Shown piece by piece: positions 1-64,000 of a DNA stretch of 64,000 nucleotides (the first letter of the stretch is position 1; each line of letters begins with the position of its first letter). The stretch lies in NCBI GenBank assembly GCA_938085105.1, contig CALKGK010000035.1:1-64000 (forward strand), given 5' to 3'. The stretch is from an uncultured Flavobacteriales bacterium (GTDB taxonomy: Bacteria > Bacteroidota > Bacteroidia > Flavobacteriales_D > Sanyastnellaceae). Both the position numbers and the translations under genes were made by a program. The notes below the pieces were generated by a model. It was given only the letters and a program-made list of their open reading frames with translations. It was not told the origin of the DNA and did no database searches.

Positions 1-1
1 G

Positions 2-1423
2 TCAATTCCGGAGCGCATCATGATGTTCATGAAAGACTTCGAAACGGAGTCGCACAAATTGGGGATACCGGTAACCACTCGTCACAATGAAGTAGCACCG
101 AACCAGTTTGAAGTAGCACCTGTATTCGAGGAAGCCAACATTGCCAACGACCATAATCAATTGTTGATGGACTTGCTCGATAAAGTGGCTAAGAAGCACG
201 ATTTCCGTGTGCTCTTGCACGAGAAGCCCTTCGAAAGTTTGAATGGATCAGGGAAGCACAACAACTGGTCTTTGAGCACCAACACCGGTGTGAACCTTTT
301 GAAGCCAGGAAAAAACCCGAAGAGCAACCTTCGCTTTTTGACCTTCTTCGTCAACACCATTGCAGCCATTCATAAGCATGCAGACATCCTTCGCGCTTGC
401 ATCGCAGGAGCAGGGAATGATCACCGTTTGGGTGGACACGAAGCGCCTCCAGCTATCATATCTGCCTTTATTGGCTCTCAGTTAACCTCTTTGTTGGACG
501 CTTTGGAGAAAAGCACGAAAGCAGGAAAACTTACACCAGAAGATAAAACCCGTTTGAAGTTGGAAATTGGTCGGATTCCAGAAGTATTGCTTGACAATAC
601 CGATAGAAACAGAACCTCACCTTTTGCCTTCACCGGAAACAAATTCGAGTTCAGAGCAGTTGGATCTACTGCTAACTGTGCGCATGCGATGACCGTATTG
701 AACACCATCGTAGCAGAACAGTTGGAAGTATTTAAAGTAAGTGTAGATAGCAGAATTGAGAAAGGCGATAAAAAAGATGAAGCAATCTTGAAGGAGCTTC
801 AAGCCTTGATCAAGCAATCGAAATCCATCCGATTCGAGGGGAACGGTTACTCAGAAGAGTGGGTTGAAGATGCAAAGAAACGCGGCTTATCCAACCTTAC
901 CAACACACCTCAAGCTCTCGAAGTTTGGGAGCGTAAAGAAGTAGTAGCCCTCTTCGAAAAAATGAACGTTTTGCATCCATTGGAAGTAGAAGCGCGTGTT
1001 GAAGTTGATTACGAGAACTACATCATGAAGCGTCAGATTGAAGCGAGAATTGCTGCTGATATTGCGCAAAACCACATCATCCCGGCAGCCATCAACTATC
1101 AAAACCGATTGATTGAGAATGCAAGAGGTTTGGTTGAAGTATTGGGAGCTGCGAGCGGCAAGAAAGCGGGAGAAGTTCAAATAGGCTTGATCAAAAGCAT
1201 CTCTGAGCACCTTGCAGTAGTGAAGCAAACAGCAGATGAGTTGCTTGCAGAGCGACGCAAAATTGACGCCATGGAAGGAAATAAAGAAAAGGCAACTGAA
1301 TATGCTGAAGTTGTAATGCCTTTGATGGCTAAAATGAGGGTTCATGCAGATGAGCTTGAAATGCTTGTTGATGATGAAATCTGGCCATTGCCAAAATTGA
1401 GAGAAATCCTCTTTACACGATAG
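2..1423 (+). CDS. glnN: Glutamine synthetase type III, 3' part
   Basis: ATP-dependent ligation of ammonia to glutamate in the cytoplasm, the main ammonium assimilation step. The reading frame is open from base 2, so the N-terminal part (roughly one third of a family length near 700 residues) lies outside the window; the first in-frame ATG at 20 is internal. Visible GSIII signatures are GSGKHNNWSL, the segment GNDHRLGGHEAPPAI and NRTSPFAFTGNKFEFR, which are characteristic of type III rather than type I enzymes. The helical C-terminal region ending WPLPKLREILF is also typical of the type III family. It is followed by a good intrinsic terminator, so it ends its transcription unit. Identity is very secure. 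Confidence 0.96.
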   Translation, partial: SIPERIMMFMKDFETESHKLGIPVTTRHNEVAPNQFEVAPVFEEANIANDHNQLLMDLLDKVAKKHDFRVLLHEKPFESLNGSGKHNNWSLSTNTGVNLLKPGKNPKSNLRFLTFFVNTIAAIHKHADILRACIAGAGNDHRLGGHEAPPAIISAFIGSQLTSLLDALEKSTKAGKLTPEDKTRLKLEIGRIPEVLLDNTDRNRTSPFAFTGNKFEFRAVGSTANCAHAMTVLNTIVAEQLEVFKVSVDSRIEKGDKKDEAILKELQALIKQSKSIRFEGNGYSEEWVEDAKKRGLSNLTNTPQALEVWERKEVVALFEKMNVLHPLEVEARVEVDYENYIMKRQIEARIAADIAQNHIIPAAINYQNRLIENARGLVEVLGAASGKKAGEVQIGLIKSISEHLAVVKQTADELLAERRKIDAMEGNKEKATEYAEVVMPLMAKMRVHADELEMLVDDEIWPLPKLREILFTR

Positions 1424-1433
1424 AAATACTTTT

Positions 1434-1463
1434 AAAACCCCGCCAAATTGAGTGGGGTTTTTC
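1434..1463 (+). terminator. Intrinsic terminator after glnN
   Basis: AAAACCCC at 1434-1441 pairs with GGGGTTTT at 1454-1461, loop of 12 bases, followed by T-rich sequence. It lies 11 bases after the glnN stop codon. Confidence 0.8.
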
Positions 1464-1581
1464 TTTGCCCTGTGTTGAAAGGTCGCCCGCTTTCTTCATT
1501 TCCCTTCAATGATTTACGAAGTACAAATGGAATCTTGGGAGGAATAAAGCACAAATTGAGAATTATAGGGCTTTTTTAGAT

Positions 1582-1613
1582 TTGCTATTCTCTTAAATAT
1601 TTACTTATTTTCG
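1582..1613 (+). promoter_or_regulatory. Bacteroidota-type promoter for the PorE-like gene
   Basis: TTG at 1582-1584 and TATTTTCG at 1606-1613 (one mismatch to TAnnTTTG), spacing 21 bases. The predicted start of transcription near 1619-1620 gives a leader of about 15 bases before the ATG at 1634. The preceding 80 bases are AT-rich. Confidence 0.5.
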
Positions 1614-1633
1614 CTTCCTGAAACCGTATTTAA

Positions 1634-3652
1634 ATGGAAAAAATGAGAACCACTCGCCCAGTTCAAGCAATGCTTGCCCTTGCCTTCGTGCTACTGGGTT
1701 CGTTCGCTGCTACTGCTCAAAACAAGTATGTAACTGAGGCTGACCAACAGTTTAATCGTGGAGGTTATCACGAAGCCTCCAAAGCCTATAAAGTAGCTTA
1801 TGACCGTTCCGACGGTATTGATGTTAAAGGTTATATCACCTTCCAATTGGGAGAGTGTTACCGATTGATGACAGACAATGCCGGCGCTGAAGAGTGGTAC
1901 GAAAAGTCCATCGATTTGCGCTACTACAAAGAAAATCCAGAAGTATATTACATGTACGGAGAGGTTTTGCTCGAGCAAGAGAAGTTCGACGAAGCAGTTG
2001 TGCAATACACGAAATACAAGGAAAGAGGCGGAGATGCAAGTAAAGGAGATGTTCGCATTGACGACTGTGAAAATGCTTCACTCGCCATTGAAATGCCTCC
2101 TTCAAGATATCTAGTAGAGCCGGTGGTTCTTTTGAATTCTCCTTTCTTCGACTTTGCTCCGGCTTGGTCAAGCAAGAAGAACGATGAGATCGTTTTCGGT
2201 TCTTCTCGTCAAAGCGCTGCTGGTGGTGGGGAAGACCCAATCACTGGAGAGAGCTTTATGGATTTGTTCACATCAGAACAAGACAAAAAAGGAAAATGGA
2301 GCACGCCTACACCTTTGAACATGACCATCAACACGGTTTCCAATGAAGGTGCTTCTTGCTTCGACAAGAAAAGACAAACGATGTATTTCACACGTTGTGT
2401 CTATGAAAAGAAGTCCAACTTCGCTTGTGATATCTACTTTGCAAAAAGAATGGGAACGAAATTCGGTCCTTCAGAACCCATGAACATCATCAACAGAGAG
2501 AACAACGATTCTTCTCAAGTAGGTCACCCAGCGCTTACTCCTGATGATATGTACCTTCTCTTCGCTTCAGATATGCCTGGTGGAAAAGGTGGAAAAGACA
2601 TTTGGTACCTTTCTTACGATAAGAAAACCAAAGAATGGGGTTCAGCCAAAAACCTCGCAGCAGTGAATACGTCTGGCGACGAAATGTTCCCTTTTGTTGC
2701 TGAGAACGGTACTTTGTACTTCTCTTCGAACGGACACGGTGGTCTTGGTGGATTGGACATCTTCAAAGCTGAATCTACTGGAAATATGGAGTTTGGAGAG
2801 GTTCAAAACCTTCAATACCCATTGAACTCAAGCAGCGATGATTTCGGAATTATTGTAGATGGAGACAAAGATCAAGGATACTTCACCTCTAACCGTCCAG
2901 GCGGAAAAGGAAAAGATGATATCTACTCGTTCAAAATGCCTCCTTTGGAATTCTGCTACAAGGCAACAGTGTACGATTTCGATACAGCTATTCCTTTGGT
3001 AGATGCTAAAGTTACGATTCAAGGTACAGATGGAAACAGCTATGCTTTGACGACAGATGGTAATGGTGGAATATCTCTTTGTGAAGGAGAAGTTGTGGTA
3101 GAAACCAGCTATTCTGTTGATGTTTCTATGGACGGATACATTGGTACTGGTGACCAATTCTCAACTGTGGGTGTTGGCGAGTCAACCACCTTTGCTCGTG
3201 AGTACTTCTTGAAAGAGATCGTTACAGGAAAAGCATATGAGATGCCATTGGTACTCTATCCTTTTGATAGTGCTGAACTCCTCATTACAGAGGAAGTGAA
3301 CTCTGCCGATTCTTTGAGCTTCTTGTTCGACATCATGACGCGTAACCCGAACTTCGTTGTACAACTTGAAGCGCATACGGATACCCGTGGTAAAGCAGGA
3401 TACAACAAAGATCTTAGTCAGCGACGTGCGGAAACGTGTGTGAAGTACTTGATTGGTAGAGGTATTGCTACAGACCGTTTGGTACCTGTAGGAAAAGGAG
3501 AGGATGAGCCGATCATTACCGATAAGCAAATCAACGCAATGGCCACCGAAGAAGAGCAAGAGAAAGCTCACCAGGTGAACCGACGTACGATATTTAAGAT
3601 TTTACGCTACGACTATGTCCCCGCCGAAGGTGAGGGCACTGGAAGTAATTAG
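1634..3652 (+). CDS. PorE-like OmpA protein (TPR, PD40 propeller, CRD, OmpA)
   Basis: Secreted 672-residue protein. A signal peptide (residues 1-29, ending ATAQ) is followed by a TPR-like helical region (about 33-150), PD40/WD40-like beta-propeller blades (about 165-435, with repeats such as LLFASDMPGGKGGKDIWYLS), a carboxypeptidase-regulatory-like beta domain (about 440-530) and a C-terminal OmpA peptidoglycan-binding domain (about 540-665, DTRGKAGYNKDLSQRRAET and VNRRTIFK). This four-domain order and length match PorE of the type IX secretion system, which is thought to tether the secreton to peptidoglycan; that assignment is inference because several OmpA paralogues in Bacteroidota share parts of the layout. 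It stands alone between two terminators with its own promoter. ATG at 1643 is an alternative start. Confidence 0.8.
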   Translation: MEKMRTTRPVQAMLALAFVLLGSFAATAQNKYVTEADQQFNRGGYHEASKAYKVAYDRSDGIDVKGYITFQLGECYRLMTDNAGAEEWYEKSIDLRYYKENPEVYYMYGEVLLEQEKFDEAVVQYTKYKERGGDASKGDVRIDDCENASLAIEMPPSRYLVEPVVLLNSPFFDFAPAWSSKKNDEIVFGSSRQSAAGGGEDPITGESFMDLFTSEQDKKGKWSTPTPLNMTINTVSNEGASCFDKKRQTMYFTRCVYEKKSNFACDIYFAKRMGTKFGPSEPMNIINRENNDSSQVGHPALTPDDMYLLFASDMPGGKGGKDIWYLSYDKKTKEWGSAKNLAAVNTSGDEMFPFVAENGTLYFSSNGHGGLGGLDIFKAESTGNMEFGEVQNLQYPLNSSSDDFGIIVDGDKDQGYFTSNRPGGKGKDDIYSFKMPPLEFCYKATVYDFDTAIPLVDAKVTIQGTDGNSYALTTDGNGGISLCEGEVVVETSYSVDVSMDGYIGTGDQFSTVGVGESTTFAREYFLKEIVTGKAYEMPLVLYPFDSAELLITEEVNSADSLSFLFDIMTRNPNFVVQLEAHTDTRGKAGYNKDLSQRRAETCVKYLIGRGIATDRLVPVGKGEDEPIITDKQINAMATEEEQEKAHQVNRRTIFKILRYDYVPAEGEGTGSN

Positions 3653-3674
3653 CAGAAATAAATAAATTTTATTC

Positions 3675-3713
3675 GCGGGGTGGGTCTTTTGATCCTACCC
3701 CGCTTCTTTTTTT
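3675..3713 (+). terminator. Intrinsic terminator, U-tract abutting purM start
   Basis: Ten-base stem 3675-3684 with 3694-3703 (one G-U pair), nine-base loop, then TTCTTTTTTT. The final T of the run is immediately followed by the purM ATG at 3714. Confidence 0.85.
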
Positions 3714-4883
3714 ATGTCAGATTCAAGATACCAACAACGCGGCGTCTCCGCAGGTAAAGAAGACGTTCATGCGGCCATCAAAAATGTAGATAAAGGACTT
3801 TTCCCAAAGGCCTTTTGTAAGATCGTTCCCGACTACCTCACCGGTAGCGAGGAACATTGCATCGTGATGCACGCCGATGGTGCAGGAACCAAGTCGTCAT
3901 TGGCCTACATGTACTGGAAGGAAACCGGAGATGTGTCGGTTTGGAAGGGCATTGCTCAAGATGCGCTCATCATGAATATTGACGACCTCCTTTGTGTTGG
4001 AGCGACGGGAGAAATCCTACTTTCATCAACCATCGGAAGAAACAAACACCTCATTCCAGGTGAAGTCATTTCAGCCATCATCAACGGTACAGAAGAACTG
4101 CTCGAAGAACTACAGAAGCACGGACTCAACATTCGTTCAACGGGGGGTGAAACGGCCGATGTAGGTGATCTCGTAAGAACGATTATCGTGGATTCAACGG
4201 TGGTGACTCGAATGAGAAGAGACGAAGTGATCGACAACGCCAACATAAAACCGGGCAATGTAATTGTTGGATTGGCTTCCTTCGGGAAGGCGAGTTATGA
4301 AAGCGAATACAATGGTGGAATGGGAAGTAATGGCTTGACCAGTGCTCGTCATGATGTTTTCGGAAAAACACTGGCAACAAAATACCCGGAGTCTTTCGAT
4401 CCAAAAACCAACATGGATTTGGTGTACTCGGGAACAAAAGAACTGAACTCCGAAGTGGAGGGGAGTCCGATCGACGCCGGAAAATTGGTGCTTTCACCTA
4501 CCCGCACCTACGCTCCTATTGTAAACAAAGTACTGGAGCAATTTCGCGACAAAATTGATGGCATGGTGCATTGCAGTGGCGGGGCACAAACCAAAGTACT
4601 TCACTTCGTTGGCGATGTGCGCGTGGTGAAGGATCAACTTTTTGAAACACCACCCCTCTTCAAATTGATTCAAGAGGAGTCGGGAACCACATGGGAAGAG
4701 ATGTACAAAGTCTTCAACATGGGTCACCGCATGGAATTTTACACCGATGAGGCCACAGCAGCAGCCATCATTGAGATATCAAAGTCCTTTGATGTGGACG
4801 CCAAGATTGTGGGTAGAGTGGAAGCTTCAGCCCAAAAAGAATTGAGCATTACATCCGAACACGGAACGTTTAAATACAGCTAA
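3714..4883 (+). CDS. purM: Phosphoribosylformylglycinamidine cyclo-ligase (AIR synthase)
   Basis: Catalyses ATP-dependent ring closure of formylglycinamidine ribonucleotide to aminoimidazole ribonucleotide in de novo purine synthesis. The 389-residue protein is of the longer Bacteroidota PurM type. It opens with the glycine/aspartate segment HADGAGTKSSLAY (about residue 52), followed by the ALIMNIDDLLCVGA nucleotide-binding strand, STGGETADVGD and the GGMGSNGLTSARHD segment of the PurM superfamily. The chosen ATG directly follows the U-tract of the upstream terminator and has no Shine-Dalgarno sequence; the protein sequence from this ATG (SDSRYQQRGVSA) agrees with what I know of the family, so the start is credible. 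It begins a purM-prfA-pyrF operon; only three bases separate it from prfA. Confidence 0.92.
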   Translation: MSDSRYQQRGVSAGKEDVHAAIKNVDKGLFPKAFCKIVPDYLTGSEEHCIVMHADGAGTKSSLAYMYWKETGDVSVWKGIAQDALIMNIDDLLCVGATGEILLSSTIGRNKHLIPGEVISAIINGTEELLEELQKHGLNIRSTGGETADVGDLVRTIIVDSTVVTRMRRDEVIDNANIKPGNVIVGLASFGKASYESEYNGGMGSNGLTSARHDVFGKTLATKYPESFDPKTNMDLVYSGTKELNSEVEGSPIDAGKLVLSPTRTYAPIVNKVLEQFRDKIDGMVHCSGGAQTKVLHFVGDVRVVKDQLFETPPLFKLIQEESGTTWEEMYKVFNMGHRMEFYTDEATAAAIIEISKSFDVDAKIVGRVEASAQKELSITSEHGTFKYS

Positions 4884-4886
4884 GAA

Positions 4887-5966
4887 ATGAGCGATTTATT
4901 GGGGAAACTGGCTTCGATCCACGATCGTTACCGGGAAGTGAGTTTGTTGATAGTTGATCCCGAAGTGATCAGCGATAACAAGCGTTACGCCGTATTGATG
5001 AAGGAGTACAAGGATTTAGGGAAACTCTCGGAAGTGTACCTCAAGTTCAAAAATGTGAACGATAATCTCCAATCCGCTCAAGAAATGCTGGAGGCCGAAA
5101 GCGATGCAGAAATGCGCGAAATGGCCAAAGAGGAGATCAACGAACTAAGCGACGAGAAGGCGAAGATGGAGGAGGAGATCAAGTGGATGCTCATTCCAAA
5201 AGATCCGGACGATCACAAAGATGTAATTGTAGAACTTCGTGCAGGTACGGGGGGAGATGAAGCGAGTATCTTTTGTGGTGATTTGTTCCGAATGTACTCC
5301 AAGTTTATTGAAGATAGCGGTTGGAAGATGGAGGTGGCCAACGTGAATGAAGGAACGAGTGGTGGATACAAAGAGGTGGTTTTCACCGTTTCTGGTGACG
5401 ATGTTTATGCTACCCTAAAATACGAATCGGGGGTGCACCGTGTTCAACGTGTTCCTGCCACAGAGTCCCAAGGAAGGGTGCACACCTCAGCGGCAACAGT
5501 AGCGGTCTTGCCCGAAGCGGATGAAGTGGACGTGGAGTTGAACATGGCTGATGTGAAGAAAGACACCTACCGCGCAAGTGGAGCCGGTGGTCAGCACGTG
5601 AACAAAACGGAATCGGCGGTCCGACTCACTCACCTCCCGACTGGAATTGTAGTGGAATGCCAGGATGGTCGATCGCAGCATCAGAACTATGAAAAAGCCC
5701 TTACCGTGCTGCGGAGCCGAATGTATGAGCAAGAGCTCGAAAAGGCGCAACAAGAGCGAGCTGCTGAGCGAAAAACACTGGTGAGTACGGGAGATCGATC
5801 TGCGAAAATTCGTACCTACAACTATCCACAAGGAAGGGTAACCGATCACAGAATCAACCTCACTTTATACAATCTTCAGAACATCATTGATGGCGATTTG
5901 AAGGAAGTGATTGATGCCTTGAAAATGGCAGAGAACACCTCGAAATTAATGGAAGGACAAGGATGA
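4887..5966 (+). CDS. prfA: Peptide chain release factor 1
   Basis: Recognises UAA and UAG stop codons and triggers peptidyl-tRNA hydrolysis on the ribosome. The 359-residue length is standard. The codon-reading tripeptide P-A-T (residues 190-192) identifies RF1 rather than RF2, and the catalytic GGQ motif is at about 234-236 within [15 protein letters not shown]. An N-terminal coiled helical domain (1-100) is present. No programmed frameshift is needed, unlike RF2. It lies three bases after purM and its stop overlaps the pyrF start by ATGA, indicating a translationally coupled operon. Confidence 0.96.
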
Positions 5967-6775
5967 ACAGACGAGAATTAATTGAACAGATAAAAGCGAA
6001 GAAAAGCTTTTTGTGCATTGGTTTGGACAGTGATTTGGATAAGATTCCGAAGCATTTGAGCGATCATCCCGACGCTTTATTTGAATTCAACAAAGCCATC
6101 ATTGAAGCCACAAGCGACCTCTGTGTGGCCTACAAACCCAACCTCGCTTTTTATGAGCGCTATGGAAGCAAAGGCTGGGACGCCCTGCAAAGAAGCATCG
6201 CCCTCATCCCCAAAGACTGTCTAGTGATTGCCGACGCTAAGCGTGGCGATATTGGGAACACTTCCAAGTACTACGCAGAAGCCATGTTCAATCAACTTGG
6301 TGCAGATGCGATTACAGTTGCTCCTTACATGGGGGAAGATAGTGTTACTCCATTCTTAGCTTTTGAAGATAAGTGGACCATCGTTCTTGCCATGACCTCC
6401 AACAAAGGGGCGGCAGATTTCCAGTGGCATGGCGAAACGGAGCTATTTAGGCAAGTCATTCGCAAATGCAACACCTGGGGGAAAGATGATCAGTTGATGT
6501 ACGTCGTAGGCGCTACCCGACCAGAGGGCTTCAAGGCCATTCGTGAAGAAGCACCCACGCATTTCCTTTTGGTTCCCGGAGTAGGTGCGCAAGGAGGAAC
6601 CGTGGAGGATGTGGTGAAGTATGGAATGACTGATGAAGTGGGCTTGTTGATCAACTCATCGCGCGGCATCATCTACGCCGACAGTTCTGAAGACTTCGCG
6701 ATAGCAGCAAGAAAAAAAGCGCTTCAATTGCAAGAAACAATGGAAGCGCTTTTGAGTGATCGAGGCATCATTTAA
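5963..6775 (+). CDS. pyrF: Orotidine 5'-phosphate decarboxylase
   Basis: Decarboxylates OMP to UMP, the last step of de novo pyrimidine synthesis. The 270-residue length and the catalytic segment [10 protein letters not shown] (residues 91-100) mark the longer type 2 subfamily common in Bacteroidota. Other landmarks are [11 protein letters not shown] near the N-terminus, the phosphate-binding VPGVGAQGG segment and [10 protein letters not shown] close to the C-terminus. It overlaps prfA by four bases (ATGA). Co-transcription of purM and pyrF places one purine and one pyrimidine gene around a release factor. Confidence 0.95.
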
Positions 6776-6791
6776 ATGCCTGCTAAATAAG

Positions 6792-7331
6792 TTATTCTTC
6801 GATTTCGGCAGTAGCAGTAATGTCTGCAACCACTTGCAGTACAAAGTTAGCAGGTTGTTCACTTACGTTACCGTTAGCTAAAATTTTGATGGCATTTCCA
6901 TCGAGAAGATAACCGACAATCTTTTCGTTTTCTTCTGGAGTGAATTCAATGGTGTTTCTCGCATCGTCATTGCTGGTCGCTGAGAGAAGAAGTTCCGGGA
7001 TTTCGTAAGAAACGAAGTCGTTTTCGTTGCTCACTTTTGAAAACTTCAACAATCCGTCCAAGGTAGCAGCTTCTGCCCCTCCATATTCCCAAACTTTATA
7101 GCTGATGGAATTTAAGCGATAATTGATGATACTTTCCTTCACTTGCTCCAATTCTTCGTTGCTCAAGCTCGAAAGAATTTCTTCGAAGGTAAAGGCCGTT
7201 TGTCCTTCTTCCATGTTCACATTGAAGTCTTTGGTCAACTGAAGATTGAAAGATTGCTCTGTAATTTTTTCACAACCCGTAAAGAGCATGAGGGCCACAG
7301 CTAGCCCAAGGAAAGAGAGTGTTTTTTTCAT
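6792..7331 (-). CDS. Small putative lipoprotein
   Basis: A 179-residue protein of unknown function. It begins with a lipoprotein signal peptide whose lipobox is LFTG-C at residues 16-20, so it should be acylated and exported to the envelope. The mature part is acidic, with alternating beta and helical stretches and no recognised catalytic motif; the final segment ADITATAEIEE suggests a beta-strand end. It is transcribed alone and divergently from the DUF2851 gene. The start ATG at 7331 is required to include the signal peptide. I do not recognise a family. Confidence 0.7.
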   Translation of the reverse strand: MKKTLSFLGLAVALMLFTGCEKITEQSFNLQLTKDFNVNMEEGQTAFTFEEILSSLSNEELEQVKESIINYRLNSISYKVWEYGGAEAATLDGLLKFSKVSNENDFVSYEIPELLLSATSNDDARNTIEFTPEENEKIVGYLLDGNAIKILANGNVSEQPANFVLQVVADITATAEIEE

Positions 7332-7367
7332 AGCGTTAATTTTTCATCCGCAAGATACTGAATATCA

Positions 7368-7398
7368 TTGGCAAATTGGTTCTGTGTGGCTACGTTTC
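7368..7398 (+). promoter_or_regulatory. Promoter of the DUF2851 operon
   Basis: TTG at 7368-7370, spacer of 20 bases, TACGTTTC at 7391-7398 (one mismatch to TAnnTTTG). The predicted transcript start near 7404 lies downstream of the ATG at 7399, which argues that translation starts at 7417 instead. Confidence 0.5.
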
Positions 7399-7416
7399 AT
7401 GCCCCATTTTTGTTTC

Positions 7417-8706
7417 ATGATCGAAGAATATCTACACTACATCTGGAAATTCCAACATTTTGCTCAAGGGGATTTACTGACTACAAAAGGACAAAAACTC
7501 GAAATTCTCTATCGTGGAGATTATAACCATCATGCCGGTCCTGATTTCCTCGAAGCCAAGATAAATCTGGATGGAGTGAATTGGTTTGGCCATGTTGAAA
7601 TTCATCTCAAATCTTCCGATTGGTATGCCCATCGGCATGAGGTGGATGACAAGTACAGGAGTGTGGTGCTGCATGTTGTCTGGGAACACAACAAAGAAGT
7701 TGAGGTTGAAAAGGGAGTTTTTCTGCCCGTTTTGGAGCTGAAGTCGCGATGCGATGAGGCGCATTGGAAACAGTTCCAAGGTCAATTGCCCCACACTGAA
7801 ATCATACCTTGTGCGAAACAGGTAGGAGCTTTGGATGCAATTGTCATTCACCAAACCGTTACCCGTCATTTTGTGCAGCGATTGGAGGATCGGGCAGCTT
7901 CCATTTTAAAATTATTGGAAGCATCTCAAGGCGATTGGAACCGTGTGGCTTGGATCACCCTCAGTGGAGCTTTTGGTTTTAAGCTGAACAAAGAAGCCTT
8001 CATCCACTTTGCAGAGCGGGTACCTTGGAAAATCATAGAGCGCTATCGGAACGACGAAATGAAATTGTTGGCCCTCTTCTTCGGTCAGGCCGGGTGGCTT
8101 GAAAAAAGAAAAGAGCACGACGCTTTGGAACGCATGTACACCATGTTGAAAAGCGCTTATGGACTTGTGCCCATGCAAAAGACACACTGGAATTTTGGAC
8201 AAGTACACCCTGCAAATTTCCCCACGCAGCGACTTTACGAACTGGCCAAAGCAGTGCACGGCTCGGGATTCAAAATGGCTTCGCTCATCAATGATTTGGA
8301 CATGGAAGCGGCTTTGGAGCAGTTGAGAGGGAGCAAGTCTTGGAACCTGGAAAAATCAGAAGTCTTGAAAAATATCAAAGGATTGAAACCAAAAACGGCG
8401 ATGGGAGAAGGTAGTGCACAAGCCGTATTAATCAATGCTCATTTGCCGCTGCTTTTTGCCTACGGAGTTCACCATCAGATTGATGAGCTTAAAGCATTGG
8501 TAGTTGATCGATTTCAAAGTGTTCCTCCCGAACAGAACAAAACCATACGCATGTGGAAGGCTTGCGGACTGAAGGTGGGGAACATGTTGGAAAGTCAGGG
8601 TTTATTGGAACTCTTTAAAACCAAGTGTAATCATAAAAAATGTTTATCTTGCTCCATAGGAAACCAAATTCTAAAAACAGCTCACAATGATAAAAGCCAC
8701 CATTGA
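7417..8706 (+). CDS. DUF2851 family protein
   Basis: A 429-residue cytoplasmic protein of the Bacteroidota-wide DUF2851 family, whose biochemical role is unknown to me. The N-terminus MIEEYLHYIWKFQHF and the early segment GDYNHHAGPDFLEAKI are typical of the family; a histidine/tryptophan-rich beta region (EIHLKSSDWYAHRH, VVLHVVWEHN) follows, with FPTQRLYELAKAVHG in the C-terminal half. The protein ends with a cysteine cluster CNHKKCLSCSIG, spaced C-x4-C-x2-C, which could bind metal. The open frame extends upstream to 7246, but that part runs into the divergent lipoprotein gene; the promoter position favours 7417. It overlaps the PspC-like gene by 20 bases. Confidence 0.85.
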   Translation: MIEEYLHYIWKFQHFAQGDLLTTKGQKLEILYRGDYNHHAGPDFLEAKINLDGVNWFGHVEIHLKSSDWYAHRHEVDDKYRSVVLHVVWEHNKEVEVEKGVFLPVLELKSRCDEAHWKQFQGQLPHTEIIPCAKQVGALDAIVIHQTVTRHFVQRLEDRAASILKLLEASQGDWNRVAWITLSGAFGFKLNKEAFIHFAERVPWKIIERYRNDEMKLLALFFGQAGWLEKRKEHDALERMYTMLKSAYGLVPMQKTHWNFGQVHPANFPTQRLYELAKAVHGSGFKMASLINDLDMEAALEQLRGSKSWNLEKSEVLKNIKGLKPKTAMGEGSAQAVLINAHLPLLFAYGVHHQIDELKALVVDRFQSVPPEQNKTIRMWKACGLKVGNMLESQGLLELFKTKCNHKKCLSCSIGNQILKTAHNDKSHH

Positions 8707-8920
8707 TTTTTTCGAAAAACAAGCATATGGTGTTTGTGCATGGTGGGGAGATAAATTTGGTATCGCAGCTCACAAAGTGCGCTTATCCTTCATTTATCTT
8801 AGCTTCATCGCACTTGGATCACCCATTATCATCTATCTCGTAATGGCCTTTATTCTAGAGAATAAGCATTATTTCAAACCCCGCTTCAGCAAGCGTAGTA
8901 CCATCTGGGAACTCAAATAA
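8687..8920 (+). CDS. PspC domain protein
   Basis: A 77-residue inner-membrane protein that matches the PspC fold: GVCAWWGDKFGIAAHKVRL corresponds to the usual GVCGGIAEYFGI-VR element, and a single hydrophobic segment (about residues 33-53, FIYLSFIALGSPIIIYLVMAF) follows. PspC proteins take part in membrane-stress responses, but short Bacteroidota versions are not functionally defined. It starts inside the end of the DUF2851 gene and its TAA is immediately followed by the GTG of the potassium channel gene, so the three genes form one coupled operon. Confidence 0.8.
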   Translation: MIKATIDFFEKQAYGVCAWWGDKFGIAAHKVRLSFIYLSFIALGSPIIIYLVMAFILENKHYFKPRFSKRSTIWELK

Positions 8921-9946
8921 GTGATTCACAACCTGAAAATATTTAGCCGGATATTCTATTCGCTGTTTACTGTATTTATAGTAATTGCGATAGGCAGCTT
9001 GGGCTACATGTTTATTGAGGGCTATTCCTTCATTGAGTCGCTTTACATGACCGTCATTACCGTTTCAACGGTTGGTTTTGGCGAAGTTCGACCCTTGAGT
9101 CCAACCGGAATGCTCTTCACCTCCTTCCTCATAGTGTCCAGCATCGGTACTTTTGCCTATACCATTTCAGCCATCACAACCTATTTTGTTGCCGGTGAAT
9201 ACAAAAACCTTTTTAAAACCAGAAAATTGGAAAAACGATTAGAGAAATTAAGCGGACACGTTATTGTTTGCGGATATGGTCGTGTAGGGGAAATGGCCTG
9301 TTCTGAGTTGGTAGATCACAATCAAGAGATCATCATTCTTGAAACGGCCTTGGACAAAGTGCACAGCTCACCAGAGGGCGATCGGATCACCGTTCTGGAA
9401 GGGAATGCCACCAAAGATGAAAACCTCATTCGCGCGGGGATTCATCGGGCAAAAGCCATCATTACTACCTTGCCGCACGATGCAGATAACCTGTATGTGG
9501 TGCTCACGGCCCGAGAGCTGAACAAGAACCTTGTCATCATCTCACGAGCTTCTCAAACGGAATCCTGCCATAAACTTCGAATTGCCGGGGCTACGAATGT
9601 CATCATGCCCGATAAAGTAGGAGGAGCACACATGGCTTCCCTTGTTGTGAACCCGGATGTGATTGAATTTCTAGACCACATTCGAATTCAAGGAGCAAGT
9701 GGAATCAACCTCGAAGAAGTGCAGTTTGAAGACCTTCCTGATAACTTCCGATATAAAACCTTGGGGGAACTCCAGCAGCACAACCGGTTTGGAATCAACA
9801 TCATCGGCTACAAGGCGGATGGGGATTACGTCATTAACCCAGGTCCAGAAACTCAGATTCTGCCAAAAAGCAAATTGTTTGTCTTGGGGAATCCAGATCA
9901 AATACGTTTACTAAATAGAATACTCGGAATACAAACTACTGTCTAA
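8921..9946 (+). CDS. Potassium channel with RCK (TrkA-N/TrkA-C) domain
   Basis: A 341-residue two-helix K+ channel subunit. Transmembrane segments at about 11-31 and 63-92 flank a pore loop whose selectivity filter is TVGFG (residues 50-54). A cytoplasmic RCK domain follows, with the Rossmann motif GYGRVG at 118-123 and an acidic residue at the end of the second strand (IIILETA), then a TrkA-C-like domain (about 250-335). The layout is that of MthK-type channels gated by ligand binding to the RCK ring. The start is GTG, directly after the preceding TAA; no in-frame ATG exists upstream of the first membrane helix. Confidence 0.9.
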   Translation: MIHNLKIFSRIFYSLFTVFIVIAIGSLGYMFIEGYSFIESLYMTVITVSTVGFGEVRPLSPTGMLFTSFLIVSSIGTFAYTISAITTYFVAGEYKNLFKTRKLEKRLEKLSGHVIVCGYGRVGEMACSELVDHNQEIIILETALDKVHSSPEGDRITVLEGNATKDENLIRAGIHRAKAIITTLPHDADNLYVVLTARELNKNLVIISRASQTESCHKLRIAGATNVIMPDKVGGAHMASLVVNPDVIEFLDHIRIQGASGINLEEVQFEDLPDNFRYKTLGELQQHNRFGINIIGYKADGDYVINPGPETQILPKSKLFVLGNPDQIRLLNRILGIQTTV

Positions 9947-9974
9947 ACGGACTTTCCTTCCGTAAAAACTTGGT

Positions 9975-9982
9975 TATATTTG
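9975..9982 (+). promoter_or_regulatory. -7 element upstream of the AGCS symporter gene
   Basis: TATATTTG is a perfect TAnnTTTG element. A TTT lies at 9953-9955, 19 bases upstream, in place of the usual TTG. Transcription would begin near 9988, so the TTG codon at 9980 cannot be the start and ATG at 10004 is preferred. Confidence 0.5.
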
Positions 9983-10003
9983 AGCCAAGCCAAAACCAAT
10001 TTT

Positions 10004-11893
10004 ATGTACAAGAACCTACTACGTTTTACTTTTTTCCTCCTTTTTACATCACTCTTGAGCACGGCTTTTGCCCAAGAAAATGCAGGAGATAAGCCGCCTA
10101 CCATGGATGAACGCATCAATGGATTTATGGAGCCCATCACCACGGGAGTGTCAAAAGTGATTTTCTATTCCTTACCCATTGGTGAAGAGATTGTAGTAGA
10201 ACGATACGATACAGCTACCACGCGGTATCGCATGGTTTTGGACGGAACCATCCCAACAGCAACAGTGGATTTAGAAGCTGATCCTTTAAAAGGAGTGCCG
10301 ATGATTCTCGATGTTACTCAAGAAGGAATGGTACTGAATTATGAGCTGGGGAATGGCAAAAAAGCCCAATCATTTGAAATTAAGGATGTAAACATAGGGA
10401 GCCCGATGGAAGTGCAGTTGTTGGATGGTTCGACTACGAGCATTCAAGTGGACGGACTCACACAAAACCTCCCAGTAGGTAGCAAGTTCAGAATCCTTCA
10501 CAAAAACATTGAAATTCCTTTTGTACTCATTTGGCTCGTAGTGGGAGCTTTATTCTTTACCTTCTTTTTCCGCTTTGTGAATATTCGTGGGTTTAAACAT
10601 GCCTTGGATGTTGTTCGAGGGAAGTTTGATGACCCAGATGATTCGGGAGAGGTGTCTCACTTTCAGGCGCTTACAGCTGCTCTCTCAGGGACGGTGGGTA
10701 TTGGTAACATCGCGGGTGTTGCAGTTGCGGTTTCTCTTGGTGGAGCAGGAGCTACTTTTTGGATGATCATAGCAGGTATTCTTGGTATGAGCACAAAATT
10801 CATCGAGTGTACGCTAGGTGTGAAATACAGAAAAGTGAATCCTGACGGATCCGTGTCTGGAGGTCCCATGTACTACTTATCAAAAGGACTCGAAAAACGA
10901 AACCTTGGAATGTTAGGTAAGATACTCGCTGTGCTTTTCGCTGTGGCGTGTATTGGAGGTTCTTTCGGTGGAGGGAACATGGTACAAATCAACCAGGCAA
11001 CCGCATTGCTCACTGAAGCTACTGGCGGTGTAGAATCATTTCTTTACCAGCGCGGTTGGATTTTCGGGGTAACAATGGCAGTTATTGTTGGAATCATCAT
11101 TATCGGAGGAATCAAGAGCATTGCTCGGGTAACCGATAAGATTGTTCCTTTTATGGTAGGGATCTACGTGGTTGCTGCACTCATCGTTCTTGCCATGAAT
11201 TTCAGCGCTATTCCAGCAGCATTTGGTGAAATCTTCGGAGGAGCTTTCAATTCAGAGGCGATGTATGGCGGTGTGATTGGAGTCTTGATTCAAGGTTTCC
11301 GTAGAGCCGCATTCTCCAATGAAGCTGGTATTGGTTCGGCGTCCATTGCACACTCTGCAGCTAAAACCGATGAGCCTATTTCTGAAGGATTGGTTTCTCT
11401 ATTGGAGCCATTTATCGACACCGTAGTGATCTGTACCATGACGGCCTTGGTAATTGTAATTTCCGATTATGGAAGCTTTACTGCCACAGAGGTGTTCATC
11501 AATGAGAAAGCTGGCGATCTCGATGCGATTGGATTGACAAGTAGCGCTTTTGCCCAAAGCATCTCTTGGTTCCCAATTGTTCTCACCGTTGCCGTGATTC
11601 TTTTTGCACTTTCCACCATGATCTCTTGGTCTTACTACGGATTGAAAGCATGGACCTATGTTTTCGGTGAAGGAAAAGCAGCGAACATCTCTTATAAGTT
11701 CATCTTCTGTCTCTTCGTCGTTGTTGGTTCTGCCATTAGTGCAAATCAAGTGTTCGATTTTGGTGATGCAATGATTTTTGCGATGTGTTTCCCCAACGTT
11801 CTTGGATTGTACTTCCTTGCACCAGAGATTTGGAAAGACCTTCAGAGCTATATGGCCCGAGTGAAATCTGGAGAAATTAAAAGATATAAGTAG
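10004..11893 (+). CDS. AGCS-family sodium:alanine/glycine symporter with inserted domain
   Basis: A 629-residue inner-membrane carrier that should import small neutral amino acids with sodium. The core is unmistakable: [43 protein letters not shown], and [16 protein letters not shown] cleavable signal peptide (1-24, AFAQ) precedes the re-entrant first segment (about 34-60, [17 protein letters not shown] to SLPIG). Instead of passing directly into the next membrane helix ([18 protein letters not shown], 172 onward), the protein carries about 110 residues (61-171) of charged, beta-strand-like sequence. This insertion is absent from the usual AGCS layout as I know it and must face the periplasm. 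Ten or so further membrane helices follow. The downstream HhH gene is 17 bases away. Confidence 0.9.
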
Positions 11894-11910
11894 AACTTCA
11901 ACTGCGCTCT

Positions 11911-12861
11911 ATGGATTCGTTTTTTTGGTTTAGGAAGGAGGAATTCAGAGGAGTGATGGTGATTGTGCTGCTCTCTAGCGGACTTGCTCTATTCAGTGTT
12001 TACGCGAAAAAAGCTGCCCAAATTCCACCCTTGGATGAACAGCAGCGGAAGCACTATGAACAACTTTGGCTGGCTGAGGACCAAAAAAAGTTAGAAGAGG
12101 AAAAGCAGGTAAAACAATTCGAACCGCAAGAGGATGCCTTTAAAAAGGAACCTGCTTGGGAGCTTCACGGGGAGTTCGACCCCAACACTGCCCAAGATCG
12201 TGAATGGTTAAAACGCGGAATTAGCGAAAAACAACTAAAGAGCATTCGAAAATATTGTTCCTACGGAGCTCATTTTGCCTCTATCGACGATTTGAAGAAG
12301 GTTTATGTGCTTTCAGACGAATGGGTTGATTTCTATGCATCCGATTTTCAATTCCCTTCCCAACAACTGAGAGAAAAGCCAAAAGAGAACAAGGAGATTG
12401 AAGAAGGTCTGGGAGAAGAAGGAACAACCTTGGCTTCCGCTACCGTCGAAAAGCAAGAACGGTTGAACATTAACCTGGCAGACACCACGGCCTTTAAATC
12501 GATTTACGGCATTGGTTCATACTATGCCAATAAAATTGTAAAGTACAGGGAATCACTCGGGGGCTATCACAGCATGAATCAGCTCAGTGAAATCTATAAC
12601 ATGAGGGAAGAGGTGTTGCTTGTTCTTAATGAAAGCTGTTTTCTGGAGGAAGGAGACCAACAGTGTTTGCGGATTAATGAAGCAAGCGAAGAAGAACTCG
12701 CTCAACATCCTTACCTTAGCAGAAACCAAAGCAAGGCATTGGTGGCATTCAGGAATGAACACGGCCCATTTCACTCAGAACAAGAGCTCTTGAAATGTGT
12801 TGCACTGAACAAAGCCACTGTTTTGAAGATCAGGCCCTATTTATGTCTACAGACCCCCTAA
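11911..12861 (+). CDS. Membrane-anchored helix-hairpin-helix protein
   Basis: A 316-residue protein with one N-terminal membrane helix (about 15-31, VMVIVLLSSGLALFSVY), a charged linker rich in E, K and Q, and three ComEA-like helix-hairpin-helix units: about 88-150, 185-245 (LNINLADTTAFKSIYGIGSYYANKIVKYR) and 250-315 (INEASEEELAQHPYLSRNQ). HhH units of this type bind DNA without sequence preference; in ComEA they act outside the inner membrane during DNA uptake. Whether this protein does so is unknown. It overlaps apt by 19 bases and follows the symporter gene closely, so all three may be co-transcribed. Confidence 0.8.
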   Translation: MDSFFWFRKEEFRGVMVIVLLSSGLALFSVYAKKAAQIPPLDEQQRKHYEQLWLAEDQKKLEEEKQVKQFEPQEDAFKKEPAWELHGEFDPNTAQDREWLKRGISEKQLKSIRKYCSYGAHFASIDDLKKVYVLSDEWVDFYASDFQFPSQQLREKPKENKEIEEGLGEEGTTLASATVEKQERLNINLADTTAFKSIYGIGSYYANKIVKYRESLGGYHSMNQLSEIYNMREEVLLVLNESCFLEEGDQQCLRINEASEEELAQHPYLSRNQSKALVAFRNEHGPFHSEQELLKCVALNKATVLKIRPYLCLQTP

Positions 12862-13382
12862 TTCAAGAGATCAGAAATCACATCCGAGATGTAAACGATT
12901 TCCCAAAAGAAGGCATTGTTTTTAAAGACATTACGCCCATTTTTCAAAACCCGAAATTGTGCAAAGCCATCGTTCAACGCATGGCGGAAGAGTGCAGAAG
13001 TTTGAACATCGACGTGATCATGGGGGTGGAGTCAAGAGGCTTCTTTTTTGGTCTGCCACTCAGTTGGGAACTCGGTGTGCCTTTTGTGCCTGTGCGAAAA
13101 AAGGGTAAGCTACCCTACAAAACGGTGAATTACGATTATGATTTGGAATACGGCAGCGCGAGCATTGAAATTCACAATGACGCCATCGAAACAGGTCAGC
13201 GAGTGCTGATTCATGACGATCTCCTTGCAACAGGAGGAACAGCCGCCGCAGCCGCAGAGTTGGTGAAGATGTGCGGTGCACAAGCCGTGGGATTCTCCTT
13301 CCTTGTGGCTTTGGATTTTTTGAATGGAACAGAACGCCTAAAACCGTACAGTGAGAACTTTAGTATTTTAGCGCGCTATTAA
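12843..13382 (+). CDS. apt: Adenine phosphoribosyltransferase
   Basis: Salvages adenine with PRPP to AMP in the cytoplasm. The 179-residue length is usual. The PRPP-binding loop VLIHDDLLATGGTA spans residues 121-134, and the APRT signatures FKDITPIF and GVESRGFFFG occur at about 27-34 and 61-70. The start ATG at 12843 lies within the end of the HhH gene; a longer open frame from 12795 encodes unrelated residues and has been dropped. Confidence 0.95.
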   Translation: MSTDPLIQEIRNHIRDVNDFPKEGIVFKDITPIFQNPKLCKAIVQRMAEECRSLNIDVIMGVESRGFFFGLPLSWELGVPFVPVRKKGKLPYKTVNYDYDLEYGSASIEIHNDAIETGQRVLIHDDLLATGGTAAAAAELVKMCGAQAVGFSFLVALDFLNGTERLKPYSENFSILARY

Positions 13383-13450
13383 GAGAAGATGCTTCTCAAA
13401 AATGAAAGATTTGATAACCCGATCTCTAGGATCTCAAAACGTTTAAAGAA

Positions 13451-14590
13451 ATGAACTTTGAACAGAATGAAAACGAAAAGATGATTGCGCAGATGGTGCG
13501 CGATTTTGCAGAAAAGGAAATCCGACCCGCTTTTATGGAGTGGGACGAAAGCCAACACTTTCCCAAAGAACTCTTCCATCAAATGGGGGAATTGGGCTTG
13601 ATGGGAGTTTTGGTTCCTGAAGAATATGGAGGTGCTGGATTGGGGTACAATGAATACATCACCGTGATCTCTGAAATTGCTCAAGTTTGCGGCTCCATTG
13701 GATTATCCGTAGCTGCACACAACAGTTTGTGTACCGGACATATCCTCTCTTTTGGAAACGAAGCCCAGAAAAAGAAGTATCTCCCGAGTCTTGCCAGCGG
13801 AAAATGGATTGGTGCTTGGGGGTTGACCGAGGCGAATACCGGCTCCGACGCTATGCGTATGAAGTGCGTTGCGAAAAAAGATGGAAACGAGTGGGTGATC
13901 AACGGAGCAAAGAACTGGATTACTCATGGGATTTCTGGAGATGTCGCCGTAGTGCTTGCTCGAACAGGTGAACTTTTAGATAGTCGAGGAATCACCGCCT
14001 TTATTGTAGAACGAGGTACTCCAGGATTTAGTGGAGGAAAGAAAGAGAACAAACTAGGAATGCGCGCTAGCGAAACCGCGGAAATGATTTTTGAGGACTG
14101 TAGAGTTCCCGAAGAGAATGTGCTCGGTGAGGTGGGTGACGGATTCATTCAGGCCATGAAAATTTTGGACGGAGGAAGAATCTCCATCGGAGCCCTTTCT
14201 TTGGGAATCGCTAAAGGAGCCCTTTCAGCCAGCATCAAATACAGTAAGGAAAGAGAGCAATTTGGACAGAGTATTTCGAACTTCCAAGCCATCGCATTCA
14301 AGTTGGCAGACATGGCTACAGAGATCGAAGCTGCTGAAATGTTGTTGTACCAATCGGCATATTTGAAGAATACGGGACAGAAGATGACCAAAGAGTCGGC
14401 AATGGCGAAGTACTATGCTAGCGAAGTTTGTGTTCGTGCAGCCACGGAATCCGTTCAGATTTTTGGAGGATATGGATACACGAAAGACTATCCGGCCGAG
14501 AAGTATTATCGCGACGCAAAGCTTTGTACCATCGGAGAAGGAACCTCTGAGATACAAAAGTTGGTAATTTCAAGAGAGATATTGAAGTAA
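13451..14590 (+). CDS. Acyl-CoA dehydrogenase
   Basis: A 379-residue FAD-dependent acyl-CoA dehydrogenase that introduces the trans-2 double bond in fatty-acyl or branched-chain acyl-CoAs. The three usual domains are visible: N-terminal helices (1-120), the middle beta domain with [14 protein letters not shown], and the C-terminal helical domain with the FAD-binding [13 protein letters not shown]. The catalytic base is the glutamate in GEGTSEIQ at about residue 363, the position of the short/medium-chain group. Substrate range cannot be read from sequence. The rpsU promoter begins four bases after its stop. Confidence 0.92.
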
Positions 14591-14593
14591 GGT

Positions 14594-14623
14594 TTGGATA
14601 AAGCAAAAAAGTAATTATCTTTG
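14594..14623 (+). promoter_or_regulatory. Consensus promoter of rpsU
   Basis: TTG at 14594-14596, exactly 19 bases, then TATCTTTG at 14616-14623: a perfect match to TTG-N19-TAnnTTTG. Transcription should start around 14629, giving an 18-base leader AATTAAAAGAAAAGACA that contains no Shine-Dalgarno sequence. Confidence 0.8.
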
Positions 14624-14646
14624 CCCTCCAATTAAAAGAAAAGACA

Positions 14647-14835
14647 ATGCTTATTATTCCTGTTAAAGAAGGCGAGAACATAGAGAGAGCTCTCAAGAAG
14701 TTCAAGAAAAAATTTGAGCGTACAGGTACAATGCGTGCCCTTAGAGCTCGTCAGCACTATGTTAAGCCATGTGTTGCTCGTAGAGAAGCAATGAAAAAAG
14801 CGATATACAAAAACGGTTTGAATCTCGAAGATTAA
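14647..14835 (+). CDS. rpsU: Small ribosomal subunit protein bS21
   Basis: A 62-residue basic protein of the 30S platform, recognisable from MLIIPVKEGENIERALKKFK, the RTGTMRALRARQHY segment and a lysine/arginine-rich helix. In Bacteroidota bS21 helps hold the 3' tail of 16S rRNA away from mRNA, which accounts for the weak use of Shine-Dalgarno pairing in this phylum. The gene has its own consensus promoter and a strong terminator, so it is monocistronic. The leader is A-rich and carries no GGAGG. Confidence 0.96.
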   Translation: MLIIPVKEGENIERALKKFKKKFERTGTMRALRARQHYVKPCVARREAMKKAIYKNGLNLED

Positions 14836-14858
14836 GCCATTTTTAGAACGATATTTTG

Positions 14859-14892
14859 AAGCGGAATTCCTTAGGGGTTCCGCTTTTTTTTT
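14859..14892 (+). terminator. Intrinsic terminator after rpsU
   Basis: AGCGGAA at 14860-14866 pairs with TTCCGCT at 14878-14884, then a run of nine T from 14884 to 14892. A strong canonical terminator 25 bases after the stop codon. Confidence 0.88.
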
Positions 14893-14922
14893 GTGCAATT
14901 TTCTTAGCTTGTCTGCAGAAGA

Positions 14923-15831
14923 ATGGAATCCTTGGAAAATCACCTCAATCAGTTTTTAGATTATTTACAGGCTGAGAAGCGCTCGTCTTCGCACACCCTC
15001 ACGGCCTATGAGAACGATCTCAGGCAGTTCTTTGAATATGCTTTAGAGGAGTTTGAAGTGAATAGCGTGGAGGAGATCACCAGTTCGGTGCTTCGTTCTT
15101 GGCTTATGCTCTTGAACGGACTCAATTACGAGGCGCGATCAGTTCATCGAAAAATCAGCTCTTTGCGCACTTTTTTTAAGTATCTGCGAAGGGAAGGAGT
15201 GTGCGATCATGACCCAATGATGAATGTGAAAGGACCTAAAATTCCGAAGCGACTCCCGAGCTACGTCGAAGCGGAAGCGATGGAGCGTTTGATCTTGTTT
15301 TTATCGGAAGATGAAGAGAATCAAGACTATAAAGCACTTCGAGATCGACTCATTGTAACCCTTTTTTACGAAACCGGTATACGACTTTCTGAGTTGATTG
15401 GATTGAAGGTGAGCGACCTTGATGATCGGCAGCAAATTAAAGTTCTTGGTAAGCGCAATAAAGAACGAATATTGCCCATTACCAAAGAGTGCGCTGCTCT
15501 CATCGAAAAGAGTTTTGAATTGAGGAAGATGGAAGGAAAAAGCCTTGCGGATCAAGATGCACTTCTGCTCAATAATCAGGGCAAAAGACTGACTCCAAAA
15601 TTTGTTTATGGAAGAGTCAATCACTACCTTGGTAAGGTGAGTACAGTGCAAAAGAAAAGTCCGCATATTTTAAGGCATACCTTCGCCACACATTTGCTTA
15701 ACAACGGTGCTCATTTGAACACCGTGAAGGAGTTGTTGGGGCATTCGAATCTCAGTGCAACACAAATTTACACTCATAATTCGATCGAACAGCTCAAGAC
15801 CATTCATCAAAAAAATCATCCGCGAGGGTAG
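14923..15831 (+). CDS. xerC: Tyrosine recombinase, XerC/XerD type
   Basis: A 302-residue site-specific recombinase. The N-terminal SAM-like core-binding domain covers about 1-90; the catalytic domain holds the full set of residues: R154 (ETGIRLSELIG), K177, H248 and R251 (HILRHTFATHLL), H274 (LLGHSN) and the nucleophile Y283 (IYTH). This is the size and motif set of chromosome-dimer resolvases rather than of phage or transposon integrases. The setting (rpsU upstream, hpf 34 bases downstream, then the tRNA-tuf operon) is conserved housekeeping context in Flavobacteriia, not a mobile island. Choosing XerC over XerD is a guess based on that context. Confidence 0.88.
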   Translation: MESLENHLNQFLDYLQAEKRSSSHTLTAYENDLRQFFEYALEEFEVNSVEEITSSVLRSWLMLLNGLNYEARSVHRKISSLRTFFKYLRREGVCDHDPMMNVKGPKIPKRLPSYVEAEAMERLILFLSEDEENQDYKALRDRLIVTLFYETGIRLSELIGLKVSDLDDRQQIKVLGKRNKERILPITKECAALIEKSFELRKMEGKSLADQDALLLNNQGKRLTPKFVYGRVNHYLGKVSTVQKKSPHILRHTFATHLLNNGAHLNTVKELLGHSNLSATQIYTHNSIEQLKTIHQKNHPRG

Positions 15832-15865
15832 TGTGTTACCCAAGAGGATCTAAAACAGGATTAAT

Positions 15866-16165
15866 ATGCAATTACAAGTTCATTCCATCCATTTCGACGC
15901 TGATCAAAAGTTGATCGACTTCATTCAAGAGAAAATTGACAAGCTCAGTTTATTCCACGATCAAATCATCGGCGGCGAAGTATTCCTTCGTTTGGAGAAT
16001 TCAGACACGAACGAAAACAAGGTTGCTGAAATTAAATTACTGGTGCCAGGCAAGGATTTATTTGCCCGCAGACAATGTAAATCATTCGAGGAAGCTACTG
16101 ATGTTGCTGTGGAAGCACTCCGCAGACAAATCAAGAAGCACAAAGAGAAAATGAGGGCCTACTAA
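15866..16165 (+). CDS. hpf: Ribosome hibernation-promoting factor, short form
   Basis: A 99-residue protein of the HPF/RaiA family, lacking the C-terminal dimerisation domain of long HPF. The beta-alpha-beta-beta-beta-alpha pattern is evident: MQLQVHSIHFDADQKL, then a helix with KLSLFHDQI, three strands and a C-terminal basic helix RRQIKKHKEKMRAY. It binds the decoding centre of idle 70S ribosomes in slow growth. It is co-directional with the xerC-like gene and ends 59 bases before the terminator that overlaps the tRNA/tuf promoter. Confidence 0.9.
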   Translation: MQLQVHSIHFDADQKLIDFIQEKIDKLSLFHDQIIGGEVFLRLENSDTNENKVAEIKLLVPGKDLFARRQCKSFEEATDVAVEALRRQIKKHKEKMRAY

Positions 16166-16194
16166 AAAAAAGTAAAAATTTTCGGACTTAATTT

Positions 16195-16224
16195 TTGCGC
16201 AGAGAAAAAGAGTTATTACATTTG
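16195..16224 (+). promoter_or_regulatory. Consensus promoter of the tRNA-tuf operon
   Basis: TTG at 16195-16197, 19 bases, TACATTTG at 16217-16224: a perfect Bacteroidota promoter. Expected transcript start is about 16229-16231. Its last base is also the first base of the terminator stem listed next, so promoter and terminator are superimposed. Confidence 0.85.
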
Positions 16225-16257
16225 CACTCCCTTAGAAAACGGGGAGTGCTTTTTTTT
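16224..16257 (+). terminator. Terminator of the xerC-hpf unit, overlapping the tRNA-tuf promoter
   Basis: GCACTCCC at 16224-16231 pairs perfectly with GGGAGTGC at 16242-16249, ten-base loop, then eight T (16250-16257). Read-through RNA from hpf forms the full hairpin. RNA initiated at the overlapping promoter would begin near the end of the 5' arm and retain at most two or three of its bases, so it should escape termination. Confidence 0.85.
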
Positions 16258-16287
16258 GAAAAGTATTCGCAGAGGAAAAGGGGAGAT

Positions 16288-16361
16288 GCCGATGTAGCTC
16301 AGTTGGCCAGAGCAGCTGATTTGTAATCAGCGGGTCGGGGGTTCGAATCCCTCCATCGGCT
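16288..16361 (+). tRNA. tRNA-Thr (anticodon TGT)
   Basis: Acceptor GCCGATG pairs with CATCGGC; D-arm GCTC..GAGC, anticodon stem CTGAT-TTGTAAT-CAG with TGT, T-arm GGGGGTTCGAATCCCTC. 74 bases; CCA is not encoded. First of four tRNAs ahead of tuf. Confidence 0.95.
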
Positions 16362-16387
16362 CAGTTCTTTGAACTATTATTACCTGA

Positions 16388-16469
16388 GGGGAGATACTCA
16401 AGCGGTCAACGAGGACAGACTGTAAATCTGTTGGCTACGCCTTCGCAGGTTCGAATCCTGCTCTCCCCA
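16388..16469 (+). tRNA. tRNA-Tyr (anticodon GTA)
   Basis: Acceptor GGGGAGA pairs with TCTCCCC; anticodon loop ACTGTAAATC gives GTA; a long variable arm (class II) is present as expected for bacterial tRNA-Tyr; T-loop GTTCGAATC. 82 bases; CCA not encoded. Confidence 0.95.
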
Positions 16470-16494
16470 CACACATTGCATAAAAAAGAAATTA

Positions 16495-16568
<74 letters not shown>

Positions 16569-16579
16569 TATTTTTTTTT

Positions 16580-16651
<72 letters not shown>

Positions 16652-16723
16652 CAATTAGGATTATAAGAGTATTAGAGTAAGAATTTATTAAACAAAGAGT
16701 AGTAATTTAAACAAATCAAGGCT

Positions 16724-17911
16724 ATGGCTAAAGAAAATTTTGACCGTTCGAAGCCGCACCTCAACATTGGTACCATTGGTCACGTTGACCACGGTAAGAC
16801 CACTTTGACTGCTGCGATCACAACTGTGCTTGCGACGGATGGGTTGGCCCAAACAAGAGATTTCTCTTCTATTGACAACGCTCCTGAAGAGAAAGAGCGC
16901 GGTATCACAATTAACACTTCACACGTAGAATATGAAACGGGTAACCGTCACTACGCACACGTTGACTGTCCAGGTCACGCCGATTATGTGAAGAACATGG
17001 TAACTGGTGCTGCTCAGATGGATGGTGCAATCTTGGTTGTAGCTTCTACTGACGGACCAATGCCACAAACACGTGAGCACATCCTTCTAGGACGTCAGGT
17101 AGGTATTCCACGTATCGTTGTATTCATGAACAAAGTGGATATGGTTGATGACGAAGAGCTACTTGAATTAGTAGAGATGGAAATCCGTGATCTTCTTTCT
17201 TTCTACGAGTATGATGGAGATAACTCTCCAGTAGTTAAAGGTTCTGCACTTGGTGCGTTGAACGGAGAAGCGAAGTGGGTTGACACTGTGAAAGAATTGA
17301 TGGATGCAGTTGATAACTGGATCGAAATTCCACCACGTGATAATGAAAAGCCATTCTTGATGTCTGTTGAGGACGTATTCTCGATCACAGGTCGTGGAAC
17401 TGTTGCAACAGGTCGTATCGAAACAGGTGTAATCAACACCGGTGACGAGGTTGACATCTTGGGGATGCAAGAAGATAAATTGAAATCAACCATCACAGGG
17501 GTAGAGATGTTCCGTAAGATCCTCGACCGTGGTGAAGCTGGTGACAACGTAGGTCTATTGCTTCGTGGTGTTGATAAGAAAGAGATTAAGCGTGGAATGG
17601 TAATCGCCGCTCCTAACTCAATCACTCCTCACACTGAGTTTAAAGCTGAGGTGTATATCTTGAAAAAAGAAGAAGGTGGACGTCACACTCCATTCCATAA
17701 CAAATACCGTCCACAATTCTACTTCCGTACGACTGACGTAACTGGAGAGATTGAATTGGAAGCTGGTCGTGAAATGGTTATGCCTGGTGACAACGTTTCC
17801 ATCAATGTAAAATTGATCGTTCCCGTAGCTATGGACAAAGGTCTTCGTTTCGCAATCCGTGAAGGTGGACGTACCGTAGGTGCAGGTCAGGTAACTGAAG
17901 TAGTTAAGTAA
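16724..17911 (+). CDS. tuf: Elongation factor Tu
   Basis: A 395-residue GTPase that delivers aminoacyl-tRNA to the ribosome. G1 is GHVDHGKT (about 19-26), G3 DCPGHADY, G4 NKVDM, followed by domain II with [15 protein letters not shown] and domain III ending [11 protein letters not shown]. Codon choice is visibly biased (GGT, CGT, AAC), as for the most highly expressed genes. It is preceded by four tRNAs and followed by a long hairpin and tRNA-Trp, the usual Bacteroidota arrangement. Confidence 0.98.
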
Positions 17912-17940
17912 TTAACGAACTCAGTCCTAAATAAATTGAC

Positions 17941-17977
17941 GGGAAGAAGGTGCTTAGTTTTAAGTGACCTTCTTCCC
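17941..17977 (+). promoter_or_regulatory. Long RNA hairpin between tuf and tRNA-Trp
   Basis: GGGAAGAAGGT at 17941-17951 pairs perfectly with ACCTTCTTCCC at 17967-17977; inside it CTTA pairs with TAAG around GTTT. Only ATATTTA follows, without a proper U-tract, and tRNA-Trp begins seven bases later. This fits an RNA-processing or partial attenuation element better than a full terminator, since secE-nusG lie beyond. Confidence 0.65.
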
Positions 17978-17983
17978 ATATTT

Positions 17984-18056
17984 ACGGGTGTGGCTCAATT
18001 GGTAGAGTAGTGGTCTCCAAAACCATTGGTTGTAGGTTCGAGTCCTACCACCCGTG
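17984..18056 (+). tRNA. tRNA-Trp (anticodon CCA)
   Basis: Acceptor ACGGGTG pairs with CACCCGT; anticodon loop TCTCCAAAA with CCA; T-arm TAGGTTCGAGTCCTA; discriminator G as expected for Trp. 73 bases, CCA end not encoded. It lies 14 bases upstream of secE. Confidence 0.95.
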
Positions 18057-18070
18057 CTAAAGAAAAGATT

Positions 18071-18301
18071 ATGGCAAGTATTGCTAAATATGTTGAAGAA
18101 TCATACCAAGAGTTGGTGCACAAGGTGACTTGGCCAACTTGGGCAGAGATTCGTGAAAGTGCCATTTTAGTATTCATTGCGTCGCTCATTATCGCTGGTT
18201 TGGTTTGGCTCATGGACTATGTGTTCGGAGTTCAAAACGCAGATGCTGAAGGCGGATGGTGGAAGGGCGTAATCGGATTTATCTATCAAGCGCTAAACTA
18301 A
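18071..18301 (+). CDS. secE: Preprotein translocase subunit SecE
   Basis: A 76-residue single-span subunit that stabilises SecY. The amphipathic helix ends in VTWPTWAEIRES, the SecE signature, and one membrane helix (about 36-55, VFIASLIIAGLVWLMDYVF) follows. The ATG at 18071 is chosen; the open frame upstream (from 18026) overlaps tRNA-Trp and is not coding. nusG begins 14 bases after the stop. Confidence 0.95.
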   Translation: MASIAKYVEESYQELVHKVTWPTWAEIRESAILVFIASLIIAGLVWLMDYVFGVQNADAEGGWWKGVIGFIYQALN

Positions 18302-18315
18302 AGACGAGTTTCTCC

Positions 18316-18867
18316 ATGGCGGAATACGAAAAAAAATGGTACGTAGTGCGTGCCATCAGTGGTAAGGAAAAGAAAGTAAAGGAATACATTGAAAGTGAAA
18401 TCTCGGCCCTTGGTTTGCAAGATTTTGTTGGACAAGTGTTGATTCCTATGGAGAAAGTTTACCAAATCCGTAACGGAAAAAAGGTAAGCAAGGAACGTAG
18501 CTTCTTCCCAGGATATGTCCTGATTGAATTGGCTATGATCGGGGAAGTGCCTCACGTTATCAAAGGAATCAACAATGTGATTGGATTCCTTGGTGCTGAA
18601 AAAGGTGGAGATCCCGTTCCGTTGAGAATGAGTGAAGTAAACAGAATCCTCGGGAAAGTGGATGAGTTGGCTGAAACTGATGAAGAATTGAACATACCGT
18701 TCATCGTAGGAGAAACCATCAAAGTAATCGATGGTCCTTTTAACGGATTCAACGGTACGATTGAGGAAATAAACGAAGAAAAACGCAAGCTCAAAGTAAT
18801 GGTGAAAATCTTTGGAAGAAAGACACCAGTAGAGCTCGGATATCTTCAAGTAGAAAAAGAAAGTTAA
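18316..18867 (+). CDS. nusG: Transcription termination/antitermination factor NusG
   Basis: A 183-residue factor that binds the RNA polymerase clamp and links it to Rho or the ribosome. The NGN domain begins KKWYVVRAISGKEKKV and includes RSFFPGYVLIE; the KOW domain is near the C-terminus (VIDGPFNGFNGTIEEIN). Start 18316 is used; the longer frame from 18256 overlaps secE. It is the last gene before the structured leader of rplK. Confidence 0.96.
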   Translation: MAEYEKKWYVVRAISGKEKKVKEYIESEISALGLQDFVGQVLIPMEKVYQIRNGKKVSKERSFFPGYVLIELAMIGEVPHVIKGINNVIGFLGAEKGGDPVPLRMSEVNRILGKVDELAETDEELNIPFIVGETIKVIDGPFNGFNGTIEEINEEKRKLKVMVKIFGRKTPVELGYLQVEKES

Positions 18868-18881
18868 ATCACGGATTTACT

Positions 18882-18939
18882 AGATGCATACGTACTACGC
18901 CCGCAAGGGTTATAATAGCTTCCCCTGTACAAAACATCT
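18882..18939 (+). promoter_or_regulatory. Candidate structured leader of rplK-rplA (uL1 autoregulation?)
   Basis: In the 90-base nusG-rplK gap AGATG (18882-18886) can pair with CATCT (18935-18939), GTAC (18892-18895) with GTAC (18927-18930), and CCC (18900-18902) with GGG (18907-18909) around a GCAA tetraloop. In E. coli uL1 represses its operon through the L11 leader; a similar role here is inference from position and fold only. Confidence 0.35.
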
Positions 18940-18957
18940 AATTAATATAAATAGCCA

Positions 18958-19392
18958 ATGGCAAAAGAAGTAGCTGGACTAATCAAACTGCAAGTACGCG
19001 GTGGTGCGGCCAATCCTTCACCTCCAGTCGGACCGGCACTCGGTGCGAAGGGAGTCAATATCATGGAGTTCTGTAAGCAGTTTAATGCTAGAACCCAAGA
19101 TAGGGCAGGTAAAGTTCTCCCGGTTGTGATCACTGTTTTCAGTGATAAATCGTTTGACTTTGTCATCAAAACCCCACCTGCTGCAGTCCAGATTTTGGAA
19201 GCAGCAAAGTTGAAGAAGGGTTCGTCTGAATCGAACCGTACTAAAGTTGCTACAATCACTTGGGATCAAGTGAAAGCAATCGCAGAAGACAAGATGCCGG
19301 ATTTGAATTGCTTCACCGTGGATTCAGCAATGAATATGATTGCAGGAACCGCACGAAGCATGGGTGTCTTAATCGAAGGTGACCGTTCTTAA
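18958..19392 (+). CDS. rplK: Large ribosomal subunit protein uL11
   Basis: A 144-residue protein of the GTPase-associated centre. It shows [21 protein letters not shown] in the N-terminal domain (binds thiostrepton-type drugs with 23S rRNA) and the C-terminal rRNA-binding domain ending [12 protein letters not shown]. Immediately followed by rplA (20 bases). Confidence 0.97.
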
Positions 19393-19412
19393 GTCGGATA
19401 ATTATTTAAACA

Positions 19413-20108
19413 ATGGGAAGAATTACTAAAAAAAGAAAGACGGTGATGGAGAAGTATGACGAAACAAAGTCGTACGCTCTTACTGAAGCCGCTGAACTCG
19501 TTCGTGAATTAACGACGACCAAGTTCGATGCGTCTGTTGACATCGCAGTCCGCCTTGGAGTAGACCCCAGAAAATCTAACCAGATGGTTCGTGGCATCGT
19601 GTCACTTCCTCACGGAACAGGTAAAGACGTTCGCGTTTTGGTGCTTTGCACACCTGACAAAGAGGAAGAAGCGAAAGCTGCAGGAGCCGATCATGTTGGA
19701 TTGGATGAGTATCTGACGAAAATCAAGGGCGGATGGACCGATATTGATGTAATTATTACCACACCCAATGTTATGGGGAAAGTTGGTGCACTAGGACGCG
19801 TTTTGGGTCCTCGTGGATTGATGCCCAACCCGAAATCGGGAACAGTGACTATGGATGTGGCGAAAGCGGTAAGCGATGTGAAAGCAGGTAAAATCGACTT
19901 CAAAGTAGATAAGTATGGAATTATTCACGCTTCAGTTGGAAAAGCATCTTTTGATGCAGTAAAATTGAAAGAGAATGCTTCAGAATTGATTTCTACCTTG
20001 ATGAAATTGAAGCCTGCAGCTGCAAAAGGGACGTATATCAAAAGTATCTCTTTGAGTACTACGATGGGTCCTGGAGTTAGAGTTGAACCCAAATCAGTGA
20101 CTGCGTAA
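19413..20108 (+). CDS. rplA: Large ribosomal subunit protein uL1
   Basis: A 231-residue protein of the mobile L1 stalk involved in E-site tRNA release. Recognised from [31 protein letters not shown] and [14 protein letters not shown]. In many bacteria it represses its own operon by binding the mRNA leader. It lies 24 bases upstream of rplJ. Confidence 0.97.
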
Positions 20109-20132
20109 GCGCTGTTTAAAACCTGAGAACGT

Positions 20133-20663
20133 ATGACACGTGCAGAAAAAGAACAACAAATAGCGGAGATCTCTGAAGTACTTGCAAACCATGACGTAGT
20201 CTATCTTGCAGATACATCGGAACTCGACGCTGAAAAGACAAGCTTACTGAGACGGGAATGCTTTAAAAATGATATCTCTGTTAAAGTTGTGAAGAACACC
20301 TTGTTACGCATCGCCATCGAGCGAATGGAGGACAAGAATTTCGGACCGCTTACAGAAACTTTGTCTGGACAAACTTCAATGATGACTGCATCAACGGGGA
20401 ATGTACCTGCAAAGCTTATCAAGGGCTTCAGAAAGAAGTTCAAAAGCGAAAGACCTATTCTCAAAGCGGCTTATGTCGAAGAAGCTTGCTTCATCGGAAA
20501 CGACCAACTCGAGGCGTTAGCCAACATTAAGAGCAAAGAAGAAGTACTTGGCGAGGTTATTGGATTACTCCAATCTCCAGCGAAGAACGTTATCTCTGCG
20601 CTTAAGTCTGGAGGAAACACCATCGCAGGTTTGGTAAAAACGCTCCAAGAGCGTGAAGCATAA
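20133..20663 (+). CDS. rplJ: Large ribosomal subunit protein uL10
   Basis: A 176-residue stalk-base protein that anchors bL12 dimers. The N-terminal rRNA-binding domain begins MTRAEKEQQIAEISEVLAN; the helical C-terminal tail (VISALKSGGNTIAGLVKTL) is the bL12 attachment site. The gap to rplA is only 24 bases, so a classical L10 leader, if any, would have to lie within rplA. Confidence 0.96.
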   Translation: MTRAEKEQQIAEISEVLANHDVVYLADTSELDAEKTSLLRRECFKNDISVKVVKNTLLRIAIERMEDKNFGPLTETLSGQTSMMTASTGNVPAKLIKGFRKKFKSERPILKAAYVEEACFIGNDQLEALANIKSKEEVLGEVIGLLQSPAKNVISALKSGGNTIAGLVKTLQEREA

Positions 20664-20705
20664 TAAGTAAATTAATTTTTTAGAATCTAAATAAAACTTC
20701 ATAAA

Positions 20706-21086
20706 ATGGCGGATTTGAAAGCTATGGCTGAAGAGCTTGTAAACCTTACAGTAAAAGACGTAAACGAGCTCGCAGAGATCCTCAAAAACGATTACGGAAT
20801 TGAACCAGCTGCTGCTGCAGCAGTGGTTGCGGCACCAGGTGCTGGAGGCGGTGACGCTGACGGTGGTGATGCTCAAACCGAGTTTGACGTAATCCTTAAA
20901 GCAGCTGGTGGTGCGAAACTAGCAGTTGTGAAATTGGTTAAAGAATTGACCGGTTTGGGACTCAAAGAAGCAAAAGAGATCGTAGATAGCGCTCCAGCGC
21001 CAATCAAGGAAGGTGTACCTAAAGATGAGGCTGACTCATTGAAAGCACAACTTGAAGAAGCAGGAGCAGAAGTTGAGGTTAAGTAA
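20706..21086 (+). CDS. rplL: Large ribosomal subunit protein bL12 (L7/L12)
   Basis: A 126-residue acidic stalk protein. N-terminal dimerisation helices (1-35), an alanine/glycine-rich hinge (about 37-58, [20 protein letters not shown]) and the C-terminal factor-binding domain with [15 protein letters not shown]. Followed by a strong hairpin before rpoB. Confidence 0.97.
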
Positions 21087-21108
21087 TCCCTCACATATCT
21101 GACTTTCA

Positions 21109-21148
21109 AGGTTTAGGTCGGGCCGCAGGTCAAGACCTAAACCTTTTT
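21109..21148 (+). promoter_or_regulatory. Attenuator-like hairpin between rplL and rpoB
   Basis: AGGTTTAGGTC at 21109-21119 pairs perfectly with GACCTAAACCT at 21134-21144 (11 bp), 14-base loop, followed by TTTT to 21148. It has the form of an intrinsic terminator, but rpoB and rpoC follow 60 bases later with no consensus promoter visible between, so partial termination is the likely function, comparable to the known rplL-rpoB attenuator of E. coli. Confidence 0.7.
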
Positions 21149-21207
21149 GTATCTTTATTTACCTGCACACCTCTTAGTTTGTTGTACACTTGACCCGTGA
21201 TTTTCCT

Positions 21208-24200
21208 ATGGCTTCGGTAACAGATGTAAAAAAGGCAGAACGAATTAATTTCGCATCTACCAAAAATCAATACGACTACCCTGACTTCCTTGAAGTGCAG
21301 TTGAAGTCGTTTCAAGAGTTTTTTCAACTCGAGACAAATCCTGAAGACCGTCAAGATGAAGGTCTTTATAAAGTATTCAGCGAGAACTTTCCAATTACGG
21401 ACACCCGTAATCAGTTCGTTCTCGAATTTCTGGACTACTTCATCGATCCACCTAGGTATTCGATTGAAGAGTGCTTGGAAAGAGGTCTGACATACAGCGT
21501 TCCGCTCAAGGCGAAACTGAAGCTGTACTGTACGGATCCTGAACACGAGGATTTTGAAACAATTGTACAAGATGTATACCTCGGTACCATCCCGTACATG
21601 ACCCCACGCGGTTCTTTCGCCATCAATGGTGCGGAAAGAGTTATCGTTAACCAACTTCACAGAAGTCCTGGTGTGTTCTTCGGCCAAAGCCGTCACGCAA
21701 ACGGTACAAAACTCTACTCAGCTAGAATCATTCCTTTTAAAGGATCTTGGATCGAATTTGCTACTGACATCAATAGTGTCATGTATGCTTATATCGACAG
21801 AAAAAAGAAATTGCCAGTAACCACGCTCCTTAGAGCGATCGGTTTCGAGAGCGATAAAGATATTCTCGGGATTTTTGACCTCGCTGATGAAGTGAAGGTC
21901 TCTAAAACCGGTTTGAAGAAAACCATCGGTCGCCGTCTTGCTGCCCGTGTTCTAAAAACATGGATTGAAGATTTCGTAGATGAAGATACCGGTGAGGTGG
22001 TTTCTATCGAACGAAATGAAGTGATGATCGATCGTGAGACCATCATCGAAAAAGAACACGTAGAACTCATCTTGGAGTCAGGTGCAAAAACGATTATCCT
22101 CCACAAAGAGGACATCAACGCGGCTGATTACACGATTATCTATAATACGCTTCAAAAAGATACTTCTAACTCCGAAAAAGAGGCAGTAGAGCACATCTAT
22201 CGTCAATTGAGAAACGCCGAGCCGCCAGATATGGAGACCGCGCGTGGAGTGATTGATAAACTCTTCTTCTCTGAGCAACGTTATGACCTCGGTGAAGTAG
22301 GACGTTTCAGAATCAATAGAAAACTTGGTCACGATGTGGCCATGGATCAACGTACTTTGACACGTGAGGATATGATTCTCATCATCAAATACTTGATCGA
22401 CTTGGTGAATTCAAACGCTGATGTGGATGATATTGACCACCTTTCAAATCGTCGTGTACGTACGGTAGGTGAGCAACTTCACAATCAATTCGGTGTTGGT
22501 CTTGCTCGTATGGCAAGAACCATCCGTGAGCGTATGAACGTTCGAGATAACGAGGTATTTACTCCAACGGATTTGATCAACGCGAAAACCCTTTCGTCAG
22601 TGATCAACTCCTTCTTTGGTACCAACCAACTATCTCAATTCATGGATCAAACCAACCCGCTTTCGGAGGTGACCCACAAACGACGTGTCTCGGCACTCGG
22701 ACCCGGTGGTCTTTCTCGTGAGCGTGCAGGTTTTGAGGTACGTGATGTTCACTACACCCACTACGGTCGTTTGTGTACAATCGAAACTCCTGAAGGACCA
22801 AACATTGGTTTGATTTCATCACTCTGTGTATTTGCGAAGGTAAACCGCCTTGGATTCATTGAAACACCTTACCGTAAAGTAACGGATGGACAAGCTCAAT
22901 TGGGTGAGGAGTCAGTGACCTTCATGAGTGCTGAAGAAGAAGATGCGAGCATGATCGCTCAGGCCAACGCTCAAATCGATGATAAAGGAAACTTCATTAC
23001 AGAAACTGTGAAGGCCCGTTTGGAAGGTGACTTCCCAGTGGTTGCGCCAGGACAGGTTTCGTACATGGATGTTGCTCCTAACCAAATTGCCTCGATCGCT
23101 GCATCGTCCATTCCATTCTTGGAGCATGATGATGCGAACCGTGCATTGATGGGATCAAACATGATGCGTCAAGCTGTTCCTTTGATGGTGCCGAACTCAC
23201 CAGTAGTGGGTACAGGATTGGAAGGCCGTATTGCTAAAGATTCTCGTGTTCTTTTGACAGCAGAAGGAGACGGTGTTATTGATTATGTAGACGCTCGTGA
23301 AATCCACATCAAGTACAATCGCGATGAGAACGATGAGTTGGTAAGCTTCAATAGCGGTATTAAAGTATACAACATCACTAAATTCGCTCGTACGAACCAA
23401 GGTACTTGCATCAACCTGAAGCCAATTGTGACGGCAGGTATGCGTGTAACTAAAGGAGATGTACTTGTAGAAGGATACGGAACACAAAAAGGAGAACTTG
23501 CTTTGGGTCAAAACCTTAAAGTGGCGTTCATGCCTTGGAAAGGATACAACTTTGAGGATGCGATCGTGATTTCTGAGCGTGTAGTGCGCGAAGACATCTT
23601 TACTTCGATCCACGTGAATGAATACGTACTTGAAGTAAGAGATACGAAACGTGGACAAGAAGAGTTGACCGCTGATATTCCTAACGTAAGTGAAGAAGCT
23701 ACCAAAGACCTCGACGAAAACGGTTTGATCCGTGTTGGAGCTGAGGTAACTGAAGGTGATATCCTTATCGGTAAGATCACTCCGAAAGGGGAAACCGATC
23801 CAAGCCCGGAAGAAAAACTACTTCGTGCAATCTTTGGTGACAAAGCAGGCGATGTGAAAGATGCTTCTTTGAAAGTATCTCCTTCTTCTCGAGGAACAGT
23901 GATTGATAAGAAACTCTTCTCTCGTGCAATTAAAGACCGTAAGTCAAAAGCTTCAGACAAAGCCCTCATCGAAGCGATCGATAAGGAGTTTGACAAAGAA
24001 GCTGGAGATTTGAAGAAAATCTTGATCGAGAAATTGATGAAGCTTGTTGGTGGGAAAACTTCGCAAGGAGTATTCAACTACTACAAGGAGGTTCAAATCA
24101 AGAAAGGTGTGAAGTTTACCCAAAAGGCACTTCAATCACTTGATTTCAGCATCATCAACTCTGAAGGATGGACGAGAGACGAAGACCAAAATGCTTTGGT

Positions 24201-25029
24201 GAAACGTGTCGTTCATAACTACAACTTGAAGTACAACGATATCCTCGGGGTATACAAGCGTAAGAAATTCCAAATTACCGTTGGAGATGAACTTCCTGCA
24301 GGAATCATCAAATTGGCTAAAGTTTACATCGCTCAGAAACGTAAGTTGAAAGTGGGTGATAAGATGGCTGGTCGTCACGGAAACAAAGGTATCGTTGCGA
24401 AGATTGTTCGTGATGAAGACATGCCTTACTTGGAAGATGGAACTACTGTTGATATCGTGTTGAACCCACTTGGGGTACCATCACGGATGAACTTGGGTCA
24501 GATTTATGAAACGGTTCTTGGATGGGCCGGGGTGAATCTGGATAAGAAGTTTGCAACACCAATTTTTGATGGTGCGAGCATCGACCAAATCAACCAGTAT
24601 ACAACAGAAGCGAATGTTCCTGAATACGGAGTAACTTACTTGTATGATGGTGGCACAGGAGAGCGCTTCGATCAACCAGCAACTGTTGGTGTGATCTACA
24701 TGCTCAAATTGAGTCACATGGTCGATGACAAGATGCACGCTCGTTCAATCGGACCATACTCACTCATTACGCAACAGCCGCTCGGTGGTAAAGCCCAGTT
24801 CGGTGGTCAGCGTTTTGGAGAGATGGAGGTTTGGGCACTCGAGGCATACGGTGCATCGAACATCCTTCAAGAAATTCTCACTGTTAAGTCGGATGACGTT
24901 ATTGGTAGAGCGAAAGCTTATGAGGCCATCGTTAAAGGAGAAAATATGCCTACACCGGGTATTCCAGAATCCTTTAATGTATTGATGCACGAGTTGAAAG
25001 GACTCGGTTTGAGCATCTCCCTCGATTAA
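21208..25029 (+). CDS. rpoB: RNA polymerase subunit beta
   Basis: A 1273-residue core RNA polymerase subunit. The rifampicin pocket reads [19 protein letters not shown] followed by [11 protein letters not shown], with the usual D, H and S residues, so a drug-sensitive type is inferred. Also visible are [17 protein letters not shown], the GHKLKVGDK-like [14 protein letters not shown] segment and the C-terminal [25 protein letters not shown] clamp region. ATG at 21208 is preferred to the upstream TTG at 21190 because [15 protein letters not shown] fits the family. It lies 41 bases upstream of rpoC. Confidence 0.98.
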
Positions 25030-25070
25030 GTTATTCGATACCGTTAATTAAAAAAGAAATATTGCGCAAT

Positions 25071-28000
25071 ATGGCTCAGAAACGCAATCAGAAATACAGA
25101 AGTGATTTTAATAAAATCACCATCTCTTTGGCTTCTCCGGAATCAATTCTAGAGAGTTCACATGGAGAGGTCTTGAAACCAGAGACCATCAATTACAGAA
25201 CGTACAAGCCCGAACGTGACGGTTTGTTCTGTGAGCGAATTTTCGGTCCTGTAAAAGACTACGAATGCCACTGTGGTAAATACAAAAGAATCCGTTACAA
25301 AGGGATTGTTTGTGACCGTTGTGGTGTTGAGGTAACAGAGAAAAAGGTACGTCGTGAGCGTATGGGACACATCCAGTTGGTTGTTCCCGTTGCACACATC
25401 TGGTACTTCAAATCCTTGCCAAATAAAATCGGTTACTTGCTAGGACTTCCTACCAAGAAACTGGATCAAATCATCTATTATGAGCGCTACGTGGTTATCA
25501 ATCCGGGTGGAGCAGTAAACAAAGAAGGCGAGCCTTTGGAGGTAATGGATTATTTGACGGAAGAAGAGTACCTCGATATCTTGGATACCCTTCCGAAGGA
25601 AAACCAGTACTTGGACGATAAAGATCCAAATAAGTTCTCTGCGAAAATGGGAGCGGACGCTTTGCACGATTTGTTGCAAAACTTGGATTTGGCAGGTTTG
25701 TCATACAGCCTTCGTCATCAAGCCAACACCGAAACTTCTCAGCAACGTAAGAACGAGGCTTTGAAGCGTCTTCAAGTGGTGGAGGCTTTGCGTGATGCAA
25801 ATGACCGTATCAACAACAACCCTGAATGGATGATCATTAAAGTGGTTCCAGTAATTCCACCAGAATTGCGTCCTTTGGTACCATTGGATGGTGGGCGTTT
25901 TGCCACTTCCGATTTGAACGACCTATATCGTCGTGTTATCATTCGTAACAACCGTTTGAAAAGATTGATCGAGATCAAGGCACCTGAGGTGATCTTGCGG
26001 AACGAGAAAAGAATGCTCCAAGAAGCAGTTGATTCTTTGTTCGATAACTCGAGAAAGTCAAGTGCTGTGAAGACAGAGTCGAACCGTCCGTTGAAGTCAC
26101 TTTCTGACTCTTTGAAAGGTAAGCAAGGTCGTTTCCGTCAAAACCTTCTCGGTAAGCGTGTGGATTATTCAGCACGTTCGGTAATCGTTGTTGGTCCAGA
26201 TTTGAAACTCCACGAATGTGGTTTGCCAAAGAACATGGCCGCAGAGCTTTACAAACCGTTCATCATTCGTAAGATGATTGAGCGTGGTATTGTAAAAACA
26301 GTGAAGTCAGCGAAGAAAATTGTAGACCGCAAAGAGCCTGTGGTTTGGGATATATTGGAAAACGTATTGAAGAGTCACCCAGTGCTCCTCAACCGTGCAC
26401 CAACGCTTCACCGTCTTGGTATTCAAGCTTTCCAACCAAAGCTGATTGAAGGAAAAGCGATTCAGTTGCACCCACTCGCATGTACGGCATTCAACGCCGA
26501 TTTCGATGGGGATCAAATGGCGGTTCACTTACCACTAGGTAGTGCCGCAATTTTGGAAGCACAATTGTTGATGCTTGCTTCACACAACATCCTTAACCCT
26601 GCAAATGGTGCCCCGATTACGGTACCATCTCAGGATATGGTACTCGGTCTTTACTACATTACAAAAGGTAAAGTAGGAACAAAGGAAGAGCCGGTTAAAG
26701 GAGAAGGAAAAACATACTATTCACCAGAAGAGGTGAAAATTGCATACAACGAAGGTCGCCTAGCACTTCACGCGCACATTAAAGTGAGATGGGAAGATGC
26801 AGCGGGCAACAGTTCAATGGTTGAAACCACTACAGGACGAGTACTCTTTAATGAGCTTGTTCCAAAAGAGGCAGGATATATTGATAAGTTGTTGACCAAG
26901 AAAGCACTTCGTGATATCATTGGTGAAATCTTGAAAGTAGTTGGTGTACCCAGAACAGTTCAGTTCTTGGATGACATCAAAACGCTTGGATATACCATGG
27001 CATTTAAAGGTGGTCTTTCATTCAACTTGAATGACGTTATCATCCCGCCAGAGAAAGAGAAGTTGGTTGGTGAAGCTGCTGGTAAAGTAGCTGAAGTAAT
27101 GGGGAACTACAACATGGGGCTCATTACCAACAACGAGCGCTACAACCAGATCATTGATATTTGGACGCACACCAATTCTCGTTTGACGAACATCTTGATG
27201 GACCGTCTAGAAACAGATCGTCAAGGCTTCAACTCGATTTACATGATGTACCACTCAGGTGCACGTGGATCGAAAGAGCAGATTCGTCAGCTTTCAGGTA
27301 TGCGTGGATTGATGGCCAAGCCTCAGAAATCTTCGGCTACTGGTGGACAAGACATTATCGAAAACCCAATTCTTTCGAACTTTAAAGAGGGGCTTTCGAT
27401 TCTTGAGTACTTCATTTCAACCCACGGTGCCCGTAAAGGTCTTGCGGATACCGCCTTGAAAACGGCTGATGCGGGTTACTTGACCCGTCGTTTGGTAGAT
27501 GTTGCACAAGATGTCATTATTCAAGAAGTGGATTGCGGTACCTTGAGAGGTATTGTGGCTTCTGCTTTGAAGAAGAGCGATGAAGTAGTAGAAAGCTTGT
27601 TCGATCGTATACTCGGTCGTGTAAGTGTTCACGATGTAGTGAATCCTGAAAATGGAGAAATGATCGTTGAAGCAGGTGAGGAGATCCGAGAAGATCAAGC
27701 GGCTGCAATCGAGGCACATAAGATTGAAGAAGTAGAAATTCGTTCGGTATTGACTTGCGAGTCGAAACGAGGAGTTTGTGCGAAATGCTATGGTCGTTCA
27801 CTTCCAAGTGGAAGAATGGTTCAAGCCGGTGAGGCTGTAGGTGTAATTGCCGCACAATCCATTGGTGAGCCAGGAACACAGTTGACACTCCGGACCTTCC
27901 ACGTTGGGGGTACTGCGGCAAACATCGCCGATGAGAACAACATGGTAGCAAAACAAGACGGTGTTCTTGAAATTGAAGACCTTCGTGTTGTAGATCGTGT

Positions 28001-29378
28001 GCTTGACGACGGTACTCTGCAAGCAATTGTTGTTTCGCGTTCAGCTGAAATGAAAGTTGTTGAGCCAGGTTCAGGAATCGTTTTGAACAGCAACATCTTG
28101 CCTTACGGTTCATTGTTGATGGCGAAAAACGGGAAGAAGATCAAGAAGGGCGATATTATCTGTACTTGGGATCCCTACAACTCGGTAATCATCAATGAGA
28201 TTGAAGGTATTGTTAAATTTGAGCACGTTGAAGAAGGGGTAACCTTTAGAGAAGAGCTCGATGAACAAACTGGATTCCGTGAGATGGTGATCACTGAGAC
28301 CAAAGACAAAAAGAAAAACCCAGCAATCAATATCGTTGATGGCAAAGGGGAATTGATCAGAACATATTCTGTACCTGTTGGATCTCACATTGCTGTGAAG
28401 GAAGGAGATACACTTGGTTCTGGTGCGATTATCGCTAAAATTCCACGTCTTGCTGGTAAGTCTGGTGATATTACCGGGGGTCTTCCTCGAGTTACTGAGC
28501 TTTTCGAAGCACGTAACCCGTCTAACCCAGCGGTAGTTTCTGAGATCGATGGTATCGTGAGCTACGGAAAAATTAAGCGTGGTAACCGTGAGATCATTGT
28601 TGAATCAAAAACCGGTGAGAAAAAGAAATACCTCATTCCATTGTCGAAACACATCCTTGTACAAGAGAATGACTTTGTGAAGGCCGGTATGTCGCTTTCT
28701 GATGGTGCTGTTACTCCAGCAGATATCCTCGCTATTGAAGGTCCAACCGCAGTACAAGAGTACTTGGTGAATGAAATTCAAGAGGTATACCGTTTGCAAG
28801 GGGTGAAGATCAACGATAAGCACTTCGAGGTTATCGTTCGTCAGATGATGAAGAAAGTAATCATCGAAGATCCAGGCGATACACGTTTCCTCGAGAAGCA
28901 AAGTGTTGAGAAGATCGACTTCATGGAAGAGAACGATGCCGTTTTCGGAACTGTTGTTGTAACCGCTCAAGGCGATTCTGAGAACCTCAAGGAGGGGATG
29001 ATCATTTCAGCCCGTAAATTGAGAGATGAGAACTCCATGCTGCGTCGTAAAGACATGGCTTTGGTAGAAGCACGTGAAGCAATTCCTGCTACTTCTCGTC
29101 CATTGCTCCAAGGGATCACGAGAGCTTCTTTGCAGACCAAGTCATTCATCTCTGCGGCTTCCTTCCAGGAAACGACGAAGGTGTTGAACGAGGCGGCCGT
29201 AAGCGGTAAAGAAGATCACTTGCTCGGTTTGAAAGAAAACGTAATCGTTGGTCACCTTATCCCAGCCGGTTCAGGTATGAGAAGATTCCAAAATGTGGTT
29301 GTTGGTTCTCAAGCTGAGTACGACAAACTCACAGGTGGAAAAACTGAAAAAGAAGCAGCAGAAGAGGCGAATAGCTAA
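25071..29378 (+). CDS. rpoC: RNA polymerase subunit beta'
   Basis: A 1435-residue catalytic subunit. The N-terminal zinc-binding set is CHCGKY...CDRCGVEV (about 63-85), the active-site magnesium loop is NADFDGDQM (about 470), and the second zinc site lies in [16 protein letters not shown]. The trigger loop region [12 protein letters not shown] and the bridge helix [16 protein letters not shown] precede it. ATG at 25071 is chosen; the frame extends only three codons further to a TTG. A strong terminator closes the operon. Confidence 0.98.
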
Positions 29379-29396
29379 ACTGCTAAATATATATTC

Positions 29397-29429
29397 AAAA
29401 GCCTCAAGCATCCCGCTTGGGGCTTTTTT
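29397..29429 (+). terminator. Terminator of the rplKAJL-rpoBC operon
   Basis: GCCTCAAGC at 29401-29409 pairs with GCTTGGGGC at 29415-29423 (one G-U), flanked by AAAA upstream and six T downstream. 22 bases after the rpoC stop. Confidence 0.88.
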
Positions 29430-29497
29430 GTGCCCGAAACTTTGATGATGCATGCCAGCGAGGTAGATTGAATTGTGGAAAGGGGAAAACTGTGCAC

Positions 29498-29532
29498 AAA
29501 AAAAACGTCCAAGATCATCTTGAACGTTTTTT
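29498..29532 (-). terminator. Terminator of the minus-strand conserved unknown gene
   Basis: On the minus strand AACGTTCAAGAT pairs with ATCTTGGACGTT (one mismatch), followed by eight T. The A-run on the other side could make it work in both directions. Confidence 0.75.
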
Positions 29533-29549
29533 ACATCGTCTTTGTTGTT

Positions 29550-30977
29550 TTATTTCGCAGACTCCTTGGCGTTTTCTTTATAGCCAAACAGTTGATTGTC
29601 CTTGATGATGGTATCCACATACGTAGGCACCATGTCTTCCCAACCTTCTTCGCCTTCTTTGATCATTCTCAAACACTCTCTTGAAAGGATGTTTAAGATC
29701 TCTTGGTTGCAATTTTCAATGTCTACAATCCGCTTATTGAAGGTGAGGTAGTTGAAGAGCGGTTTCAAACGGGGGTGAATTGGAGCATTTACGCTAGTAA
29801 GCATTTCTCCTTCTTCTTTCCAAGGATAGAGATAGATCTTCAAATCTCGTGAGAAGAGAATTCCAAAGGCTTCTAATATGCCTCCATTCAGTTCGCGGTA
29901 GTATTTCTCCTTAAAGACATCAAGCAGGTTGTTTACTCCCATAATGATGCCCATTCTGCGTTTCGTGTATCTAGAGAAATACTCAACGAGTTTATAGTAT
30001 TTCTGGTAGTTGGAGATCAGTACGGTTTGTCCAAGTGAACACAGGATATCAGCCCTGTCCAAAAAGTCCTTCTCATCAATGTCTCCATCGGTTTTGAGGT
30101 TGTTCAGGGTGATTTCAAACAAGACTTGAATGTTTTCAGGATCCACTTTTCGCTCGGCTTCAAACATCTGAAAACCTTTCATGATCATGTCGATGTTCAC
30201 CTTCGTAACGGGTCTGAAACTCCCGCGAATGGCCAAGATGTTCTTCTTATAAAGCACGTCAGCCGCTTGGAGGTTTCGTCCATCAGGTGAGAAGATCACG
30301 GCGTCGGTCATGCCGTTTTTCACGAGTTGGAGCGACATCAAACGGTTGTCCACTTCTTCGAAGTCCGGACCATTCATCTGAATCATGTCGATTTCCAACT
30401 GATCTCTCGTGAGGTTATCGTAAAGCGACAAAAGGAAGTCGCTTGGTGTTTTGTAGAAGAAGAAACAAGCGTAAATCAAGTTGACACCAAGCACCCCAAC
30501 AGAAGCTTGTTGAAGGAGGGCATCATTTTCATGAAAACGCACGTGAATGATCACGGTGTTGGGTTCCTTTCCTGCTTCTGTTTGAAATTTCATCCCAAAC
30601 CAACCATGACCTTGGATGGTTTTATGGAAGTTGATGGTGGCGATGGTATTGGCAAAGGCAAAGAACTTTTTGGTGGGGTGAACTTCCCGTTTCAAGCGTT
30701 CTTCGATCAATTGAAACTCATGGCGAAGCATATTGTCCAATCGGGATTTGCATACATATCGTCCTTTGGCTTCCTGACCATAAATGGCATCGGAAAAGTC
30801 TTTGTCGTAGGCCGAGAGCGACTTAGCGATGGTTCCACTAGCTCCTCCAGCACGAAAAAAGTGCCTCACAACTTCTTGTCCCGCACCAATCTCGGCAAAG
30901 GTCCCATAAAGGTCTTGATTCAGGTTCACCCGCAAAGCTTTTTGCGTGGCGCTCAGTACTACTCTGTTTAATTCCAA
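29550..30977 (-). CDS. Conserved Bacteroidota protein of unknown function
   Basis: A 475-residue soluble protein with no signal peptide or membrane segment. Its N-terminal part carries a striking motif LYGTFAEIGAGQEVVRHFF continuing RAGGASGTIAKSLSAYDK (about 22-60), then AIYGQEAKGRYV and NTIATINFHKTIQGHGW. The glycine-rich start recalls nucleotide-binding folds but fits no standard P-loop. I recognise it as a conserved family in Bacteroidota with inconsistent automatic names and no firm function. It is monocistronic, with its own promoter and terminator, and read convergently to rpoC. Confidence 0.75.
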   Translation of the reverse strand: MELNRVVLSATQKALRVNLNQDLYGTFAEIGAGQEVVRHFFRAGGASGTIAKSLSAYDKDFSDAIYGQEAKGRYVCKSRLDNMLRHEFQLIEERLKREVHPTKKFFAFANTIATINFHKTIQGHGWFGMKFQTEAGKEPNTVIIHVRFHENDALLQQASVGVLGVNLIYACFFFYKTPSDFLLSLYDNLTRDQLEIDMIQMNGPDFEEVDNRLMSLQLVKNGMTDAVIFSPDGRNLQAADVLYKKNILAIRGSFRPVTKVNIDMIMKGFQMFEAERKVDPENIQVLFEITLNNLKTDGDIDEKDFLDRADILCSLGQTVLISNYQKYYKLVEYFSRYTKRRMGIIMGVNNLLDVFKEKYYRELNGGILEAFGILFSRDLKIYLYPWKEEGEMLTSVNAPIHPRLKPLFNYLTFNKRIVDIENCNQEILNILSRECLRMIKEGEEGWEDMVPTYVDTIIKDNQLFGYKENAKESAK

Positions 30978-31002
30978 TGTGCCGATTTTTCGGGGTACTA
31001 TA

Positions 31003-31033
31003 CAAAGTTAAACCCTATGTGGGAGTTCAACAA
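31003..31033 (-). promoter_or_regulatory. Promoter of the conserved unknown gene (minus strand)
   Basis: On the minus strand TAACTTTG occupies 31010-31003, a perfect TAnnTTTG. TTG elements lie at 31033-31031 (spacing 20) and 31030-31028 (spacing 17). The predicted leader is about 20 bases long. Confidence 0.6.
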
Positions 31034-31127
31034 CCTTTTTATGTTTGTTTCAGAAAGAATCCTATTCTTTTCGAGCATTTTGATCACAGATGGTGGTCTT
31101 CAATGATGGTTTTGTAACTTGCGCGCT

Positions 31128-31895
31128 ATGATGAATGTTCGGTTTTTAGGCACGGGTACATCGCAGGGTGTGCCAGTAATTGCTTGTGAATGCGAGGTTT
31201 GCGCTTCTTCTGACCCCAGAGATTCTCGTTTGCGTTCTTCGGTTTTCATCAACAATGAAGACACGCATTTTGTGATTGACACCGGGCCCGATTTCAGAGC
31301 TCAAATGCTGAACAACAAAATCCAACAACTGGATGCCATCGTTTACACCCACGAGCACAAAGATCACATCGCTGGAATGGACGATATCCGTGCGTTCAAT
31401 TACAAGCAGCGTAAGGATATGGAGGTGTTTGCCACTCCACAAGTACAAGAGGCTTTGCAGCGCGAATTTCATTACGTCTTTGCTGAATATAAATATCCCG
31501 GCATTCCTGAAGTCAATTTGAACACCATCACCAAAGACCCTTTTGCCGTTGGAAGTTTTGAAGTGACCCCCATTGAGGTTATGCATTACAAGATGCCGGT
31601 CAATGCCTATCGAGTGAAAGATTTCACCTACATCACCGACGCGAAAACCATTGCTCCAGAAGAGTTGGAGAAAATTAGAGGTTCCCAGACGATTGTGGTG
31701 AATGCCCTCAGAAAAGAGGAACACATTTCCCATTTTAACCTGCAACAAGCCATTGAATTCCTTCAAGCGATGAAGCCGGAGCAGGCTTATCTCACCCACA
31801 TCAGTCACCTCATGGGAAAACACGAAATCGTAAGCAACGACTTGCCCGAAGGCATTCAAATCGCGCACGATGGACTCTCAATCGAAATTGACTAA
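31128..31895 (+). CDS. MBL-fold metal-dependent hydrolase (PhnP-like)
   Basis: A 255-residue metallo-beta-lactamase-fold enzyme. It starts FLGTGTSQGVPVIACECEVC, with the cysteine pair seen in PhnP-like phosphodiesterases, and has the dinuclear metal motif THEHKDHIAG (HxHxDH). Later ligands include D in YITDAKT and H in LTHISHLMG. PhnP itself cleaves cyclic ribose phosphates; the substrate here cannot be inferred. Two adjacent ATGs (31128 and 31131) are possible starts. The acyltransferase gene follows two bases after the stop, so the two are co-transcribed. Confidence 0.88.
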   Translation: MMNVRFLGTGTSQGVPVIACECEVCASSDPRDSRLRSSVFINNEDTHFVIDTGPDFRAQMLNNKIQQLDAIVYTHEHKDHIAGMDDIRAFNYKQRKDMEVFATPQVQEALQREFHYVFAEYKYPGIPEVNLNTITKDPFAVGSFEVTPIEVMHYKMPVNAYRVKDFTYITDAKTIAPEELEKIRGSQTIVVNALRKEEHISHFNLQQAIEFLQAMKPEQAYLTHISHLMGKHEIVSNDLPEGIQIAHDGLSIEID

Positions 31896-31897
31896 CT

Positions 31898-32776
31898 ATG
31901 GGATCCAAACTCCTCTTCTCCTTGGTTTTATACCCCATCAGCTTGCTGCCTTATCCTTTGTTGTATGGCCTTTCAGGCTTTATTCGTTTTGTTCTTTTCG
32001 GGGTGATGGGATATCGGCTAAAGGTCATTAACGGAAACATAGCCCGTTCTTTTCCTGAGATGTCTTCAGCCCAACATCAAGAAATCTCCAAAAAGTTCCA
32101 AAAGCACTTCTGCGATATTATCGTGGAGAGCTTGAAGAATTTTAGCATTTCAGAAAAAGCTGCTGCACAGCGCATGAAGCCTGAAAATGAAGAACTTTTT
32201 GAGAAGTATAAAGACCGAAACATCGCCATTGTGGGCGGACACCATAACAATTGGGAACTATATGCAGTGGCGGCTGCACTTCACATCAACATGCCAATCA
32301 TGGCCATCTATAAGCGCCTTAGCAATGCTTTTTTTGATGAGAAGATGAGATCCTCGAGAGGAAAGTATGGACTCACTTTAATTCCAACCAAGGAATCATC
32401 AGAATGGATGAGGGTGAATGCTAAAAATCCAAAAGCAGTTATTTACGGCATCGATCAGAGTCCGGCCAATCCCCAAAAATCCTACTGGATGAAGTGGCTC
32501 AATCAAGAAACAGCCATGTACTACGGCGCAGAGAAACATGCCAAGGATTTCGATATGGTGGTGATTTTTGGTTCCTGTAAAAAGATGAGACGCGGACACT
32601 ATCAGATCTCCTATGAACTCATCACTGAGAACGCCAAGGAGTATAAATATGGTGAACTCATTCAGACCATCAACCGCAAATTGGAACAAGACATCTTAGA
32701 GCAACCGGAGAATTACTTGTGGACCCACAAACGATGGAAACACAAGCGCCCAGAAGGGGTAGCGTTACATTCGTGA
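31898..32776 (+). CDS. Lipid A biosynthesis (LpxL/HtrB-type) acyltransferase
   Basis: A 292-residue inner-membrane acyltransferase that transfers an acyl chain to a lipid A precursor or a related lipid. An N-terminal hydrophobic anchor (about 5-45) precedes the conserved catalytic segment GGHHNNWELYA (the HX4E pattern of this family, about 111-121), and the later FGIDQSP-like block (YGIDQSPANPQKSYW) and the terminal PENYLWTHKRWKH segment are both family hallmarks. It is shorter than E. coli LpxL by a little, as is normal in Bacteroidota. Its 3' end overlaps the convergent gene by 12 bases. Confidence 0.9.
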   Translation: MGSKLLFSLVLYPISLLPYPLLYGLSGFIRFVLFGVMGYRLKVINGNIARSFPEMSSAQHQEISKKFQKHFCDIIVESLKNFSISEKAAAQRMKPENEELFEKYKDRNIAIVGGHHNNWELYAVAAALHINMPIMAIYKRLSNAFFDEKMRSSRGKYGLTLIPTKESSEWMRVNAKNPKAVIYGIDQSPANPQKSYWMKWLNQETAMYYGAEKHAKDFDMVVIFGSCKKMRRGHYQISYELITENAKEYKYGELIQTINRKLEQDILEQPENYLWTHKRWKHKRPEGVALHS

Positions 32777-33502
32777 GCTGAAATAGTCTTCGGCCAGCTC
32801 CACATCACTCAAGCTGCTTCCGCCTTTTACCGGATTGAGATCGGTGGTGATCATTCCCATATCGTGAATCGTGCTCACTTGCGCTCCCGATTTCAACGTT
32901 TTCCATCCGTCCCAAGTAGCTTCCAAACCGCCAATGGGTAGAATTTGAACCCACATTTTGTAGCTCACTGGTCTGTAATTGTCGTCCAATTTCCACAAAT
33001 AGCTATCGCCAGGTGTTGTTCCTCCCGATTTGTAGGTCACCATCAAGCCCAAAGACCCGTCTTCATAGAGGTAAGCAGAACGGTCCGTCCCAGGATCCAT
33101 TGCCTTGTAAGGCGCAACCAACCAAAAGCTATCGTTGCAGAAGAAGCTCCATGCACGTTCAAGAAGGGCTTTATCCGTGCTTAATTCCCCATCAACCCAA
33201 GCCTTGCCTTCCATGTGGTTTTCGGTTGGAATGATGACAATATTGTCACTCCACTTTACTTCCACTTGCTTGTTCTTCCGGTCCCAAACGTAATGGTGTC
33301 CGCCAGGAAAGCTCCATGTGAGGTAGTAGGTTTCTTGCCAAGCATCAATGTCCAGTGCCTGGAACATGTTTTCAGCGAGGAGTTCAGCTTCCTGACCTTC
33401 GAGTGTTTGGGGTTTATCTTCATTGATGGCTACTCCGAAAATGACCAAAGCAATGATGAGGAGAAGAAGAAGGAGTCCGGAAATTTTGAGGAATTTTTTC
33501 AT
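32765..33502 (-). CDS. Conserved envelope protein of unknown function
   Basis: A 245-residue protein with one N-terminal hydrophobic segment (about 5-26, ISGLLLLLLIIALVIFGVA) that is an uncleaved anchor or signal peptide; the rest is expected outside the inner membrane. The body contains many tryptophans (ETYYLTWSFPGGHHYVWDRKN, WSDN, WDGWKTL), suggesting a beta-rich fold, and the sequence is related in style to other uncharacterised Bacteroidota secreted proteins. No catalytic motif is recognised. It is monocistronic and its end overlaps the acyltransferase gene on the other strand by 12 bases. Confidence 0.75.
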   Translation of the reverse strand: MKKFLKISGLLLLLLIIALVIFGVAINEDKPQTLEGQEAELLAENMFQALDIDAWQETYYLTWSFPGGHHYVWDRKNKQVEVKWSDNIVIIPTENHMEGKAWVDGELSTDKALLERAWSFFCNDSFWLVAPYKAMDPGTDRSAYLYEDGSLGLMVTYKSGGTTPGDSYLWKLDDNYRPVSYKMWVQILPIGGLEATWDGWKTLKSGAQVSTIHDMGMITTDLNPVKGGSSLSDVELAEDYFSSRM

Positions 33503-33588
33503 GGCTGCGTTGAAATACTAGCTTATTTAACTCACGAAGGTAGGAGAATGTTTTCGTTTCTGAAGTCTTCAAAGTGTATCTTCGTGGT

Positions 33589-34866
33589 ATGAACAGCAAA
33601 CAACCTTTAGCCGAGCGAATGCGCCCCCAGAGCTTCGATGATTATGTGGGGCAAGAGCACCTCACGGGCAAGGATGCCGTTTTGCGAAAGGTGATTGAAC
33701 GAGGCAACATTCCGTCGATGATCCTATGGGGTCCGCCTGGTGTTGGGAAAACCACCCTCGCCACCATCATTTCAAATACCTTAAACCGGCCCTTTCACAC
33801 GCTCTCAGCCATTAACAGTGGAGTTAAGGATGTTCGTGAAGTGATTTCTCGGGTGGAAAAGGCAGGGATGTTTGGAGGTAACGCGGTTCTTTTCATCGAC
33901 GAGATTCACCGATTTTCGAAGAGTCAGCAAGACAGTTTATTGGGAGCCGTGGAGAAAGGAACCATTACACTCATTGGAGCCACCACTGAAAACCCATCGT
34001 TCGAAGTAATTCCTGCCCTTTTATCGAGAAGTCAAGTTTACGTTTTGAACGCCTTCACGAAAGAACACATGCGAAAGCTCATCGCACAAGTGATGGAGCG
34101 CGACGAATTCTTTCGAGACAAAAAGATCGAAATTGAGGAAGAAGAAGCACTTTTTCGCTTGAGTGGTGGAGACGGACGCAAGTTGCTCAATGTGTTTGAG
34201 TTGGTTGTGGAAAGTTCCGGAAAGGAAGAGCTCATCATTACAAACGACCTTGTGAACGAGGCCGTGCAGTCCAATCTTACCGCTTACGACAAAGGAGGGG
34301 AGCTGCATTACGACATTATTTCGGCCTACATCAAGAGCATTCGTGGGAGTGACCCCAATGCTGCTTTGTATTATTTGGCGCGAATGATAGAAGGGGGAGA
34401 AGATCCAAAATTCATCGCGAGAAGGCTACTCATTAGCGCCAGTGAGGACATTGGAAATGCCAACCCTACTGCTTTAGTCATGGCCAACAATGCCTTTACA
34501 GCTGTGGAGAGAATTGGTTGGCCCGAGGGGAGAATCGTTTTGGCCCAAGCTACCGTTTACCTTGCCAGTTCGGCGAAATCCAACGCAAGTTATGCTGGTA
34601 TTGGAATGGCACAATCCATCGTGAAGGAAACCGGAAACCTTTCCGTACCCCTTCATTTGAGAAATGCACCCACCAAGCTGATGAAAGATTTGGGCTATGG
34701 AAAGGAATACAATTACAGCCATGCCAATGCGGGCAATTTCGCCGCTCAAGAATACCTTCCAGATGAAATTAAAGGCAGCAAACTCTACGAACCCGGAGAC
34801 AATCCGCGCGAGAACAGTTTACGCCAATTTTTGAAGGAGAAGTGGGGGAGAAAGTATGGGTATTGA
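33589..34866 (+). CDS. rarA: Replication-associated recombination protein A (MgsA/RarA)
   Basis: A 425-residue AAA+ ATPase that works at stalled replication forks. It starts with PLAERMRPQSFDDYVGQEH, has Walker A GPPGVGKT at residues 48-55, Walker B LFIDEIHRF at 101-109 and the sensor segment GATTENPSF, then the C-terminal tetramerisation part with ISASEDIGNANP. Start at 33589 is used; a TATCTTCG element at 33577-33584 ends only four bases before it, so a very short or absent leader is possible. Confidence 0.95.
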   Translation: MNSKQPLAERMRPQSFDDYVGQEHLTGKDAVLRKVIERGNIPSMILWGPPGVGKTTLATIISNTLNRPFHTLSAINSGVKDVREVISRVEKAGMFGGNAVLFIDEIHRFSKSQQDSLLGAVEKGTITLIGATTENPSFEVIPALLSRSQVYVLNAFTKEHMRKLIAQVMERDEFFRDKKIEIEEEEALFRLSGGDGRKLLNVFELVVESSGKEELIITNDLVNEAVQSNLTAYDKGGELHYDIISAYIKSIRGSDPNAALYYLARMIEGGEDPKFIARRLLISASEDIGNANPTALVMANNAFTAVERIGWPEGRIVLAQATVYLASSAKSNASYAGIGMAQSIVKETGNLSVPLHLRNAPTKLMKDLGYGKEYNYSHANAGNFAAQEYLPDEIKGSKLYEPGDNPRENSLRQFLKEKWGRKYGY

Positions 34867-34900
34867 TGCACAAGAATGTGTGGAAATTGAATGATTCACG

Positions 34901-35566
34901 TCACTCTGCCCATCCGCTTCCAATGTACTTCCATTCCACATCATCTCCGGTGATCATTCCGTTTTGGAAATTGAGATCGGTGAAGACTTTGTGCACAAGA
35001 CCAATGTTTCTAGCGTAAACTTCAAAAGCAAACTCTTGATCAACGAGGTTGGTATTGTTCCGTTGATTGACCGTGATGGTTTCTCCCCAGGTGAGGTCAT
35101 CTAAAGTGTAAGGGAGATCTTTTCTCGAGTATCGATAATTCCAAGGATCAAGGGTGTTGTATGAATTTCCGTCCCACGTTTTTCCGTCCTCTGCAGGGAA
35201 AATCATTCGAACAAAACGTCGGTTTTCTTCGTCGCGTTCGGCTGCTGTAGTGGTTCTCCTTTGGCTCCAAACATCGGTAAGTTCCCAATCGTCGTCCAAG
35301 TTGAATTTTTTGTAGCGCTCAAGCCGCGTTGCTGGCTGGCCTTCTCCGTCCACAAAATCTTCGGCCACCAATTCTCTCAAATAAAAGTTAACGGTATCGA
35401 TCGTAATTCCGTAGTGAACACTGTCCACCTCATAATCGATGTACTTCCCTGATTCGTTCGGGAAAAAGGCATAGCCCAAATCAATTTCTTCAAAGTCGGT
35501 TTCGCTGCTGCATGCGGAAAACAGCAGGGCCGTCAGTGTAAAGTAGAGTAGGTAGTGCTTTTTCAT
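34901..35566 (-). CDS. Putative lipoprotein
   Basis: A 221-residue protein with a lipoprotein signal peptide (lipobox LFSA-C, residues 15-19). The mature part is rich in aromatic and acidic residues (DLGYAFFPNESGKYIDYEVDS near the start) and looks beta-stranded. I recognise no family. Its ATG overlaps the stop of the upstream MORN-repeat gene by ATGA, so the two are co-translated, and it is the last gene of the unit. Confidence 0.75.
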   Translation of the reverse strand: MKKHYLLYFTLTALLFSACSSETDFEEIDLGYAFFPNESGKYIDYEVDSVHYGITIDTVNFYLRELVAEDFVDGEGQPATRLERYKKFNLDDDWELTDVWSQRRTTTAAERDEENRRFVRMIFPAEDGKTWDGNSYNTLDPWNYRYSRKDLPYTLDDLTWGETITVNQRNNTNLVDQEFAFEVYARNIGLVHKVFTDLNFQNGMITGDDVEWKYIGSGWAE

Positions 35567-36621
35567 TTTTCTGTGCTTGATATCAATTCTCCCCCTTCAT
35601 ACACTTCAATGCGTATGATTCTTCCCTCTTCATTATAATACGTTATTTCTCCTTCAAGTTCACCGTCCATATAGTCTCCTTCGCGAGAGATTTGGGTTCC
35701 TTCCAGCTTCTGTTTGAATTGAATTCCTCCACCAGGTTGCGGTTTGTCGAGCGGAACTTTGGTCCACTCTCCTTGATCGTACCATTCGGTAAACGGACCG
35801 TCCTTTTTACCATCGCTGTAGTTGTGGTTGGCAGATGGGATACCGGAGTCATAATAATCCATGAATTCTCCGTTTTCTCTTCGTTCGGCTGTTTTTGTTC
35901 CCATTTTGTAGGCAGTCACGAGTTCAATGTCGCCTCCAGAGGTAAACTTGATCCAGGTGCCGTCCTTCATTCCACGAACATAGGTTCCTTGAATCAATTT
36001 CACTCCGTTGGGATGATAGTAAACAATGTCTCCATCAAAATCGCCTCGGGTGTAGGTTCCTTCTGCTTTGGGTTTTCCATTGTCGAAATACTGTTTCCAC
36101 GGTCCATCCTTTAATCCATCGCTATAGCGAGCTGTTTCCGCCACTTTACCATCGGAGTAGTAGGAAATGGAAGTTCCGTGGGGGATACCCATTTTGAATT
36201 CTTCTTCGGACACGAGACGGCCATTGGCATAGAATTTCCAAGCACCATCCTTCAATCGTTCAAGTGTACCTTCAACCAATTCAGCGCGATAGTGTCCTTC
36301 ACTCATCAGGGCCCCGTTCTTTTCATAGCTCTTAACGAAAGTGTAATCTGCTCCTTCAAGGTGTTTCACTTCCGACATTAATTCGGCACTATCGTAATAA
36401 AAGTTAAATGTTCCTGTAGGAGTTCCGTGCTCAAACTGGCCCGTGTAATAGATGATACCGTCCTCATAGGTACGCACCCAAGTGCCGTGTTTTTTACCTT
36501 GGAGATCAAGTAGATTGTAGTCTACGCCTGCCTTTCCTTCGGGCAAGCTAGGTGGCTGAGCAAAAAGAAAAATGCTCAGAAGAAACAATGATAGTGTAAG
36601 GGCTGTTTTGATGCTATTCAT
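35563..36621 (-). CDS. Secreted MORN-like (YwqK-type) repeat protein
   Basis: A 352-residue exported protein: signal peptide 1-22 (ending FLFAQ), then about ten imperfect repeats of roughly 23 residues built around the pattern DG.W..Y..NG......Y..G...G (for example LKDGPWKQYFDNGKPKAEG). Such repeats fold as an extended beta-hairpin ribbon. Automatic annotation often calls the family toxin-antitoxin YwqK antitoxin, but no toxin gene is next to it and the protein is exported, so that name is not supported. It is coupled by a four-base overlap to the following lipoprotein gene. Confidence 0.85.
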   Translation of the reverse strand: MNSIKTALTLSLFLLSIFLFAQPPSLPEGKAGVDYNLLDLQGKKHGTWVRTYEDGIIYYTGQFEHGTPTGTFNFYYDSAELMSEVKHLEGADYTFVKSYEKNGALMSEGHYRAELVEGTLERLKDGAWKFYANGRLVSEEEFKMGIPHGTSISYYSDGKVAETARYSDGLKDGPWKQYFDNGKPKAEGTYTRGDFDGDIVYYHPNGVKLIQGTYVRGMKDGTWIKFTSGGDIELVTAYKMGTKTAERRENGEFMDYYDSGIPSANHNYSDGKKDGPFTEWYDQGEWTKVPLDKPQPGGGIQFKQKLEGTQISREGDYMDGELEGEITYYNEEGRIIRIEVYEGGELISSTEK

Positions 36622-36669
36622 ATGGCTTTAAAACTAAGCATTTTCAATTCAATGCTTTAGGGTGAAACG

Positions 36670-36703
36670 TTGAGTTCTAAACAAAAATTGTTTTGTAATT
36701 TTG
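36670..36703 (+). promoter_or_regulatory. Candidate promoter of mdh
   Basis: TAATTTTG at 36696-36703 is a perfect TAnnTTTG element; the nearest TTG is at 36670-36672, spacing 23 bases (longer than ideal). It implies a GC-rich leader of about 60 bases, unusually long for this window. Confidence 0.45.
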
Positions 36704-36769
36704 GGCCGCGCCTGGGGATCGACCTCCGGTTTGTTTGAGTAAAATAGTATTCTATAAAATCCATATTCC

Positions 36770-37711
36770 ATGAAAGTAACCGTCGTTGGAGCCGGTAATG
36801 TTGGAGCAACATGTGCTAATGTCTTAGCCACCCGCGAAGTAGTAAATGAAGTAGTTTTATTGGACATCAAAGAGGGCTATGCCGAAGGGAAAGCACTCGA
36901 TATCTGGGAAACTTCACCAATCAACTTGTATGATACCCGAACAGTGGGTTCTACCAATGATTATTCCAAAACTGCAGACTCAGAAGTAGTAGTGATCACA
37001 TCAGGTCTTCCTCGTAAGCCAGGAATGAGCCGTGATGACTTGATCGCAACCAATGCGAACATTGTGAAAAGCGTTACCGAGAATGTAGTAAAATACTCTC
37101 CAAACGCAAAAATCATTGTGGTTTCAAACCCATTGGATGTAATGACCTATTGCGCTTATTTGACTGCAAAGATGGATTCAAACAAGGTTTTCGGTATGGC
37201 TGGTGTTCTTGATACTGCTCGTTACCGTTCTTTCCTTGCTGAAGAATTGAATGTTTCACCAAAAGACATTCAAGCAGTGTTGATGGGTGGACACGGTGAT
37301 ACCATGGTTCCACTTCCACGTTACACTACCGTTGGAGGTATTCCTGTAACTGAAATGATTTCAGACGACAAATTGAACGCTATTGTTGAGCGTACCAAAA
37401 AGGGCGGCGGAGAAATCGTTAACCTCTTGGGTACTTCAGCTTGGTATGCGCCGGGTGCTGCAGCAGCTCAAATGGTTGAAGCCATCGTTAAAGATCAGAA
37501 ACGCATCTTCCCAGTTTGTACTTGGTTGACTGGCGAATATGGTTTGAAAGACATCTACCTTGGTGTTCCTGTGAAGTTGGGTAAAAACGGAATCGAAGAG
37601 ATCATCGAACTCCAGTTGAATGCCGACGAAAAAGCATTGTTGGACGAGTCTGCAAAAGCAGTTCGCGATGTGATGGACGTTTTGGACAACATGAACGTAA
37701 TGGAGGCATAA
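36770..37711 (+). CDS. mdh: Malate dehydrogenase
   Basis: A 313-residue NAD-dependent enzyme of the TCA cycle, of the lactate-dehydrogenase-like MDH group. Dinucleotide-binding motif GAGNVG at 7-12; the substrate loop GLPRKPGMSRDD at 79-90 (R82 rather than Q indicates malate over lactate); catalytic histidine in MGGHGDTMVP. Monocistronic, with strong codon bias and a strong terminator. Confidence 0.97.
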   Translation: MKVTVVGAGNVGATCANVLATREVVNEVVLLDIKEGYAEGKALDIWETSPINLYDTRTVGSTNDYSKTADSEVVVITSGLPRKPGMSRDDLIATNANIVKSVTENVVKYSPNAKIIVVSNPLDVMTYCAYLTAKMDSNKVFGMAGVLDTARYRSFLAEELNVSPKDIQAVLMGGHGDTMVPLPRYTTVGGIPVTEMISDDKLNAIVERTKKGGGEIVNLLGTSAWYAPGAAAAQMVEAIVKDQKRIFPVCTWLTGEYGLKDIYLGVPVKLGKNGIEEIIELQLNADEKALLDESAKAVRDVMDVLDNMNVMEA

Positions 37712-37733
37712 GCCACCAAAGGACGATAAATAT

Positions 37734-37767
37734 AAAAGCCCTGAACGCTGTGTTCAGGGCTTTTTTT
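37734..37767 (+). terminator. Terminator after mdh
   Basis: AAAAGCCCTGAAC at 37734-37746 pairs perfectly with GTTCAGGGCTTTT at 37752-37764 (13 bp, loop GCTGT), with the T-run to 37767. Symmetrical A/T flanks make bidirectional action with the converging FG-GAP gene possible. Confidence 0.9.
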
Positions 37768-37833
37768 ATGTCATTTTTTGAAGGCGAAGGAGTGGATCGT
37801 TTAGGGGGCACGCCATTGAATACAATCGAAAAT

Positions 37834-40155
37834 TTAGTGTTGAATCACAAGTCTTCCAAGGTGCTGTTGAATATGTCCAGATTGATAGATGATAAAATAC
37901 ATCCCTTCGCTCAGTTCCGTTTGAAGGTCGATTTGACGTTGAAAATGCAAGGGTGTTTCCATTACTTTTCTTCCCGAAGCATCCAATAAAGACAATTGTC
38001 CGTTCATCGGAACAGCAAACTCAATGCGCACATCTCCACTGCTCGGGTTGGGGTAAACGAGTACATCCTCCTTGGCGATCATTGTTTCTTCCACGGCATC
38101 GATAAAATCACCGAAGTAGAGATGGAGTCCGCCAGCATTGTTCCCTTGAATCAAATCACGGTAGCCGTCATTGTTGATGTCTTCAAACCATACCGCTGCT
38201 CTCTTATTGTGCTTGATGCCGAAGAAGACGTCTTCCAAGAGGGTGAATTCTCCCTCCAAGTTTCCGCTAATGTTGCCGTAGAGTTGACTTTCGCCCAGTT
38301 CATTGGCAAGCAAGAGTTGGAATCCATCTTCTTCTGTTTCGAAAAGATAAGGGATACTAAACCCATTGATTCCAAGAAGGTTATTGGCAAGGACGTTCCC
38401 CCACTTGTTGTCAAAGTCATTTTCGAAGAGGGTCCACTCAAATTCTGCGGCACTTCCCGTATTTAAGAAGAGGTTCAACACACCGTTTTTCTCTCCTACC
38501 AGCATGTCCAACAAGCCGTCTCCGTTTACGTCTATCAATTGTGGAGTGGCATACTGGCCAATATCTATGCTTTCACCGCTAACATCAGCCATGGCCGGTT
38601 GAGCGAGTTCGAGGTCCATAAAATTGCCTGCACCTGCCACATTTTCGAAAAAGTGAATGAATCCCTGCTCTTCACCAAGCATCATGTCCAGGTCTCCATC
38701 TCCATCCACATCTCCAAACGCGGGATGGATGTTTTCCAATTGATAGAGGTCGATGGTTTCGAAGTTGAGATCGATGAGTTCGAAGCTCGGATTCTCGGCA
38801 TCACCCACGTTTTTATAGTAAGCCAACAAGGAAGGCTTCAATCCTAAACCTTGATAATACTCGTCATTACTCACGATCAAATCTTTGAGGCCGTCTCCAT
38901 CAATATCCACAAGCACTGGGTGAGCGCCCCTTCCAAGATCAACCATTTGTTCTTGGAGCCATTTGGTTTGTTGGAAATTGAAAGAAGGAAGATCGTTTTC
39001 CCCCTCATTCAAATAGAGCCAAACCCCTTCATCATCATTGAGTTCGATGGTGGAGTTGGGCGCCACAATGAGGTCCTTAACGCCATCGTTGTTCACGTCT
39101 TCATAGTACCCCGCAGGAAATTTTTGGAGGTCGACGGGCACATCCGTTCCGAGATTTGTAGGGAAGTCCATGAGCACTGCAGTGGCACTATCTTGTTGGT
39201 CAAGCGCATCGAGCATGGGCAAGGCTACGAGTCCGTTAAAACTCACATCGCCCACCACAAGATCCATCAAACCGTCTTGATCAAAATCGATATTAAGCAA
39301 GGAACCGCCTACGTGCAATCCATCTCTTTCCATGCCTTCCAGGATTCTGGGGTTCTCCACGTTGAAGCCACATTTATCGGGGTTTCCGTCAAACGGACTG
39401 GTATCTTCCGCATATTCATCACCAATGAAGAGCGTATTGTCTTCACTTCCTTCTGCAACCATTCCATAGCAGCGGTTGGTCATTTCATAATCCAGCGAAT
39501 TGCAATCTCCATTATCGACTCCAAGCCCTTCAAAGAAATAAATGGTGGAGGCGGTTTCTGTCCAAGTTATGATATCCATATCTCCATCATTATCGTAATC
39601 CATGATGGAGGGCATGTCGATGGATAAGCAAACTACAGGCAGGGTGGAGAAACCGTTTCCAAAATCTACCTGACATTGAAGCTGCTGAACAGCCAACTCG
39701 AAGGAAAGCTGATCTCCCACAGACGTATTGGTGTAAACGCTAATGCTGTTTTGAAAGTTGGTGAAGATGTCCTTTTTACCATCACAATTGTAATCTCGCA
39801 GGAGTACCCAGTTTTTTAAGGCAGGGAAGCTATCGCTGTATTCTTTGGAATAGAGGTAGCTACTTTCCCCAACCTCGCTGGCCGTGTTGAGAAAGACCAT
39901 CAAGTTGTTTCCATCCCGGTCAAAAACCAAAAGATCGTCCCAACCGTCATCATTGGCGTTGAAAGTGGAGAATTGTGGAGAATTTAGGCCACCTACCCAT
40001 GCGTTGTTAAGTTGCAAATCATTGTAGCTTACAGGCACATCGAAGCTAGGCACCAGCGTGTTTTGCGCTAGGGAGTCACTGAGCAAGAAGAGGAGAGCTG
40101 CCACGAGGGTGGCGGTATTTAAACAAATTTTAAGCATCGGCTTTTTAATCATCAT
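37834..40155 (-). CDS. FG-GAP/VCBS repeat protein with T9SS type A sorting tail
   Basis: A 773-residue secreted protein. After a signal peptide (ending SLAQ) there are at least nine FG-GAP-like blades, each with a calcium-binding DxDxDG-type loop (for example DIDGDGLKDLIVSND, DVNGDGLLDMLVGEKNG, DINNDGYRDLIQGNNAG), which together make a beta-propeller as in integrin alpha chains. The last about 75 residues are a type A sorting domain starting VLVYPNPSSGDVRIEF and ending GRLVIQH, so export to the cell surface by T9SS is expected. Start: several near ATGs (40155, 40152, 40137); the longer frame to 40248 lacks a sensible leader. Probably a surface adhesin or polymer-binding protein. Confidence 0.88.
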   Translation of the reverse strand: MMIKKPMLKICLNTATLVAALLFLLSDSLAQNTLVPSFDVPVSYNDLQLNNAWVGGLNSPQFSTFNANDDGWDDLLVFDRDGNNLMVFLNTASEVGESSYLYSKEYSDSFPALKNWVLLRDYNCDGKKDIFTNFQNSISVYTNTSVGDQLSFELAVQQLQCQVDFGNGFSTLPVVCLSIDMPSIMDYDNDGDMDIITWTETASTIYFFEGLGVDNGDCNSLDYEMTNRCYGMVAEGSEDNTLFIGDEYAEDTSPFDGNPDKCGFNVENPRILEGMERDGLHVGGSLLNIDFDQDGLMDLVVGDVSFNGLVALPMLDALDQQDSATAVLMDFPTNLGTDVPVDLQKFPAGYYEDVNNDGVKDLIVAPNSTIELNDDEGVWLYLNEGENDLPSFNFQQTKWLQEQMVDLGRGAHPVLVDIDGDGLKDLIVSNDEYYQGLGLKPSLLAYYKNVGDAENPSFELIDLNFETIDLYQLENIHPAFGDVDGDGDLDMMLGEEQGFIHFFENVAGAGNFMDLELAQPAMADVSGESIDIGQYATPQLIDVNGDGLLDMLVGEKNGVLNLFLNTGSAAEFEWTLFENDFDNKWGNVLANNLLGINGFSIPYLFETEEDGFQLLLANELGESQLYGNISGNLEGEFTLLEDVFFGIKHNKRAAVWFEDINNDGYRDLIQGNNAGGLHLYFGDFIDAVEETMIAKEDVLVYPNPSSGDVRIEFAVPMNGQLSLLDASGRKVMETPLHFQRQIDLQTELSEGMYFIIYQSGHIQQHLGRLVIQH

Positions 40156-40190
40156 GGGAATGAATGTATCTTCACCACAAATTACAACAA

Positions 40191-40712
40191 ATGGAATTGA
40201 TTCTTGACTTTTTGATGCCGGTGATTCCTGCATTTCTTGTTTTCGCAACGGCTTGGATTTTCTTTGACCGAATGCGAAAAGACCACAAACAGGAAATGCA
40301 GCATTTTCAAAGCATCATGATCAAAAAAGAGAGTTTACCGCTTCGTTTAAAGGCTTTGGAGCGACTCACCATCATGCTTGAACGCATTAAACCGGGTGCT
40401 TTGGTGCTAAGAGCGGGAACCGGAAACAAGGCGGCCAGTACCTTACAATTCGAACTCATTACGATGGCTCGGGAAGAATATGAGCACAATGTGAGTTTGC
40501 AACTCTATGTTAGTCAGCAAACCTGGAACAGAATTCAAATCGCCAAGAAGGAAACCGACGATCTCATTAAAGTAGCCGCCAGCAAAGCGGGTCCGGAAGC
40601 AGACGCTATGACCTTGTCCAAAATCATTTTTGATTTGGAAGAGCGCACTGCCAATACGCTCATCAAAGAGGCCTTAGCTGCGTTGAAATCGGAAGGTGAT
40701 CGTTTGATGTGA
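40191..40712 (+). CDS. Membrane-anchored coiled-coil protein of unknown function
   Basis: A 173-residue protein with one N-terminal membrane helix (about 3-22, ILDFLMPVIPAFLVFATAWIF) and a long helical cytoplasmic part with heptad-like charge pattern (RMRKDHKQEMQHFQSIMIKK, RLKALERLTIMLERI). It belongs to a small family common in Flavobacteriia that I cannot tie to a function (it may be the one catalogued as DUF7935). It is divergent from the FG-GAP gene with only 35 bases between starts. Confidence 0.7.
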   Translation: MELILDFLMPVIPAFLVFATAWIFFDRMRKDHKQEMQHFQSIMIKKESLPLRLKALERLTIMLERIKPGALVLRAGTGNKAASTLQFELITMAREEYEHNVSLQLYVSQQTWNRIQIAKKETDDLIKVAASKAGPEADAMTLSKIIFDLEERTANTLIKEALAALKSEGDRLM

Positions 40713-40720
40713 GCGTAGGC

Positions 40721-41329
40721 TTAGTAGGTACCTGTGAGGTAGTACACGTATCCTTTATTTGTGCTTACCACTTCTCCATCCGTTTCAATACCGTTCACTG
40801 AGATGATCCCGCTGTTGTCGAATTTAAGCTTTGTTCCGTTGATGCTCTCAGCCGATTTTACCTCAACAAAGTCCTTAAAACTGTATGGTTCCAAAACAAG
40901 GTATTTACCAACGAATGCATCGATTTCTTTTTGCCCTTTATTCACCAAATTTAGCAGCTCAGGCTGCGATTTGAATACTTTGTCGCTAGGCACAAAAACG
41001 GTGCTCTTAGAATTGTGTAAGGTCTTAGAAAAACTTGAGGCTTGAAGCAATTGCGTGAAAGTGGAAAGTTCTTCTCGACTAATAATGTATCGGTAATTTG
41101 AAAGCTTGCTCCTTTGCTCATCGGAGAGTTGAGACTTAGGAATGTAGTTGTTCGGAGCCTTGTCCACCTTGCTGTTGGAATCCGGTGTTTTTGCTGGCTT
41201 ATCAGGAGAGTTGCTTTGTTCTTGGGCTGGCTTGGTTTCTGGCTGAGGTGCAGACGCAGGTTCTTGACAAGCACTAAGTGAAAGAAGAAGAATTCCAAGA
41301 AGTAGGGAAGATGAAGAAGTAGAGCTCAT
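40721..41329 (-). CDS. Fasciclin (FAS1) domain lipoprotein
   Basis: A 202-residue lipoprotein: signal peptide with lipobox LSA-C at about 18-21, then a low-complexity proline/glutamine/lysine linker (about 25-65) and a single FAS1 domain (about 85-200). FAS1 hallmarks are FTQLLQASSFSKTLHNSK, TVFVPSDKVF and a terminal strand NKGYVYYLTGTY. FAS1 domains mediate cell-surface adhesion; the linker would hold the domain off the membrane. It converges with the preceding gene and is divergent from the DUF423 gene. Confidence 0.82.
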   Translation of the reverse strand: MSSTSSSSLLLGILLLSLSACQEPASAPQPETKPAQEQSNSPDKPAKTPDSNSKVDKAPNNYIPKSQLSDEQRSKLSNYRYIISREELSTFTQLLQASSFSKTLHNSKSTVFVPSDKVFKSQPELLNLVNKGQKEIDAFVGKYLVLEPYSFKDFVEVKSAESINGTKLKFDNSGIISVNGIETDGEVVSTNKGYVYYLTGTY

Positions 41330-41339
41330 GGTTTAAATG

Positions 41340-41347
41340 TAAATTTG
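41340..41347 (+). promoter_or_regulatory. -7 element of the DUF423 gene
   Basis: TAAATTTG, a perfect TAnnTTTG, ends 24 bases before the ATG at 41372. No TTG occurs at the expected upstream spacing. It places the transcript start downstream of the alternative TTG codon at 41345, supporting the ATG. Confidence 0.4.
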
Positions 41348-41371
41348 CGCCAATATACTAAAGGAATTTGG

Positions 41372-41776
41372 ATGAAAGGTAAAGAGAAGATGGTCTTGCT
41401 CTGGTTTGTTGGAGCCTTGGGAAGTGCTATTGTTCTTGGGGCGATGGGCGCACATGCACTCAAAAGTGTTCTGAGCGCTGGGGCACTTCAAAGTTTCAAT
41501 ACAGCAGTTCGATATCAATTCTTTTCGGCCATTGCTCTCGTGCTTTTCCTTTTGGTAGATCAACAGTTTTTGAAAAATGCCCTTTCCATTTGGGTTTACC
41601 GCTTGCAAATTTTAGGTATGCTTTTTTTTAGTGGAAGCATCTATCTCCTGGTTGCACTCGATAGCGGAACTTTAAAGTCCATTATAGGTCCGATCACTCC
41701 CATTGGTGGAGTACTCCTCATTATTGCCAGTTCATGGCTTTTTATCCACATCGCTCGAGAGAAAGTGTCCGAATAA
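41372..41776 (+). CDS. DUF423 family membrane protein (YgdD-like)
   Basis: A 134-residue inner-membrane protein with four predicted helices. The family motif GALGSAIVLGAMGAHALK near the N-terminus, FNTAVRYQFFSAIAL, and the glycine/proline segment IGPITPIGGVLLIIASSWL are typical of DUF423. Its function is not known. It is transcribed alone. Confidence 0.88.
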   Translation: MKGKEKMVLLWFVGALGSAIVLGAMGAHALKSVLSAGALQSFNTAVRYQFFSAIALVLFLLVDQQFLKNALSIWVYRLQILGMLFFSGSIYLLVALDSGTLKSIIGPITPIGGVLLIIASSWLFIHIAREKVSE

Positions 41777-41891
41777 CACTTTTCTTGATTGGTTGGTGTC
41801 GTCAAACAGAAGAGCATAAAAATGGGCTTTGGCGCCAACAATTTTGAATGATTCTGAACGACTCTGAATGCGTTTAGTCCCTAGAAAGATT

Positions 41892-41899
41892 TAATTTTG
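41892..41899 (+). promoter_or_regulatory. -7 element of pckA
   Basis: TAATTTTG is a perfect TAnnTTTG element, 17 bases before the pckA ATG; the -33 region has only weak similarity to TTG. The 140-base gap from the DUF423 gene otherwise shows a short direct repeat, GATTCTGAA/GACTCTGAA, near 41850-41868. Confidence 0.45.
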
Positions 41900-41916
41900 C
41901 AGAGAATCATAGTTAA

Positions 41917-43545
41917 ATGAAAACTATTCTCATGAATCAATACGGAAGGAGATCAGAAGCAGCTTCCTTAGACGCTATCGGCTTAGGTCATATTGGAAAT
42001 GCATATTGGAACCTTACCCCTGCAGAGCTTGTGGAGGAAACCATTATCCAAGGACAAGGAATTTTATCGAATACGGGTGCACTTGCAGTGGATACCGGAA
42101 AATTTACAGGACGATCTCCAAAGGATCGTTTTGTTGTTTGCGATGAAAAAACAGAAAACACCGTATGGTGGGGCGATGTGAACATCAAATTCACTCCAGA
42201 GAAGTTTGAGGCTTTGTACCAAAGAATGCGTGCTTACTTGACCAATAAGGATTTGTATGTGCGCGATGCGAAGGCTTGCGCAGACCCTGAGTACAACATG
42301 AACATTCGTGTAGTAACTGAGTTCCCGTGGTCCAACATGTTCGCAAGCAACATGTTTTTGCGACCGACCGAAGAAGAAATTCAATCGTTTGAACCAGACT
42401 GGCACATTGTGTGTGCGCCAGAATTCATGGCAGATCCAGAGATTGATGGTACGCGTCAGTCCAACTTTGCCATCATCAACTTCACGAGAAAGATGATCAT
42501 CATTGGTGGAACAGGATACACCGGTGAAATCAAAAAAGGAATTTTCTCTGTATTGAACTACGTACTTCCACACGAACGTGGAGTATTGTCCATGCACTGT
42601 TCAGCAAACGTTGGAAAGGATGGTGATACCGCCGTTTTCTTCGGACTTTCAGGAACGGGGAAAACCACCTTGTCTAGCGACCCTAATCGCCGTTTGATTG
42701 GAGATGATGAACACGGTTGGAGCGATTCAGCGGTATTCAACTTTGAAGGAGGCTGTTACGCGAAGTGCATCGATTTGAGCGCAGAAAAAGAGCCGCAAAT
42801 CTGGAATGCCATCAAGTTTGGCGCAATTCTCGAAAATATTGGCTTCGAAGACGATGGATGCACACCGAATTTTGCAGACAGCAGTAAGACGGAGAACACC
42901 CGTGTGTCTTACCCCATTCACCACATTGACAACATCATGGAACCTTCTAAAGGAGGAGTTCCGAAAAACATATTCTTCCTTACTTGTGATGCCTTTGGTG
43001 TATTGCCTCCAATCTCTAAATTGACGAGAGGACAAGCAATGTACCACTTCATCTCTGGCTATACTGCTAAAGTAGCGGGAACAGAAGCAGGAATTACTGA
43101 GCCGGTAACTGCATTCTCTGCATGCTTTGGTTCACCTTTCTTGCCTTTGCACCCTACGAAGTACGCTGAGATGCTCGGAGATAAGATGGATGCCAACGAC
43201 GTGAATGTGTGGTTGATCAATACAGGTTGGAGCGGTGGCGCTTATGGTGAAGGAAAACGCATGAAGTTATCTTATACCAGAGCCATGATTACAGCAGCCT
43301 TGAACGGCGATTTGGACAACGTGGAATACACGCGTCATGAAGTCTTTGGTTTGTCCATGCCCAACGAATGTGAGAACGTTCCTGCAGAGCTTCTTCACCC
43401 AAGAAACACGTGGAAAGATACCGCAGCTTACGATACGAAAGCCAATGAGCTCGCTAAGAAATTCAACGCCAACTTCAAGAAATACGAAGAGTTTGCGAAC
43501 GAAGAAATTTTGAGCGCAGCACCAAATGCATCGGTGAATGCATAA
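41917..43545 (+). CDS. pckA: Phosphoenolpyruvate carboxykinase (ATP)
   Basis: A 542-residue enzyme converting oxaloacetate and ATP to phosphoenolpyruvate, the entry to gluconeogenesis. The substrate segment TGRSPKDRF is at 64-72, the P-loop GLSGTGKTTLS at 243-253 and the metal-binding DDEHGW at 263-268, all typical of the ATP-dependent class. Start at 41917 is taken; an in-frame ATG at 41932 is also plausible. Monocistronic, with a strong terminator. Confidence 0.96.
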   Translation: MKTILMNQYGRRSEAASLDAIGLGHIGNAYWNLTPAELVEETIIQGQGILSNTGALAVDTGKFTGRSPKDRFVVCDEKTENTVWWGDVNIKFTPEKFEALYQRMRAYLTNKDLYVRDAKACADPEYNMNIRVVTEFPWSNMFASNMFLRPTEEEIQSFEPDWHIVCAPEFMADPEIDGTRQSNFAIINFTRKMIIIGGTGYTGEIKKGIFSVLNYVLPHERGVLSMHCSANVGKDGDTAVFFGLSGTGKTTLSSDPNRRLIGDDEHGWSDSAVFNFEGGCYAKCIDLSAEKEPQIWNAIKFGAILENIGFEDDGCTPNFADSSKTENTRVSYPIHHIDNIMEPSKGGVPKNIFFLTCDAFGVLPPISKLTRGQAMYHFISGYTAKVAGTEAGITEPVTAFSACFGSPFLPLHPTKYAEMLGDKMDANDVNVWLINTGWSGGAYGEGKRMKLSYTRAMITAALNGDLDNVEYTRHEVFGLSMPNECENVPAELLHPRNTWKDTAAYDTKANELAKKFNANFKKYEEFANEEILSAAPNASVNA

Positions 43546-43565
43546 TCGAGAGAAATACTAATTTT

Positions 43566-43595
43566 AAAGCCGGATCTAAACGTCCGGCTTTTTTT
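43566..43595 (+). terminator. Terminator after pckA, U-tract abutting rsmE start
   Basis: AAAGCCGGA at 43566-43574 pairs with TCCGGCTTT at 43583-43591, eight-base loop, T-run to 43595. The rsmE ATG begins at the very next base. Confidence 0.87.
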
Positions 43596-44300
43596 ATGAA
43601 TTTATTTTATCACCCCAACATACAGGAAGGCAGACATACCTTGTCTGAAGATGAATCGAAGCACGCTATCCGAGTTTTGCGGAAACGTGAAGGAGATGTG
43701 ATTTTCACCACCAATGGAAAGGGAAGAGCTTTCCGAGGGGAAATTATTGATGCACACTCGAAAAAAACGGTTTTGGAGGTTCGCTTGCACGAAGAACAAG
43801 AGTCAATGAGTCCGGAATTGTGCATTGCCTTTGCTCCAACTAAAAATACAGAACGAGTAGAATGGTTTCTGGAAAAGGCAGTGGAACTTGGTGTGAGTAG
43901 AGTTGTTCCCATTGTTTGTGAGCACAGTGAGCGGAAACGAAGCCGAATTGACCGTTGGGAACGCATCATGGTTTCTGCCATGAAACAAAGTTTGAGGTAC
44001 CACCTTCCCGTGCTCGAAGAAACATGCAGTTTCGAGGAGGCACTCGCTTTGAATTACCCCAAAAAACTGATTGCCCATTGTTATGACTCCCCTCGGGTGG
44101 ATTTAAAAGAGGCGCTCAAAGTAGGACAGGATACATTGATTCTTATTGGCCCTGAAGGAGATTTCTCCCTTCAGGAAATCGAAGCAGCTCAAAAGAAAGA
44201 CTTCATTCCAGTGAGTTTGGGAGACCGCCGTTTGAGAACGGAAACTGCTGCATTGAGTGTGGTGGATGCTTTTTACTGGTTCCAACAATGGTTGAAGTAA
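43596..44300 (+). CDS. rsmE: 16S rRNA (uracil-1498 N3)-methyltransferase
   Basis: A 234-residue SPOUT-class methyltransferase acting on 16S rRNA in the 30S subunit. The N-terminal PUA-like domain (1-70) includes HAIRVLRKREGD; the knotted catalytic domain has LIGPEGDFSLQEIEAA and LGDRRLRTETAAL, the S-adenosylmethionine-binding signature of RsmE. The ATG directly follows the U-tract of the pckA terminator, leaving no room for a leader with a Shine-Dalgarno site. Confidence 0.94.
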   Translation: MNLFYHPNIQEGRHTLSEDESKHAIRVLRKREGDVIFTTNGKGRAFRGEIIDAHSKKTVLEVRLHEEQESMSPELCIAFAPTKNTERVEWFLEKAVELGVSRVVPIVCEHSERKRSRIDRWERIMVSAMKQSLRYHLPVLEETCSFEEALALNYPKKLIAHCYDSPRVDLKEALKVGQDTLILIGPEGDFSLQEIEAAQKKDFIPVSLGDRRLRTETAALSVVDAFYWFQQWLK

Positions 44301-44411
44301 AGCCTTGAACTAGGAACAGATATTTCGGATCTGAGTCCTTCAAATTCAAAGCACGTCGCATTTACTCGCTTACCATCCAAAAGGAAAAATATTTTCCATA
44401 TCTTTTCCATC

Positions 44412-44732
44412 ATGAAAAAGTTATCGGCCCTAATGACTTTGATTATCATTGGTTTACTCTGGATCTTAAATCCAGATGAAAACGACTTCTCTGCTTATGT
44501 TGCTGTAAGAATGCAGGAAAAATTGAGTTTGTCCTCATCGCTTAACCCAAATCAAAATGAACTCTTACTTGAAGGGATTGAGAAATTCTCTAAAGGCTTG
44601 AATAACAGTATTTCCCACAAAGAAAATTATGTTTTGTGTTCCGTTCACGAACTCAGAATAGGAAATCAACGCTACCGATACTTCGGCATCGCAAAGACCT
44701 TCATACCTTTGGATGAGAAGAACTCCCAATGA
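44412..44732 (+). CDS. Small DUF4359-like exported protein
   Basis: A 106-residue protein with an N-terminal hydrophobic segment (about 4-19) followed by NPDENDFSAYVA, and a C-terminal strand pair ending YRYFGIAKTFIPL. This resembles the DUF4359 pattern (N-P-x-x-x-D-[FY]-x-x-[YF], late [YF]-x-G-[IV]); I consider the family assignment moderate. Function is unknown. It overlaps the hexosaminidase gene by ATGA, so the two are translated together. Confidence 0.65.
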   Translation: MKKLSALMTLIIIGLLWILNPDENDFSAYVAVRMQEKLSLSSSLNPNQNELLLEGIEKFSKGLNNSISHKENYVLCSVHELRIGNQRYRYFGIAKTFIPLDEKNSQ

Positions 44733-46942
44733 GAAAAACACTTTACTTCCTCCTGTTTCTCGTCCCTTTTTTTGGATGTGAGTCCACCCCTCCAGTCGAA
44801 CAACAGCCTGTTCTCGACCTCGTGCCACAGGTAAAATCGCTCCAAAAACAGAAGGGGAGTCTTGATTTTCGAAAAGTTATCTTGCTTGAGGGCGAAGTAT
44901 TGGCATCCTTTGATGATTATCTCCGATCCAGTTTATCCACTCGGGGAGTTGATCTCCTTCAGCCCGAAAAAAACAGTGCGAACATTGAATTTCACCAAGT
45001 GGACTTTGGTGCCGAGAGCAGTTATGAGTTGAAAATAAACAAGGAAGGGGTGATCATCAATGCGGCCCACACTTCGGGTTTCTTCTACGGAATCCAAACC
45101 TTGCTTCAGATCATTGATGGAAATCGGGCGGACTTGCAATTGCCTTTGGTGGATATTGAAGATGAAGCTTTGTTCCAACATCGGGGTGTTTTGCTGGATT
45201 GCTGCAGACATTTCATGAGCGTGGAGAAAGTGAAGAAGGTGATCGATTTGATGGCCTATCACAAAATGAATGTACTGCATTGGCACCTCACTGAAGATCA
45301 AGGTTGGAGAATAGAGATTGATGCTTTTCCGAAGCTGACAGAAGTAGGTGCATGGCGAACCGAGCCTGATGGGAGCACGCACGGTGGGTTTTACACCAAG
45401 GAACAGATTCGTGAAATTGTGAGCTACGCTGCTGATCGACAAGTGGAGATTATTCCGGAGATTGAGATGCCTGGTCACTCCACAGCGGCCATAGCGGCTT
45501 ATCCTTGGTTGAGCTGCTCTGGTGAAGCTACCGAGGTGGTGAATGAATGGGGGGTGTTTCAGAATATTTATTGCGCAGGGAACGACAGTACTTTTGCATT
45601 CTTAGAAACGGTGTTGGATGAGGTGTGTGAGCTTTTTCCATCGCCTTACATTCATATTGGTGGCGATGAAGCACCCAAAACCAATTGGGAGAGCTGTTCA
45701 AATTGTCAACAACGACTCAAATTGGAAGGTTTACACGATGAACACGAATTGCAGTCGTATTTCATTCAACGCATGGGACAATACTTGGCTGAAAAAGGCA
45801 AGCAGATTATCGGTTGGGATGAAATTCTGGAAGGCGGTTTGCCCGATGGAGCTATTGTGCAGTCTTGGCGGGGAATGGATGGTGGTATTCAGGCTTTGGA
45901 GCAGGGGGGGGCAACGATCATGTCGCCCACGAGCCATGCTTACTTCGATTATCCCATCACCACCACTAATTTGGAAAAAGTGTACGGCTTTGATCCCATG
46001 CCCGAAGGAATTTCAGAAGATCGACGCTCTTTTGTGCTGGGAGGAGAGTGCAACTTGTGGACGGAGCACATCCCAGAAGATCGTTTGGAAATTATGATGT
46101 TTCCTCGCGTTTGCGCCATGGCGGAAGTCTTGTGGACGAAACGCAGTGCGAAGGATTATTCAGATTTCAAACAGCGAATGAAGCAGCATTACCAGCGACT
46201 TGACTTGTTGGACGTGAACTACGGCTTTCCCGAGTGGCCCATTTCGATTGAAACCGAAATTGAAGATGAGCGGTTTTTCGCTGAAGTTGTGCCCAATTTG
46301 GAAGATGGAAGCTTGCAGGTATTTGCCGGAGAGGAGTTGATTGGTTCAGAAATTACGGACACTTTTCGCTTTGAGGTTCTGGGGGAGATGATGCTTGATT
46401 TTGTCCTGAAGCAAGGAGGTAGGGCTTTCGAAGATCGACTCAGCGACCACCTTTATAAGCATTTAGGCGTTCTGGGAGCACCTTTGCAAAGCAGCGAATA
46501 CAGCCCATATTACACGGGCGGAGGAGATCGAGCTTTGGTGGACGGTTTGCTGGGGTCAAATGATTTCAGAGATGGTCGATGGCAAGCTGTGCAAGGAGAT
46601 GATCTTTTTATTGTTCTGGATTTAAAGGAAGAACGTGAGGTGAAGTCGGTAGCCAGCAATTTTCTGTTTTACAACAACGCGTGGATCTTTCTTCCCGACA
46701 GTGTTGCTTTCGAAGTTTCAATGAACGGGGAGAACTGGGAATCGCTCGCTTCCCCCTTGGCGTTTGACTTCGATCAGCGAATCAAGAATGAAGTTGAGGT
46801 GTTACGAGTGAAATACGATTTTGAATCAAGAAAAGCGAGGTTTCTTCGAATGAGGGCCTACAACCGAGGAAAAACACCCGTTTGGCACGATGCACCAGGG
46901 GAACCGGCTTGGTTGTTCTGCGATGAATTTATTGTGGAGTAG
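44729..46942 (+). CDS. Beta-N-acetylhexosaminidase lipoprotein (GH20)
   Basis: A 737-residue outer-envelope enzyme that removes terminal N-acetylhexosamines from chitin oligomers, peptidoglycan fragments or glycans. Lipobox FFG-C17; GH20b domain about 25-145; catalytic GH20 barrel from about 150 to 500 with DLMAYHKMNVLHWHLTEDQG and the catalytic pair D313-E314 in HIGGDEAPKTNW. The C-terminal about 140 residues (from GGGDRALVDGLLGSND) form an F5/8 type C (discoidin-like) carbohydrate-binding domain. Preceded in the operon by the DUF4359-like gene. Confidence 0.92.
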   Translation: MRKTLYFLLFLVPFFGCESTPPVEQQPVLDLVPQVKSLQKQKGSLDFRKVILLEGEVLASFDDYLRSSLSTRGVDLLQPEKNSANIEFHQVDFGAESSYELKINKEGVIINAAHTSGFFYGIQTLLQIIDGNRADLQLPLVDIEDEALFQHRGVLLDCCRHFMSVEKVKKVIDLMAYHKMNVLHWHLTEDQGWRIEIDAFPKLTEVGAWRTEPDGSTHGGFYTKEQIREIVSYAADRQVEIIPEIEMPGHSTAAIAAYPWLSCSGEATEVVNEWGVFQNIYCAGNDSTFAFLETVLDEVCELFPSPYIHIGGDEAPKTNWESCSNCQQRLKLEGLHDEHELQSYFIQRMGQYLAEKGKQIIGWDEILEGGLPDGAIVQSWRGMDGGIQALEQGGATIMSPTSHAYFDYPITTTNLEKVYGFDPMPEGISEDRRSFVLGGECNLWTEHIPEDRLEIMMFPRVCAMAEVLWTKRSAKDYSDFKQRMKQHYQRLDLLDVNYGFPEWPISIETEIEDERFFAEVVPNLEDGSLQVFAGEELIGSEITDTFRFEVLGEMMLDFVLKQGGRAFEDRLSDHLYKHLGVLGAPLQSSEYSPYYTGGGDRALVDGLLGSNDFRDGRWQAVQGDDLFIVLDLKEEREVKSVASNFLFYNNAWIFLPDSVAFEVSMNGENWESLASPLAFDFDQRIKNEVEVLRVKYDFESRKARFLRMRAYNRGKTPVWHDAPGEPAWLFCDEFIVE

Positions 46943-47204
46943 GTCCGGAAGGAATTTTAGCCCAGTGTGTTACATCGTCAAAAAAGTGATTGCTGTTTCC
47001 TTCTCCCGACCAAAAATGGAGCCCGTGTTTGGCTTGTTTTTCGGGTTGATCTTGATAAAAATTGAGTTGGAAATGAAGCACGATGACTTCGCGAATCTCA
47101 AATTCATAGCTCTTCCCAGGTAGAAAGACTTTATTGTTTGGAATGAAAGCCAATACGCGTTCCTGATCTTCCGGAAGCTGATCTTTGATGTTAATCCAGT
47201 TCAA
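46929..47204 (-). CDS. DUF551-like small protein
   Basis: A 91-residue soluble protein whose ends match DUF551: MNWINIKDQLPEDQERVLAF at the start and VTHWAKIPSGP at the end. DUF551 is common in phages and their hosts and has no known function. It starts 14 bases inside the 3' end of the response-regulator gene and its own end overlaps the convergent hexosaminidase gene by 14 bases, an unusually compact arrangement. Confidence 0.7.
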   Translation of the reverse strand: MNWINIKDQLPEDQERVLAFIPNNKVFLPGKSYEFEIREVIVLHFQLNFYQDQPEKQAKHGLHFWSGEGNSNHFFDDVTHWAKIPSGPTPQ

Positions 47205-47595
47205 TTTGAGTGAAGTTCTGGGATTTGATGAAATGGGAAATTTTGTCTTCGGTGAGGGGTTTCTCGATGTAACACTTCACTCGATCGTGTCCTTGAGCTC
47301 TTTCAATATCGTCCCAATGGATGCTGGAAGAGAGAATCATCACATCACAAGCGATTTGGTAGCGCTCCAAGTGGAAAAGGAATTCCCAGCCATCCATTTC
47401 AGGCATGTTGATGTCCAAAAGGATGAGGTCGGGCTGCGCAACTTTTTTGTGTCGGAGCATTTCAATCAAACCAGAGGTGTCTTGGTAGGCAGAAATGTTG
47501 GACTTTGGCATGCAAAAAGTGAGGAACTGACGATTCAGCATGTTGTTGAGATCGTCGTCATCCACAAGGAAGATGTTCTTGTATTCAGATACCAT
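47191..47595 (-). CDS. Stand-alone response regulator (receiver domain only)
   Basis: A 134-residue single-domain receiver. Acidic pocket DDDD at 12-15 (FLVDDDDLNN), phospho-acceptor D61 in LLDINMPEMDGW, the conserved hydroxyl residue S89 in MILSSSI and lysine K112 in CYIEKPL. No output domain follows, so it must act by protein-protein contact or in a phosphorelay. No histidine kinase gene lies nearby in the window. Co-directional with the DUF551-like gene, which overlaps its end. Confidence 0.9.
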   Translation of the reverse strand: MVSEYKNIFLVDDDDLNNMLNRQFLTFCMPKSNISAYQDTSGLIEMLRHKKVAQPDLILLDINMPEMDGWEFLFHLERYQIACDVMILSSSIHWDDIERAQGHDRVKCYIEKPLTEDKISHFIKSQNFTQIELD

Positions 47596-47688
47596 AAGAT
47601 GTGATGCTTGTTCAGTACTAAAGTACTTGAAGCAAACACTCAGATCGTTCTAAGCCAAACTCCTTATTAAAGGCTGATTGTGAATAGC

Positions 47689-48504
47689 TCACAAAGGCTT
47701 ACACTTCCCAATGTTCATGAAGACCCCATACTGGGTAATGCTCCAAATTTGACCTTTGAAATCGACGTGGAACCAATTATCGTCAAATTGAAAACGGTAT
47801 TCGTAGGAAGGTTTTGGGTGAACTTCGACTGTTCCAAACTCCACCGCTTGGGCGTATTCATCCAACCAAACGATGCTCATGACTTTCGTAAAATAATAGG
47901 TGTTGGGGTCGCCTTCAAAATGGATGCTGTGGGTATATTCAAAGCGATCGTCTTGAATGTGAAGAGGAGGCGAATCGTCCAAAATAAGTGCACTGTTGTA
48001 GCCCAAAGTAATGGCTTGAATGCGCGCCATTTTTGCAGGATGGGTTTTGCTCGCTTCTTCGGATCCCGAAAGCGAAATGGCGGCCAGAGCGTCTTCTAAA
48101 CTTGCGCCCATGTTGGCGAGAATAAAACCGCTGTATCGGTCGCATTCCAATTCATCTCCCGGACCATATTTCCTGGGGTTGAGGGTGTGGCCCATCAAAT
48201 GGTGACCGATTTCATGCGCCAAAACGCTGATGGCCGACCAATCCGTATTGCTCGAATCATTCACCTGTGCTAGAAAGCTAGGGTTGTATTCAATCCACCG
48301 TTGATCTTTATGAATGAAGGCATGCGCTGTTTTGATGGAAGCATTCTCCCGAACGATAAAGTTGGGAGGAAGACCAGAGTAGCGCACGATATTGAACACA
48401 GCGCGCTTGGCACTTTCCTCAGAAAAAGAATGCCAAAGGGAATCCTGGGCATAGCTTTGAATAAATACAAATAAACAGGAAAGGATGAAGAGAAAGGTTT
48501 TCAT
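47689..48504 (-). CDS. Secreted HEXXH metallopeptidase (M48-like)
   Basis: A 271-residue exported protein with a signal peptide (1-20, ending SYAQ). The zinc site is HEIGHH (H97, E98, H101) within VLAHEIGHHLMGH; the third ligand is probably E120 in DELECDRYSGF, as in M48-type gluzincins. About 100 residues after the catalytic part form a beta-rich tail ending NIGKCKPL. There are no M48 membrane helices, so it should be periplasmic or secreted. Start codon overlaps the crotonase stop by ATGA, in the four-gene operon. Confidence 0.82.
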   Translation of the reverse strand: MKTFLFILSCLFVFIQSYAQDSLWHSFSEESAKRAVFNIVRYSGLPPNFIVRENASIKTAHAFIHKDQRWIEYNPSFLAQVNDSSNTDWSAISVLAHEIGHHLMGHTLNPRKYGPGDELECDRYSGFILANMGASLEDALAAISLSGSEEASKTHPAKMARIQAITLGYNSALILDDSPPLHIQDDRFEYTHSIHFEGDPNTYYFTKVMSIVWLDEYAQAVEFGTVEVHPKPSYEYRFQFDDNWFHVDFKGQIWSITQYGVFMNIGKCKPL

Positions 48505-49280
48505 CTTCCTTTAAAACTTGGTTTACGCTTTTCAAGAAAGGCGTTCACTCCTTCGGAATAATCTTCTGTTTGTCCTGCTTGCCATTGAAGCTCTTCTTCC
48601 AAGTCGAGCTGCTGATGGATTGTGGAATTCATGGACTGGTGGTAAGCGGCTTTGGTAAGTGCTAAACCTTTCGTTGGCATGCTCGCTAGTTTCTCGGCAA
48701 GAGCGGTGGACTCCTCCTCAAAACTTTCGTCTTCTAAAACACGGTAAATCATGCCCATTCTTTCAGCTTCTTCAGCTCCAATTTTATCTCCAAGCATGGT
48801 GATCGCTAAGGCTTTTTGGAATCCAATCAATCGCGGTAAAAAGAAGGTTCCTCCGCTATCGGGAATGAGTCCGATTTTAGAAAAGGCTTGAATGAAGGCA
48901 GCGCTCTTTTTTGCCACCACAACGTCGCAAGCCAAGGCAATGTTAGCTCCCGCTCCGGCAGCTACGCCATTCACTGCAGCTACAACCGGCTTTGGAAGCG
49001 CTGTGATTTGTCGGATGATGGGGTTGTAGTGGTCGCGAACGATGGACTTCAATTCAGGCCCATCGGGGTCCATGATTTCGGCCAAATCTTGTCCGGCACA
49101 AAAGGCTTTTCCTAGTCCCGTAATCAAAACACAACGCACCTCATCGTTACTTTCCGCTTCTTCCATTTCCGCCTGAAAAAGCAAAGCCATTTCCTTGTTG
49201 AAACTGTTAAAAACGGACGGACGATTGAGTTGAATGTGTTTTACTCCTTTGGATGTGTTTGTGATGATGGTCGACTCCAT
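48501..49280 (-). CDS. Enoyl-CoA hydratase/isomerase (crotonase family, PaaG-like)
   Basis: A 259-residue cytoplasmic crotonase. The oxyanion-hole segments are FCAGQDLAEI and VAAGAGANIALACD; the active-site strand is KIGLIPDSGGTFFLPRL, where the aspartate in IPDSGG resembles isomerase-type members such as PaaG. Whether its substrate is an aromatic or an aliphatic acyl-CoA cannot be decided. It sits between genes for secreted proteins: the upstream arylsulfotransferase gene ends in TAATG, sharing one base with this start, and it overlaps the peptidase gene by four. Confidence 0.9.
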   Translation of the reverse strand: MESTIITNTSKGVKHIQLNRPSVFNSFNKEMALLFQAEMEEAESNDEVRCVLITGLGKAFCAGQDLAEIMDPDGPELKSIVRDHYNPIIRQITALPKPVVAAVNGVAAGAGANIALACDVVVAKKSAAFIQAFSKIGLIPDSGGTFFLPRLIGFQKALAITMLGDKIGAEEAERMGMIYRVLEDESFEEESTALAEKLASMPTKGLALTKAAYHQSMNSTIHQQLDLEEELQWQAGQTEDYSEGVNAFLEKRKPSFKGR

Positions 49281-50935
49281 TATTTTTTGATCAAAATGCG
49301 TTGACTTCCTTTTCCTTCAATCACCAATACATACATTCCTTCATTGAGGAAAGAGAGGTTCAAGGTTCCAGAAGCGTTGAATGTGGATTGATGTACTCTT
49401 TGTCCCAATGTGTTGCTCACATGGAATGCAGTTCCCGTTGCTATTCCATCAATTCGGAAGTAGCCTTCGCTTGGATTTGGGTATGCATTAATGCCACTAA
49501 GTGCTTCCAATTCATTGGTGGAAAGTGAAGAACACCAAAGAATGTCTGAATTGCTTTCGATGGTTCCGAGGTTATCGAATTCATTTCCTTCGAATCCAGC
49601 AAAATCTGGCATGTAGCGGTTCATTCTGAAGGTAAGGTTGGCAGACAAAGGCAAAACAGTACCTTGTTCTACGGCCGCCCCCCCTTGCAGTGGTGTGATA
49701 TACTCCCAAACGACTGTTCCGTCAGGCGCAACTTCAAACGAACGACCTTGTCTTCCAACACAAACCAAGAGGTTTCCGTTGGGAAGTTTTTGACTGCTTG
49801 AGAGGATGTTACTGAACATGTCAGTAGGCACATCACTCGAGTAGGTGAAACTGAAATCTTCAGGTCCGTAGGTATCTTCATTCAAAGGATAGTTCAACTC
49901 ATATTCATCGTAAAGTGGTGCGATGTAGTTGACGGTTGAGATGTCTCCATCTTGACGATTGTTGAATACAGCAATCTTTCCAAAATCGGGGTCTCCCGCA
50001 GGTAGTCCAAAAGAAATCCAGTGTGCATCGTGCTGATAGAACAATTTTTGGTCTGCTTCGCTTCCTTGTTGATAAGCGGCCGGGTTACCCCAACGGTAGA
50101 TCAATTGTCCGCCTTGTCCAGCGAAACCACCTGAATTTCCCGCTGCTTGCGCTGTTGTGGTAGAGTGGTCGATGATCCAAATTTCATTGAAGGTGGGAAC
50201 ACTCAAAAGAATTTGATCAAAGAAAGGGTTGTAATCAATAGCGTTCATGTGGCACCAATCAGCAGCTCCATCAGAGGTGTCAAAATTGAAGTCAACCTTT
50301 CCAGGCGTAGCCGCAACATCGCCAAAGTTCGCTTTTTCACTGTCAAAATCCTGAATCAAGTGGTTCTCCAAGTGCCATTCCCAAACCACGGTAGCTCCGC
50401 CATTTCCGTCGGGCTCCAATTCGAGAACTGATTCACTCCAAACTTCATTTTCAGTGAGTAGTTCGGGGTTTCTTCCTGCTGCCACACAAGCGCTTGAATC
50501 AATGAGGTCCCAGGCGATGGCGAGAACATTTCCATTGGGCATTACTGCAATGTCGTGGTGCAAACGCGCAACTTCATTGTTTAAAGTATAGCTCCAAATC
50601 AATTCGTTATCCCAAGTTCTTCTTTCAACAGTTGCACCGCCACCTCCGGCCCAAATAGCATCACCTGCAAAAGAGGCAGGTCGCAAAGCACGAATGATGT
50701 CGCCATTGTCTTGAATGTATGCAGAGTTCCCCGGACGAGTAGCTTCGTTAGGGTCTCCCCATTGCTTCACCACTTCACCACAATTGTTCAAAAGATAGGT
50801 GAGGGGTTGATTGTGGGGATAGATGAGGTTGTAACCGTCTTGCATTTGAACACTTGCTTGAGTTGTTCCAACGGTTTGAGCATTAGAGAAAAATGCTACT
50901 AAAGAGAATAGAGGGAGGAGGTATAGGTGCTTCAT
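49280..50935 (-). CDS. Arylsulfotransferase-like beta-propeller protein with T9SS type A tail (copy 1)
   Basis: A 551-residue secreted protein related to the ASST (arylsulfate sulfotransferase) propellers. Signal peptide 1-19 (ending SNAQ). Conserved histidine segments, shared with the neighbouring copy, are HHDIAVMPNGNVLAIAWD, WCHMNAIDYN, IDHSTTTAQAAGNSGG and QHDAHWI; four histidines are therefore candidates for the sulfate-handling site. The last about 70 residues (YPNPSEGYFRIDG to GSQRILIKK) are a T9SS type A sorting domain, so it is exported to the cell surface or medium. It starts within the end of copy 2 (ATGA) and ends at the start of the crotonase gene (TAATG). Confidence 0.85.
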   Translation of the reverse strand: MKHLYLLPLFSLVAFFSNAQTVGTTQASVQMQDGYNLIYPHNQPLTYLLNNCGEVVKQWGDPNEATRPGNSAYIQDNGDIIRALRPASFAGDAIWAGGGGATVERRTWDNELIWSYTLNNEVARLHHDIAVMPNGNVLAIAWDLIDSSACVAAGRNPELLTENEVWSESVLELEPDGNGGATVVWEWHLENHLIQDFDSEKANFGDVAATPGKVDFNFDTSDGAADWCHMNAIDYNPFFDQILLSVPTFNEIWIIDHSTTTAQAAGNSGGFAGQGGQLIYRWGNPAAYQQGSEADQKLFYQHDAHWISFGLPAGDPDFGKIAVFNNRQDGDISTVNYIAPLYDEYELNYPLNEDTYGPEDFSFTYSSDVPTDMFSNILSSSQKLPNGNLLVCVGRQGRSFEVAPDGTVVWEYITPLQGGAAVEQGTVLPLSANLTFRMNRYMPDFAGFEGNEFDNLGTIESNSDILWCSSLSTNELEALSGINAYPNPSEGYFRIDGIATGTAFHVSNTLGQRVHQSTFNASGTLNLSFLNEGMYVLVIEGKGSQRILIKK

Positions 50936-52605
50936 TTGATGATTAGTTTTGTGTTGTAATTTTCTTTTCCTTGGAAGTGAAGGTAATAAAGTCCGGATGC
51001 GTACATGCTCAAATCCTTTTGAATGGAATCGCTTTGGCGAACTTTAACTTGATCAATCAGCTTTCCAAAAGTGTTATAGATTTTAAGTTCTCCGTTTTCA
51101 GGAACTTCAATAGTACAATAGGTATTTGCTGGGTTTGGATAGATTTTAAGTTGCTTCGCGGATGCTTCTCCAATGAAATCAATCACGGTTTCGTGCACCA
51201 CGCAGTCAGTACCCGGTGAGTTGAGCTCAATTACTCCCTGTGGTGTGAGGTCCCTTCCTTCGAAGCCTTCGTAATCGGGAGCATATCTTTTTGACTTGAA
51301 GTAATTGGAATTGAAGTCGGGGGTGTCAAATGCAACTGGACCTGCAATTCCGACGGGCAGGAGGTATTCAAATAGATAATCTTCCCACGCCGTGAATTCT
51401 GCTTCGGTGTCTACTTCCAACACAAAACCACCAGAGCCCACGCTGATTACCAAATTGTCGTTGGGCATGATTTGGGCACCGCAAACACGTGAAGCATAGA
51501 AATTGGTGTCGAGCACACTTGGAAATTGAAAGAACAATTCGTTCGGACCAAAAGGCATATTTGCTTCTCTGACAAATTCGTTTCCTACCAGTGGAAGATT
51601 AATGATATCCACAGACGACGCATTTCCACCAATGCGGTTGATGCCATTGTTGAACACCGAAATTTGCCATTGTTTTATCTCCTCATCGTAGTGCCATTGC
51701 GCATCGTGCTGACCGTAGAAGACTTGATCCAAGTCAGTTCCTAGATTATAATTCTGGGCATTTCCGTAGCGATATAGGATGTCACCCCCCATACCAAAGT
51801 TACCTCCTGTAGAACCAGCAGCTTCTTCGGTAGTGGTGGAGTGATCGATCACAAAGATTTCAGAGAAGTGTCTGCTGCTCAAAGCGATCAAATCGAGTTC
51901 TTCATTGTATGCAACACCATTGATATGCATCCAGTCGGAGAGGTCATTTCCTCCTTCGGTAGGGATGAGGTTGAGGTTGAATTTTTCAGGGTGCTCGCTA
52001 ATGACTCCGTAATTATCGAGCGACGAATCGTAGTCTTGAACAATGTGGTCCCAAGCTCTCCATTCCCAAACAATTTCATATGTATCGTTTTCGAGCACTT
52101 CAATTTCGATGATGCGGTCTGGCCAAAGGGAGTCATCGCCAAAAGTTAGAGGATCTCGTCCGCTAGCGAAGACCTCATCGGCCAAAATTTTGTCCCACTG
52201 GATGAGCAAGATATTTCCGTTGGGCAAGATTTCGAGATCGTGGTGAGCGTGGTGATATTCATCGGCGAAGTTTCCCGTCCAAATCAAGTCTCCTTCCCAA
52301 TTAAATTTCTCCATTTGTCCGCCAATACCTCCACCAACAAAACCACCAACATTTTCGCCTCGTGCGAGTCTGTAGAGGTTTCCTTCGGTATCAATTTCTG
52401 CCATAAGCGCAATGAAGTTATCGCTTTCCCAAGAATTGATTAGCTCACCACAATTGTTGATGAGGTAGCTGGTTTTGAAGCTAGAAGGGGAGATGATGGT
52501 ATAGCCTTGGTAGCTATCTTCCGTATTGGCCAATGTACCTACCAATTGCTGGGAATGCACATTCAATAGAAGTAGTGAAAATGCAATAGTAAAGAATGGT
52601 TTCAT
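50932..52605 (-). CDS. Arylsulfotransferase-like beta-propeller protein with T9SS type A tail (copy 2)
   Basis: A 557-residue paralogue of the downstream gene. Signal peptide 1-18 (ending NVHSQ), propeller body with HHDLEILPNGNILLIQWD, WMHINGVAYN, IDHSTTTEEAAGSTGG and QHDAQWH, and the shared segment ending YAPDYEGFEG. The C-terminal sorting domain starts KIYPNPANTYCTIEV. The two copies keep all four histidine motifs but differ widely elsewhere, so the duplication is old. It is the first gene of the four-gene operon; a -7 element lies only five bases upstream of its ATG. Confidence 0.85.
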   Translation of the reverse strand: MKPFFTIAFSLLLLNVHSQQLVGTLANTEDSYQGYTIISPSSFKTSYLINNCGELINSWESDNFIALMAEIDTEGNLYRLARGENVGGFVGGGIGGQMEKFNWEGDLIWTGNFADEYHHAHHDLEILPNGNILLIQWDKILADEVFASGRDPLTFGDDSLWPDRIIEIEVLENDTYEIVWEWRAWDHIVQDYDSSLDNYGVISEHPEKFNLNLIPTEGGNDLSDWMHINGVAYNEELDLIALSSRHFSEIFVIDHSTTTEEAAGSTGGNFGMGGDILYRYGNAQNYNLGTDLDQVFYGQHDAQWHYDEEIKQWQISVFNNGINRIGGNASSVDIINLPLVGNEFVREANMPFGPNELFFQFPSVLDTNFYASRVCGAQIMPNDNLVISVGSGGFVLEVDTEAEFTAWEDYLFEYLLPVGIAGPVAFDTPDFNSNYFKSKRYAPDYEGFEGRDLTPQGVIELNSPGTDCVVHETVIDFIGEASAKQLKIYPNPANTYCTIEVPENGELKIYNTFGKLIDQVKVRQSDSIQKDLSMYASGLYYLHFQGKENYNTKLIIK

Positions 52606-52609
52606 ACTT

Positions 52610-52617
52610 CAAAGTTA
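52610..52617 (-). promoter_or_regulatory. -7 element of the arylsulfotransferase operon
   Basis: On the minus strand TAACTTTG (52617-52610) is a perfect TAnnTTTG; no TTG at the ideal spacing (nearest at 24 bases). If used, the transcript would begin at or next to the ATG at 52605, giving a leaderless mRNA. Confidence 0.45.
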
Positions 52618-52680
52618 ATAAAACCGATCACGCTGAATGGACAATCTTTACTGCTTTTACGGGAAGGCTAAATAGGAGCA

Positions 52681-52804
52681 GGTCAGCAAGGGCATAGAGG
52701 AGGTCAGCAAGAGCATAGAGCAAGAGTATTGATCGGGGAGAGTTTTTGTTGAGCAGCGAAATAACTTTTTCTGTCTACTCTTGCTCGAACTCTTGCTGTT
52801 GACC
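52681..52804. repeat. Tandem direct repeat plus imperfect inverted repeat
   Basis: GGTCAGCAAGGGCATAGAG (52681-52699) is repeated as GGTCAGCAAGAGCATAGAG (52702-52720), period 21. From 52702 the sequence reads on into GCAAGAGTAT and is matched in inverse orientation by 52776-52804 (CTACTCTTGCTCGAACTCTTGCTGTTGACC), leaving a loop of about 46 bases. It lies just after the exonuclease stop (minus strand) and could act as its transcript end, though no U-tract is present. Confidence 0.7.
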
Positions 52805-52811
52805 GAGAATC

Positions 52812-53405
52812 CTAAAACCTAAAAGAGGTATAATTAGGAACTCGGGTAAAATCCTCTTTCTTGAATTTCCATTTTCCAAGATGATGTCTGAAAATTTCTA
52901 CGGTGTTGTGAGCATCGTCAATAGCTCGGTGGGTTTCTCCCTGAAAACTCAAACCATCTGCCTTCAGAGCATTGCTCACGCTCAAGGGCTGTCTCAGGTT
53001 GTGGAAGCGAGCGTGTTGGTCGTTTAAACAAATGTGTTGCTTGAGCCAATCGAAGGTGAGACCGTGGTAGTCTGCGTCTAGAGCAAACTGTTTCAAATCG
53101 TAATCTCCCCAGCTCGCCAGAATGAGGTTGGAGTTGTGCTCAAACAGCCAGTCTTCAAAATCGAGGATTACCTCATCGAAGGTGTTCGCGCGGTCTACTT
53201 CTTCTTGGCGAATACCCGTTAGCTTTTTGCAGAAGTTCGAAAGTTTTGGTGTGATGATGGGCTTCACGAATGCATTGAAAACACTCAATTCTCTTCCTAA
53301 TTCATCTACCCGAACCGCTCCGATCTCGATGATCTCTTTTCTGGGCGGTTTTTTGAGCTTCCAACAGGTAGACTCCAAGTCGAAAACGATGAAATGTGTT
53401 TGCAT
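52812..53405 (-). CDS. DEDDh 3'-5' exonuclease (ERI-1-like)
   Basis: A 197-residue exonuclease. The DEDDh motifs are clear: FDLESTCW (Exo I, about residue 7), SWGDYDLKQF (Exo II) and HRAIDDAHNTVEIF (Exo III with H-x4-D). The sequence around KKLTGIRQEEVD and HNLRQPLSVSNAL matches the ERI-1/KapD type that acts on RNA or single-stranded nucleic acid, not the polymerase epsilon type. The start is placed at MQTHFIVFDLEST (53405); the open frame extends to 53555 but would overlap the giant adhesin gene on the other strand. Confidence 0.88.
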   Translation of the reverse strand: MQTHFIVFDLESTCWKLKKPPRKEIIEIGAVRVDELGRELSVFNAFVKPIITPKLSNFCKKLTGIRQEEVDRANTFDEVILDFEDWLFEHNSNLILASWGDYDLKQFALDADYHGLTFDWLKQHICLNDQHARFHNLRQPLSVSNALKADGLSFQGETHRAIDDAHNTVEIFRHHLGKWKFKKEDFTRVPNYTSFRF

Positions 53406-53499
53406 GTAGCAAAGGTCGTACTTTATAATCGATTTCCTCTTCTGAAGTAACCTTCTTCCCAAAATGACGTAAGACGATTCATACACCCTAAAACCGCGT

Positions 53500-56400
53500 A
53501 TGAAAACGACGCAAATATTGGCATTATTCACCATCCTCTTTTTGGAGAGCTTCACTGTGAGTTCTCAAGATCTTGACTGGCTTTTTAGCTCAGTTGATGG
53601 GAATTCCAAGTTCTTGGATACCAAAGTTGACAATGTGCAGCAGCGGGTATATGCTGTTGGAATGTTCGATTCTGAAAGTTTAGGAGATTATCAATTCATT
53701 TCTGATTTAGCACCCAATCTTCTATCAACCCCTGTTAATTCAGGTGGCAATCATGCGGCGGTGTTGTTTGCTTTTGATTTTAACGGCAACCTCATCTGGG
53801 AAGCAAACACCTTGGATAATAATGAGTGTGCTTTTACAAGCATCGATCTACTCCCTAACGGATCTATTGTAGTAGGTGGCTTCCACAAAACAGCCATTGC
53901 TGTGAGAGGTACCACAGGTGTTATTAATCTTCCAAACCTTGATGGTAATGGTAAGCTTGATGCGATGTATGCCGTCTTCGATCCAGATGGGGCATTGATT
54001 CATGCAAATAATATTGGAGGAGATGGAGACGACGCTATTTCGAGTATTGCTTCATGTTCGGACGGTTTTGTTCTGTTGACCATGAGTGATGGAGGTGCCG
54101 ATGATTTCCCCGGATCTCAAATTGATGATGCCCACCTCTACCGTTTACAAAAGCTTGATCTTGATTTCAATCCAGTATGGGACTTCAGTTTAGCTGAACA
54201 AGATGCTCTGAATTTGAACGATTTGGTCGATAAAGCAGCTCAAATCACCTGTTCGGACGATACCTTCTTCATGGTAGCGATGAACCCTGAAGGAGCTCTA
54301 AACTTTGAAGATGCAGCGGGGGATTCGTTTAGCATCAACGATATTCCAGGTTTTGGAAGTCAGGATGTGTTCGTTTGTAGCTTCAATTTAGCAGGAGAAG
54401 TAAACTGGGGTCAGCTTATCGATCAAACAACGGGTAGCTTTTCTTATGGCTACGGTATTGCTGCAGATTGTAATCAGGTTTATCTTACGGGAGCGATGCA
54501 TTACAACTCCTTTGCTCCAGTTGTTTTTCCGGGAGGGTTGACATTGAATTCGAGCGGACACGACAACATTTTCTTAGCAGCTCTGGATCGCGAAACTGGA
54601 CTAAGTACTTGGGTGAAGGAGTTCACAACTGCGGGTGGAAACCATAGGGATTTTGGCTTGGGAGTGTGTGTTGACAATAGAGGAAGTGTCTATTTCGTGG
54701 GAACTTTTTCTGAAGACTTATATTTTGATGGTTACTTTTTGGAGCAAAACTTTGATCAAGAATTGTTTGTTCTTGTTTATTCCGATGCAGGAGATGTTTT
54801 GTGGGGCGGAAGTATAAATGGCGAAGGTGATGATCTGGCCTATGACGTTGATATTAGTGAAGACAACGAGTTGTTTGTTGTTGGAGCAGGGGGACAAGCA
54901 GGAAATATTTTCGGTACCCTTCTCTCCGGCGAATCTGATAATGCCCTATTACTGAACTATGATATTCCCGATTACGGAGGTAGTTCTTTTTGTTGTGTCA
55001 CTACTGCATCTGCCAGCAATCTGCCAACAGATCAGTTTTTAGATTTGGACACGAATTGTCAAGCGCTTGTTCCTGATTTTTTGAGTGGAATTGTCGTTTC
55101 TTCGCCTTGTGCGGCTTATACTTTGAGTCAAAGTCCAGCAGCAGGCACCGTCATTGACGAAAACACTGAAATTACAATCACTCTTGAAGATGACCTTGGT
55201 GGAAATCAAAGCTGGAACTTTCAAGTCGCCCTTGTAGATAACACAGCGCCAAGTGCCACATTGACTTTACCGAGCTCTTTCAGCGTTGGAAATGCGGATT
55301 GTACTTACACTGTTCCCGATTTTAGCCCATACATTGAGTTGGCAGCCGACTGTAGCACACTGAGCAGTGATCAAAGTCCAGCAGTAGGAACAATTCTCGA
55401 TATCGGTACTCATACCTTGGAGCTCGTTATTCATGATGACGCAGGAAATGAAACTACCCTAACTCAGAATTTTGAAGTGCTTGACCTTACCGCTCCTCTT
55501 ATTCAAAGCTGTCCGGGAGACCAAACCTTAAGTGTTTCGGGCATGACGGGTACCTTACCAGATTTCACACTCAGTTCAGATCTTCTCATTCTTGAGAGCT
55601 GTTCTTATAACATTGGACAGTGGCCTGGCGCTGGCGCAGAAATCATTTCGGACGAAGTCATTACGCTCACCGTTGCGGATGCCTCTGGAAATTCGAGCAC
55701 CTGTAGTTTTAATCTCGCTTTCGAATGTGTTCCTGAACTTACAGTCAACTGTTCTGATTTTGGAGCGAGTATTAATCTTGCGCCTGATTGTTCATTCACT
55801 TTCCCAGGCTTCACCTCATTGGTAGATGTAGAAACCACTTGCGGACAAGATTATACCATCACTCAAAATCCCGCACCGGGAGAAACCATCTTTGGGTCAG
55901 ACGATTTTATGCTGGAGTTCACGGTGGAAGATGAGTTTGGTACGGTCGAGACTTGTTCTAGTTTAATTCAGTTCAATGACATCACACCGCCCACATACAC
56001 TTGCCCAAGCAACTTGAATGTGTATATGCATAACGACTGTTCCTTCGATTATCCAGATTGGACAACAGCACTTAATGCAAACGATGCTTGTGGAGTGAAC
56101 ATTAGTCTGCTTCAAGATACTCCGGTGGGCGCAACACAACACGAAATTGAACTGCTGATCAGCGATGGAACTAACGAAAGTACATGTACTTTTAACCTCA
56201 ACCTAATCGACACTATTGCGCCACACATCGATGATATCGACCCTCAAGTATTGGCAAGGGAAGTGGATTGTGCGGCACAGGTACCCGATTTGAGCAATTT
56301 GGTAGTAGCTTCAGACAATTGCAGCGCTGCCGATGAGCTAACCATCACGCAAACACCTGCCATTGGAACCGCCATTAATGTGTCGCAAACCGCCATTTTA

Positions 56401-59400
56401 AATGTTACGGATGCCGGTGGAAATACATCATTTGTTGAGATTGAACTTGAATTGGCGCCAAATGCAGCCCCTACAGTTATTTGTCCTGAAGACAAGCAGG
56501 AAGCATTGAGTTTTCCGAATTGCACTTTTGTGCTGCCGGATTATCGCGATGAATTAACGGTAACGGATGAGTGTGACTTCCTCGTATTCCAATCTCCTTC
56601 GCCAGGCAGTATCCTCTCTGTTGGCAATCATACCATTAATTTCACGGTTACTGACTTCGCAGGAGCAACCAATCAATGTTCATTGCAACTCTCTCTTGAA
56701 GACAATGAAGCTCCCATTGTTACTGTTCTTCCTGAAGCTTATGTGAGCATTGATGAGGATTGTAGTTACGTGTTTGACGACGCATCGATTCTTTTTGAGT
56801 GGCAAGATTGTGACATGAACCAAATCGTTCGGGATTTCTCGATTCCACTTGGAACAGAGCTTGACCTTGGAGTATATGAGATCGTACTACAAATTCAGGA
56901 TGGAAATGGAAACGAGACGGAAGTAAGCAACGTTCTTCATGTGGAAGATCATGAAGCGCCGAGCGTAGATTGCCCTACTGAAACTCCCAATTTCATCCTT
57001 GATGAGAACTGCCAAGCCATTTTGCCCAATTGGATTACTTTTTTGAACGTTCAAGATAACTGCACGGTTTCCATGCTTGCTGAAAACATCACCCAAAACG
57101 GAGACGGAAGCTTGAATATATCCTTGGTTTTTACGGATGGCTCGAATGAAGTATCCTGCAATTTTGATGCAAACCTTTTGGATCAAACCGTCCCAGAAAT
57201 CACCAGCTGTTTTGGTAATCAAATCCTATCAATTAGTGATGACTGTAGTGCCATTGTACCAGATTACGCAGCGGCTTTGAATGTAAGTGATGCTTGCACA
57301 GCCACTGAAGACTTGGTCATAGTTCAGAATCCTTCAGCAGGAAGTTTTATCAATGCAAATCAGGCACTTACCTTAACCGTTAGTGATGCAGCTGGAAACG
57401 AAGCTTTCTGCTCTTTTGACCTACTTATTGAGGATTCTACTGCGCCACTGATCGACTGTTCAAATTTGCCATTTTCAGTGAGCTCAGATGAAAACTGTGA
57501 ATACATTGTGGAGGATTTTACTCCGTATTTGGACGTGGAAGACAATTGTGAGATTCAGAGCATAACACAAAGCCCTGTTGTTGGAAGTTCGGTGAATGCA
57601 GAAAACATCACCATTCAATTTACTGTGCTTGATGCCGCCGGAAACACCAGCACTTGTGACCATTTCTTGGAAATTGAAGATGAAACCGCACCCACAGTTT
57701 CTTGGATTGCAGGTCCAACTTTCGCAGCTGGTGAAGACTGCACTTATACCTTATTGGCGGCGAGTGATTATGTTACATGGATCGATTGTTCAATGAGTAA
57801 TTTAAGCATTGAGCCGGAAGCCGGAACAATCTTGGAAATAGGAGAGCACGAAATAACCATCACCGCCTTGGATGATTTTGGCAATACCAATGAATTCAAT
57901 TACACCATTGAAGTGACCTCGCTGAATACCCCAACAATTTTGAGTTGTGGAGAAGTAGAGGATCAATACCTCAACGAATCGTGTCTTTTTGAACTTCCCG
58001 ACTTCACTGGAGGAGTGGAGTGGACCAATGCTTGTTTCAATGAACTGAGCATTGAGCAAAGCCCAATCCCAGGAACCGTCTATGATTCAGCACAAGAAAT
58101 TCAACTCACATTTACCCTCAGTGGAGGAAGTGAAGATGCAGCGCCTTGTGTAACGAGTTTTGACTTGTTGAACACCAACCCCGTTAGTTTGAGTTGTGAA
58201 GATGTGACACTGCCCGCTGCTGACTGTGGCGTTTTGATGCCTGAATTGGACTTTTTCAACTTTGACATTTTCTCTTGCGACACCTATGATATTTCAATTT
58301 CTCCAAGCCCAGGAACTTATTTGGATCTTGGAAATCACACCATCAGCGTTGAACTCAATACCGAAGGTGGAGAAATTAGTACGTGTAGTTTTGTCTTGAG
58401 TGTTGAAGATCAAGATCCACCCACCTTGGATTGTGACGCCATTGACTTGCCCGTTATTCAGGGAGACTGCTCCTATGTGGTAGAAGACTTTAGCGCTTTG
58501 TTGGAGGTGACAGACAATTGTTCAGACAACATTACCATCACTCAAAACCCCGTTGGAACAATTCTCGGGGTTGGAGAACATCTTTTGGAATTCATCATTA
58601 GCGATGGAATTCACGACCTTGTTTGTGTGAAAACACTGAGCGTAGTAGACCTTGATGCACCTGTATTTGAGGTGTATGAAAACATCAATGTCCTCCAAAG
58701 TGAATTTGGAATTTGTGGTGCCGTGGTGAATTACCCTGAGCCAAGTCTATTGCCAAATTGCCCGGATGAAACCATCAACTTGGTTCAAGGACTACCTTCG
58801 GGTAGCTTGTTCCCTTTCGGTGAAAGCCTTCTCGTATTTGAAGCATCTGATGAATCTGGAAACACCAGTACCTTGGAATTCACCATTTATGTGGAAGATC
58901 AAGCAGCTCCAGAATTCTCGGATTCAATGGAAGCTGTGAGCATGTGTCAAGGTCCAATCAATTACAACATGCCTCAAGCTGCTGATTGTGGTGAAGTGAA
59001 TGTGGTGCAAATCAGCGATCCAGCATTTGAATCCGGAGATGTCTTGCCCATCGGAGAGTATACAGTGGAGTTTCAGGCGATTGATGAAGCTGGAAATGTA
59101 AGCAGCATGTTCTGGGATGTGAGCATTTTGGAACAAGCCGATGCTTCGTGGGCAAGTTTGCCAAGTACCATCTGCTCAAGTGAAGGTAGTTTGAACTTTA
59201 ATGATTACTACAACGGAGATGGCGATCCTTCTTGGAATTGGGGAAATGACGGGGTGTTGAACCTGGGCAACTACGTTGGTCAGATTCTCAATGTTACCCT
59301 AAGTTTGGATGAAGGGGCTTGTTCTGCAGATAGTACACAAAGCATCCATATTGTTGGTCCACCAGCCACAGATGCTGGAGATAACATGGATGTATGTGGT

Positions 59401-60093
59401 TTGGAAATCACTTTAAATGGAGAAACCAATGCAAATAACTTTTGGTGGGAAGGACCGATGGAACTTACCCTCGTTGAAGAAGGCTTGACTTGCGATATCA
59501 CCTCGTCAACACTAGGAGTATACGAAGTGAGCTTTTATGCAAGCAATGGAACCTGTACTTCACGGGACGATATCGAACTGAATTTCGTAGAAAGTTTGGG
59601 AGAACTCAGTATTCCCGAATCTTTCAGCACTACTGATCTTAGCGTTGCTGTTGAAGCATCTTACGAGGGGCCTGGAACCGTGACTTGGAGCACCAACGGC
59701 AATTCAAGCATCTCCAATCCAAACAGTTTAGAAATGGTGGTGAGCAACATGGATGAAGGACTCAATTCCTTCTTCATTAAAATCGATAACGGTGTTTGTG
59801 ATCCGCTTCAAGATACCTTGTGGATTGATAATATACTCTTCAGTATACCCACAGGCTTTTCTCCCAACGGAGATCTTGTGAATGATACCTTCGAAATCAT
59901 TGCATTGGAAAAACACCAAACCAAAGATTTGCAGGTGTTCAATCGATGGGGACAACTTGTTTACCAAAATACCGATTACGACAACTCTTGGAATGGGGAG
60001 AGAGAAGGAACCCCACTTCCAGACGATACCTATTATTATGTCCTTTTATTGGACGAAAACGAATTCACAGGCTATGTTGTTATCCGCAGATAA
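53500..60093 (+). CDS. Giant multi-repeat surface protein with T9SS type B (gliding-motility) tail
   Basis: A 2197-residue cell-surface protein. Signal peptide 1-23 (ending TVSSQ); an N-terminal SBBP/propeller-like region to about residue 490 (repeats such as GGDGDDAISSIASCSDG); then about 17 cysteine-containing beta-sandwich repeats of 75-95 residues in the style of HYR domains, each with a pattern C-[TS]-[YF]-x-[VL]-P-D-[FY], Q-[SN]-P-x-x-G-[ST], DAAGN-like strand and an ED-x-TAP-x-x-x-C joint; a PKD/SprB-like stretch; and a C-terminal about 85 residues (IPTGFSPNGDLVNDTFEI, VFNRWGQLVYQ, LPDDTYYYVLLL) that is the gliding-motility-associated type B sorting domain. It resembles SprB-type adhesins. 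It heads a unit with a PorP/SprF-like gene that begins 20 bases before its stop. Confidence 0.92.
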   Translation: MKTTQILALFTILFLESFTVSSQDLDWLFSSVDGNSKFLDTKVDNVQQRVYAVGMFDSESLGDYQFISDLAPNLLSTPVNSGGNHAAVLFAFDFNGNLIWEANTLDNNECAFTSIDLLPNGSIVVGGFHKTAIAVRGTTGVINLPNLDGNGKLDAMYAVFDPDGALIHANNIGGDGDDAISSIASCSDGFVLLTMSDGGADDFPGSQIDDAHLYRLQKLDLDFNPVWDFSLAEQDALNLNDLVDKAAQITCSDDTFFMVAMNPEGALNFEDAAGDSFSINDIPGFGSQDVFVCSFNLAGEVNWGQLIDQTTGSFSYGYGIAADCNQVYLTGAMHYNSFAPVVFPGGLTLNSSGHDNIFLAALDRETGLSTWVKEFTTAGGNHRDFGLGVCVDNRGSVYFVGTFSEDLYFDGYFLEQNFDQELFVLVYSDAGDVLWGGSINGEGDDLAYDVDISEDNELFVVGAGGQAGNIFGTLLSGESDNALLLNYDIPDYGGSSFCCVTTASASNLPTDQFLDLDTNCQALVPDFLSGIVVSSPCAAYTLSQSPAAGTVIDENTEITITLEDDLGGNQSWNFQVALVDNTAPSATLTLPSSFSVGNADCTYTVPDFSPYIELAADCSTLSSDQSPAVGTILDIGTHTLELVIHDDAGNETTLTQNFEVLDLTAPLIQSCPGDQTLSVSGMTGTLPDFTLSSDLLILESCSYNIGQWPGAGAEIISDEVITLTVADASGNSSTCSFNLAFECVPELTVNCSDFGASINLAPDCSFTFPGFTSLVDVETTCGQDYTITQNPAPGETIFGSDDFMLEFTVEDEFGTVETCSSLIQFNDITPPTYTCPSNLNVYMHNDCSFDYPDWTTALNANDACGVNISLLQDTPVGATQHEIELLISDGTNESTCTFNLNLIDTIAPHIDDIDPQVLAREVDCAAQVPDLSNLVVASDNCSAADELTITQTPAIGTAINVSQTAILNVTDAGGNTSFVEIELELAPNAAPTVICPEDKQEALSFPNCTFVLPDYRDELTVTDECDFLVFQSPSPGSILSVGNHTINFTVTDFAGATNQCSLQLSLEDNEAPIVTVLPEAYVSIDEDCSYVFDDASILFEWQDCDMNQIVRDFSIPLGTELDLGVYEIVLQIQDGNGNETEVSNVLHVEDHEAPSVDCPTETPNFILDENCQAILPNWITFLNVQDNCTVSMLAENITQNGDGSLNISLVFTDGSNEVSCNFDANLLDQTVPEITSCFGNQILSISDDCSAIVPDYAAALNVSDACTATEDLVIVQNPSAGSFINANQALTLTVSDAAGNEAFCSFDLLIEDSTAPLIDCSNLPFSVSSDENCEYIVEDFTPYLDVEDNCEIQSITQSPVVGSSVNAENITIQFTVLDAAGNTSTCDHFLEIEDETAPTVSWIAGPTFAAGEDCTYTLLAASDYVTWIDCSMSNLSIEPEAGTILEIGEHEITITALDDFGNTNEFNYTIEVTSLNTPTILSCGEVEDQYLNESCLFELPDFTGGVEWTNACFNELSIEQSPIPGTVYDSAQEIQLTFTLSGGSEDAAPCVTSFDLLNTNPVSLSCEDVTLPAADCGVLMPELDFFNFDIFSCDTYDISISPSPGTYLDLGNHTISVELNTEGGEISTCSFVLSVEDQDPPTLDCDAIDLPVIQGDCSYVVEDFSALLEVTDNCSDNITITQNPVGTILGVGEHLLEFIISDGIHDLVCVKTLSVVDLDAPVFEVYENINVLQSEFGICGAVVNYPEPSLLPNCPDETINLVQGLPSGSLFPFGESLLVFEASDESGNTSTLEFTIYVEDQAAPEFSDSMEAVSMCQGPINYNMPQAADCGEVNVVQISDPAFESGDVLPIGEYTVEFQAIDEAGNVSSMFWDVSILEQADASWASLPSTICSSEGSLNFNDYYNGDGDPSWNWGNDGVLNLGNYVGQILNVTLSLDEGACSADSTQSIHIVGPPATDAGDNMDVCGLEITLNGETNANNFWWEGPMELTLVEEGLTCDITSSTLGVYEVSFYASNGTCTSRDDIELNFVESLGELSIPESFSTTDLSVAVEASYEGPGTVTWSTNGNSSISNPNSLEMVVSNMDEGLNSFFIKIDNGVCDPLQDTLWIDNILFSIPTGFSPNGDLVNDTFEIIALEKHQTKDLQVFNRWGQLVYQNTDYDNSWNGEREGTPLPDDTYYYVLLLDENEFTGYVVIRR

Positions 60094-61012
60094 GTGCGTT
60101 AAAGTTTTGGCCCTGCTCCTTGGGCTTAGTGCTTGTTTTGCTTTGAATGCTCAGCATGCGCCCGTTAATGCTCAGTATTTAACCAATGCACTCCCACTCA
60201 ATCCCGCTTTTTCTGGATCGAGAGAAGCAATGAGTGTTGCGCTTACTTATCGAAACCAGTGGTCTGGAATCGAAGGGGCACCAGTAACTCAAACCTTGGC
60301 AGCACATACTCCGGGTAAGAACAGGAAGTTGGCTTACGGACTTTTGGTCTATCGCGACGCCATAGGAGTGTCGAAACGAAACGCCTTCATGTTGAACATG
60401 GCCTACCGTCTAAAGCTTGGTCAAGGAAAATTGTCCTTTGGATTATCTGGGGGAATGGTGATGCAGTCCAATGAGTGGAGCAAAATCACCACTACAGACG
60501 AGGTGGAAGATTTGGTTTTTAGTGGGGGAGATGATCGATTTAGTTTGCCAGATTTTGGCGCCGGACTCTATTACTCCGATAAAAAGTACTTTTTCAGCTT
60601 AAGTGTTCCAAGCATCATGCAGCATCAGTATGCAGGTGGACAGTCCTATACTTCCAGTTTTGTGATGGACCAAACCACTGTTTTTGCCAGTGCTGGGGCA
60701 CGTTTTGCACTCAATACAAGTTTGAAAATTCAGCCATCTTTCTTGATGAGATCGATCATGGGGGATTTACAACAAGTGGATCTGAATCTATTATTGAATT
60801 ATCAAGACTTCATTGAACTCGGTGTTTCTTATCGCAGTTCCAATGCCTTTTTAGCCATGTTGCGTTATCATTTTAACGGACAATTTGCCCTGGCCTATAG
60901 CAGTGAAATGGAATCGGGGAGCCATCATCGCTATTTGAGAATGTCCCATGAAATGACCCTCACCTACGACTTTGTGTTCAAGACCAATACCGTTTCACCC
61001 AAATTCTTCTAA
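60074..61012 (+). CDS. PorP/SprF family type IX secretion outer-membrane protein
   Basis: A 312-residue outer-membrane beta-barrel protein. A signal peptide (about 1-26, ending LNAQ) precedes the PorP/SprF start HAPVNAQYLTNALPLNPAFSGSRE, followed by alternating strands (YRNQWSGIEGAPVTQTL) and an ending MTLTYDFVFK. SprF-type members are needed specifically for export or attachment of type B-tailed partners such as SprB, so it is probably dedicated to the preceding giant protein. The ATG at 60074 lies inside the end of that gene; the longer open frame is out-of-frame shadow sequence. Its TAA is directly followed by the GTG of the next gene. Confidence 0.9.
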   Translation: MLLSADKCVKVLALLLGLSACFALNAQHAPVNAQYLTNALPLNPAFSGSREAMSVALTYRNQWSGIEGAPVTQTLAAHTPGKNRKLAYGLLVYRDAIGVSKRNAFMLNMAYRLKLGQGKLSFGLSGGMVMQSNEWSKITTTDEVEDLVFSGGDDRFSLPDFGAGLYYSDKKYFFSLSVPSIMQHQYAGGQSYTSSFVMDQTTVFASAGARFALNTSLKIQPSFLMRSIMGDLQQVDLNLLLNYQDFIELGVSYRSSNAFLAMLRYHFNGQFALAYSSEMESGSHHRYLRMSHEMTLTYDFVFKTNTVSPKFF

Positions 61013-63193
61013 GTGAAAACCACCCTCGCCTATATCGCTTTTTTCTTCTTTTATGGAGGAATGTTGGCACAGGACTTTACCTTGAAGCCTTGTGATTTCA
61101 ACAGCTCTTTTGATGATTATGCCGCTGCTTGGCACGACACCAGCGTGATCTTTGTTTCGCACCGAAGCGAGAAAGTACTCAGTGCATTGGTAGACCAAGA
61201 AGGGAATCCAAGTGCATCGCTATTCCACAAAGTAGACGGCGAAGTAAAGAAGTTCAGCAAAGGAATCAACACCCAGTTCAACCAAGGGGCAGCAAGCTTC
61301 AGTGCAGATGGTAAGAGTGTTTACTACACCGCCAATATCAACCCAAAACTTAACGCTAGAAGTGGAGAGGAAGCTCAAAAATTAGGTGTTTTCTTCTCCA
61401 TGTGGGACGGAAATGCTTGGAGCGCACCGATTGCCTTTAAGTGGAACGATCCCTCGTGGAATACCGCTCATCCTTGCCTCGATCCTAGCGGAAAACGGTT
61501 ATACTTCTCGAGCGACCGTCCTGGTGGGAAAGGGAATAGCGACCTCTATTATTGCGACCTTGTGAACAACACTTGGTCTGAGCCCAAAAATATGGGAGCT
61601 CAAGTCAATACAGTAGGAGGAGAGTTTTATCCCTTCGTGAACAACAATGGCTATTTATGCTTCAGTTCTGATGGTCATACTGAAAACAAAGCTTTGGATG
61701 TGATGATGGTACCTTTTAAAAATGGGGAAATCCAAGGAAGTGCATTTTCTCCTGGAGGTATAAACAGCAGCGCCAATGATTTTGCAATGATCTTGAGTGC
61801 CGATGGAAAGAAAGGATACGTTTCTACCGATCGTATAAAAAATCAATGCGACATTTATGAAATTCACTTGGATACGCCGGAGTTTAATGGCTGTGATGAG
61901 GGAATCGAACCTGGATTTTGCTACCTCATTCAAGAAACGAAACTGCAAAAGAGCGATACCTTGCCTTTGTACTATGAATGGGATTTTGATGATGGTTCAA
62001 GCGCCCGAGGACTCTGTGTAGAGCATTGTTTTCCTGATTTTGGAAGATATGAAGTGAAGTTGAATGTTTTTGATAGTCTAACCGGACATCAGTTTGCCGC
62101 AGTATCAGAATTGCTGGTTCAAATTGATCGTCCAGATTATCCCGTATTCGAAGTTCCCGATAGTGTAACCTCTGGAGAAGCATTGACGCTTTCTTTGAAC
62201 GCTGCTTATTTGGATGGAATGGAGGTGCAGAACGTCTATTGGTTTGATGACCGTGATCTTTTTGCGGAAGGGGAAAGTGCAACATGGTCGAGCAGCGTGC
62301 CGGGAGACCATTATTTGAAAATAGGCTTAAGTAGTCCGTCAGCAGGAGGAGGGTATGAAAAAACCTGTGCTTACCGTAAAGTTCATGTGATTGAAAATCA
62401 GGAAGTGGACGCAGGCTTTGTCGAACGTCGAGCTGAACCAGAACTCATTGCCATGGAAACCCGATCTGCTCCGCGGTTTTTTAACGATTTAGGACAAAGA
62501 AAGCCCATCATCTATTTTGTTGAGTTGACTTCCAGTTTGAAGCAAATTCCTTTGAGCGACCCTTACTTTGAGAACATTGTCTATCCCATTACAGAGAGAT
62601 ATGAGTTTGCCGATAGTAGTTTTCACTATTCCGTAGGGGAAGTAAGCGAGATTACCGAGTTGTATCGTATCTACAAACAGATGCTGAATGTAGGATATGA
62701 TCAAGCACTGGTTATGGATCGCACCTCTGAAGAATTTGATCGCTCCTTTGTGAAACGAGGAATGTATTTCCCTGAGGAAGTGAAAGACGAGATGAATACC
62801 CAAATGAACAAGTTGAGTGATATTCAATTTGATACCGACAGTCATGTCATCACAAAAGCATCTTACGACAATTTGGAGAAAGTAGTAGAAGTAATGATGT
62901 TGGAGCCTGAAATTCAACTGATGGTGAAAGCCCATACTGATGACAGGGGAACCACCAAACACAATCAAGATTTGAGTGAGAAAAGGGCGAAATCGGTAAA
63001 AGACTATCTCATTTCCAACGGCATTTCGAAAAACCGTATTCAATGTTTGGGCTTCGGAAATACGCAACCCATTGAAGACAATAAAAGTGAAGAAGGAAGA
63101 GCCAGAAATCGTAGGGTAGAGTTCGAAATCTTGTTCGAAGTGATGGAAAAAGAGAAAAACACCATCAGTACTGGCAAGAAGAAAATGGGCTAG
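61013..63193 (+). CDS. OmpA-family protein with PD40 and PKD domains
   Basis: A 726-residue exported protein. Signal peptide 1-20 (ending MLAQ); PD40 propeller blades from about 30 to 285 (LYFSSDRPGGKGNSDLYY, FCFSSDGHT-like repeats); a PKD domain at about 305-380 (YYEWDFDDGSSARG, FGRYEVKLNVFD); and a C-terminal OmpA peptidoglycan-binding domain at about 600-710 (AHTDDRGTTKHNQDLSEKRA, GRARNRRVEFEILFE). The start is GTG directly after the TAA of the PorP/SprF gene; a later ATG would remove the signal peptide. Adhesin, PorP/SprF, OmpA in one unit is a recurrent Bacteroidota T9SS arrangement in which the OmpA member may tie the outer-membrane partner to peptidoglycan. Confidence 0.9.
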   Translation: MKTTLAYIAFFFFYGGMLAQDFTLKPCDFNSSFDDYAAAWHDTSVIFVSHRSEKVLSALVDQEGNPSASLFHKVDGEVKKFSKGINTQFNQGAASFSADGKSVYYTANINPKLNARSGEEAQKLGVFFSMWDGNAWSAPIAFKWNDPSWNTAHPCLDPSGKRLYFSSDRPGGKGNSDLYYCDLVNNTWSEPKNMGAQVNTVGGEFYPFVNNNGYLCFSSDGHTENKALDVMMVPFKNGEIQGSAFSPGGINSSANDFAMILSADGKKGYVSTDRIKNQCDIYEIHLDTPEFNGCDEGIEPGFCYLIQETKLQKSDTLPLYYEWDFDDGSSARGLCVEHCFPDFGRYEVKLNVFDSLTGHQFAAVSELLVQIDRPDYPVFEVPDSVTSGEALTLSLNAAYLDGMEVQNVYWFDDRDLFAEGESATWSSSVPGDHYLKIGLSSPSAGGGYEKTCAYRKVHVIENQEVDAGFVERRAEPELIAMETRSAPRFFNDLGQRKPIIYFVELTSSLKQIPLSDPYFENIVYPITERYEFADSSFHYSVGEVSEITELYRIYKQMLNVGYDQALVMDRTSEEFDRSFVKRGMYFPEEVKDEMNTQMNKLSDIQFDTDSHVITKASYDNLEKVVEVMMLEPEIQLMVKAHTDDRGTTKHNQDLSEKRAKSVKDYLISNGISKNRIQCLGFGNTQPIEDNKSEEGRARNRRVEFEILFEVMEKEKNTISTGKKKMG

Positions 63194-63274
63194 TCGCAAC
63201 TTTTTGGAGCATTCAACGTACATGTGGGGACTCCGTGTAGGGTAAATCTTACGGAGGATTTAACCACTCTTCTC

Positions 63275-64000
63275 ATGAACCCATACATTCTCGGCATTTG
63301 CTCTCTATTTCTTGTTGTGGCGAGTCATGCTCAACAAGTACCCGCTTTGGATGAAAATATTCCTTATCTGGTCACCTTTGGAAAAAGTGCAGACAGCGAT
63401 TGGGGAGACGACGATCATTCTCAAGTGTTTTTCTTTTCTGTGCCACACGATTATCACGCTCCGGTTTATTTCCGGGTTTACGATCCCGATTGTGGAGGAG
63501 AAGTGGACGAGATGAATCAAGCGTTCAACTCAATTACTCGATTTACGGTGTACGGCGGGGCAGAGTGTTATTCGAATCCAGACGCACAACAAACCGATCC
63601 TATAGGGAATTTTGACAGTGGAAGCTTGCTCGCTACAAAAACATTTGGGGGGCAGGAAAAATACGATCAACAGTGGTACACCTTTGGTCCATTCAATCCT
63701 TCATCGGGAGAATACATCAAGAAATTTGATGCCTACGTGTTTAAAATCATCTGTGAAGGAGTGAAGGGAGACGATGGAAACCTCTATCGCTATTTCATGA
63801 GTACGCGGGCAGAAGAGAACGTGGAAGTGGAAGGAGGAAATGCCTTTACTTATGAGTACACCTTCCGACTGCATGCAGATCACCGCCAAATTTCTCACGT
63901 TTATCCTTTCATTGATGATGAGGTGATTTCCTTGGAGCAGTCCAACTTCGATTGGGACAATGACGGGTACATTCGAATCGTATCGGTAGTTTCTTGGAAT
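63275..64000 (+). CDS. Secreted protein of unknown function, 5' part
   Basis: The frame opened by ATG at 63275 has no stop before the window ends, giving 242 residues of an unfinished protein. It begins with a signal peptide (MNPYILGICSLFLVVASHAQ, cleavage after Q20). The mature part has many aromatic and acidic residues and beta-strand character: WGDDDHSQVFFFSVPH, VYFRVYDPDCGGEVDE, and toward the end FDWDNDGYIRIV. No family is recognised. It is 81 bases downstream of the OmpA gene on the same strand and is likely part of the surface locus. Confidence 0.75.
   Translation, partial: MNPYILGICSLFLVVASHAQQVPALDENIPYLVTFGKSADSDWGDDDHSQVFFFSVPHDYHAPVYFRVYDPDCGGEVDEMNQAFNSITRFTVYGGAECYSNPDAQQTDPIGNFDSGSLLATKTFGGQEKYDQQWYTFGPFNPSSGEYIKKFDAYVFKIICEGVKGDDGNLYRYFMSTRAEENVEVEGGNAFTYEYTFRLHADHRQISHVYPFIDDEVISLEQSNFDWDNDGYIRIVSVVSWN

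Follow-up and report, generated by a model that had tools for sequence, protein, structure and literature searches.

A likely sigma-A promoter superposed on a candidate intrinsic terminator between hpf and the tRNA-tuf operon of a Flavobacteriales bacterium

The hpf to tRNA-Thr intergenic region

The window analysed here is a 64,000-nt stretch of DNA from an uncultured Flavobacteriales bacterium (GenBank assembly GCA_938085105.1, contig CALKGK010000035.1, positions 1 to 64,000). Within it a recombinase gene and hpf are followed on the same strand by four tRNA genes and tuf, which at a guess form the strongest operon of the window, and the short region between the two groups carries promoter and terminator elements that share bases:

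14923-15831, plus strand: XerC/XerD-like tyrosine recombinase, which opens the upstream unit; open reading frame, named by sequence resemblance only
15866-16165, plus strand: hpf/raiA-like ribosome hibernation factor, last gene ahead of the terminator; open reading frame, with homologues in the same place across the order
16195-16197, plus strand: -33 element TTG, followed by a 19-nt spacer; read in the sequence
16217-16224, plus strand: -7 element TACATTTG of the Bacteroidota primary sigma factor; read in the sequence, with TAnATTTG conserved in related loci
16224-16232, plus strand: terminator 5' arm GCACTCCCT, which is also the discriminator and start region (-5 to +4); sequence and fold
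16229, plus strand: predicted transcription start (+1), within the 5' arm; from the box-to-start distance in Flavobacterium psychrophilum (PMC9723704)
16241-16249, plus strand: terminator 3' arm GGGGAGTGC; sequence, fold and compensatory change
16250-16257, plus strand: T8 tract of the terminator; read in the sequence
16288-16362, plus strand: tRNA-Thr(UGU), first gene of the downstream operon; Rfam RF00005
16364-16372, plus strand: boxA-like GTTCTTTGA between tRNA-Thr and tRNA-Tyr; sequence and position pattern in relatives, with a putative function
16388-16652, plus strand: tRNA-Tyr, tRNA-Gly and tRNA-Thr(GGU)
16724-17911, plus strand: tuf (elongation factor Tu); open reading frame

Eight perfect pairs between GCACTCCC (16224-16231) and GGGAGTGC (16242-16249) are extended by a U-G pair (16232/16241) to a 9-bp stem that holds six G-C pairs, with T8 directly 3' of it, so that 16224-16257 has the form of an intrinsic terminator, a G+C-rich stem of about 5-14 bp with a T-tract directly after. 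The hairpin has a free energy of -16.7 kcal/mol (z -5.1 against dinucleotide shuffles, none of 200 being as good). The promoter has the form used by the Bacteroidota primary sigma factor, TAnnTTTG at -7 with TTG about 19 nt upstream, and G16224 is both the last base of its TACATTTG box and the first of the terminator stem. The sequence-only reading had described this TTG-N19-TACATTTG element (16195-16224) as sharing its last G with an 8-bp stem and eight T, which can be read directly in the sequence.

A chance meeting of a terminator with a promoter-like string in AT-rich DNA would find some comfort in a default terminator scan, which returned eight matches where shuffles lead one to expect 8.9. 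Since this looser scan is no better than its shuffles, only a strict form (at least eight perfect pairs, at least five G-C and a T6 tail) was counted as evidence; it occurs twice on the plus strand of the window and was absent from 60 first-order Markov sequences as long as the window. The promoter pattern TTG-N19-TAnnTTTG likewise has two sites on the plus strand (at 16195 and, before rpsU, at 14594). Rfam 15 covariance models gave no match at 16224-16257, with only tRNAs above the gathering score. A default sigma-70 promoter scan was dropped as uninformative here, being built for the wrong promoter type. We also note that the second promoter-like site (14594-14623, ahead of rpsU) has a GCNNYCC start region too, and that a strong terminator-like site lies at 14858-14886 between rpsU and the recombinase gene.

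Where transcription would begin decides what the hairpin can do. Mapped starts in F. psychrophilum place the sigma-A box TAnnTTTG at -12 to -5 (PMC9723704), and therefore G16224 would be -5 and 16229 would be +1, in agreement with the earlier proposal that transcripts begin near 16229-16231 and lose most of the 5' arm. A start at 16229 removes five of the nine pairs, so that the full terminator would be present only in read-through RNA; the RNA from 16229 folds into a 4-bp stem of -4.4 kcal/mol (no better than shuffles) that ends 5 nt from the T-tract. In a set of 53 overlap loci, the median length of stem upstream of +1 is 5 bp. At the predicted +1 stands a C, whereas A or G accounts for 86% of mapped starts in Bacteroides thetaiotaomicron (PMC7366714), which we regard as the main weak point of a start predicted to lie inside the arm.

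Were the start to lie at the arm or ahead of it, RNA of the tuf operon itself would carry the full terminator and the hairpin would act as an attenuator with regulated escape, a reading that we consider unlikely. Elements of this kind do exist: the E. coli frd terminator doubles as the ampC attenuator (Grundstrom & Jaurin 1982, via PMC11838884), and there a single hairpin ends the upstream operon and stands at the start of the next one in a compact intergenic region, much as is proposed here. That hairpin (+17 to +37 of ampC) lies wholly within the ampC transcript and attenuates it, whereas the predicted start here is inside the 5' arm, so that the downstream RNA, unlike that of ampC, should escape termination. 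A start at A16226 would keep most of the hairpin (a 7-bp stem of -10.2 kcal/mol, 2 nt from the T-tract) and might bring partial termination, but the box-to-start distance sets +1 at 16229, and an unconditional terminator at +1 to +28 would be costly for a translation operon.

Conservation, covariation and alternation with separate terminators

We drew hpf homologues from relatives, named GTDB genomes and the wider phylum, and read the region from hpf to tRNA-Thr in each. The counts cover loci with tRNA-Thr beside hpf and a TAnnTTTG in range, which sets aside several Cytophagales and other loci without tRNA-Thr in that place, together with three loci that have tRNA-Thr but no such box. Across the resulting 88 Bacteroidota intergenic regions the -7 box is kept almost everywhere, and 52 of the 88 have a hairpin with a T-tract that starts at, or a few bases from, the G of the box. 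The architecture is conserved from genus up to class; in Flavobacteriaceae the hpf to tRNA-Thr gap is only 90-97 nt with the overlapping hairpin and T-tract included. The spacer between the -33 and -7 elements is 19 nt in 53 of 80 related loci and 18 nt in 15 of them. In two loci (L125 and L138) the hpf to tRNA-Thr gap holds TACATTTG over a strong terminator, followed by a second promoter, TAAATTTG, without a terminator; this may reflect duplication of the promoter, after which the first copy came to act chiefly as a terminator.

The sequence of the stem varies considerably among relatives (for example GCACTCCC/GGGAGTGC, GCACCCC/GGGGTG(T), GCAGACC/GGTCTG(C), GCCGTCC/GGGCGGC and GCGCACC/GGTGCGT), and the compensatory change that marks an intrinsic terminator is present among its 34 distinct forms. 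In these, 96.4% of the nine pairs form, compared to 74.9 +/- 2.1% (sd) when the 3' arms were re-dealt among loci (maximum 82.0% in 2000) and 49-60% in a control with slid arms. Stem position -2 is C-G in 15 stems and G-C in 15; position -3 is A-T, C-G or G-C, and position -1 is T-A, A-T, T-G or C-G. Because these variable pairs precede the predicted +1, selection acting on RNA transcribed from upstream best accounts for the fact that they still pair. An inverted repeat that spans the start region of a highly regulated operon could also be a DNA palindrome bound by a regulator, for which sequence should be conserved; here the bases change (C-G to G-C at -2, A-T to C-G at -3) but go on pairing, and the T-tract is on one strand only, so that we rejected an operator for a transcription factor as highly improbable. 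Coincidence, to which we would give a negligible chance, is refuted by the class-wide conservation of the arrangement at one and the same base, together with the compensatory change in the stem.

Where the overlapping terminator is absent, most loci own a separate one in the gap from hpf to the promoter, and this speaks for a role in termination. Of the 88 loci, 50 have the overlapping form only, 29 the separate form only, two have both and seven have neither (the last two groups being at odds with strict alternation), and this near-exclusivity gave a Fisher p value of 2e-14. On a single quick tree of Hpf and Tuf sequences, at least 11 changes were counted for the overlap trait and 10 for the separate terminator. 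When independent pairs were taken from well-supported branches only, five contrasts were left, almost none in the same direction, and the comparison had no statistical power; given this shortage of contrasts we added a likelihood test of correlated evolution, which on the same single tree rejected independence (likelihood ratio 25.9, 4 df, p 3e-5). Sphingobacteriales illustrate the alternative arrangement, with a separate terminator and no T-tract at the promoter in, for example, Daejeonella, Mucilaginibacter and Pedobacter (L080, L106, L132, L148 and L150). This pattern counts against the attenuator as well, for the T-tract is lost where a separate upstream terminator is present, even though the operon's need for regulation should be unchanged. 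Since overlapping and separate terminators are nearly exclusive, the hairpin very probably serves as the terminator of xerC-hpf.

Several proposals of the sequence-only reading can be judged from these data. It had suggested looking in Bacteroidota genomes for TAnnTTTG elements over a terminator 5' arm ahead of the tuf operon, and the survey of hpf to tRNA-Thr regions above is a search of that kind. It had also held that absence of the hairpin in close relatives with a conserved promoter would speak against it: such loss does occur, in 36 loci, yet 29 of them own a separate upstream terminator, which speaks for the proposal and not against it. Its central claim, that one stretch of DNA both stops read-through from hpf and starts the tRNA-tuf operon, gains support from the kept position, the covariation and the alternation of predicted terminators.

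The start region as a feature of a promoter class

Genome-wide rates were taken from samples of about 755 kb of the bacterium's own genome, 800 kb of G013 and 400 kb of G088. In the 755 kb, TAnnTTTG stands at offset 0 or +1 from a terminator stem three times, with about 0.04 expected per offset, and among 331 terminators in the three genomes it stands at offset -1 to 4 four times, where 0.75 would be expected (p 0.007). Two of these four are the tuf locus itself; the other two lie at clpP/clpX (L154, near 9400, minus strand) and skp/murI (L208, near 10304). Superpositions with altered but still pairing stems are present in sets of loci at both clpP/clpX (L300-L304 and L306) and skp/murI (L330, L331, L336 and L345); the relatives among them are L301, L302, L304, L306 and, with a weaker box, L303 at clpX, and L331, L336 and L345 at murI. 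By these counts the predicted design is rare genome-wide and recurs between co-directional genes with short spacers.

Across 80 loci the bases G-5, C-4, C+1 and C+2 hardly vary, whether the terminator is present or absent. The extended motif TAnnTTTGCNNYCC has 39 sites in the own genome against 14 for a reversed control, and 43 against nine in G013; the sites precede, among others, tRNA-Met, Leu, Val, Pro, Glu and Arg, rpmH, rpsU and rpsL. The predicted 5' arm of the terminator is the conserved GCNNYCC start region of this putative class of promoters for translation and stable-RNA genes. As that region is kept with or without a terminator, the terminator seems to have arisen when a complementary 3' arm and a T-tract were added to a promoter start region that already existed.

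A short stem that begins at about +1 is also frequent in the 31 loci without an overlapping terminator (CCCTA/TAGGG, CCATTC/GAGTGG, CCAATC/GATTGG and CCTTT/AAAGG, for instance; combined p 2e-8, with rows that are not independent). In the wider class, 5' stems exceed chance at sites that have a -33 element (10 of 29 below p 0.1; combined p 2e-6) but not at those lacking it (p 0.16). The presumed rRNA promoters and the tRNA-Val and rpmH promoters of the class also have stems that begin at +1 or +2. Transcripts of this kind may thus generally carry a stem at the 5' end. One could go further and propose that the structure was selected mainly as the 5'-terminal stem of the operon RNA, for stability or early elongation, with termination after hpf secondary. 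The persistence of the stem in terminator-free loci and at other promoters of the class, and the CC at +1/+2 in nearly all 80 loci, would fit this, but it leaves unexplained the T-tract, the pairing from -5 to -1 and the mutual exclusion with separate terminators, and the conserved CC may belong to the promoter rather than the stem. We thus think it improbable as the main reason for the structure.

Two further observations concern stable-RNA transcription. At G000:C44:89578-89925 (L262-L264) three promoter-like TAnnTTTGC sites stand in tandem; all three precede a stem that begins at +1 or +2, and two also precede a boxA-like sequence; going by these boxA-like sequences, with the 16S gene not located, they are probably rRNA P1-P3. 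In 90 loci a loose boxA pattern is found between promoter and tRNA-Thr in 45 and between tRNA-Thr and the next tRNA in 21, never in both places, and this movable site suggests NusB-type antitermination of the tRNA-tuf operon. A combined search for box and boxA across the phylum gave few matches.

Proposed mechanism and relation to known systems

We propose, with a probability of roughly three in four, that one set of bases is both the sigma-A promoter of tRNA-Thr/Tyr/Gly/Thr-tuf and the intrinsic terminator of xerC-hpf, with the start site inside the 5' arm. Going by the anatomy and the comparison among relatives, polymerase arriving from hpf would transcribe all of 16224-16257, fold the 9-bp hairpin and stop on T8. 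Polymerase from the tRNA-tuf promoter would start at about 16229, as the Flavobacterium box-to-start distance indicates, and its RNA would be missing the five nucleotides at the base of the 5' arm; the leftover 4-bp stem, 5 nt short of the U-tract, should not terminate. With the promoter's GC-rich GCNNYCC providing the 5' arm, a lineage would have needed only a complementary 3' arm and a T-tract, and the sharing would fit terminator and promoter into a very short intergenic region (about 90-170 nt).

The same order of genes, tRNA-Thr, Tyr, Gly and Thr then tuf, is found in the E. coli operon thrU-tyrU-glyT-thrT-tufB, where the promoter type differs and, to our knowledge, there is no superposed terminator. 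In pyrC of E. coli and Salmonella, a 5' hairpin that blocks translation forms or not according to the start position, which shifts with nucleotide pools. Hairpin formation would likewise depend here on where within the arm the RNA starts. One could imagine a comparable switch, in which moving the start from C16229 to A16226 or further upstream cuts tuf output and ties tRNAs and EF-Tu to nucleotide pools; we hold this to be very unlikely, and if true, the shifted start would leave most of the hairpin in the transcript of the tuf operon itself.

The promoter at tuf matches those of Bacteroidota sigma-ABfr in its -33 TTG, 19-nt spacer and -7 TAnnTTTG (PMC7366714, PMC9723704), and differs in that the last G of the box, the discriminator and the start region double as a terminator arm, a shared use that none of the papers searched describes. 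Overlapping terminators and promoters are already known, and the predicted start inside the arm is a variant of them. A literature search, which had most subscription journals outside its range, brought up no case in Bacteroidota of transcription that starts within a terminator arm and nothing direct on promoter/terminator superposition, Bacteroides rRNA start sites or pyrC.

A start within the 5' arm would be a simple route to a terminator that acts solely on read-through RNA, with which a compact genome could insulate a strong operon within less than 100 bases. The alternation of overlapping and separate forms supplies evolutionary evidence for terminator function that is obtained without transcript data. 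The design may also find use as a compact insulator-promoter part for Bacteroidota, and the GCNNYCC start region with the 5'-terminal stem of stable-RNA promoters offers an additional testable lead.
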